IMG/VR virus record: IMGVR_UViG_3300036822_000281
Span: 1-31,516 of that record
Length of the DNA stretch: 31,516 nucleotides
Source of the DNA: a virus
Direction: 5' to 3' (one strand)
Each line of letters begins with the position of its first letter. Within the stretch, counting starts at the first letter, position 1. This document shows, piece after piece, positions 1 to 31,516 of the stretch. Position numbers and translations under genes: made by a program. Below the pieces are notes generated by a model, which saw only the letters and a program-made list of their open reading frames with translations, made no database searches and was not told where the DNA came from.

Positions 1-243
1 ATGGCCAGCCTCACTATTAATGGTCACAAGATCTTTTTTCTAACAGAAAATGATCGATATCCGAAACCGAGGGGGGATAGCGCGGAGATGTTTGCTATCC
101 GCGAAGATGAAGAGAAACAGCACTGGCTTTATATCTTACATAATCGACGCTGGCCGCTTGTCTCTGAAACACCTTTTTCAACACAGGGTGAAGCGATAGA
201 GGCAGCGTTAGCATTCGACATAGCTGTACTCTATAAAAAATAG
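1..243 (+). CDS. Small unknown protein, convergent to the late operon
   Basis: An 80-residue reading frame opens at the first base of the window and stops at 241-243. I do not recognise the family. It is a soluble-looking, mixed-charge protein with several aromatic residues and a C-terminal helix-like stretch rich in Ala and Glu; there is no signal peptide or membrane segment. It is the only likely gene on the plus strand and runs towards the tail-fibre end of the late operon, with a hairpin at its stop codon. A small convergent gene beyond the fibre genes near a phage end is often a lysogenic-conversion gene, but that is inference. Its upstream region and ribosome-binding site lie outside the window, so the true start cannot be checked. 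Confidence 0.5.
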   Translation: MASLTINGHKIFFLTENDRYPKPRGDSAEMFAIREDEEKQHWLYILHNRRWPLVSETPFSTQGEAIEAALAFDIAVLYKK

Positions 244-260
244 CCGGGGTCCATCCCGGC
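235..260 (-). terminator. Intrinsic terminator ending the late operon
   Basis: A 6-bp GC-only stem (243-248 with 255-260, loop 249-254) is followed, on the minus strand, by TA and then a run of six T (235-240). It lies just after the stop of the 303-aa gene and is the natural 3' end of the tail operon. On the plus strand no T-run follows, so it would only work poorly for the convergent gene. Confidence 0.75.
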
Positions 261-266
261 ATCGCA

Positions 267-1178
267 TTACATCCCCAGTCTCGACACAAGAATCGCATCA
301 GACTCATCAGCGGTATGCAGGCAGAGAACGTCTTGAAACGCCCCATAGCACGCACCGACCGCACTAGCAGTTTGAGTCCCACCGATCAGCAACGGCGCTG
401 TATTGCCGACCAGGCTCGCCAACTTACCAGTCACTGACGGGATTGATGGCTTCAACAGCGTCCCTTTCTCGTACCCTTCTATCACACCAGACGAAACCTT
501 AAACAGACCAGCTGACGGGATGTAATCGGCATACACTGTTGTCGCAACATAAAGAGCGTTGCCATTCCCCGCTGGCCACCCGTTATCACGCGTCCCATAG
601 CGCCATGCTTCCGTAGTGCCCTGACCATTAGTTATCTGCGTGCGCAAGTATGCCAACGGCAAATTGTTAATGTTATATCCGGCAGTGATCCCATTGTTAT
701 CGGCCCTATCCAAGTCACTCATTCGTCCGGAAAGCAGATACGACTTTCCTTTTTGGATGATTTGGTTCGTGCGGCTCTTCAGGAACCAACCACCTGCCGA
801 AGAAACTTTTATAATCACAGCATGTGATGCTGCATCGTAAATCATGGGAAACTGGGGATCTGGAGTGCCTTGGGAACCCGCTAACAAGTCACCACTTGCG
901 CCAAGCATGTTATAGACAGTCTGGACGTTTCCGAAACCATCAACTTTTATGCCAAACGCTGGAGCCGCACAAATCGTCGTACGTTCGTATATTGCGTTAT
1001 TTAGCAGAAAATTAAAGCGAGCCAGACAACCCGCTTCATCAGGAATGTAACCACCATCCGCTACAACCCGCGATTTATACGCGTTGAACAATGCTTGTGG
1101 ATCAAAAATTGAAGCAGACATATCAAGAGCTGTACGCCAGCCGCCATATGCTTTTCCCGTACTTGTTGCCGATGTCAT
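267..1178 (-). CDS. Tail-associated protein of unknown function, coupled to the tailspike
   Basis: The protein has 303 residues. The start ATG shares its A with the TAA stop of the tailspike gene (TAATG), with GGAGA a few bases upstream, so translation is coupled; a longer frame exists but the overlap decides the start. The first 40 or so residues look helical, and the rest is rich in Gly, Ser, Thr, Asn and Tyr, as in beta-sheet receptor-binding or lectin-like proteins. No catalytic motif or signal peptide is visible. As the last gene of the late operon, after a fibre-like gene, it is likely a virion adhesin part, a chaperone, or a second subunit of the receptor-binding complex. This is inference from position only. 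Confidence 0.7.
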   Translation of the reverse strand: MTSATSTGKAYGGWRTALDMSASIFDPQALFNAYKSRVVADGGYIPDEAGCLARFNFLLNNAIYERTTICAAPAFGIKVDGFGNVQTVYNMLGASGDLLAGSQGTPDPQFPMIYDAASHAVIIKVSSAGGWFLKSRTNQIIQKGKSYLLSGRMSDLDRADNNGITAGYNINNLPLAYLRTQITNGQGTTEAWRYGTRDNGWPAGNGNALYVATTVYADYIPSAGLFKVSSGVIEGYEKGTLLKPSIPSVTGKLASLVGNTAPLLIGGTQTASAVGACYGAFQDVLCLHTADESDAILVSRLGM

Positions 1179-3865
1179 TAAAATTCTCCTGTAAGCGGTA
1201 GACGGTCGAGGCATGCCCAGTTGAACATTGGGAATGGCTGACCGTTACGGGTGATCCAGCGTGATGTTTGTGTTGAGCTATCTCGAAGACAAACCAATGG
1301 GTAGACAAAGTCTTTGATGACCGGCACCGTGTTTGTAAAACCGATAAGCAAATGATCGGATATCGCCGGTGCATGATTTAGGGTTATGCGAATGGTGTTC
1401 TGCTTTATAACAGATACAGATTGAATCACCGCACTGCCATCCAGCAGGGAAAACCCCTGCCCTGGACAATCAGCAATCGTGGTTGTGTCAATCACCAACG
1501 GAAGATAAGGAACATCGAAAACGATATCGATCGTGCTACCGTTAACAGATAATGAGCGAGCCTTAAGCCCAGTCCATGTGCCTTTTTTCTCAGGGTCATA
1601 CAGATGCCAGTAGATAGCCTGTGCGGCGTATTCACCTTGTAACACCTTCCCCGCAGCATTTAAGTGGCTCAGCGTTGCATCGTTATACAGCCAGTTCAGC
1701 GGATACTTAGGCCCGTAAATGATGGCCTTTGCCGCGTTCTGCCGCACGTAAGTTAACTGGTCTGTTGCCGCAACCGAATACGGCTGCACGACCACAGGCT
1801 CTCCGATGGGATTTCCCTGATCGTCTACCTGTTGGTTTTTTGTATTAACCCTGCTTCCGACCTGCCCAATCACCTCCGCGAAATTATCGGTCTGCCCCGT
1901 GATCCCTTTAAAATCCAATTGGAGGCCAGAAAAATAAGGCTTCATCTTCGCGAGATAATCGCCAGGATTTTGTGAGCTGCCGTTATCGTTGTCCGTCTCC
2001 CCATGCTCGAGCGTCATAAATTTGAAGGTATATCGTTTCCCTACCCCATTGGCCGCATTTTTCCCAAGCTGGACGAAATCTAGTCCGTTTTGATAAGGAA
2101 TCGTCCCTTTGCTTATTTCTACGAACGATCGACCACCGGCGGCAAATGGCGCGTGAATGAAGACCTGGTTTCCGGGTTTTTTATGAAGCATCGCGTAATA
2201 CATCGGCAAAACATTGCCCTGTCTATATGAGGGATACTGCGCATCGTTGAGAGTGGATAGGTCAGATAGACTAACAGGATCCATACCACCACCTTCAGGC
2301 CTGCCATTTGCCCCGGCAAGAACTCGGCCACGAAAGACAGGATCACGGTTAACAATGTTAATTCCCGCGCCATCTTTCGGTGCGTTGAGTGATTGCCCCC
2401 CCGTCCCACCTCCGTGCGCTTCTTCCGCATCGATAGGCATTTCGCGAATTGATGGCTCGTACTTCACTCCATAGCCAGAAACTGCTTCCCCACCTGGCAC
2501 ATAGCTGAAAATAAAGCCTGCCGATGTCATCTTTTGAGCAGTGAGAACAGGACGTTCTGACCACACGACACTGCCACGCCATGCCGCTGCTGGTATACCG
2601 TTAACCGTTTTAATTGAGGCTAGCGACTCACCGAGGTTGTCCTGGAGTGGGCCATCAATTCCGGGGATGTGTACACCACCATCATCATCAATTGCAAACA
2701 GAGCGGTTTTTAGGTCTTTGGCAAAAAGAACATGCTGGAAACCAACGATACGCCGCGAAAAATTCGTCGAGCAAATTGTATCTAGGCGGTCTTGCAATAC
2801 GTCATCCATTCCAACAATGCGCATATTCCCATCGTCATCAATGGTAATTAGGCCTAACGACCCTGTTTTATCAACGAGAACATGCTGATAACCACGATAA
2901 CGGTTAGCGATGTTCTTCGGGATTAATTGCTCAACATAATCTTGAATAGATGATTTCAGCCCCGCAAGCCACAAGCCGAAGTCATTGTCGAGTGCCATGG
3001 CTGTTTCTGATGGGCCTCGTGCGCCTTCCACAGTCCATTGCCATTGTTCCGACTGATACTGGCGAAGTGCAGCAGTTCTTTTATTTGTTTCAATGAGGCT
3101 GACGACCAGCGAAATAACAGTTGCAGCAATTTCATCAACATATTTCCCGTTGCTCAGATAGCGGCCTGTTGGCGTCGCTACCCCATTGAGGTTCTCATAT
3201 TCATCAACCCACTGCGTTGAAACAGTCGAGCGAACGGAAAAATAACGCCGTGTTTCAACTCCATCGGTAATGGCTTTCTGAGCTTCAGTTTCATCCGTAT
3301 ATGCACCAGAGCCAGATTGAGCTATACCTGCAGCAGCCTCCGATCTTTCTGCCGAGGCATCTGATTGCTTTGCCGCATTAATGGCAGTTAGTGAATTTTC
3401 TGACGAGATTTTTTCACTTAATGCTGCTGAGGCTGAGTTTTGCTCAGATATTGCAGCGTAAAACTTTGAACTTTCAGCTGATAATCCAGATGATGCAGCT
3501 GCATTTGAGGATGTATTTTCCGCCACCTGCATTTGCTGCAACAAGCGGGTCATTTCAGAGAGTAAATTTGGTCCCGGCAGAAAGGAAATAAGGTAATCAT
3601 TAAGTGATGCTGATTGCCCCCCCTCTAATAATTGAATAGAACCTAAAATATCACTTTTACCATTAGGGTATAACGCTGCAACATCATACTCCCCTGGTAA
3701 CAATTCGAATCTATAACTTCCATCACTGCCTGTAATTTGCGATGCATCAAGTTGGCGAAAAGTATTATTAGTATTCCCCCTTAACGTTACACCCAGGCGA
3801 ACATCAGGGAATGGTTTTCCGTCCGGGGTCAGATAGACACCAGAAATAACGATCAATTCTGTCAT
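1178..3865 (-). CDS. Tail fibre/tailspike with SGNH-esterase-like region
   Basis: This is an 895-residue receptor-binding protein. Residues 1-95 match the prophage tail-fibre N-terminal domain type (phage_tail_N, virion-anchoring, with a TDGSYRF-like turn). Residues 100-200 are an Ala/Ser-rich coiled coil typical of fibres. Residues about 322-421 hold two related 50-residue units. The C-terminal half carries an SGNH/sialate O-acetylesterase pattern: GGQS with Ser492, a Gly-rich AAGG block near 583, HGETDN with Glu623, and SHLNAAG with His734. Established knowledge: such domains deacetylate surface polysaccharides during adsorption. It lies downstream of gpD, outside the usual P2 fibre position, and is the second adhesin of this phage. 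Assignment as fibre is firm; the esterase activity is inferred from motifs, and the exact catalytic Asp is uncertain. Confidence 0.85.
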   Translation of the reverse strand: MTELIVISGVYLTPDGKPFPDVRLGVTLRGNTNNTFRQLDASQITGSDGSYRFELLPGEYDVAALYPNGKSDILGSIQLLEGGQSASLNDYLISFLPGPNLLSEMTRLLQQMQVAENTSSNAAASSGLSAESSKFYAAISEQNSASAALSEKISSENSLTAINAAKQSDASAERSEAAAGIAQSGSGAYTDETEAQKAITDGVETRRYFSVRSTVSTQWVDEYENLNGVATPTGRYLSNGKYVDEIAATVISLVVSLIETNKRTAALRQYQSEQWQWTVEGARGPSETAMALDNDFGLWLAGLKSSIQDYVEQLIPKNIANRYRGYQHVLVDKTGSLGLITIDDDGNMRIVGMDDVLQDRLDTICSTNFSRRIVGFQHVLFAKDLKTALFAIDDDGGVHIPGIDGPLQDNLGESLASIKTVNGIPAAAWRGSVVWSERPVLTAQKMTSAGFIFSYVPGGEAVSGYGVKYEPSIREMPIDAEEAHGGGTGGQSLNAPKDGAGINIVNRDPVFRGRVLAGANGRPEGGGMDPVSLSDLSTLNDAQYPSYRQGNVLPMYYAMLHKKPGNQVFIHAPFAAGGRSFVEISKGTIPYQNGLDFVQLGKNAANGVGKRYTFKFMTLEHGETDNDNGSSQNPGDYLAKMKPYFSGLQLDFKGITGQTDNFAEVIGQVGSRVNTKNQQVDDQGNPIGEPVVVQPYSVAATDQLTYVRQNAAKAIIYGPKYPLNWLYNDATLSHLNAAGKVLQGEYAAQAIYWHLYDPEKKGTWTGLKARSLSVNGSTIDIVFDVPYLPLVIDTTTIADCPGQGFSLLDGSAVIQSVSVIKQNTIRITLNHAPAISDHLLIGFTNTVPVIKDFVYPLVCLRDSSTQTSRWITRNGQPFPMFNWACLDRLPLTGEF
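2603..2902 (-). repeat. Two 50-residue repeats inside the tailspike
   Basis: Residues about 322-371 and 372-421 of the tailspike repeat with an exact 150-bp offset. Shared landmarks are a G(Y/F)QHVL start, an IDDDG centre and a (D/G)xLQDxL end. The DNA is also partly conserved, with AGAACATGCTG in both copies on the plus strand at about 2728 and 2878. This suggests a tandem duplication in the fibre shaft or the neck before the esterase region. Confidence 0.75.
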
Positions 3866-3906
3866 GGCGATACTCTTGGTAGGTTAATACTTAATTGAAC
3901 GAGAGG

Positions 3907-5028
3907 TTAGAAATAATCGACACCTTTCTTTTCTTCTTTCTTGGCTTTCGTCTTTTTATTACTCGTACTACGTATGTTGTCCACCAAATTAAAATCCATT
4001 GTCATGCCCTTCTGCGTAAGACTAAATGCTAGGGACTCGATCACCCAATCCCGATCTTCCACCTCACCAAATCCAAAGGTTGTTACCATGCTTTCCGCTG
4101 TTAATGGCAAATATTGCGGACGACAAGGCCCTGCCAGGGTCATCCGAAATTCGTTACGGTTTGCCTGCGTTGCACGAGATTTAACGCGATGATCGGCATG
4201 GGCTTTACTAGGCTGTGTGAAAGGGTTGGTTATATCCGGTCCGTCATGATCAACTTGTGCCGTTTTTGTTTTACCATCGGCCTCATCGAAGTAGTCCACG
4301 CCGACCTTATTTTTTTTCTTATCCCCGCTCGGACCTGTTGCTTTTCCTGTGCTTGCCCCACGATCACCACTTGAATAACTCCAGCTTGAGAGCATCGAGG
4401 GCGTTACTGTTACTGATGACATCGCCTTACCGCTGGCTGCGGCTGCGGCTGCTTGTTCCAGAAAAAGCCAATAGCCACCGCTGGGTTTGCTAATGGCGCT
4501 ATAGTTACGGGCAATCCGCGTTAGCAGGGATGCATCGGACTCTCGAATCTGATCGATATGATCTACCAATATGGTGGCCAACTTATCGGTAACACGTGGT
4601 TTCAGACCATTATCCTGCGCCACAGTTTTCACAATGTCGCCAATTGTCATACTGTCCCAACTGCGTGTTTTTTGGCTTTGAACGTTGCCAGGCTGCTTTT
4701 CAGCATTCATCGGAGCCGCCGTTCCGTAAATAACGACTTTACGCGGTGGACCACTGCTGGAAACACGACTGACTACAAACCACCCTTTGTTAATCAGGTC
4801 ACCATTAAAGCCAAGCGCCAACTGCAATCTGGCCCCCTTAGAGGGTAGCTTTAACGTTTCAGACATCAGCGTAATTTGCAGCTCATCCGCTTTTGCCGTG
4901 GCTCCGCCGTGATCAGTCAGGGTTATTTCTACCAGTCGCTCACGGATAGCCTCCGTTATATCCTTGCCTTCGGCTGTTACGCTAAATTCTGGCCGATACT
5001 CTACCGGGGTTGTCGTGTCCATAATCAT
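3907..5028 (-). CDS. D: Baseplate hub protein, P2 gpD family
   Basis: The protein has 373 residues and belongs to the contractile-injection-system gpD/gp27-like hub family (called late control protein D in P2). It forms the ring from which the tail spike projects. The N-terminal part (PEFSV...GKDIT, then LVEITLTDHGG and ADELQITL) and the middle IGDIVKTVAQDNGL segment are typical of the family. A Lys-rich tail ends in GVDYF, a phrase that also occurs near residue 245. The ATG at 5028 overlaps the TAA of gpX as TAATG; an ATG two codons further in (5022) is better spaced from the GGGA element and is equally possible. Being last in the P2-type block after U and X fits P2 gene order. Confidence 0.92.
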   Translation of the reverse strand: MIMDTTTPVEYRPEFSVTAEGKDITEAIRERLVEITLTDHGGATAKADELQITLMSETLKLPSKGARLQLALGFNGDLINKGWFVVSRVSSSGPPRKVVIYGTAAPMNAEKQPGNVQSQKTRSWDSMTIGDIVKTVAQDNGLKPRVTDKLATILVDHIDQIRESDASLLTRIARNYSAISKPSGGYWLFLEQAAAAAASGKAMSSVTVTPSMLSSWSYSSGDRGASTGKATGPSGDKKKNKVGVDYFDEADGKTKTAQVDHDGPDITNPFTQPSKAHADHRVKSRATQANRNEFRMTLAGPCRPQYLPLTAESMVTTFGFGEVEDRDWVIESLAFSLTQKGMTMDFNLVDNIRSTSNKKTKAKKEEKKGVDYF

Positions 5029-5243
5029 TAATCCCACAATTGAACGGCTGATTCAGCAGCAGGCAGCGTTATATCAGGCAAAGTGATAACCACCCCGGCA
5101 TCGAACACCGCGCCCAATGCCGCCAGGTCCTGATTGGCTTCAAGAACGGACACCACCGTTTCGGCCAGATTTTCCATGCCGTAATGCTCGGCACAAATTT
5201 CATCCAGTACATCACCATCACGGGTTTGATATATCGTCGGCAT
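5028..5243 (-). CDS. X: Tail protein X (LysM-like), P2 gpX family
   Basis: This 71-residue protein has the gpX signature: a short LysM-like fold beginning with a TRDGDVLDEIC stretch, then an HYG motif, a VLEANQDLA helix and a final VVITLPD strand. P2 gpX sits between U and D and is a small baseplate/tail component probably linking hub and tube. Its start overlaps the end of gpU by 26 bp and its stop overlaps the start of gpD. Length and order are exactly as expected for the family. Confidence 0.92.
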   Translation of the reverse strand: MPTIYQTRDGDVLDEICAEHYGMENLAETVVSVLEANQDLAALGAVFDAGVVITLPDITLPAAESAVQLWD

Positions 5244-5688
5244 AATGTTTCATCGTCATTGAGTACGTTTTTTTTCGTGGGCCACCGCCGGGTAAAAACG
5301 ATGGTGTGACATCACTAAAATCTGTGATCACCCACCAGCCCAACACGTCACCTACCCCGCTGACCAGTTGCTGAGGCTCAGCCTTATCGGCCAGGTCATA
5401 CAGTGCATCAATAGAAGCGACGCCCTTCCTGAACAACGCATGGGCTTCACCTTCCATCTTCACGCTACGAGCCGATTTTCCGGTGTATTGAAGCAAGTCC
5501 GCTTTACCAATCCGCTCCTGCTCCCCCCAGCGCCAACTTGCTTCCCGTGAAATTTGGTTATACGTCGCCGAATCGATGGAAAACTCAAAATCCCCCAGCA
5601 TCATCATGACGCGAGGTTCATCAGTCGTACGCCGGTCAGACATACCCTGTTCATACCCGCCGATGACCGTATTGATAATGTCAGACAT
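5218..5688 (-). CDS. U: Tail protein U, P2 gpU family
   Basis: The protein has 156 residues. The pattern is that of the P2 gpU family: a MMMLGDFEFSID strand near the N-terminus, then an aromatic and charged WRWGEQERIG segment, a TGKSARSVKMEGE stretch, and a GDVLGWWVITD strand near residue 120. gpU is needed to complete the tail and lies between tape measure T and X in P2, as here. The ATG shares its A with the TAA of the tape-measure gene (TAATG), so translation is coupled. Confidence 0.9.
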   Translation of the reverse strand: MSDIINTVIGGYEQGMSDRRTTDEPRVMMMLGDFEFSIDSATYNQISREASWRWGEQERIGKADLLQYTGKSARSVKMEGEAHALFRKGVASIDALYDLADKAEPQQLVSGVGDVLGWWVITDFSDVTPSFLPGGGPRKKTYSMTMKHYADDISNP

Positions 5689-7400
5689 TAACCAGCCTCC
5701 GGAATGTCATAGAGTGAGTTATTACCGTTGAAAATATCGTTGCGCCGGGCACTGCCGATCGCTTCATCCGCGACCTGTTTGGGGTCCTGATTTTCGGTGG
5801 CATAAACGTTAACGGTCATTTGTTGACGTCGGTTGTCGTTGACCTCTGGCTTATGTTGGGGTGCAGTATCAGCTTTGCTTAGCACGTCGGTTAAGGTTGG
5901 CCAGGTACCATTCTGATATTGAGCCGTGGAGGTTGCTCCAGCTATCGGTGGAGGATTTTCTCCTAACTTTTTTAATTCACTTAACGGATCAGCACTTCCC
6001 TCACCATCGATGGATAGCAATAACTTACCAGTAGTTTTTTCTTTAAACGCATCCGTTCTTCTACCCACAAACCCGGCGTCTTCCTCCTCACTGCGCCATT
6101 TATCCCTTAAGGCGTTAACCTTCTCTGGGTTGTCCAAGTTTTTGGAAAACCAATCTTCAAGCCCATCTTTTTTTGCATAAATCCGCGCAATTCCTAGCTC
6201 AGTATTTCCGCTCGCCAGCCCCTGAATAATTCGTTTTTTATTGTCAGTATCATCCGGCAAGAGCCATGACAGCTTTTGCGCCAAAGCATAGGCAATCTTC
6301 CCGACATAGATTAAGCCCTGGCCAAACCCGATAAGTTTTGGATACCACTCATTCTGCAGAGCATTACTGATTTTGGTGACACCGCCGTTCTTCAACCAGC
6401 CGCTCAGGTCATTGGCTACCTTGGTGACCTCTGGGGCCAGTTCGTTACCCAATGCACCGGCGATCTCCTCCGCACCGCTTGTCAGTACGGTTTGCAGGTT
6501 GCTGAATGCAATATTGCCCTTCAGTGCCCCATCAGCACCTTGTTGCGTTACCACGTTATAGCGCTTCTGCTCTTCCATGAGCTGCTGGTAAGATTTGCCG
6601 GTAGCACGCATATAAGTCAGGATTTTGTTGGCTTCCCCGCCCATCAGCATATCCACCGCCGAGGCTGCTTTCTGCTCATCCTGCATTTTCAGCGCACGCT
6701 CAAAAATCTTGGACATCTGCTGTTCATTGTTCAGCCCTTTGAACGACTTGCTGCCAAATCCCATCATCGAAAAAGCATCTTCCAGTGATGACATCTTGCC
6801 GAGGGCTTTATACTCACCAACCTTGTTTTTCAGTTCTTCGGCCAGGTCGCCAATATTTTCGCCGTTCATGCCCATCTGTTTCGCCATACTGTCCCAGGCG
6901 TTGTAGGTTTCAATGCCTACGCCGTAGTTTCTAGCCATACCGGCTTTCTCGGCTGTCTTACTGTTCAATGCTACGGGTGACAGCGTGGCACCAATAGCAG
7001 CTGCAGCCAGGCCACCGCCGCCCAATGCCATGCCGCCAGGGAAGGATTGACGGGCAATGTTTAGGGCCTTCCCGAAAGTCCCCCGACCCATTGAACCAAA
7101 CCGCTTCAAACGCTCAGCTTTCTGCAGGTCACGATTAAGCGCCTCTTGTGCGGCTTCCGCCTTTTTGATTTCCCGCGTCACCCCGGCGTAATCTTTTTTC
7201 AGACCGCTGATATCCTTACCCGCCAGTTTGGTCTTTTTCATCTGATCAGCCAGATCGCGCTGTTGCTTTGTCAGTTTCTCTGACTGCTTCTCAACGGTCT
7301 TGATGCCTTTTTTTAACCCTTCCGTAGACCGTCCCCAACTGGCATCGATATTGCCGCCAAACGAGATGGATGCCTTAAGATTTTGGCTTATTGACCCCAC
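5688..7400 (-). CDS. T: Tail tape-measure protein
   Basis: The protein has 570 residues, short for a tape measure (P2 gpT is clearly longer), so a shorter tail is expected. Residues 25-110 are a Lys/Glu/Gln-rich coiled coil; residues about 118-145 form a Gly/Ala-rich hydrophobic segment (GGMALGGGGLAAAAIG) of the kind thought to enter the host membrane; the central part resembles the tape-measure domain with many Met and Gln. The start is a GTG at 7400 with a GGAGG nine bases upstream. It lies inside the end of the frameshifted E-E' frame, so these genes overlap by 26 bp. The order E, E', T, U is that of P2. Confidence 0.9.
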   Translation of the reverse strand: MGSISQNLKASISFGGNIDASWGRSTEGLKKGIKTVEKQSEKLTKQQRDLADQMKKTKLAGKDISGLKKDYAGVTREIKKAEAAQEALNRDLQKAERLKRFGSMGRGTFGKALNIARQSFPGGMALGGGGLAAAAIGATLSPVALNSKTAEKAGMARNYGVGIETYNAWDSMAKQMGMNGENIGDLAEELKNKVGEYKALGKMSSLEDAFSMMGFGSKSFKGLNNEQQMSKIFERALKMQDEQKAASAVDMLMGGEANKILTYMRATGKSYQQLMEEQKRYNVVTQQGADGALKGNIAFSNLQTVLTSGAEEIAGALGNELAPEVTKVANDLSGWLKNGGVTKISNALQNEWYPKLIGFGQGLIYVGKIAYALAQKLSWLLPDDTDNKKRIIQGLASGNTELGIARIYAKKDGLEDWFSKNLDNPEKVNALRDKWRSEEEDAGFVGRRTDAFKEKTTGKLLLSIDGEGSADPLSELKKLGENPPPIAGATSTAQYQNGTWPTLTDVLSKADTAPQHKPEVNDNRRQQMTVNVYATENQDPKQVADEAIGSARRNDIFNGNNSLYDIPEAG

Positions 7401-7805
7401 GGGCGATATCCTCCACTTCCTCTATGACGAAGTTGTAAAATTCAGAAAAGGGCATGCTCAACCAATCGCTCATGGTGTAGTGCATACGCCGCCCGAGGAA
7501 TCTCAGCGTTTTGCGGATTTCGGCTTCGGTCGTTTGGCGGGAGGTAGCAAAAAAACATTGAAGGCTTCCTCGAACTGGTTGTAATCAGCGGCCGTCAGCG
7601 AATAGATATCTTCAAGATTCATGTTGCAGAGGCTGGCGATCATCTTCGCCTCTTTCTCATAATCACTACCCGGACCTTTATTAAACTCGACACGATCCCG
7701 AACCTGAGGCTCTCGCATCGTAACGGTGGTCAGTTTGCTGCCATTTTCCAGCGTCAGCGGGCTGTAGAGGGTGATTTCGGTGGTCGTGCCTGGGAAGTTA
7801 GTCAT
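7375..7805 (-). CDS. E': Tail assembly chaperone E-E' made by -1 frameshift
   Basis: Reading E to its T_TTT_TTG heptamer (7554-7548) and slipping back one base gives an open frame that passes the E stop and ends with TAA at 7377-7375, a product of 143 residues. The extension has a non-random sequence: TEAEIRKTLRFLGRRMHY, then a Trp-containing SDWLSMPFSEFYNFV segment and an acidic helix. Known biology: P2-type phages make E and E+E' from the same slippery heptamer, and the pair act as chaperones of the tape measure. The frame has no start codon of its own suited to independent translation, and the tape-measure gene begins inside it. The frameshift is inferred from sequence and position; its efficiency is unknown. 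Confidence 0.85.
7503..7805 (-). CDS. E: Tail assembly chaperone E
   Basis: The unshifted product has 100 residues and ends in a Lys/Pro/Ala tail. It belongs to the P2 E / Mu gp41-like tail assembly family: an N-terminal beta part (LTLENGSKLTTVTMREPQVRD) followed by helices with the typical EKEAKMIASLCNM and LTAADYNQFEEAF segments. It lies between the tube gene and the tape measure, as in P2, and is expected to coat the tape measure during tail assembly. A strong hairpin precedes it. The slippery heptamer starts in its codon 84, so the last 17 codons are the zero-frame alternative to E'. Confidence 0.9.
   Translation of the reverse strand: MTNFPGTTTEITLYSPLTLENGSKLTTVTMREPQVRDRVEFNKGPGSDYEKEAKMIASLCNMNLEDIYSLTAADYNQFEEAFNVFLLPPAKRPKPKSAKR
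7548..7554 (-). promoter_or_regulatory. Programmed -1 ribosomal frameshift site (T_TTT_TTG)
   Basis: On the minus strand a run of seven T followed by G (7555-7548) is phased as GTT TTT TTG in the E frame, giving the canonical heptamer T_TTT_TTG. Both tRNAs can re-pair after slipping to TTT TTT. The heptamer sits 45 bases before the E stop, at the place where P2 uses the same heptamer. Confidence 0.85.
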
Positions 7806-7817
7806 CTGTTACTCCAA

Positions 7818-7841
7818 ATAAAAAGCGGCCCGCAGGCCGCT
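7818..7841 (-). terminator. Intrinsic terminator between tube and E genes
   Basis: A perfect 7-bp GC-rich stem (7824-7830 with 7835-7841, loop of 4) is followed by TTTTTATTT on the minus strand. It follows the tail-tube stop by only 7 bp and precedes the E start. It probably fixes the 3' end of abundant tube/sheath transcripts, with partial read-through into E. Confidence 0.8.
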
Positions 7842-7847
7842 GTCAGA

Positions 7848-8354
7848 TTAAAGGCGAATTTTTGAAGAGATATTTCTCAACTGGTCGATACCGTTAACGC
7901 GTCGGATAAAGCGCTCAGTATCAATTTCGAATAATTCACGCCCGTCCTTGCTCTGCTTGTAATAGCGGAGCGCAATGTCTACGGTGATGGCGTTCTCACT
8001 CAGATTGTCCTTGCCACGCGCATCTGGGGTCACCGTGAAAACAAACCCTTCGATCTCTTCGATCGTCCCCATCGCCGTACCGTTACTGAGATACCCCTGG
8101 TAGGCAGTAAACCGACTTGTTGATCCACTGGTAAAACCAAACCGGGACAAGATATCAGTATCAATGCCATAAAATTTGACCTGGCAGGTTAACGCCTCCA
8201 TGCCATCATCCACCGGCGTCGGCGCATCCTGTGCGCCTGTGCGCAAATCGCCCTTGACGATACTCAGCGCGGGCGGCGTAAACTCATGCGCCCCTTCAAT
8301 GCGAATGCCTCCAGAAAAGAAGGTCCAGGCGCGTAATGTGTTTTTTGAACTCAT
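7848..8354 (-). CDS. FII: Major tail tube protein, P2 FII family
   Basis: The 168-residue protein has the features of contractile phage tube proteins of the P2 FII type: an early FFSGGIRIEGAHEFTPPAL segment, a repeated strand pattern, a central GMEALTCQVKFYG strand and a C-terminal ITVDIALRYYKQSKDG strand. It would stack as hexameric rings to form the inner DNA conduit. Its ATG overlaps the sheath stop as ATGA, so the two are coupled, as expected for partners needed in equal numbers. A strong terminator follows. Confidence 0.94.
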   Translation of the reverse strand: MSSKNTLRAWTFFSGGIRIEGAHEFTPPALSIVKGDLRTGAQDAPTPVDDGMEALTCQVKFYGIDTDILSRFGFTSGSTSRFTAYQGYLSNGTAMGTIEEIEGFVFTVTPDARGKDNLSENAITVDIALRYYKQSKDGRELFEIDTERFIRRVNGIDQLRNISSKIRL

Positions 8355-9814
8355 GCTTCCAGCTCCTCAAGGGCATAGTTGTTATTAACGCGAACCCGCA
8401 GACTAATGCGTTCAGTCGGGGATTTCGGCCCAAAATCGTAGTTGATATAAATCACCCCTGACGCTAACGATTCTGCGGTATTCAGTTCTTCATCCAGCCA
8501 GGAACGACCGCCGAAAATGGCACGCAGCCCCACGAGCTGGCGCATGTAGGCGTTGATTGTGCCGATGATGTCATCCGCGTTATCTTTATCGAGAGGCCGA
8601 TCAACGTAAGGCAACAGGGCTTCCTGAATGCTGTCTTCAATCACATCGGCGGTACGTCGGACCGACTCAAAGCGCCATTGCGGATCGGAGGTACACAGGC
8701 GGTTGCCCCAGTGTTTGAAGCCATCACGGCGAATAATGGTGCTGACGTTTTCCATGTTGAGCAGGTTGGCCTGACAGTTAGGCTCTCCCAGAATGAACTC
8801 ATCAACCTGTTCAACGCCGAGGATGTTGGCAATATCCTGGTTTGACTTGCTCCACCACCAACCTTTCTCGACGTCAATACGTGCACGCAGTCCAGCAGCC
8901 CGTGCCGAGTAAGGGCGAAACACAATCTCACCAGCTGCATTGGCAACGGATACACGTGGGCGCAGAAGCTCCGTGCGGGCACCGTACATTTGCCGACGCT
9001 GGACAACCTCTTGCGCCGTCGCCATCGACGTACAATCCACATAGTCCACTGCACGTAATTTGTTGGCCGCTGTTTCTAATGCCTTACCTACCGCATCATC
9101 TTCACTGAAACCGGTAGCAACCAGGATGCGCGGCTTATAGCCGGTGACAGATTCACTTTTCGACCATGCATCAATCCCACCCAGAATGGCCGCGCGTTGT
9201 TTGGCGGTTTCCGTTTCCTCTTCAACGCGAACCACAATCACAAGTCCCGTGGTTTGATCATTAATATCAACCATCGCCGCTTTCAGTGATCCGGCAACCC
9301 CAAGCTTGCTGACCTGTGAACTGCCAATGACCGCTACCGGCGTGTTAAGTGGAAACGGCTCATCTTCGCCCCCACTTAACAATACGGAGAACGGCGAGAC
9401 AATGCCGACCGCTGTCGTTTCCTCTACCTTAATCGCTGAGGTGGCCACTGCTTTCACCGCTGTAGCTACCTCTGAAGCTGTAGCCGTAATTTTTCCTTCA
9501 ATGTCACAACCCAGCGTTATCGACAACACACCGCCAGCATAGGCTGCGCTCGTAGGTATCACGACGGGTATTTTTGGATCAGGAATTCCCGCCACTGCCT
9601 TAATCGACAACGCATTACCGCCACGCCCTTGAACTGCTGCAGCAAAGTTCAGGACGTTGTCCAGCAAAGATGTACCTACGGCTACTGCCGCATAACTCCC
9701 TTTCGATGCATTAGGCGCGGTTCCCACCAGGCCAATAATGGCCGTTTGAATTGTGGTGACGGCCACCGTACCCGCCATCAACTCAATCGTCTCTACACCA
9801 TGTAATTCGGACAT
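8351..9814 (-). CDS. FI: Tail sheath protein, P2 FI-type
   Basis: The protein has 487 residues. It opens with SELHGVETIEL and an AIIGLVGTAP segment typical of contractile sheath N-terminal domains, has a subtilisin-like core with a PRILVATGFS strand, and ends in the conserved C-terminal domain (FESVRRTADVIEDSIQEAL, then YINYDFGPKSPTERISLRV). The sheath contracts to drive the tube through the envelope. The ATG at 9814 has GGAG five bases upstream; a longer frame begins earlier without such a signal. It follows a terminator and directly precedes the tube gene. Length is a little over the P2 protein, with an insertion of Ala/Val-rich sequence near residues 95-150. Confidence 0.95.
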   Translation of the reverse strand: MSELHGVETIELMAGTVAVTTIQTAIIGLVGTAPNASKGSYAAVAVGTSLLDNVLNFAAAVQGRGGNALSIKAVAGIPDPKIPVVIPTSAAYAGGVLSITLGCDIEGKITATASEVATAVKAVATSAIKVEETTAVGIVSPFSVLLSGGEDEPFPLNTPVAVIGSSQVSKLGVAGSLKAAMVDINDQTTGLVIVVRVEEETETAKQRAAILGGIDAWSKSESVTGYKPRILVATGFSEDDAVGKALETAANKLRAVDYVDCTSMATAQEVVQRRQMYGARTELLRPRVSVANAAGEIVFRPYSARAAGLRARIDVEKGWWWSKSNQDIANILGVEQVDEFILGEPNCQANLLNMENVSTIIRRDGFKHWGNRLCTSDPQWRFESVRRTADVIEDSIQEALLPYVDRPLDKDNADDIIGTINAYMRQLVGLRAIFGGRSWLDEELNTAESLASGVIYINYDFGPKSPTERISLRVRVNNNYALEELEA

Positions 9815-9828
9815 ATTTTCTCCAGGCA

Positions 9829-9855
9829 TAAAAAAACCGCCAATATCGGCGGTTT
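9829..9855 (-). terminator. Intrinsic terminator between fibre-assembly and sheath genes
   Basis: An 8-bp stem (9834-9841 with 9848-9855) is followed on the minus strand by a run of T (9836-9830). The plus strand also has a T-run after the hairpin (9860-9864), so it could act in both directions. It separates the baseplate/fibre block from the sheath/tube block. Confidence 0.75.
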
Positions 9856-9870
9856 GTTATTTTTACGGGA

Positions 9871-10416
9871 CTATAAAGAGGGAGGGTTTGGCCATGCAAT
9901 ATTAGGTATTTCACTTACATCAACATCCTGAACTTCCTGCACGTACTCCATCCACGAAATTAGAGATATCTTATTGGCATCGGTAATTATCCCCAGCATT
10001 AACTGAGTTTGCCAAGCTTGCGTCTTTTTATTCACGTCCGCAATTAGCCTTTCCTTTTGTAATTCTGCCTGCGCTTGTAGTTCGTCGGGGGTGTAAACAC
10101 GTTTGACAATGCTTTCACCGTCAAATACCCACGCGCCAGATATATCCGCGCGGCGGTTTGCCGTAGTATCCAACACTTCGGCCACGCTAAAACCAACTGG
10201 CCACAGGGTCGAGACATCATTGTTATCTGCAATGCTGCGGATAATGCCTTTGTCATCGTATGCAAACTTTATTGTGTCTGGTAAAAAACCCTTTTGACAG
10301 CCATACCATTCTGTTCCGTTTTCATCGTAGAGAAACATCGTATTGTGTTGATTGCGTAATTTCAGATGCTCGACAGTTTTTGGTTCACCTAACACGAAGT
10401 TCTTAAATATTTTCAT
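9871..10416 (-). CDS. Tail fibre assembly chaperone
   Basis: This 181-residue protein fits the Caudovirales tail-fibre assembly (Tfa/P2 gpG-like) family. Its N-terminal half carries the DENGTEWYGCQKGF and IKFAYDDKGIIRSI strands typical of such chaperones; then come an ISGAWVFDG element, a charged helix (QAQAELQKERL), and a C-terminal half resembling the widespread DUF-type end with SWMEYVQEVQDVDVS and WPNPP. It helps fold and trimerise the C-terminus of the neighbouring fibre and may stay bound to it. It starts 3 bp after the fibre stop, as usual for such pairs. Confidence 0.92.
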   Translation of the reverse strand: MKIFKNFVLGEPKTVEHLKLRNQHNTMFLYDENGTEWYGCQKGFLPDTIKFAYDDKGIIRSIADNNDVSTLWPVGFSVAEVLDTTANRRADISGAWVFDGESIVKRVYTPDELQAQAELQKERLIADVNKKTQAWQTQLMLGIITDANKISLISWMEYVQEVQDVDVSEIPNIAWPNPPSL

Positions 10417-10419
10417 TGA

Positions 10420-11919
10420 TTAACGTCCTATCGTGAGCCATTGACCATTTTTGTAAATCTGGATATAGCTCCAGAACAGGGACTCGGCAGAATAGTCACC
10501 GTCTCTGTTATCGAATCCAGTTAAAACAGTGTTGTCGTGATAAGTATAAATTCCTGTAGCTCCGTGTTGAGTCTCTGCTGTGTATCTGACGTTTTGAATA
10601 AAATTTTGGTTTACCCAATCATATGTTGCTCGAGAATTTAAATTATTAACCAACCAATCTCGCAGATAACCGCCCCACATCGTCCCCTCAATATTTCCAT
10701 CAGGATAGAGTTTTGAGCCGTTACCACCGCCAGCCCCCACTGTACTACCTGCGCTGAATGAGCCGTCATTGCGGAATTCATACCAGCCGTCAGCGCCACC
10801 ATTGGCAACATGAATACCTAAGTAGTGGTGCTGCCCCTTGCGCTCTTGCTGGTACAAGTCAGCAAACAAATTCCCGGCACCCTGTATTCTCATACCGTTA
10901 GTTTGTATTTCATTATTACCAATATCTTGAAAACCACGTTTCGTAATAAAGTCTTTACCGTTTACATTAAGTGTTTGCTCAATGGTTGTATCCTTTCCAA
11001 CGTACAAACCTTCGGTTACATTTAATGCTTTAATAGTATCGCCATCTTTGTAGACAAAACGTTTATCGGCCTCCCCTTTACTCCATGCCCCAACGTCGCT
11101 TGCAGTAGGTTTATAATCAGTCGTGTAGATTCGACTCCATTTCACTCCATTTACAGGTACGCTTGACGATCCAACATACGCTGCACCATTTCCTGATACG
11201 GCAATATATCCTGTTGACGGACCAGCATCACATGGCAGACTAACGACACCCGTGGCAATATTCCCTGTAATTGGCGGACCATTAACTGAAGACGCATTAA
11301 CACGATAAAATTGCGCGATATTACTGTATGCATTATCTTTGCTGTGAGGCCCATCCCCCAGACCAAAAGCACCGACCTGCATTACATTCCCATCGGCAAT
11401 TCCGACGTCCTTTATTGCTGCTGTACCTAGCTCAAGATTTTTACGCGATTTTACTTTATCTTTTACATCAGAAAGATTTGCATCCTGGCGTAAGAATAAA
11501 CCCTCTCCGGTTGCAACATTTAACGTTACGTTATCAGTCTCTGAGACAGCAAGACGGAATTGCATTACGATACTGACACCATTAGTGGGCTTATCAAAGG
11601 TCGCGCAGTTAGCAATTGCGTACAGCTCGCCTTTGTCTGTCAACAGGCCAATCTCACGCACTGTGAAACCACCCACGTTCGCTGGAATGACTAACTGCGC
11701 AATAATTTGATTAGGTTGGTCGGTTGATACCGTTAAATCTGAAATGCTGTTGCGATAGACTTCATGAACCAATGCTGTACGAGCTGGGTCGGGTATCTGA
11801 GCCTGGCCGTTACCGTCACCCACGACAAACTTAACAAGCGTTATCTTTGTGCCATTAGCTATCGCTGCCGCCTCCAACGCCTTACCGGTATTGGTGAGTA
11901 TTGCGTAATAATCTGCCAT
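10420..11919 (-). CDS. H: Tail fibre protein, P2 gpH-like
   Basis: This fibre protein has 499 residues. Residues 1-150 match the P2-type fibre N-terminal domain (phage_fiber_2/DUF3751 type): ADYYAILTNTGKALEAAA, then LVKFVVGDGNG and VREIGLLTDKGELYAIAN. The middle carries short beta repeats (ASDVGAWSKGEADKRFVYKDGD) and the C-terminus has the FWSYIQIYKNGQWLTIG ending seen in many fibres, likely the receptor-binding tip. It is flanked by gpI and a fibre-assembly gene, as in P2 (I-H-G). The ATG shares its A with the TGA of gpI. The phage therefore has two unrelated adhesins, this one and the esterase-type protein at 1178-3865. Confidence 0.93.
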   Translation of the reverse strand: MADYYAILTNTGKALEAAAIANGTKITLVKFVVGDGNGQAQIPDPARTALVHEVYRNSISDLTVSTDQPNQIIAQLVIPANVGGFTVREIGLLTDKGELYAIANCATFDKPTNGVSIVMQFRLAVSETDNVTLNVATGEGLFLRQDANLSDVKDKVKSRKNLELGTAAIKDVGIADGNVMQVGAFGLGDGPHSKDNAYSNIAQFYRVNASSVNGPPITGNIATGVVSLPCDAGPSTGYIAVSGNGAAYVGSSSVPVNGVKWSRIYTTDYKPTASDVGAWSKGEADKRFVYKDGDTIKALNVTEGLYVGKDTTIEQTLNVNGKDFITKRGFQDIGNNEIQTNGMRIQGAGNLFADLYQQERKGQHHYLGIHVANGGADGWYEFRNDGSFSAGSTVGAGGGNGSKLYPDGNIEGTMWGGYLRDWLVNNLNSRATYDWVNQNFIQNVRYTAETQHGATGIYTYHDNTVLTGFDNRDGDYSAESLFWSYIQIYKNGQWLTIGR

Positions 11920-12473
11920 CAGGCCTCCCCTGCAAAAATATCAATATCAAAATGCGCGGTAACAGCACCGGCCATGAAATAAGTACCAGTAGCCCCCACA
12001 TCCGCAATCACATCAATGGTGGTCAATGCGCTACGCAGGTTTTTACTGCCCTCCACCAACCGTTCTATTTGGTCGTAAAGGTCACTGGAGATCGGTGGCG
12101 CTGTGTAAACTTCAACCCGAAAAGTATAGGGTTCGCGTTTCGGCGACTCCTGCCACCACTCAATAATCGTTGTGGGAAGCCCCACGGATCTTAGCGCTCG
12201 TCGAACAGCGCCAGCTGTTCCCCGATGTTGGTGAACATAAGCGGCATCCTTGATGACCTGCCGTTTCTTATTTTCATCCCACACAGGGTCCCAATAATCC
12301 ACCGCATATTCCCAAGCCAGCCAGGGCAACAGATGAACAGGGCAATCATCGGGATTTTTAACATCCCTGGCGATATTAGCGGGAACGGCAATGATCGCTT
12401 CCACAGTCGCTCGCTCCAGCGCACGCTCTGCCGGTATTGCATTGGAAGGGAGCAACGTTTTAAACATCGGCAT
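11919..12473 (-). CDS. I: Tail protein I, P2 gpI family baseplate wedge
   Basis: The protein has 184 residues and the gpI family marks: a LLPSNAIPAERALERA start, CPVHLLPWLAWEYAVDYWDP in the middle, and an HRGTAGAVRRALRSVG helix-turn before the C-terminal strands. gpI joins the baseplate wedge to the fibre gpH. A GGGAG element precedes two possible ATGs, at 12473 and 12467; the second has the better spacing (8 bases). The gene overlaps the end of J by 14 bp and the start of H by 1 base. Confidence 0.94.
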   Translation of the reverse strand: MPMFKTLLPSNAIPAERALERATVEAIIAVPANIARDVKNPDDCPVHLLPWLAWEYAVDYWDPVWDENKKRQVIKDAAYVHQHRGTAGAVRRALRSVGLPTTIIEWWQESPKREPYTFRVEVYTAPPISSDLYDQIERLVEGSKNLRSALTTIDVIADVGATGTYFMAGAVTAHFDIDIFAGEA

Positions 12474-13380
12474 TGCTCCCTGTACTGCGCGTCAATATAG
12501 GGGCAGCACAAAATGGTGCGGCCCCCATTGCACGCTCTATATCAGCCACCGGTTTAGTCAACCGGACACGCGTCACGCCAGATTGCTGTAATGCTGCATA
12601 AATAGCGGATAAAGGCACGACACCGCCGATTCGCTTTGCCAGCGCCAAATAGTTGATATACGTCTCTTTCGCATTATTGAAGACGGTTTCAGCATCCGGA
12701 CCGTCAGGTATTTCCAAATCGGCCTCAGTTTCGAAGCGGGTTAATGTGGCGCTTTTCACCTGAACATAATCAGTCAGTGGCCGTTTTTCATCTTCGCTCA
12801 ACACGCCTGAAACTTTCGCAAGCAATGCCGTCGGTGCGATCCCATCCCCAGTACGCGACAAAACATACACGTCCACTTCACCAGGACGACTATGCGTTTT
12901 AGGTCCGTACCCTTCCGCATCTAACACATCAGGATCAGCGGATTTAGCATGGAACCGGTAAGCATTGCGTGAACCGGCTGTATTCAATTGTGACCAGGAC
13001 AACTGGATGCGTTCACGATAGGCATCGTCATTTTCCATCACCGCTTCAATCGGCGGTACCGCATCGGGTTCTGCCGGTGTGATAATCAGCCTGGCAACAT
13101 TGAAACCTGCACCAATCTGGTCAAGATCATTGCCTTTGGCACTGGCAAGGAATACCGCACGCACCGCGTCATTCACACGTTGCAACAACAACGTGATCTG
13201 ATAAGCATTGATCTCCCCTTGCTTGAACACCGGATCAGATTCCACCAGCGCATCAAATTCCGGGTCCAGTTCGCGCAAGCGGGTTAGCCACTGCGAAAAT
13301 ATGGCGCTGGGGTCTGGAACCTGAACCGCGTCCGGGACCGGCAGCGCGGACAGATTGATGATGTTAGGGCTGGTTGCCAT
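12460..13380 (-). CDS. J: Baseplate J protein, P2 gpJ family
   Basis: The protein has 306 residues and is a baseplate J/gp47-like wedge component. Family marks are the LTRLRELDPEFDALVESDPVFK start, an ANDAVRAVFLASAKGNDLDQIGAGF-like segment near residues 70-95, the SWSQLNTAGSRNAYRFHAKSA motif near 155, and the repeated beta domains ending in IRMTKP-like RVRLTKP. Translation probably starts at ATG 13380, which overlaps the W gene by 17 bp; a frame extending 6 codons upstream exists. Order V-W-J-I is that of P2. Confidence 0.93.
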   Translation of the reverse strand: MATSPNIINLSALPVPDAVQVPDPSAIFSQWLTRLRELDPEFDALVESDPVFKQGEINAYQITLLLQRVNDAVRAVFLASAKGNDLDQIGAGFNVARLIITPAEPDAVPPIEAVMENDDAYRERIQLSWSQLNTAGSRNAYRFHAKSADPDVLDAEGYGPKTHSRPGEVDVYVLSRTGDGIAPTALLAKVSGVLSEDEKRPLTDYVQVKSATLTRFETEADLEIPDGPDAETVFNNAKETYINYLALAKRIGGVVPLSAIYAALQQSGVTRVRLTKPVADIERAMGAAPFCAAPILTRSTGSNADV

Positions 13381-13714
13381 AGAGTTGAATCCCATCAAGT
13401 GTTAAGGGTTTGCCGGTTTCGGTATTCACGCCTTCAATGGTCAGTGTTGTGACGCACTGGCTCTGGAAACTGACAGAAATGCGTTTTACTTTAAGCCGGG
13501 GTTCCCAGCGGGCCAGCGCCGATGCACTAGCCGCAATGATCCGTACACGGGTCAATTCGTCCTGGGGGTTATCCACCAGCGCCGGTAAGTCACTCCCGTA
13601 ATCACGCAACAAAACCCGGCTTTTTTTTGGGGTGGTGAGAATATCGGTGATTGACTGGCGCAGATGCGCATCACCGGACAACCGCTTGCCGTCACCGGCA
13701 TTCACTCCCTGCAT
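13364..13714 (-). CDS. W: Baseplate wedge protein W, P2 gpW/T4 gp25 family
   Basis: The protein has 116 residues. It has the gp25-like lysozyme-related fold pattern: HLRQSITDILTTPKKSRVLLRDYGSDLPALVD, with the PKKSR and RDYGS elements that are near-invariant in the family, followed by a helix rich in Ala and a final strand. It belongs to the conserved wedge of contractile baseplates together with J and I. The ATG at 13714 has a GGGGG element four bases upstream. A terminator lies between it and gpV. Not to be confused with the lambda-type gpW head joiner at 19911-20126. Confidence 0.93.
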   Translation of the reverse strand: MQGVNAGDGKRLSGDAHLRQSITDILTTPKKSRVLLRDYGSDLPALVDNPQDELTRVRIIAASASALARWEPRLKVKRISVSFQSQCVTTLTIEGVNTETGKPLTLDGIQLYGNQP

Positions 13715-13726
13715 AAAACCCCCATA

Positions 13727-13750
13727 ATAAAAAACCCGCTCTGAGCGGGT
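13727..13750 (-). terminator. Intrinsic terminator between V and W genes
   Basis: A perfect 7-bp stem (13734-13740 with 13744-13750, 3-base loop) is followed by a run of six T on the minus strand. It begins at the gpV stop codon and ends before the W ribosome-binding site. Confidence 0.8.
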
Positions 13751-14367
13751 TACATTTGGTTATTAGGCTTATCCGTGTCGCCACCGTGCGGATCGGGGTG
13801 GGTGTGCATGTTGAAAATCTCACGGACCCGGCTGAGCGTGCTTTTGCCGTCGGAAATGTTTCCCGTAGCGGACAGATCACCGGTAACAGCCGTATCCGCT
13901 TTCAGCTCCGTTTTCCCTTTCACTGTCAGCGTATCCGTTATCTCTACCGGGCCGCGCAGCGTCCCCTTGCCGATAATTTCATAAGTGCCACCGTCGGAAA
14001 TAATGATTTTTAATGCGTGAGCGTCGCGGTCATAGCGGATCTCTGTGCCATCGCTGTAACGCGTGATGTGCTCACTTTCACTGCCCTCTGGCACCGGCAT
14101 TGCGCCCGTATTCCAGCCGGGGAACACCCGGCCATTATTCAGATCACCCGCCTCACTGATCACCGTGACCGCATCACCCACCGCAAACGGGTTGGAGTCC
14201 GCCCGGTTAGCACCGGAAAACCCCTGACACAACGGTAGCCAGGTCGTGACAATATCCCCAAGCGCAACACGGCACTTGGGGATTTTTCCCGGCTGTATAG
14301 CCTGAATAACGCCACGGCGGATCATATTACTGAGGCGTTGCTGTAATTCACTCAGTACCTGTTCCAT
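13750..14367 (-). CDS. V: Baseplate spike protein V, P2 gpV family
   Basis: The protein has 205 residues. Residues 15-90 form an OB-fold-like domain with the typical VALGDIVTTWLPLCQGFSG segment; residues about 95-185 are repeating short strands of the triple-stranded beta-helix (GTYEIIG, VEITDTLTVKGK, TAVTGDLSATG); the tip holds HTHPDPHGG, with the HxH motif that binds an iron ion in P2 gpV and phi92 spikes. The trimer pierces the outer membrane when the sheath contracts. The start overlaps the previous gene by 20 bp. It is the first P2-type gene of the late operon. Confidence 0.95.
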   Translation of the reverse strand: MEQVLSELQQRLSNMIRRGVIQAIQPGKIPKCRVALGDIVTTWLPLCQGFSGANRADSNPFAVGDAVTVISEAGDLNNGRVFPGWNTGAMPVPEGSESEHITRYSDGTEIRYDRDAHALKIIISDGGTYEIIGKGTLRGPVEITDTLTVKGKTELKADTAVTGDLSATGNISDGKSTLSRVREIFNMHTHPDPHGGDTDKPNNQM

Positions 14368-14911
14368 CGTCTTTAGCCTTGTAAATCAGGTGATAATCAT
14401 TGACGTGAGCTGTACCAACATCAGGAGAGAGGCCAAGATAAACCGCTTTCAATGGAACACCGGTAGAGGCAAACGGGTCGGTCCCCATCGCGGCCCCTTG
14501 GCTGTACTTCACCGAACGGACAATGTAGTCATCCAGCGCCGGGTCGAAAGCGTCCACCGAAGAAGAAAGCAGTTCTGCAGGCGAAAGGCCGTCCATGTCG
14601 AAGGTCCTCTCATCGATCCATTGGCTGATATCTGCAGCTGCAGTAGCCGCATATATAGAGGGTTTCTCGATATCGACGGTCGCGGACTTGTTCACCACAA
14701 TGAACAACTCGCAATCAAGGGACACATTCAACTGACCATTGCTGCCGTCGGCACGATCCCAGCCATGAATCGCTAAAAATACGGCGGGAGTTTTCAGGGA
14801 AAGTTTGGTATCCGATTCAGGGTAGCTGTCAGCCTCACGAACCCAGGCAATAGAACGTAGCGCACGGACTACCGCGTCATGGTATCCAGCTATAGAGATA
14901 GGAGTTGGCAT
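14348..14911 (-). CDS. Putative tail terminator / head-tail completion protein
   Basis: The protein has 187 residues. The sequence shows a short N-terminal helix, an AVFLAIHGWDRADG strand, and a LDCELFIVVNK strand near residue 65, followed by helices and a C-terminal AVYLGLSPDVG strand, like small alpha/beta tail-terminator proteins. I cannot name the family. Position after a Z-like gene matches lambda U and therefore suggests the tail terminator/adaptor at the head-tail joint. Its last 20 bp overlap the P2-like gpV gene, so the lambda-like to P2-like junction falls here. Function is inferred from position. Confidence 0.8.
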   Translation of the reverse strand: MPTPISIAGYHDAVVRALRSIAWVREADSYPESDTKLSLKTPAVFLAIHGWDRADGSNGQLNVSLDCELFIVVNKSATVDIEKPSIYAATAAADISQWIDERTFDMDGLSPAELLSSSVDAFDPALDDYIVRSVKYSQGAAMGTDPFASTGVPLKAVYLGLSPDVGTAHVNDYHLIYKAKDDGTGTE

Positions 14912-14921
14912 AATATCCTCT

Positions 14922-15584
14922 TCAACTGCTCACGTTGATACGAGCCTTGATCCGGCCTTTAATATCGGTCTGGAAATGCTGAAAGAAAATTGCGGCCACA
15001 TCGTCAAACGCGTTGTCCTCGATGTAGTTCAGCATCGGCTCATAAATGTCGATCTCAGCCTCTTTTGTTCGCCGCGTTGCCGGGTCGCGAATGACCACCG
15101 TTCGCCGACCTTCCCGTTTGCTACGCGACACTTCTCCATTTTCAAACGTTTTTCCCGCCAACAACTTGCCCTGCGGTTCAAAACCGGCATCGCCGCGCTT
15201 TCGCCGGGAAGGGGAAAAGCGGCCGGTTTTCGGGTCGCGTTTGTCATGATGGGGAAGGATACGGCCACGAATGCGCCCTTTCAGGTCCTTCACTTTTATG
15301 GCGTTCAGGCCAAACCACAATTTCCCCTCATCAAGCGTGGCACCTCGTGATAAACGAAAAGACAGAAGGCGCTTGCGAACCATCGCCATACTGCGGGGAG
15401 CGATGCCGGTCTTTAAGTCTGCCATCGCCCGCTTGCGTACAGTGACTGCCGTGCGCTTGAGCGCCCGCGAATAGGCCATCATGTATTGCTTATGATTTGC
15501 CCCTGCCGCTATCGCGATATCCCGCAAAACGTCGGTATCAATATCGATCGGCAAATTGCGCTGTATCCTGCCCGCTCTGGCCAT
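14922..15584 (-). CDS. Minor tail protein Z-like
   Basis: The protein has 220 residues, very basic, with many Arg and Lys (RGRIRGRILPHHDKRDPKTGRF, and RSKREGRRTVVIRD). It matches the prophage minor tail protein Z (lambda gpZ-like) pattern: a helical start (IDTDVLRDIAIAAGANHKQYM), a KRTAVTVRKRAMADLKTG segment, and a C-terminal helix (VAAIFFQHFQTDIKGRIKARI). Lambda gpZ helps to join head and tail and position the DNA end. The chosen ATG is one base after the stop of the FII-like gene. Confidence 0.8.
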   Translation of the reverse strand: MARAGRIQRNLPIDIDTDVLRDIAIAAGANHKQYMMAYSRALKRTAVTVRKRAMADLKTGIAPRSMAMVRKRLLSFRLSRGATLDEGKLWFGLNAIKVKDLKGRIRGRILPHHDKRDPKTGRFSPSRRKRGDAGFEPQGKLLAGKTFENGEVSRSKREGRRTVVIRDPATRRTKEAEIDIYEPMLNYIEDNAFDDVAAIFFQHFQTDIKGRIKARINVSS

Positions 15585-15585
15585 A

Positions 15586-15945
15586 TCATTTGCTCCACCC
15601 ATTAATCACCGGCGCAGGCTCTCCGGGTTCACCGTTCGCCAACGTGATACGGGTCCGGCCCGCTTCGTTAGCGCCAATATGCGTCACCCAAAACACCTCT
15701 TCCCCCACTACAACACGGTCACGCTTTGACAAGCCGGAAATGTCGGCGGTGTAGGTGCTGATGGCCGGAGCGGTATCATTGATCTCGCCACCGCCAGGAA
15801 TATTCACCGGGGAATCCGGACTTTCGAAAATCGCCACCACAGGCCGAACAACGCCACCGATGAACAATTTCACCGGGGACGCCTCGGCAAAGTAGCGGTC
15901 CACCTTCTGATCCGCCCGGCGGAGTCGTTCAGTGAACCGGGACAT
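15586..15945 (-). CDS. Head-tail joining protein, FII/Gifsy-2-like
   Basis: The protein has 119 residues. It has a short N-terminal helix (FTERLRRADQKVDRYF), then a beta-barrel-like domain with PVVAIFESPD, DISGLSKRDRVVVGEEVFWVTHIG, and a final short strand. This resembles the lambda FII / Gifsy-2 prophage protein group, which caps the portal ring and stops DNA leakage before the tail attaches. The ATG shares its A with the TAA of the DUF2190 gene. Called by resemblance and by gene order (capsid, DUF2190, this, Z-like). Confidence 0.72.
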   Translation of the reverse strand: MSRFTERLRRADQKVDRYFAEASPVKLFIGGVVRPVVAIFESPDSPVNIPGGGEINDTAPAISTYTADISGLSKRDRVVVGEEVFWVTHIGANEAGRTRITLANGEPGEPAPVINGWSK

Positions 15946-16295
15946 TAGTAACCCAACCGGACCGGGGCTGACTCCTGACCTGCCTCTCCATCACTCCAGG
16001 CACTACCGGCAAAAGGATGTGCGACTGCCGGTGTAGCACCATCGTCCGCTTTAGCGGTCAGCGCCCCCGAGGCGTCCAGGTACAACTTTTCGCCTGCTTT
16101 CCAGGTTTCATCTGCCAATTTCGGTACCACAAAGACACCGACCATATGCAAAACGCCCCACAAACCTACCGGGATGTCATTATGTGCGATGCCAACCAGC
16201 GCACCTGCAGCCACCGGTTGACCTGACGCGATCAAGGTTTCGGCGGTATTTTTCCAGTCCAGCGTGGTGCCATCCTGCTGTAAATTCGTTGCCAT
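15945..16295 (-). CDS. DUF2190 family capsid-associated protein
   Basis: The protein has 117 residues. It is rich in Gly and Ala and resembles the DUF2190 family found beside phage capsid genes: IASGQPVAAGALVGIA, then VGLWGVLHMVGVFVVPK, WKAGEKLYLDASGALTA, and a C-terminal AGSAWSDGEAGQESAPVRL. Members are thought to decorate the capsid. A GGAG lies nine bases before ATG 16295; a second in-frame ATG two codons upstream is closer to that element and is less likely. It follows a stem-loop after the capsid gene. Confidence 0.88.
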   Translation of the reverse strand: MATNLQQDGTTLDWKNTAETLIASGQPVAAGALVGIAHNDIPVGLWGVLHMVGVFVVPKLADETWKAGEKLYLDASGALTAKADDGATPAVAHPFAGSAWSDGEAGQESAPVRLGY

Positions 16296-16315
16296 AATCA
16301 TTTTCTCCAGAAAGT

Positions 16316-16339
16316 AAAACGGGTGGCCATTGCCACCCG
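16316..16339 (-). terminator. Hairpin/weak terminator after the capsid gene
   Basis: A perfect 8-bp GC-rich stem (16320-16327 with 16332-16339, 4-base loop) is followed by TTTTACTTTC on the minus strand. The T-run is short, so it may be a partial terminator or a 3' stabiliser for capsid mRNA. Confidence 0.6.
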
Positions 16340-16371
16340 CTGGGTAAAGAAACTGCAATGCTGACTCGCTA

Positions 16372-18438
16372 TCACGCTTTACCGGTAGATTTCACCAGGC
16401 CGCGATAATCAAGTGGGGCTACGCCCGCATCAATGCGCACTTTGAATGCGGCACCATCGACGGTAAAGCCCTGCTGTTGCTCCAGATACGGTGCATCGAT
16501 ACCGTCAAGATAGGCAACCTCAATGGTGTCTTTGCCCTGTGCGGCAGTCAGGTACCACGCCTCCGCGCTATTGTCATCCAGACGCGCATCCGCAATGACC
16601 TCCACAAAGTTTTGGATAGGGTTGCTGATCCCGCTGTTGGCATCCGCGCCCGGCACGCTGACGGACTTAATCAACTGGTTGGCTTTGGACTCAAGCGCCA
16701 CCGGCGTCAGCATGAAGGCCGGACGAATGTTGAGTTTGCGCTTATCGTTGGTTTGCAGCAGCATGGCCTGACGCGCCTTATCCAGACCGTCAATAGTCAG
16801 CGGCTGTTTAACCAAGTTTTTGTGATCGGCGCTGAACAGCGCTTTTCCATCACTCATTGCCGGGTTGCTGGTCAGCACGGCCCAGACCAACTCACCTACG
16901 GTGTAACGTGCAGCGCCGCCCATCATCTGAGGGATACGGGTCAGCATGTCCATGTCGTCGTTGATAATGGTTTGGCGATCGATACTGAACAACTCGCCAT
17001 AGGTCGCCAGGGCAATGGCTTCCCCTTTGTCACCAACCGTAATGTATTTGTATTCCGCACCCGGCTTAACTTCACGCAGTTTATCCAGCGCTCCCAGGCC
17101 GACACGATGCGCGGTTTTAAAATCGGTCAGCGTGCCTTTGCGCGTCCAGCGGTCGAAGGTTTCATTTGCTTCTTCCCAGCCCAGCAGCGCCGACTTGTGC
17201 GCCACATCCATCAGGATATTGCCAAAATCCGAACTGGAGTGCGTGAAGGCCAACCCGACCACGCCGGTCGCTGCCATGCCTGATACGCCAATACCACGAT
17301 CCACCAGCGACGCGCGCGCCAACTCACGCAAAGTCAGCCCCTGGTACGGGTTGTCTTTCTCCGCCTGGACATGCCCAGCGCGGTTCATGACTGAGGCACG
17401 AACTGAATCGCCGACCAAATTACCGTTACCAGCAAAGATATGGGCCATGCTGGCACCGGCGCTCGGCGTAGTGCCTTCGGCCAGTTTTGCCAACAGGCGA
17501 TCTTTCGCCACACTGGCCTCACAGCTCATGTCGTTGACGCATTCAGTGCGCAGCGCAGCCAGTTGCGGGAAGCCTTCAAACACGGCATTCACGGCAGTAA
17601 CGCGGGCGGTGTTGTTGGCCTGTAACGTTTGCTGCAGTTGTACTGCCAGTGCAGCAACATCGATTTGTTGATGCTGTGCGGCAGGCGTTGTTGGTGCGGC
17701 TGGGGCTGGAACTTGCACGGTGGATGCAGGAGCCTGCGCACGGGCACCAAAGAGGGTATTAGCTGCTTGTGGCATATTGGGGTAATCCTTCAGTTTGTTT
17801 TGATTGAGCGATGCAGCTGCATCAAGAGGTTCTTCCAGTACATCAGCGAAACCTTTGGCTACCGCTTCGGCACCGTCCATCCAGGTTTCAGCCTTCAACA
17901 AGGCACCAATTTCTTCACGGGATAACCCGCTTTTCTGCATGTACGCCGTCAGCATCATGCTTTCATTGCGATCGAGGAAGTCAGCGTAATCCCGCATTTC
18001 ATCAGAATCGCCCGCCACACCGCCCCAGGGTTTGTGGATCATCATCCAGGCGTTGGACGGCATGTGAACCGTTGCGTTTGGCAGGCAGGCAATCACTGAT
18101 GCCATGCTGGCGGCCAGACCATCAATGTAGATATCAACCTTTCCCGTTAACCGCTGCATCGTGTTGTAAATGGCGAACCCGTGCATGACATCCCCGCCGG
18201 GGCTGTGAATATGCAGTTCCACATTGGTCGCCTCAAAAACACCGGCATCACGACAATCATTGATGAATGACTGCGCTGAAATGCCCCACCGGCCGATTTC
18301 TTCATAGAGGTAAATCTCAACGCGGCCCGGCGTTGCAGCTGCCGCTCTGATTTCATACCAACTTTCACCGTTTACGGCGTCGATCCCGCTGAGACTTGCC
18401 CTCGGCATCATCAACAGCGGGTTTGTTTGTTTCTTCAT
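16372..18438 (-). CDS. ClpP-like prohead protease / major capsid fusion protein
   Basis: One frame of 688 residues joins two usually separate functions. Residues 15-215 are a ClpP/S49-like maturation protease: HSPGG near 79, DGLAASMAS with catalytic Ser111, WMMIHKPWGG with His135, and an acidic patch near 145-156. Residues about 222-330 are Pro/Ala/Gln-rich and scaffold-like. The rest is the HK97-fold-type capsid part (AGAEYKYITVGDKGEAIALATYGE, then TIINDDMDML). Known biology: such fusions occur in lambda-like prophages. Its start ATG has AGGAG nine bases upstream, and it overlaps the portal gene by 74 bp. A possible internal start at codon 222 is described separately. Confidence 0.93.
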   Translation of the reverse strand: MKKQTNPLLMMPRASLSGIDAVNGESWYEIRAAAATPGRVEIYLYEEIGRWGISAQSFINDCRDAGVFEATNVELHIHSPGGDVMHGFAIYNTMQRLTGKVDIYIDGLAASMASVIACLPNATVHMPSNAWMMIHKPWGGVAGDSDEMRDYADFLDRNESMMLTAYMQKSGLSREEIGALLKAETWMDGAEAVAKGFADVLEEPLDAAASLNQNKLKDYPNMPQAANTLFGARAQAPASTVQVPAPAAPTTPAAQHQQIDVAALAVQLQQTLQANNTARVTAVNAVFEGFPQLAALRTECVNDMSCEASVAKDRLLAKLAEGTTPSAGASMAHIFAGNGNLVGDSVRASVMNRAGHVQAEKDNPYQGLTLRELARASLVDRGIGVSGMAATGVVGLAFTHSSSDFGNILMDVAHKSALLGWEEANETFDRWTRKGTLTDFKTAHRVGLGALDKLREVKPGAEYKYITVGDKGEAIALATYGELFSIDRQTIINDDMDMLTRIPQMMGGAARYTVGELVWAVLTSNPAMSDGKALFSADHKNLVKQPLTIDGLDKARQAMLLQTNDKRKLNIRPAFMLTPVALESKANQLIKSVSVPGADANSGISNPIQNFVEVIADARLDDNSAEAWYLTAAQGKDTIEVAYLDGIDAPYLEQQQGFTVDGAAFKVRIDAGVAPLDYRGLVKSTGKA

Positions 18439-19903
18439 TCGCTTTAGCTCCTGAGTCATTGGCTGCATCAGAGTCCAGCACCAGACCGTTTTCGCGGTTA
18501 AATTCAGTCTCTTGCACTCGTTGGCGCTTGATTTCCTGCGGGGATTTACCACGGGCGCGTATCCATTCCGCCTCGGTACCGGCCCCGCCCCGGACAATGG
18601 TCTTCCACGACTCAGCTTCTTTCACCGGGTCAATCCATGGCATCACCGGCCCCAGATAGATCGCGTTATAAATCGTGGACATATCCACATCATCAGGAAG
18701 TTTAATTTTGGAGTTTTTCAGTATATCTACCCACGCACGGTAAACCGGTCGGCTATGCTGCCCTACAAACCAATTTTGCAGGACGTAATAGCCCTCGAAG
18801 CCTTCCACCAGTTCCTGGCGTTGACTGGAGTAGCTGCCGTTATAGTCCCTAGCGATACTCGAATAGCTCCCTCTAGTGCCACTAGCAACAGCACGTAACT
18901 GGCCATTGCGGAATTCATACATATGAACATTAGGTCGGTTTGATTCCACCATGCCCAAATCTTCACCGGGCCGGAGTTCGTCATAAATCATCCCGGGTGC
19001 AATATCGAAATTTCTTGCACTGCCCGGCTCTGAAAACTCCCCTTCCTCACCCTGGCTGGCATCTCCACGCTTAATGTAAAAACTTAGCGCTGCCGCGATA
19101 CGTGCAGCTACACGTTCTGACTCTTCATAATCCTTGATGTCAGCAAGTCGGGTGATCACACCGTGTAACAGACTGATGCCGCGCAACTGATGGAGGCGCT
19201 TACGCATCGCCAGATGAAGCATATTATCTGCCGGCACACGCTTGGTTGCCGTTGACATTCGTAAAGAGCTAGCCGGGTGAGCCTTGTAAACATTGAAGGC
19301 GATAGGCCTACCCCAGTCGTTTAACTCAATGCCCTGCTGAACGTTGCCACCCGAAATACTGTTAAGATTCATCGGCACAAAGTCAGCCTCGAGACACTCA
19401 AGCGAAAACTGAATGCTTGTTGCATGTTGCAAACCCGATACCGGGCCTCGGACCAACTGAATGAATACCTCTCCATCACGTAAAGCAGAACGTAAAAGAA
19501 GGCGTTCTACTTCCGCGCGCGTAAACTTTCCGGTAACTTCTGGTCGGATTGACCATTCAGACCAGTGCTTGGCAAACAGCTCCGCGCATTCTTTATGCAA
19601 GCTTCCATCCATACGCAAAGGCTGGGGTTCAATCTGAATGCCCTGCGCCCCCACAACACGCTCTTCCATCTTGTCCAGAATGCCAATCACGATATCGTGG
19701 TTTTCATCCAGCCAACGGGCCTGCTCGCGAAGTGAGACGCCAGCGGAAAATACAGCCGCATCAGCAGACCGCCCTTCACGCTTGGCCTTCTGTAGTCGCG
19801 AAGGGTTCGCAGCCTCATAGGCTTGAAGCTGATAGCGGTTTTTGGCACGCGACAAGGCCCACCCTGGCGCGACCGCGCCGAGTGCTTTCTCTATCAATCC
19901 CAT
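18365..19903 (-). CDS. Portal protein, lambda gpB family
   Basis: The protein has 512 residues and belongs to the lambda-type portal family. It shows the AGVSLREQARWLDENHDIVIGILDKMEERVVG segment near the N-terminus, the GISLLHGVITRLADIKDYEESERVAARIAAAL helix in the core, and a basic C-terminal tail. The dodecameric ring is the DNA gate of the head and docks the terminase. Its start is 7 bp after the gpW-like gene and its last 74 bp overlap the protease-capsid gene. The Arg/Lys/Asp-rich tail (DDAEGKSQRDRRRKR) is the part shared with that overlap. Confidence 0.95.
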   Translation of the reverse strand: MGLIEKALGAVAPGWALSRAKNRYQLQAYEAANPSRLQKAKREGRSADAAVFSAGVSLREQARWLDENHDIVIGILDKMEERVVGAQGIQIEPQPLRMDGSLHKECAELFAKHWSEWSIRPEVTGKFTRAEVERLLLRSALRDGEVFIQLVRGPVSGLQHATSIQFSLECLEADFVPMNLNSISGGNVQQGIELNDWGRPIAFNVYKAHPASSLRMSTATKRVPADNMLHLAMRKRLHQLRGISLLHGVITRLADIKDYEESERVAARIAAALSFYIKRGDASQGEEGEFSEPGSARNFDIAPGMIYDELRPGEDLGMVESNRPNVHMYEFRNGQLRAVASGTRGSYSSIARDYNGSYSSQRQELVEGFEGYYVLQNWFVGQHSRPVYRAWVDILKNSKIKLPDDVDMSTIYNAIYLGPVMPWIDPVKEAESWKTIVRGGAGTEAEWIRARGKSPQEIKRQRVQETEFNRENGLVLDSDAANDSGAKANEETNKPAVDDAEGKSQRDRRRKR

Positions 19904-19910
19904 GGGTTAC

Positions 19911-20126
19911 CTACACGAAGTTAGCGAGTTTATAGCCGCTGCCACGACCAGAGGCGTTACGTAATCGTTTTTCCCAGTATTCCAGCTCGTTACGCATCGC
20001 AGCCGGATCATGGTTGGTGATGGTTCGGCCATTAACGCCAGTGAAAGAAACTGATTTACCGTCAAGAGTGTCGGTATAAAACCCCCTGACGCGCACCACC
20101 ATTTCACTAAGTTCCTGTTTTGTCAT
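19911..20126 (-). CDS. W: Head-tail joining protein, lambda gpW-like
   Basis: This 71-residue protein sits between the large terminase and portal genes, the place of lambda gpW. It has the same size and layout: an N-terminal helix (TKQELSEMVVRVRGFYTD), a two-strand turn with VSFTGVNGRTI, a second helix (MRNELEYWEKRLRN), and a basic Gly-rich tail. gpW caps the portal after packaging to allow the next connector to bind. Its ATG overlaps the terminase stop as ATGA, so expression is coupled. Confidence 0.88.
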   Translation of the reverse strand: MTKQELSEMVVRVRGFYTDTLDGKSVSFTGVNGRTITNHDPAAMRNELEYWEKRLRNASGRGSGYKLANFV

Positions 20127-22240
20127 AGCCAGCCACCACCACCCGAACCACCGCCATTAACCCAGCCGCTTGAGTCTCGTTGTGTTGCAACCGGCTTCGG
20201 TTCCGCCTTAGTTTTCCTCTTGGTCAAAACGACCTCCCGTGATGAATTCTCGTTGAAAATATTGGGGTTCGTATCCTGTGGTTCCGCCCAGGCTGGCGGC
20301 TCATCCCACTTGATACGCTCGTATCGACGTAACGTCACGACGGCATGCGCATAGCAAAACAGGTCGAAAGCTTCGTTGTTGCCTTTGCCCGGCTTGCGCC
20401 ATTTGCCATCTGTACCCCGTTCTTCGTAGGTCAGTTCGTCAAAAAACCAATCACCCAACCAGTTAGGGAAATGGATGTACCCAGCACCCGCAGCTTCACG
20501 GCTCAGGGAGTTACTGAGCTGATCTTTCAATGTGTCGGTCTGCAACAGATATACGGGAACATCACCGCGTGCAGCCGCACGCCGGTCACTGCGATCCGTA
20601 TTGTCTGGGTGGGTTTTGGTAATGGTTTTCTGGCGCCGGTTGCTGTCACCTTTAATGAGATACACCCGCTTATGCACGCCATCGCGGCGGCACTGACGCC
20701 AAAATTTATAGGCGTTATCCGTCACGCCATCTTCACCGCCACTATCGACAGCCATGGCAAGGATCGGCATCCGCTTATCCTGATTAGCCTGGAGCCGATA
20801 CGTTTTGTTGAGGACGTCAGTCACCAGCAGGTCCCAATCTTCTGGATAGGCACCTGGGTGAATCGGCAACGCTTCGCCGGTTTCAGGATCGAACCGCATG
20901 GATTGCTTGATGTTGTAGCGATCCACCAGCCAGCGCTCACCGTTCTCACCGTAACCTACTATCTGCACTACAAACCGGCGATTCTTACCGCCCTGCACGT
21001 CAACAGACGCGATCAGGAATCTAACTTTCGGTGGTACCAAGCGCTTACCGTAATCTTCAACGCGAGCCAGCAACTCATCACTGCGCCGCTGCTCTGACGC
21101 CGAACGCGGTAAATAAGGGCGACCCCAGTCGGTATTGATTACCGCCTTGAGTGTTTCCTCGGCTCCCGTTGCTTCATAGTCCTGTTCAGCGGTCAGCAAT
21201 TTATAAACGAGCTGTGCCCAGGTCTGATACGCTGCTGCCGGTCCCTCCATCCAGAAAGATGCAATGCGAGAGCGTCGCGGCTCCCCGGTTCGATTGCCCT
21301 CCGAGTCAATCGCCTCACCTTCACGCAGCCAAACGCCGGATTGGTTCAAAGCACGCTTCATATCAGAGGTTATCGAGCCGCTACAGTGCGGACAGCACAT
21401 AAACACTGACTCGCTGGCCTTAACGGGATCAGCAATTTCGCGGTAACCCGTCATCACCTCCATGATCGGCTGAAAATGCTCACCGCAGTGAGGGCACTTC
21501 CAATACCATTTTCGGCGGTCACCGCGATTGAACAGTGAGAGAATGCCTGTTGTTGGCGGAGCCTCATGCTCAGAACGCCGACGCCATTTTGAATCGATGA
21601 TGTCACGGCCTGGCGAACTCTCCACCAGCGTCATACCGGCGCTCATAAACGTTGTGGTTCGCTTTGATGCCAGCGTAAAACCGTCGCCCTCGCCGTCAAT
21701 ATCCTCCGGCATACGGTCGTAGTCGGTCAGCGCGGTGCACTTGTAGTCTGAGGAGGACATGATATTGACCGATGGCCAGCCGAGCTTAAGGTAGTTCCCG
21801 GCCAGAAATGTACGGTCATGCACGTTATTATCATTACGTCGTGGGCTGAGTCGTTTCGCCACATCAGGGCTAACGCGGAACGTCCGCGCCAAACGCTTCT
21901 TTGAGTGCTCACGCGCTTTCTCTTCCGAGATTTGAACTACCAGCATGTCCGACGGGTCACACACGATGTTGTAAACAATCCAACCATCTATCAGGCCGAT
22001 CGTTTTACCTGTACGCGCCGGGCCAACGAAAACCACCGCATCATATTCACGCGATGCCAGGCAGTTCATTGGCTCAATAACGTATGGGGCTACAGTCGGG
22101 TCCCACTTAACTGAGTTACCCGCCCCCATCGGCACCCGCATAAACTTTTCAACAGCTTCGGCTACCGGCATTCGGCGCGGGGCCTGAATAATACCGGCCA
22201 TGTTTCGCCGGGTTTCTGCGGCTGATGCCTGTGCGACCAT
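20123..22240 (-). CDS. A: Large terminase subunit, lambda GpA family
   Basis: The protein has 705 residues, somewhat longer than lambda gpA. It has an N-terminal ATPase with the Walker A-like GPARTGKT at residues 73-80, a CPHC-x-CPHC zinc-finger pair near residues 250-290 (KCPHCGEHF and CCPHCSGSI), and a C-terminal nuclease part with VASVDVQGG-like and AMAVDSGGEDG strands. It cuts DNA at cos and pumps it into the head. The ATG shares its A with the TAA of the small subunit and has GGAGG upstream. The C-terminus is Gly/Trp-rich and of low complexity (GGGSGGGGW). Confidence 0.95.
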   Translation of the reverse strand: MVAQASAAETRRNMAGIIQAPRRMPVAEAVEKFMRVPMGAGNSVKWDPTVAPYVIEPMNCLASREYDAVVFVGPARTGKTIGLIDGWIVYNIVCDPSDMLVVQISEEKAREHSKKRLARTFRVSPDVAKRLSPRRNDNNVHDRTFLAGNYLKLGWPSVNIMSSSDYKCTALTDYDRMPEDIDGEGDGFTLASKRTTTFMSAGMTLVESSPGRDIIDSKWRRRSEHEAPPTTGILSLFNRGDRRKWYWKCPHCGEHFQPIMEVMTGYREIADPVKASESVFMCCPHCSGSITSDMKRALNQSGVWLREGEAIDSEGNRTGEPRRSRIASFWMEGPAAAYQTWAQLVYKLLTAEQDYEATGAEETLKAVINTDWGRPYLPRSASEQRRSDELLARVEDYGKRLVPPKVRFLIASVDVQGGKNRRFVVQIVGYGENGERWLVDRYNIKQSMRFDPETGEALPIHPGAYPEDWDLLVTDVLNKTYRLQANQDKRMPILAMAVDSGGEDGVTDNAYKFWRQCRRDGVHKRVYLIKGDSNRRQKTITKTHPDNTDRSDRRAAARGDVPVYLLQTDTLKDQLSNSLSREAAGAGYIHFPNWLGDWFFDELTYEERGTDGKWRKPGKGNNEAFDLFCYAHAVVTLRRYERIKWDEPPAWAEPQDTNPNIFNENSSREVVLTKRKTKAEPKPVATQRDSSGWVNGGGSGGGGWL

Positions 22241-22734
22241 TAATCCTCCTCGGGCATTTCCTCCTCGATCTCTGTGTCCGCCCGCATAACCTTCAACGCT
22301 ATCTGATCACGCAGGTCATCGATAATGGACTGCACCCGAGAAACGGCAGATGGGGACAAAGCGCAATCGCGCTCCAGAATATCCGGTAATGTTTCCAGTA
22401 CCTGAACCATGGCTTTTGCCATGGATGAAAACTCGCGAGTAACTTCAGCTGCCGGTATTAACTCGCTGATCTCTTGCTCAAACTTGAGCCGCTCACGTTC
22501 TGATTGAAACCAAGCTTTACGATCAGGCGGTAGCATCTGATCGACATCCGCAACCGGGGCGGACTTGACCAGTTCGGCCAGAACATCCGGTAGTGTGTAA
22601 AGCTTCAATTTGGCATTGCTGCCGGGGGCCAGCTCGACGTTTTTCAGCCTGGCCGCAATGGTTTGTCGATGCGCACCAGTGATTGCCGCAAGCTGATTAA
22701 GGTTCAGCCTGACGTTCTCCAATTCTTTATCCAT
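22240..22734 (-). CDS. Small terminase subunit, DUF1441 family
   Basis: The protein has 164 residues from ATG 22734 and matches the DUF1441/Nu1-like group. Residues about 8-32 form a helix-turn-helix (RLNLNQLAAITGAHRQTIAARLK) for DNA binding; a charged coiled coil (WFQSERERLKFEQEISELIP) follows; the VQVLETLPDILERDCALSPSAV segment is the family mark; the tail is acidic. It would bind cosB and bring the large subunit to cos. An in-frame GTG four codons upstream is a second candidate start; no strong ribosome-binding site favours either. It is the first gene after the cos region, as in lambda. Confidence 0.88.
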   Translation of the reverse strand: MDKELENVRLNLNQLAAITGAHRQTIAARLKNVELAPGSNAKLKLYTLPDVLAELVKSAPVADVDQMLPPDRKAWFQSERERLKFEQEISELIPAAEVTREFSSMAKAMVQVLETLPDILERDCALSPSAVSRVQSIIDDLRDQIALKVMRADTEIEEEMPEED

Positions 22735-22820
22735 GATGATGAACACTTTTCATACGATTCGACATCCTGAAAAATTAATTTCAAACGAAAACAATCACGT
22801 GAACACATGATGATGATGTC
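22732..22820 (-). promoter_or_regulatory. Probable cosB (small terminase binding region)
   Basis: On the plus strand, CATGATGATG and GAACAC elements occur at 22732-22746 (CATGATGATGAACAC) and again, reordered, at 22801-22819 (GAACACATGATGATGATG). The first overlaps the small terminase start. Between them is an AT-rich block (about 22770-22795). In lambda, repeated R sites for Nu1 and an IHF bend occupy this place. I infer a cosB equivalent; no exact lambda R-site is visible. Confidence 0.45.
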
Positions 22821-22845
22821 AATAAAATGCGAAAAACTAGCCGAT

Positions 22846-22893
22846 CCCCGCGTGTAGCCGCCCCCTCGGTGAACAGAATCGCCAAAGGGACCC
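22846..22893 (-). other. cos: cos site (cosN and cosQ), lambda type
   Basis: On the minus strand, GGGTCCCTTTGGCGAT (22893-22878) resembles lambda cosQ, and GGGCGGCTACACGCGGGG (22863-22846) resembles lambda cosN, GGGCGGCGACCTCGCGGG. From the start of the cosQ-like element to the start of the cosN-like element is 30 bp, which equals the lambda spacing as I recall it. It is followed by a TTTTTCGC stretch, also lambda-like, and lies just upstream of the terminase genes. The cut would leave 5' single-stranded ends, as in lambda; the precise nick positions cannot be set from sequence alone, because the cosN core differs by about one base of length. Confidence 0.8.
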
Positions 22894-22965
22894 GTTAAAA
22901 TGGGATCGATTCTCATTTGTTCGATGCGGTGGATTTCGAGGGGTGCGATATTGATTGACATCGAC

Positions 22966-22987
22966 AAAAAACCCACCGAGTGGTGGG
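22966..22987 (-). terminator. Intrinsic terminator after the lipoprotein gene
   Basis: A 6-bp stem (22972-22977 with 22982-22987) with a 4-base loop is followed by GTTTTTTG-type T-rich sequence on the minus strand (22971-22966). It lies 12 bp after the lipoprotein stop and just before the cos region. Confidence 0.8.
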
Positions 22988-22998
22988 CTTCGTGGAAA

Positions 22999-23367
22999 CT
23001 ATTTTCCGGCAGACATTGCCTTGGCTTCGTCTTCCAGCTTTTTCATTTTAGCTTCTGTTTTAGGCTTAAGCTTTTTGGCTTCATCAATAATCTGAGCAGC
23101 CGTTTTATTATTATAAATCGCCAAGCTCATCCGATTTACAGATTCGTTATCAGCCAGTTTATCTATGGTCGATAACTCGGCTGACGAATATTTTTCAATA
23201 GCGATCATTGCTGCCTCTAATTCCTTCTGTTTTTCTGAAGACAAGGACTCCATTACCTTATCTCCGGAATACCTAAGGGCCTCTTCGCTAGAGCCATCAA
23301 TCTTGGGTGCCTGGTCACAGCCAGCGAGCACCAGCACAAATACCATCGGCAACAAACAACGTTTCAT
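22999..23367 (-). CDS. DUF6694-like prophage lipoprotein
   Basis: The protein has 122 residues. It starts KRCLLPMVFVLVLAGC, a lipoprotein signal with lipobox LAGC, so the mature protein should be acylated at Cys17 and membrane-anchored. The rest is Lys/Glu/Ala-rich and helical (SSEKQKELEAAMIAIEKYSS, then KKLKPKTEAKMKKLEDEA). It resembles the DUF6694 family of small lipoproteins. The ATG has AGGAGG four bases upstream; a TTG one codon before is less likely. It lies between the lysis genes and cos, the place of lambda bor, and carries its own terminator and a possible promoter. It may be expressed in the lysogen, but its role is unknown. Confidence 0.85.
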   Translation of the reverse strand: MKRCLLPMVFVLVLAGCDQAPKIDGSSEEALRYSGDKVMESLSSEKQKELEAAMIAIEKYSSAELSTIDKLADNESVNRMSLAIYNNKTAAQIIDEAKKLKPKTEAKMKKLEDEAKAMSAGK

Positions 23368-23415
23368 CAAGCCTCCTGCATGTTAGATATTGCTTAATGT
23401 TACCGTCATTACCTG

Positions 23416-23443
23416 ATGATATATAGCCCCATGCATAATCCAA
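23416..23443 (-). promoter_or_regulatory. Possible sigma-70 promoter of the lipoprotein gene
   Basis: On the minus strand, TTGGAT (23443-23438) and TATCAT (23421-23416) are separated by 16 bp and lie about 45 bp before the ribosome-binding site. The -10 box has 5 of 6 consensus bases, the -35 only 3. Not a strong match, but it would explain a separately transcribed gene. Confidence 0.35.
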
Positions 23444-23451
23444 CTGTAATG

Positions 23452-23664
23452 CTAATCAGAACTACAGGTGCCTGAATCGGTGCCAAAACTGTCCGAACTG
23501 CCAGTGCTGTAATCATTACTGTATTCAGCGCCAACAAATACCGGACTTAACGGGTTAAGGGGATTCAGCAGGTCGCTTCCAGTGCCGCCCACGCTTTGTT
23601 GTTCACGCAAACGACGGGCCTCTTCCTGACGGCGGCGGCGTTGCTCATAAAAATATCTACTCAT
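23452..23664 (-). CDS. Small protein with Arg-rich start and Gly/Ser/Asp-rich tail
   Basis: The protein has 70 residues. The first 25 residues are Arg/Glu/Gln-rich and helical (SRYFYEQRRRRQEEARRL); the middle repeats LNPLNPLSP; the end is Ser/Gly/Asp-rich (YSTGSSDSFGTDSGTCSSD). No family is recognised. AGGAG lies seven bases before the ATG, and the start overlaps the previous gene's stop by 8 bp, so it looks like a real gene. It is placed between the spanins and the lipoprotein; a role in lysis is not indicated by its sequence. Confidence 0.6.
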   Translation of the reverse strand: MSRYFYEQRRRRQEEARRLREQQSVGGTGSDLLNPLNPLSPVFVGAEYSNDYSTGSSDSFGTDSGTCSSD

Positions 23665-23818
23665 CTGGCGGCTCCTGTTGCAGGGCAGGATTGCAGCCAT
23701 GCAATTGGCATGATCTACACATTTGACAATTTCTCCGAGGTGGCGCAGGTGGCGGCGCAGGTCTTACCACTTTATCTCCCGACTTGTACGGCGGTGGCGT
23801 TGGGGCTTTTCTTCCCAT
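23657..23818 (-). CDS. Small proline-rich cysteine-containing protein
   Basis: The protein has 53 residues. It is Lys/Pro-rich at the start (GRKAPTPPPYKSGDKVV, then APPPAPPRR), and then has four Cys in a CQMCRSCQLHGC pattern, which could bind a metal. No known family is recognised. Its ribosome-binding site (AGGGAT) lies in the end of Rz1, whose stop is 2 bp before the ATG. Tight spacing and coupled overlap with the next gene support translation. Confidence 0.55.
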   Translation of the reverse strand: MGRKAPTPPPYKSGDKVVRPAPPPAPPRRNCQMCRSCQLHGCNPALQQEPPDE

Positions 23819-23820
23819 GC

Positions 23821-24084
23821 TTATATCCCTACTGATACACGCCAGGCGTTTAGCGTTTCCACCCGACCAGCACAGATTCGCAGGGATGTCTGAAGTGCCA
23901 ACGTGTAACTCAGCGCATCCCCCCAAGTGTCTCCCTGCATTTGAGGTTGCTCGCACCGCGTAAACACCGACTCAGGGGGCAACATCACCACCGGTGCTTT
24001 TACCTGCGGTGGTTGGGCGCAAGAGGCCAATAACAGCATCAGGCATCCGCTCAGCAGCGCAGGGATTATCTTTGATCGCCTCAC
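23821..24084 (-). CDS. Rz1: Rz1-like outer-membrane spanin (LysC-type lipoprotein)
   Basis: The protein has 87 residues, read in a different frame from Rz. It starts at GTG 24084 with AAAGGA upstream, has a hydrophobic signal (IPALLSGCLMLLLASC) with lipobox LASC, and becomes acylated at Cys22. The mature part is Pro-rich first (AQPPQVKAPVVMLPPE), then has CEQPQMQGDTWGDALSYTLALQTSL, as in the P2 LysC-type group. It would bind Rz and bridge the envelope so that inner and outer membranes fuse at lysis. The first 113 bp lie inside Rz and the rest extends beyond its stop. Confidence 0.87.
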   Translation of the reverse strand: MRRSKIIPALLSGCLMLLLASCAQPPQVKAPVVMLPPESVFTRCEQPQMQGDTWGDALSYTLALQTSLRICAGRVETLNAWRVSVGI

Positions 24085-24358
24085 GGTATTTCCTTTGATA
24101 GATGTCACCCTGTTGGCGCAACCGCTGCTCATGCTGCTGTTGTGCCGCCATCAGTGCGCGATTCTGGGCGTCCTGCGTTTGCAGCGTGGTTATCACCCCT
24201 GCCTGCTGGTCTACCGTCTTCTTTTGTTCCATCAGCTTTTTATCTGTAAGCCTCAGGTCTTTGCGGTAACCCCAGTTGCTGACGGCCAACCAAGCGAACA
24301 AGGCAAGGAGAGCCGCCACCAGCAGCGCTTTGCCATTGGGTAGCGGTAACCAACTCAT
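23972..24358 (-). CDS. Rz: Rz-like inner-membrane spanin
   Basis: The protein has 128 residues. It has one N-terminal membrane segment (ALLVAALLALFAWLAV, residues about 11-26) with a short cytoplasmic start, then a long periplasmic coiled coil rich in Gln, Lys and Asp, and a C-terminal part with Cys. This is the layout of class I-type i-spanins. The ATG overlaps the endolysin stop as ATGA, so the gene order holin-endolysin-Rz-Rz1 is the classic lysis cassette. It carries the overlapping Rz1 start in another frame. Confidence 0.87.
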   Translation of the reverse strand: MSWLPLPNGKALLVAALLALFAWLAVSNWGYRKDLRLTDKKLMEQKKTVDQQAGVITTLQTQDAQNRALMAAQQQHEQRLRQQGDIYQRKYREAIKDNPCAAERMPDAVIGLLRPTTAGKSTGGDVAP

Positions 24359-24789
24359 GATAAAAACGTCTCGCGCTCCGCAGCACGGCGTCTTACCAAC
24401 CCAGGCATTACCTTGCCTTTGCCAAATTTCCACCGAGGGAACTGGTCAGCTGCCCCCAGCACATCATCGGCATTGAATTTTTTCACCAGGGTGGAACCTG
24501 CAAACTCAGGGCCACCAATGTTGAACGCCAGCGATACCATCGCGTCGAACTGGTTCTGCGTCATTGGGCGCTTAATAGCGCTGTTTACCGTCAGCTCAAA
24601 CACGGCCAGATCATCTGAAAGAAATTGCTCTGCCTGCTCTTGTGTGATTTTGTCGCCGGGCTTCACACCCTTCGTATGGCCCCAACCAATCGTCCACGGC
24701 TTACCACCAGAACCTGGGTCTGGATAAGCCACCAGCTCAAGGGACTCGAACCCCTTTATGAAGTCACGGCCCTTGTTACTTGTTCGCAT
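24355..24789 (-). CDS. Endolysin, GH24 muramidase (T4/P22-type lysozyme)
   Basis: The protein has 144 residues. The active site is near the N-terminus: Glu15 in IKGFESL, Asp24 in AYPDPGSG, and Thr33 in WTIGWGHT, the Glu-Asp-Thr triad of glycoside hydrolase family 24; LSDDLAVFE and FNIGGPEFAGSTLVKKFN follow. It cuts peptidoglycan between N-acetylmuramic acid and N-acetylglucosamine. There is no N-terminal hydrophobic anchor, so it is cytoplasmic and needs the holin for release. The start ATG has GGAGG eight bases upstream and overlaps the holin by 14 bp. Confidence 0.94.
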   Translation of the reverse strand: MRTSNKGRDFIKGFESLELVAYPDPGSGGKPWTIGWGHTKGVKPGDKITQEQAEQFLSDDLAVFELTVNSAIKRPMTQNQFDAMVSLAFNIGGPEFAGSTLVKKFNADDVLGAADQFPRWKFGKGKVMPGLVRRRAAERETFLS

Positions 24790-25123
24790 CCTGATTACCT
24801 CCACCAAAGCGATTGCCGACGTACCCGGAAAGGAACGCGCTAAGTTTTTTCACGCCTACAAAACCAATGAAGCCACCGATGCCAACTGTTAAGGCTTTCG
24901 GGACGTCGAAGTAATCCAGGGCTGAATAAGTCGTCAGGGCTAACGCGCCACACATCAGCCCTTCGAAAATGGTTTCTTTCCAACCGCTGCCGGAATAAGC
25001 CATTCGCAAAACCGCCATGACTACAGCCATAATCACGCCGCCGATTGGCACATCACCGCGCCACCAGCTCGCAAACATTTCACTGAATTCCGTCCAGCCA
25101 TGCGGATTGTTTGGCATTCTCAT
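24776..25123 (-). CDS. Holin of lambda-S type with dual start motif
   Basis: The protein has 115 residues with three membrane segments (about residues 26-43, 53-73 and 78-95), short N-terminus and charged C-terminus, as in class I holins. It begins MRMP, like lambda S (MKMP): two ATGs, at 25123 and 25117, are separated by one basic codon. The GGAGG element lies two bases before the first and eight before the second. By analogy the longer form would be an inhibitor and the shorter one the holin. It is followed at once by the endolysin, and a terminator lies just upstream. Confidence 0.9.
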   Translation of the reverse strand: MRMPNNPHGWTEFSEMFASWWRGDVPIGGVIMAVVMAVLRMAYSGSGWKETIFEGLMCGALALTTYSALDYFDVPKALTVGIGGFIGFVGVKKLSAFLSGYVGNRFGGGNQDANK

Positions 25124-25169
25124 AACCTCCCCCTGTCGGGGCTGTGCCCGATCGTCGGGTGGTGGAAAC

Positions 25170-25194
25170 AAAAAGCCCCGGCAAATGCCAGGGC
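25170..25194 (-). terminator. Intrinsic terminator between methyltransferase and holin
   Basis: An 8-bp stem with one G-U pair (25175-25182 with 25187-25194, 4-base loop) is followed by TTTTTGTTT on the minus strand. It starts 3 bp after the methyltransferase stop and must be overcome for lysis-gene expression from upstream promoters. Confidence 0.8.
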
Positions 25195-25197
25195 GAC

Positions 25198-26226
25198 TTA
25201 GTTACTCGGGAAGATTTCCCGTTGTGTTTGTTCGAATCGGTCAGGTTCCAACTCAACCCCCAGCCCGACACGGCCCAGCTTGATAGCAGCCTTTATCGTT
25301 GAACCGGAACCCATGAAGAAGTCAGCAACGACATCACCAGGGCGGCTACTGGCACTGATGATGTGCTCCATCATTTCAGCGGGCTTTTCGCATGGATGTT
25401 TACCGGCATAGAAAGCCACCGGCGAATAAGTCCAAACGTCTGTATAAGGCACCGCAGCAGTTACCGTGAAAGTACGCCGCAATGATTTATATTCCCGGCA
25501 CAAGTCCAGATATTCACGATTGAGGGTTTTGTATTCCCTTACCAGCTCATGATGGGGGCGATTCAACCCACCAGCCTGTTGCTTCTCAATAGCGATGCGG
25601 TCAAACAACGCTTGGAGCGCTTGATACTGCTTTTCGCTTGGCAATTGCCATTGGCTCTCTGAGAACCAGTGGCTGCACATCTGCGTTTTCGTTGCCGCGT
25701 TGATTTCCTTCGCTGACACGCCGAGAGATTGCCGCGCCGTTCTGAAATAGTCGATCAGAGGCTTTAATACGGTTTGCTTCAGCTCGCCACACTTCACGGC
25801 GAAACCGTCCACCTTCGGTTGTAGCGGCCCTGCATAATGACCGGCGAAAATGATCCGCTCGGTCGCCGGGAAGAACGCTCGGAGACTCTCTTTGTGATGA
25901 CGTCGCCAAACGCCTGAAGGTTTAGCCCAAACGATGTGGCTCAGTACGTCGAACCGCTGGCGAACCAGCAGCTCAGTATCAGACGCCAACCGGCTACCGC
26001 AGAACATGTAAAGACTGCCGTTAGGCTTAAGCACCCGCCAGAATTCCACCAGCAATGAATCCAGCCAGGCTAAATACTCAGCCTCACTCTTCCATTGATT
26101 ATCCCAATCGCAGGATTTCACCCGGAAATAAGGCGGGTCCGTGGCGATCAGGTCGATGCAGTCATCAGGCAGGATTTTGATGTATTCGAGTGTGTCAGCG
26201 TTGACAAGACTTGTGCTGGATATCAT
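25198..26226 (-). CDS. Beta-class DNA N4/N6 methyltransferase
   Basis: The protein has 342 residues. DPPY (30-33) precedes the SAM-binding FFMGSGST segment near residue 310, which is the order of beta-class amino-methyltransferases of the N6_N4_Mtase type. Between them lies a large target-recognition region with helix-turn-like segments (INAATKTQMCSHWFSES). It would methylate adenine N6 or cytosine N4 in a specific site, probably to shield phage DNA or to alter gene expression; no partner nuclease is nearby, so it is an orphan. The start overlaps the upstream small ORF as ATGA. The target sequence is unknown. Confidence 0.92.
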   Translation of the reverse strand: MISSTSLVNADTLEYIKILPDDCIDLIATDPPYFRVKSCDWDNQWKSEAEYLAWLDSLLVEFWRVLKPNGSLYMFCGSRLASDTELLVRQRFDVLSHIVWAKPSGVWRRHHKESLRAFFPATERIIFAGHYAGPLQPKVDGFAVKCGELKQTVLKPLIDYFRTARQSLGVSAKEINAATKTQMCSHWFSESQWQLPSEKQYQALQALFDRIAIEKQQAGGLNRPHHELVREYKTLNREYLDLCREYKSLRRTFTVTAAVPYTDVWTYSPVAFYAGKHPCEKPAEMMEHIISASSRPGDVVADFFMGSGSTIKAAIKLGRVGLGVELEPDRFEQTQREIFPSN

Positions 26227-26429
26227 AAGCGCCCTTGTTTGATAGGCTCGTTCTGCTGTTCATAGCAGCACGGGCAAAGGTTGCTTGTGACCATTGACAT
26301 GAGCGCCTGGCGGTCAGTGTGCGATAACACGCTGATCGCCGCCCACTCCACAAACCAAGAAATAAAAAAACCCCGCAAAAGCGAGGCTCTATTTTGGTGC
26401 CGGTCATTACATTTGTGGCACGATATCAA
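26223..26429 (-). CDS. Possible small Cys4 protein across the terminator
   Basis: A 68-residue frame begins with TTG at 26429, 22 bp after the Q stop. It has CHKC at residues 4-7 and CPCC at 52-55, a spacing suited to a zinc-ribbon, and a hydrophobic aromatic segment in between. Its stop overlaps the methyltransferase start as ATGA, which favours translation in this region. Against it: no clear ribosome-binding site, and its front half spans the terminator hairpin. A shorter form from ATG 26300 or 26294 is also possible. I do not know the family. Confidence 0.35.
   Translation of the reverse strand: MISCHKCNDRHQNRASLLRGFFISWFVEWAAISVLSHTDRQALMSMVTSNLCPCCYEQQNEPIKQGRL
26364..26386 (-). terminator. 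Intrinsic terminator downstream of Q (tR'-like candidate)
   Basis: A 6-bp stem with one G-U pair (26371-26376 with 26381-26386, loop of four A/T) is followed by seven T on the minus strand. It sits 66 bp after the Q stop, where lambdoid phages have the late promoter and the terminator that Q overrides. No convincing late promoter could be fixed between them; TGTAAT at 26413-26408 is a possible -10 box without a good -35. Confidence 0.65.
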
Positions 26430-26451
26430 ATTAACGATAAATATGGCCTAT

Positions 26452-27144
26452 TTAATTAACTTTTGCAAGACCTTGCTGCGAAAATGTCGTTTTTTGTTGT
26501 GATCGTGATCTCGACAGAGAAACTAAACCCTCTCGATCCAACCTCAGGAAGACACTTCGCATGCTTGACCAATAGCCGTTGTAATTCTTGGACCAATTCG
26601 GGGCGGAAACGCCTACCAGCTCAGCCAGGTCTTGATTCTGGTATGGAGTAAGCCCTTTCATTTCAGACCGCACATCCTGCGCCGCCAACCAGATTAAAGC
26701 TCTCAGTCTGTCCATGGTTTTTGTTGCTACCTTTTGCCCGCCAAGGCTTTCTTTGAACTCCGACCATCCCCACTGGGTGATTTCCACTTGGTGCTTGAAG
26801 TCCAGATCATGCGCATAGCACCAGGATAACCAACTACGTTGATGGCCTACCAAGTGATATACAGCGCGACGCCATGAGGCTGCTAAAAATGTTTCCGGCT
26901 CTATCAGGGCTATGGCTCCCGAACTAGGCCTCGTTTCTGTACCCGGTACCGGATTGCTATGAACAACAATCCTTGTGCCATCTAACTCTACAATAATGCG
27001 ACGCTTGCGCTTCAATCGCGTTGTGCTGACCTGTGTTGACTCAGTGAATGCCTGTAATTGCCCTTTCGTCCTCCCGCTTAGGTCAGCAGTTGCCATCATG
27101 AAGCTCTCTCGAATGTACTGCAGATATTGCTGTGTCACGATCAT
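26452..27144 (-). CDS. Q: Q-like antitermination protein
   Basis: The protein has 230 residues and matches the group annotated as bacteriophage antitermination protein Q in enterobacterial prophages: an SGRTKGQLQAF segment near the start, a basic KRKRRIIVELDG strand, the SWRRAVYHLVGHQRSWLSWCYAHD motif, a KTMDRLRALIWLAAQDVRSEMKG helix, and a C-terminal SSMRSVFLRLDREGLVSLSRSRSQQK ending. It loads on RNA polymerase at the late promoter and lets it pass terminators. GGAG lies eight bases before the ATG. Position between the replication and lysis genes is as in lambda. Identification rests on family resemblance; it is unlike lambda Q itself. Confidence 0.85.
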   Translation of the reverse strand: MIVTQQYLQYIRESFMMATADLSGRTKGQLQAFTESTQVSTTRLKRKRRIIVELDGTRIVVHSNPVPGTETRPSSGAIALIEPETFLAASWRRAVYHLVGHQRSWLSWCYAHDLDFKHQVEITQWGWSEFKESLGGQKVATKTMDRLRALIWLAAQDVRSEMKGLTPYQNQDLAELVGVSAPNWSKNYNGYWSSMRSVFLRLDREGLVSLSRSRSQQKTTFSQQGLAKVN

Positions 27145-27195
27145 GCTTTAATCTCCAAGCGTCTGGCCCGCATGCCAGCTCGCCTATACTCCACA

Positions 27196-28191
27196 CTATG
27201 AAATTGCGCCCTTGCCGATCGAGCGATCCAAAAAATCAAAAAGCACATCTATCTGGTTGCCGTATTCTTCCTCCCAGCGTGACACGTCACGATGCAATTC
27301 CCGATGGTGCTTATTGCAGAGCGGAAATGTGAATAAATCATGAGCCTTAGTCGCCCACCCCCCTTGCCCATGTCCGATGATGTGGTGAGGGTCGTCAGCC
27401 TGCTGACCACAACAGACACAGGGCTGAGACTTAACCCACCGAGTGTATTTCTCACTTGTCCAACGCTCATGTTTAGGGATTTTCATGAATGACTTTGGCG
27501 GGGCCGGATCGATAACTAGCGTCTTCACTGCCTTCTTAGCTATCTCCCTTATCTGTTGGCTCGGTGACAAGCTGGGGGTGATGTCAGCCTCTTTCCGTGG
27601 GCCTGATGGGATAGTGATTGGCTTTATGCGCAGTGATGCTGCTGCAACGTCCTCAGGTAGCAGATCGATTACCTCATTCAACCAGGCCCACCAACACAGC
27701 TCAGGCAACGTCAGCTGGTGGCTCTCGTCGAACAAAAAGTAACTCCGCGCCCGGTACACCACGAAATCCGCTATGTTTTGGTCTGCCGTGGCGGAAAGCT
27801 CCGGCATGGTCTTATCGCGGTAAGAGTGCGAGTGGTGCCAGCATAATCGGATAGCGCCAGAGCCATAGCGCATCGTTTCCATGTTCTTGTCGTGGTACCC
27901 ATCGGCGCATTGGCGCTGGCAGTCAGGACGACGATCCAGCCAGCTCTCTAGGCTATTGATGCCACCAGCAGCGGAGAGCACACGCTCATGCTGGAAGAAT
28001 GGACGGAAGCGCGGGTCAATGGCCAACTGCTGTTCAGTGGCCGGTAATGCGCCTGATGGCAGCTCCCGAAACTCCGCCGGTACAGTGGCCACCATCACCC
28101 GGTCGCCGAACATCGCCAGCAGGTCAGTGCCTGGCTTTAAGATGACCTGCCCCAGTTCGCGAACAACGATCGGCTTCAGTATCCCTCTCAT
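27196..28191 (-). CDS. DUF968 family putative HNH-type nuclease
   Basis: The protein has 331 residues and is a DUF968 phage protein. The C-terminal third has a Cys/His cluster: CVCCGQ, DDPHHIIGHGQGG, and CNKHHRELH, which is an HNH-like zinc-bound nuclease fold. The N-terminal two thirds contain a Cys/His/Trp-rich part (IRLCWHHSH) and a Leu/Trp-rich segment (LPELCWWAWLNEVIDLLPEDV). It is the last gene of the coupled early operon, next to RusA, so a role in processing phage DNA is likely; activity is unproved. The ATG overlaps the RusA stop as ATGA. Confidence 0.88.
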   Translation of the reverse strand: MRGILKPIVVRELGQVILKPGTDLLAMFGDRVMVATVPAEFRELPSGALPATEQQLAIDPRFRPFFQHERVLSAAGGINSLESWLDRRPDCQRQCADGYHDKNMETMRYGSGAIRLCWHHSHSYRDKTMPELSATADQNIADFVVYRARSYFLFDESHQLTLPELCWWAWLNEVIDLLPEDVAAASLRIKPITIPSGPRKEADITPSLSPSQQIREIAKKAVKTLVIDPAPPKSFMKIPKHERWTSEKYTRWVKSQPCVCCGQQADDPHHIIGHGQGGWATKAHDLFTFPLCNKHHRELHRDVSRWEEEYGNQIDVLFDFLDRSIGKGAIS

Positions 28192-28559
28192 GCCTGCACC
28201 TCACTGATCCGCATCTCCACCTTGCCGCCCTTGGTCACCGGCCCCCACTTCGCATCGATGTGCTTGATCTGACTGTCATCGAGCCACACACCCGCCTGGG
28301 TCATGGCGTCAAACAGTGCCTTGAAGAAGCTATCCAAATCCATCCGGGCCTTAGTCGGCGGGAAGAACACCACAGTTACTGATATATCCGCGCTGATTGG
28401 TTTTGGTCGGCGGCGCAGTTGCTCCATAACCTGGGCAATGGCTTCTGTCTGGAATGCCCTGCCGCGCTCACTGACCAAAGTACGGCCTCGGGATGATCCC
28501 TTGTTTGGTGAACGCCAGTAGCCGTTAACACTGGGCGGGAATGGCAACGTTAAATTCAT
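28188..28559 (-). CDS. rusA: RusA-type Holliday junction resolvase
   Basis: The protein has 123 residues, the size of RusA. It begins NLTLPFPPSVNGYWR and has the conserved acidic core: KARMDLDSFFKALFDAMTQAG near residues 70-90, then WLDDSQI, which supply the metal-binding Asp residues, and KGGKVEMRI at the end. As a dimer it cuts Holliday junctions formed in phage recombination or replication. Its ATG overlaps the MT-A70 stop by 4 bp. Confidence 0.95.
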   Translation of the reverse strand: MNLTLPFPPSVNGYWRSPNKGSSRGRTLVSERGRAFQTEAIAQVMEQLRRRPKPISADISVTVVFFPPTKARMDLDSFFKALFDAMTQAGVWLDDSQIKHIDAKWGPVTKGGKVEMRISEVQA

Positions 28560-29125
28560 GCAGCCACCTCTGCCTTACCCGGTACCAGAATCACAGACTG
28601 ATCGCACTGATTACCCCAGGTATGCCAGCCGTCGGTATGATTACGGGCGAACAACTCAATGCGCGGTACATCGCCAAGCAGATCGACCAACTTTTCGCGG
28701 AAAACCTCAGGCTTTGCGCTGTGCTCCATTCGTGGTGCCGTAATGTGTTGGCAAATCGATGCATCCAGGCGCGGTGGCAATTTGCCCTTGACCGCAAACA
28801 GGCAGTCTTCGCTGTTGGCTCGGGTCATGTGGCCCATGCCAATTGCGCTATTCCCTTTCACACGGTTTGTTTTATGCCAGGTGAAGCCCTTCATTGTCAT
28901 CAGGCGGAACCCCCAGGCGTCGATCACCTTCAGTGCTTCCGTCGGCATCGTCGGTACCCACCACATGGCCAGCAGGCATGAATCAGCAGCCAGATCCCAC
29001 ACTGGTAAACGGCAGATATCGGCAACCGTCATTGTTGGGTACTTGAAACCGGCACCGCGGTTGCCGTCTTTGCATTTGTCGCTGTAAGTCCACGCCGGAT
29101 CGGCGTAAATCAGTGGGTATTTCAT
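28556..29125 (-). CDS. MT-A70 family adenine methyltransferase
   Basis: The protein has 189 residues. It has the catalytic DPAW (residues 9-12, where most of the family has DPPW), the GAGFKYPTMTVADICRLPV segment, a LLAMWWVPT strand, a GFRLMTMKGFTWHKTN strand, and the C-terminal KPEVFREKLVDLLGDVPRIELFAR. MT-A70 enzymes methylate adenine N6 in nucleic acid; phage members act on DNA. The start overlaps the upstream stop as ATGA; a longer frame lacks that coupling. This is the second methyltransferase in the window, in a different family. Confidence 0.92.
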   Translation of the reverse strand: MKYPLIYADPAWTYSDKCKDGNRGAGFKYPTMTVADICRLPVWDLAADSCLLAMWWVPTMPTEALKVIDAWGFRLMTMKGFTWHKTNRVKGNSAIGMGHMTRANSEDCLFAVKGKLPPRLDASICQHITAPRMEHSAKPEVFREKLVDLLGDVPRIELFARNHTDGWHTWGNQCDQSVILVPGKAEVAA

Positions 29126-29349
29126 TTCAAGCCCTCCGTCGCCCTTCGTACCAAATACCGGATCCCGTAGTAATCCCAGCCAAAGTGCTGGCGCTGCCAG
29201 TCTGTTAGCCATCCCTGCGAAATTGCGTATTTGCGAAAATCCCCGCGCTCCTGCCAAGTACGCCGTGCCTCACGTAACATCCACCAGCGATACACCCGTT
29301 GCGCCACGGCCAACAGAGGCAAAACCTCAATGCCTGATACACACTTCAT
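29122..29349 (-). CDS. Small unknown early protein
   Basis: The protein has 75 residues, basic and aromatic (WRWWMLREARRTWQERGDF-like centre, then YGIRYLVRRATEG). No known domain is recognised. The start overlaps the upstream stop as ATGA, and the stop overlaps the methyltransferase start as ATGA, so it sits firmly inside the coupled early operon. Its size and Trp/Arg content suggest a small DNA- or protein-binding factor, but this is only inference. Confidence 0.75.
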   Translation of the reverse strand: MKCVSGIEVLPLLAVAQRVYRWWMLREARRTWQERGDFRKYAISQGWLTDWQRQHFGWDYYGIRYLVRRATEGLK

Positions 29350-29690
29350 GCGGCTTGCTCCTCTACGGCTACCAGGCGGTAGAAATACACATACTTCCCT
29401 GACTCGCTTTTCTCGACCCGACGTTCCTTAACCAGGCCCTGGAATGGTTTGCTGAACTCACGTAGGCGGGCACTGATAGCTGGCTGCGTGTCATACACGC
29501 CGTACATCTGCACCACCAGCAGCTCAAGGTCGCGGAGTGTGCGCCACGTGGCACCGGCGGCAGCATTACGTACACGGCATACCTGGCTTTCTGGCTTATC
29601 TTTCAGGACACCTGCACGAACCAGACGGCGGATGCCGCTGTTTATGCGGTCGCTTTCGAATACGTCCACCGGGATCGTTAACTTTTTCAT
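29346..29690 (-). CDS. Unknown early protein, possible winged-helix
   Basis: The protein has 114 residues from ATG 29690, which overlaps the DnaC-like stop as ATGA; the frame is open 12 codons further upstream. The sequence has an IRRLVRAGVL helix, a Thr/Leu-rich WRTLRDLELLVVQMYGVYDTQPAISARLREF segment that looks like a winged helix-turn-helix, and a C-terminal wing-like KYVYFYRLV strand. A DNA-binding role in replication or regulation is possible. The family is not recognised. Confidence 0.75.
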   Translation of the reverse strand: MKKLTIPVDVFESDRINSGIRRLVRAGVLKDKPESQVCRVRNAAAGATWRTLRDLELLVVQMYGVYDTQPAISARLREFSKPFQGLVKERRVEKSESGKYVYFYRLVAVEEQAA

Positions 29691-30424
29691 ACCTTGCCCC
29701 CTTTGCGGCTCCGCATGCTGGCCCATGTGAATGGCACCCAGATGCCTCCGTCAGTCTGGCGATCCATAATCCGATCACCGATCATCCCCACCATTTCCAC
29801 GTAGGTTTTGTTTGTCAGCATGCCGGTTGGCTTCAACTGCAACTGGCGACGGTCTACGATGTTGGTCAGTAGGTTGATCTCGTAGTCACTGCCCTTCTGC
29901 AGCCCCACTTCGTCCAGCACCAACAAATCCAGCCGACAAAGGTCACGCAGCAGATCAGCTTCTCTCACTGGGCTGTCCTTGCTGAACGTGGCACGGTGGT
30001 TTTCAAACAACTCAGCTACCGTCATGACCATTGCAGAGTGGCCGCTATCAATCAGCTCTCGCGCCATAGCGCTGGCCAGGTGGTTTTTTCCGGTACCGGT
30101 GTTACCCGAGAAAATGAAGCCGCCATGTGTCTTACCAAATGACGCCACATACCCCTTGGCGGCATCCAACGCAGCCTGCTGTTCTGGGCATTCCACAACG
30201 TAATTGCTGAACGAGCATTTCTCGTGCAGAGGTTGGATGCCAGAGCGGCCAATGATTTTTTCCATACGGGCCTGGCGGTTCCGATCCGTGATCAGCTGGT
30301 TAGACTTTTGCGCCTCTTCGGCCTGAAATTTCTTCCACCCTTCCACCGTCTCAAAGCGTGGCTGCACGTGTGCTGGTTTCAGTGCCAGCAGCCGCGCCAT
30401 CAGGTCAGTTGACGTTGACATCAT
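29687..30424 (-). CDS. DnaC-like helicase loader ATPase
   Basis: The protein has 245 residues. The AAA+ ATPase part has Walker A GNTGTGKNH (with the NHLA of DnaC), Walker B LLVLDEVG, and a sensor-like MLTNKTY. The N-terminal 70 residues are charged and helical, probably for helicase binding; CSFSNYVV is the usual entry to the AAA+ domain. It acts as lambda P's counterpart by loading host DnaB at the origin. Start: a GGAGG lies five bases before ATG 30424 and eight before ATG 30421; a longer frame has no such signal. It overlaps the initiator gene by 20 bp. Confidence 0.92.
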   Translation of the reverse strand: MMSTSTDLMARLLALKPAHVQPRFETVEGWKKFQAEEAQKSNQLITDRNRQARMEKIIGRSGIQPLHEKCSFSNYVVECPEQQAALDAAKGYVASFGKTHGGFIFSGNTGTGKNHLASAMARELIDSGHSAMVMTVAELFENHRATFSKDSPVREADLLRDLCRLDLLVLDEVGLQKGSDYEINLLTNIVDRRQLQLKPTGMLTNKTYVEMVGMIGDRIMDRQTDGGIWVPFTWASMRSRKGGKV

Positions 30425-31325
30425 GATCACCTCCAGGGGTTGATAAGCCATTGCTGAAGCCCGGCGGGATAGCGCCAGAGGCAGGTGTTACGCGGTGGTT
30501 GGTGCTGGTCTGCCATTTCCCGGCAATGCACTTAGGGCGGCCCTTTTTGTCCCACTTGGTGGCGCTGCTCAGGTAGCCTTCGAACTTGCTCGGGATGAAC
30601 AACGTGGTTGGCCGGATGTAATCACTCATGTCCTGCAGGTCACCCCAATGTTCCTGCTTGTAGTCCACGACAAGGCACAGGTCATGACTGGAATAACCGT
30701 CGCGCAGTCTGGCCCGGATATTCTCCAGAGAACTTTTCGAGGTTTGGTAGCGTGAGCCGGTTACCAGGTTCAGGTGTTTTAAAACGTCCTTGGCCTGGTC
30801 CGTGATCAATACTTCAGGGTCGGTCTGCGCAGCAGGCTGACAAGTAGGTTTTCTACCTGATGGATCTTGTTTTGAATTTACTGACGGATCCCCCCCAGAT
30901 TCTGGCGGGTGAGAACTGCCTTTTTTGGTGTTTTCTGAACGGTCGGATTCTGAACGTTCAGATCCTGACATGTCAGATTTTGAATGGTCAGATCCTGACG
31001 TGTCAGAAACTGAATGGTGAGACTCGATGCTTAATGCTGCTGCTTTCAGCTTTGGTACATTCAGGGTGTAAATATTGCTGTCGTTGCGCTGCCCTCTGCG
31101 GCGTTCCTTGCGTGTCAGCCATCCATCCCTTTCTAATTCGCCGATCGCCGTGGTGACCGTACTCCGGCCAGCCCCGATCTCACGTGCGATTTTTTCAATA
31201 CCCGGATAGCAAATCCCCTCATCACTTGAGAAGTCGGCCAGGCGTAGCATTACAAGCAGCTTCGTACCCTTCACACCGTGCGCAGCGCAGCCGTCCCAGA
31301 CGTAACTTGAGACTTTCACGCTCAT
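30405..31325 (-). CDS. O-like replication initiator (HTH plus conserved phage C-terminal domain)
   Basis: The protein has 306 residues. Residues 1-95 hold a winged helix-turn-helix (ICYPGIEKIAREIGAGRSTVTTAIGELERDGWL), as in many O-like initiators; residues about 101-131 form a Ser/Asp-rich linker of five-residue units encoded by the iterons; the C-terminal part (VLKHLNLVTGSRYQ, then ARLRDGYSSHDLCLVVDYKQEHWG) matches the TIGR02220-type conserved phage domain. It probably binds its own iterons and recruits the DnaC-like loader encoded next. The ATG overlaps the upstream stop as ATGA, with GGGAG seven bases upstream. Confidence 0.9.
   Translation of the reverse strand: MSVKVSSYVWDGCAAHGVKGTKLLVMLRLADFSSDEGICYPGIEKIAREIGAGRSTVTTAIGELERDGWLTRKERRRGQRNDSNIYTLNVPKLKAAALSIESHHSVSDTSGSDHSKSDMSGSERSESDRSENTKKGSSHPPESGGDPSVNSKQDPSGRKPTCQPAAQTDPEVLITDQAKDVLKHLNLVTGSRYQTSKSSLENIRARLRDGYSSHDLCLVVDYKQEHWGDLQDMSDYIRPTTLFIPSKFEGYLSSATKWDKKGRPKCIAGKWQTSTNHRVTPASGAIPPGFSNGLSTPGGDHDVNVN
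30933..31022 (-). repeat. Six tandem 15-bp iterons (probable replication origin)
   Basis: Six 15-base units run without gaps on the plus strand at 30933, 30948, 30963, 30978, 30993 and 31008. Examples are TTCTGAACGTTCAGA, TCCTGACATGTCAGA and TCCTGACGTGTCAGA; the last is the least regular (AACTGAATGGTGAGA). Most units have a TGA...TCA inverted symmetry (unit 2 and unit 3 have perfect cores), as expected for dimer-binding sites. Being inside the initiator gene matches lambda ori inside O. A moderately T-rich stretch lies next to it (about 30868-30884). Confidence 0.85.
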
Positions 31326-31516
31326 ACGGCAGCTCCCGGTGCTGGCAGCGCCAAATATTTAAAGCGAGCCACAACTTCCTGTAGCGCGCTGTGGGTGACA
31401 GGCAACCAACCACCCGGTATTCTCATCACATAACGCAACGGCACCGGCGGTTTAGCGCAGCTTGCAGCTACACAACGAAATTGCCCACGCAAACGAGATT
31501 CTGTTAATCTGTTCAT
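31322..31516 (-). CDS. Small unknown early protein at the window edge
   Basis: The frame has 64 residues and its ATG is the last three bases of the window. It is Arg/Pro/Ala/Cys-containing (RGQFRCVAASCAKPPVP, then MRIPGGWLPVTHSALQEVV). No family is recognised. Its stop overlaps the initiator start as ATGA, so it is likely the preceding gene in the early operon. The ribosome-binding site and any upstream extension are outside the window, so the start is uncertain. Confidence 0.6.
   Translation of the reverse strand: MNRLTESRLRGQFRCVAASCAKPPVPLRYVMRIPGGWLPVTHSALQEVVARFKYLALPAPGAAV

Follow-up and report, generated by a model that had tools for sequence, protein, structure and literature searches.

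Does the large reading frame near a P2-type tail gene in this viral genome encode a second receptor-binding protein, and does its tip carry an enzyme acting on acetylated host polysaccharide? A sequence-only reading had proposed both for the window, by which we mean the entire stretch of 31,516 nucleotides analysed (IMG/VR record IMGVR_UViG_3300036822_000281).

Gene context and domain layout of the fibre

The following genes and fibre regions were distinguished, all on the minus strand:

10420..11919 (-): P2 H-like tail fibre, 499 aa (PHROG 381, E 5e-57)
9871..10416 (-): tail fibre assembly chaperone (PHROG 136, E 1e-59)
3907..5037 (-): tail protein of the P2 gpD type, next to the second fibre on its upstream side (PHROG 52, E 2e-95; matches annotated gene D proteins)
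1178..3865 (-): second tail fibre, 895 aa, whose C-terminal half holds a predicted SGNH esterase domain (reading frame, PF08400, PHROG, profile and fold matches)
3491..3853 (-): phage_tail_N-like attachment domain, residues 5-125 (PF08400)
1586..2464 (-): predicted SGNH core, about residues 468-760, with approximate edges (VIA-align ranges on the predicted model)
1181..1585 (-): C-terminal beta-rich region, residues 761-895, partly covered by the match to PDB entry 9vyh
267..1178 (-): partner gene P0002, 303 aa; its ATG shares one base with the fibre stop (TAATG) and is preceded by AGGAG
243..260 (-): terminator-like hairpin shortly past the end of the partner gene, a probable operon end

The large adhesin that had been proposed at 1178-3865 is real, as its frame runs uninterrupted for 895 codons. 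The claim that it is additional to the standard P2-type fibre also held: the window encodes an H-like fibre and its chaperone as well, and hence the product of 1178-3865 is a second fibre. Its proposed fibre N-terminal domain was recovered by PF08400 (E 7.7e-6), at 26.4 bits just under the Pfam cut-off of 26.6, and by matches of the fibre to PHROG tail-fibre families. Attachment domain and SGNH part are thereby found on one chain. Judged by eye, residues ~100-185 form an Ala/Ser-rich stretch, a putative coiled coil, and two related repeats are present besides this stalk.

Fold and predicted catalytic residues of the tip

We compared the tip with known structures by profile and by predicted model. 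A profile of 24 sequences, covering fibre residues 300-895, matched the cyanophage Pan3 tailspike (9vyh) at E 2.1e-14; the match spans blocks I to V and extends into the C-terminal part. Foldseek with the predicted model gave the same structure (E 1.5e-18), next XAC1771, 9h4u, a sialate esterase, 1zmb, 2apj and 9ega. In VIA-align, Z was 29.8 for 9vyh (386 aligned, rmsd 11.0), 22.7 for the carbohydrate acetylesterase XAC1771 (7kmm; 314 aligned, rmsd 3.6), 17.2-17.9 for sialate esterases, 17.9 for 8f9o, 16.3 for NanS and 11.0 for G7C gp63.1 (4qnl). The model, a monomer, is of middling quality (mean pLDDT 61, pTM 0.59) and locally low: the ten-residue block with Ser492, which lies in a stretch below 50, averages 41, and the block with His734 averages 59.

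As a single sequence, the window fibre found no SGNH structure in the PDB, no Pfam esterase family either as whole protein or as residues 300-895 (0 families at E up to 1), and nothing in NCBIfam. It did not match SASA (PF03629) and thus falls outside this Pfam family by the cut-off; three of the 24 alignment members did match it (E up to 1), the best at 1.6e-9. Structure prediction followed by a fold search, the check proposed earlier for an SGNH fold, returned many SGNH structures at the model confidence given above. Profile and model together support membership of the tip in the SGNH fold family.

The residues in question, again on the minus strand, are:

2390..2392 (-): Ser492, predicted nucleophile in block I (GQSL), aligned to GQSL of 9vyh; invariant in 24/24 rows
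2132..2134 (-): Gly578, likely the block II Gly, assigned by order; invariant in 24/24 rows
1997..1999 (-): Glu623 of GETD, block III position; Glu in 21/24 rows, GE also in 9vyh and 2apj
1679..1681 (-): Asp729, five residues ahead of His734; the DxxH position (-3) is Thr731
1664..1666 (-): His734, predicted catalytic His in block V, aligned to the His of DFVH in 9vyh; invariant in 24/24 rows

Ser492, Glu623 and His734 sit where the sequence-only reading had placed them, in GGQSL, GETD and LSHL. The 24 alignment rows comprise the window fibre and 23 relatives, which are 18-88% identical to it. Only 11 columns are invariant, and since Q491-S492-L493, G578 and H734 are among them, the motifs exceed what chance would give. 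The Glu623 position holds G, Q and Q in the three remaining rows. Classical SGNH members carry the Asn of GxND in block III, whereas SASA-like ones carry GE. The fibre has the SASA-like form, GET, as compared with GET in 9vyh and GES in 2apj, and the classical Asn is absent. The fold family and the conserved Ser and His are directly supported here.

In block V, the Asp expected from DxxH is displaced. Instead of Asp, Thr731 occupies the -3 position of His734, and Asp729 lies at -5. We examined 53 fibres, many of them near-identical, and in 39 of the 51 with an intact block V, Asp stands at -5 and the -3 position is taken by Thr or Ser. Asp729 could orient His734, or a Ser-His dyad could operate. 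Both a Ser-His dyad, in an active sialate esterase, and a water-mediated triad, in CE20 enzymes, are described in the available text of PMC12313940.

The partner gene and exchange of modules

A homologue of P0002 follows the fibre at all 47 distinct loci with sequence to inspect. In Serratia phage vB_SspM_BZS1 the homologue, p28, is 73% identical to the window partner, stands in the same two-gene order and is reported as virion-associated (PMC7556043, in the part available). The hairpin after the gene is supported as an operon end by its position alone, as positions 1-5300 hold 5 terminator-like sites versus 5.3 in shuffles. AlphaFold2 on 11 close homologues of P0002 gave a mean pLDDT of 33 with no fold assignable; P0002 and its relatives had no Pfam match below E 0.05, and the PDB search was empty. 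A lectin-like partner was considered and rejected: its only basis was a Laminin_G_3 match (E 0.033) in the gene after a different SGNH fibre (locus L090), and a profile comparison of that type of gene with the P0002 kind found no relation. At L035, L036, L038, L090 and L093, the gene following the fibre showed no detected kinship with P0002, so the linkage is limited to the subfamily of the window fibre rather than extending to all SGNH fibres. Present in the virions of a relative, and beside the fibre in every subfamily member that could be checked, the P0002-type partner is the component that most deserves bench work.

Fibre residues 1-185 are 76% identical in L110, a close backbone relative, while the remainder differs; the first 200 residues alone matched nothing in the phage collection at E 1e-5. 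Tip and partner move between phages of different type, and on one occasion the SGNH part was transferred by itself. These natural swaps separate backbone adapter, catalytic tip and partner, and both gene context and module exchange are directly supported.

Divergence of fibre and partner was correlated (Spearman 0.85 over 45 pairs; 0 of 2000 permutations as high). Of the 51 distinct loci, 43 contributed a pair, and L110 and L094 supplied the other two; L058 was left out for its broken fibre frame, and L003, L005, L025, L029, L060, L064 and L069 because contig ends cut them. As neighbouring genes share ancestry, this correlation is weak evidence. Among 36 closer loci, the partner correlated at 0.59 to 0.66 with the SGNH core, at 0.58 and 0.61 with the repeats and C-terminus, and at 0.37 with the stalk; it follows the core no better, to a useful degree, than the repeats or C-terminus. 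We put forward only tentatively, as a possibility we rather doubt, that fibre and partner form a transferable two-protein receptor cassette, with a catalytic domain separately exchangeable between fixed stalk and partner, and that in this subfamily the loop activating the His is rearranged, using Asp at -5 or a Ser-His dyad in place of DxxH.

Proposed function and comparison with known systems

Very probably, the protein is a receptor-binding tail fibre whose SGNH tip deacetylates an O-acetylated host polysaccharide. Homology with tested phage esterases makes capsule or O-antigen the likely target: the available parts of the sources describe SGNH fibres of two Klebsiella prophages as active on pNPA (PMC13123978), Possum gp66 as having esterase activity on O-polysaccharide (PMC9569702), and G7C gp63.1, as cited in both, as an LPS deacetylase. 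The N-terminal domain would anchor the fibre, presumably a trimer, on the P2-type tail, with the stalk and the two repeats bearing the tip, an SGNH hydrolase probably related to sialate and other carbohydrate O-acetylesterases and followed by the beta-rich part. The tip would most likely bind O-acetylated O-antigen or capsule, where Ser492, activated by His734, would take off the acetyl group. As we infer the order of events, the virion would bind, release and travel inward, the final receptor then being met by the H-like fibre or the baseplate. A receptor different from that of the H-like fibre, as predicted earlier, is a plausible candidate reading.

The displaced or absent Asp of DxxH, a feature of most fibres with intact block V, would also suit an enzymatically dead SGNH fold whose tip only binds sugar. 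We regard this as unlikely, since Ser and His stay invariant across such divergent relatives and active enzymes without a direct Asp exist, as with the dyad and water-mediated triad cited above. An active esterase might instead attack another substrate during penetration, such as lipid esters or the O-acetyl groups of peptidoglycan. Peptidoglycan O-acetylesterases and lipases do occur in the fold search, with lower Z values of about 10.5 to 13, but the structures ranked highest are a tailspike together with carbohydrate or sialate acetylesterases, and both the fibre N-terminus and the exchange of the tip between phages suit a receptor-facing part; this substrate therefore seems quite improbable. 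That an ordinary fibre shows these motifs by coincidence is hardly credible: GQS and GE are short and the single sequence lacks a Pfam esterase match, but profile and fold matches and the Ser/His invariance speak against it, and the predicted structure already argues against it.

The polysaccharide-deacetylating fibre that we favour has several counterparts. E. coli phage G7C gp63.1 is an SGNH tail fibre too, at 6% identity over 200 aligned residues. The Klebsiella prophage fibres 164_08-KL2 and 174_38-KL55, likened here by description, are the pNPA-active SGNH fibres of temperate phages mentioned above. Matches also included distant relatives from the Acinetobacter phages SH-Ab 15497 and DMU1, for which the available text of PMC11058221 gives SASA and SGNH domains. 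The tail fibre of Pseudomonas phage VW-6B (MF975721) is 28% identical over 76% of the fibre and adjoins a partner homologue (31%), but its block V reads DFLH. The Pan3 tailspike, from a cyanopodophage, shares the SGNH core and C-terminal part in a long match, but differs in its 16-19% identity and in a DFVH block V with Asp at -3.

Scans of the genome contigs collection confirmed no fibre relative, the plasmid search gave none at E 1e-5, and blastn of E. coli genomes with 2,431 bases gave none; hence, no bacterial host is named. Serratia would be our guess, from the BZS1 relative and from a 647-base lysis stretch of Serratia phage OS31 that is 88% identical to the window.

The best match among phage records was BZS1 p27 (MT843275), with 83% identity over window-fibre residues 189-895. 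The accessible part of its report describes p27 as a tail fibre of the virion that bears an acetyl-esterase domain, based on HHpred (pfam03629) and mass spectrometry of virions (PMC7556043). BZS1 differs in its tail genes, annotated as Mu-like, in the N-terminal part of the fibre, and in a nearby O-acetyltransferase gene, of which no relative was found in the window stretch around the fibre. Because p27 has already been described, the window fibre belongs to a known kind of receptor-binding enzyme, of which it is a good if unremarkable representative. Its contribution is a case in which an SGNH receptor-binding enzyme shares a P2-type tail with an H-like fibre.

The second fibre and its place in the tail

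The window is the entire IMG/VR record of 31,516 bases, and its genome is a mosaic. It carries O-like replication, Q-like antitermination, holin, endolysin and Rz genes, together with genes for the head and for a contractile tail of the P2 type, the latter on the minus strand. The tail genes run in the order baseplate genes (named V, W, J and I from gene order), H-like fibre, fibre chaperone, sheath, tube side, tape measure, U and D. The fibres and the genes associated with them are as follows.

10420-11919, minus strand, H-like fibre
9871-10416, minus strand, fibre chaperone
1178-3865, minus strand, second fibre, after gene D
267-1178, minus strand, partner gene, after the second fibre
260-243, hairpin with a T run, beyond the partner gene

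The stop codon of the second fibre overlaps the start of the partner gene (TAATG, preceded by AGGAG). A longer contig, IMGVR_UViG_3300035562_000044, was completely identical to the window across the 7,865 bases compared. The small record also holds two DNA methyltransferase genes (25198-26226 and 28556-29257; PHROGs 6952/67 and 359), and a short ORF at its extreme edge (1-243, plus strand), opposite in strand, without a PHROG match at E 0.001.

We compared nine P2-type relatives with 56-60% identity in gene D. In five of these (L111, L114, L116, L118 and L119), a long ORF located beyond the H-like fibre gene gave a distant match (24-28%) to fibre residues 5-112 or more, so that second fibres are not unusual among these relatives. 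In three others (L112, L113, L117) the sequence stops before or near this place, and L115, which extends further, gave no match.

Fold and active site

The sequence-only reading was right about the ORF of this second fibre, about its Ser492, Glu623 and His734, and about the H-like fibre. PF08400 matched residues 5-125 with a score fractionally under the cut-off, and the tail fibre family PHROG 4201 matched residues 565-890 (E 7e-55). A Pfam search of the window fibre returned no esterase family, and no SGNH structure was found from its single sequence; SASA was matched by three of the 24 aligned rows (the window fibre and 23 relatives). The profile of these rows matched PDB 9vyh, the tailspike of cyanopodophage Pan3 (E 2.1e-14, profile positions 183-559), with GQSL aligned to GQSL and the His of block V, the predicted catalytic His region, aligned to the His of DFVH.

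The SGNH fold proposed earlier was also supported by structure prediction, with a model of middling quality. An AlphaFold2 model of residues 300-895, built from 19 sequences, had a mean pLDDT of 61 and a pTM of 0.59, with many core elements above 80; the ten-residue blocks holding Ser492 and His734 averaged 41 and 59. Among the 14 Foldseek rows with E up to 0.001, rows 1-13 were 9vyh or esterases of SGNH fold, and row 14 was an S-layer protein. VIA-align ranked 9vyh best (Z 29.8, 386 aligned, rmsd 11.0), followed by XAC1771 (Z 22.7, 314 aligned, rmsd 3.6), 9h4u (Z 19.7), 9ega (Z 18.8), and then 2apj and 1zmb. Sialate esterases scored Z 17.2 to 17.9, NanS Z 16.3 and, further down, G7C gp63.1 Z 11.0. 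With Z about 13, a large tail protein of phage N4 (PDB 9yf5 and 9lc0) matched the SGNH region of the fibre model, pointing to an SGNH-like domain in that protein.

Eleven columns were invariant across the 24 rows (Q491, S492, L493, G578, G609, Q668, P719, H734, G739, G744 and G804; alignment positions shifted by 299). Block V was variable. Among 53 fibre ORFs, many of them near-identical so that the counts are not independent, 39 had D at -5 of the block V His, and in these the -3 residue was T in 22 and S in 17. D stood at -3 in nine by script, plus L034 and L035 by eye in the script's printed list, and at -4 in L037; in L058 and L060 block V was not intact in the reading frame examined. OS31-type fibres have SKPGGH, with D at neither -3 nor -5. 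The Asp seems to have shifted position within the loop, because L050, which is 71% identical to the window fibre over residues 300-895, reads YGVDLSH at the site of YNDATLSH in the window. A displaced or absent Asp need not imply loss of activity, since a Ser-His dyad is reported to suffice for a sialate esterase, and water lies between His and Asp in CE20 enzymes (PMC12313940).

Partner linkage and module exchange

We scored the partner gene over 51 distinct loci, which are not independent, include the window's own virus, and take in fibres about 30% identical to that of the window. Four loci end too early to be scored, and L035 and L037 were excluded as only partial fibre matches. In all 47 loci with at least 400 bases past the fibre, a partner homologue followed, in 46 of them directly. 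In the 47th (L058), the fibre frame is broken (3824-5892) and an open partner frame starts 353 bases on. Four loci found later (L094, L095, L096 and L110) also have a partner homologue, and no partner relatives were detected among the genes after other SGNH fibres. The only PHROG match of the window partner (267-1178) was 28256, of unknown function (E 2e-29).

The close relative L110 shares 95% identity with the window in the sheath and 93% in gene D. Its fibre is 76% identical over residues 1-185, but only 26% over the remainder, and its partner 37%. The adapter was kept, and the tip changed along with the partner. L110 also differs from the window in its H-like fibre and chaperone (32% and 38%, partial coverage).

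A different exchange was found in L030 (fibre 3803-6229). Compared with L027, the stalk (95%), repeats (90%) and partner (97%) are alike, whereas parts 1-2 of the SGNH core are 39-43%, part 3 67% and the C-terminus 54% identical. Compared with L056, core and C-terminus are 94-99% identical, against 50% for the stalk, 67% for the repeats and 58% for the partner. By these identities, L030 is a mosaic in which stalk and partner belong to one lineage, the SGNH core and the C-terminus to a second. Here, in a single case, stalk and partner stayed fixed while the catalytic tip between them was replaced, and this speaks against a need for the partner to fit the enzyme's substrate.

Comparison with known esterase fibres

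Tblastn with the full-length fibre as query gave hits in 13 phage records, but no record contains 80% of it at a single site. The top match was p27 of Serratia phage vB_SspM_BZS1 (83% identity over residues 189-895). In 14 kb of BZS1, 2.8 kb of DNA spanning fibre and partner is common to the window, and the remaining common DNA consists only of 92- and 53-base pieces. Its authors assigned p27 to pfam03629 via HHpred, proposed O-antigen deacetylation, detected p27 and the partner p28 in virions by mass spectrometry, and noted an O-acetyltransferase gene next to the fibre (PMC7556043). Within the few kilobases fetched around each fibre, relatives of this gene also occur in L024 and L020, giving three distinct loci in total; none was found in the window stretch around the fibre. 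All three genes are OafA-like and lie on the strand opposite to the SGNH fibre.

L033, 4010-5140, O-acetyltransferase
L024, 2305-3441, O-acetyltransferase
L020, 2305-3441, O-acetyltransferase

Acetyl groups may be added by the O-acetyltransferase and removed by the fibre enzyme. SGNH is reported among the most prevalent enzyme domains of Klebsiella prophage receptor-binding proteins, with pNPA activity for two such fibres (PMC13123978), and O-polysaccharide loses O-acetyl groups to Possum gp66 (PMC9569702). The fibres of Acinetobacter phages SH-Ab 15497 and DMU1 were 25-26% identical to the window fibre over residues 562-892; SASA and SGNH domains are reported for both, and 7KMM was also the top match of their trimer models (PMC11058221).

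The sequence-only reading of the fibre was right for the most part. The SGNH fibre is of an already known kind, with its closest named relative described in 2020; within a literature search that was not exhaustive, the present analysis adds that the fibre sits on a P2-type tail, that the partner is linked to it in a count over 51 loci, that modules have been swapped and that the Asp is displaced.
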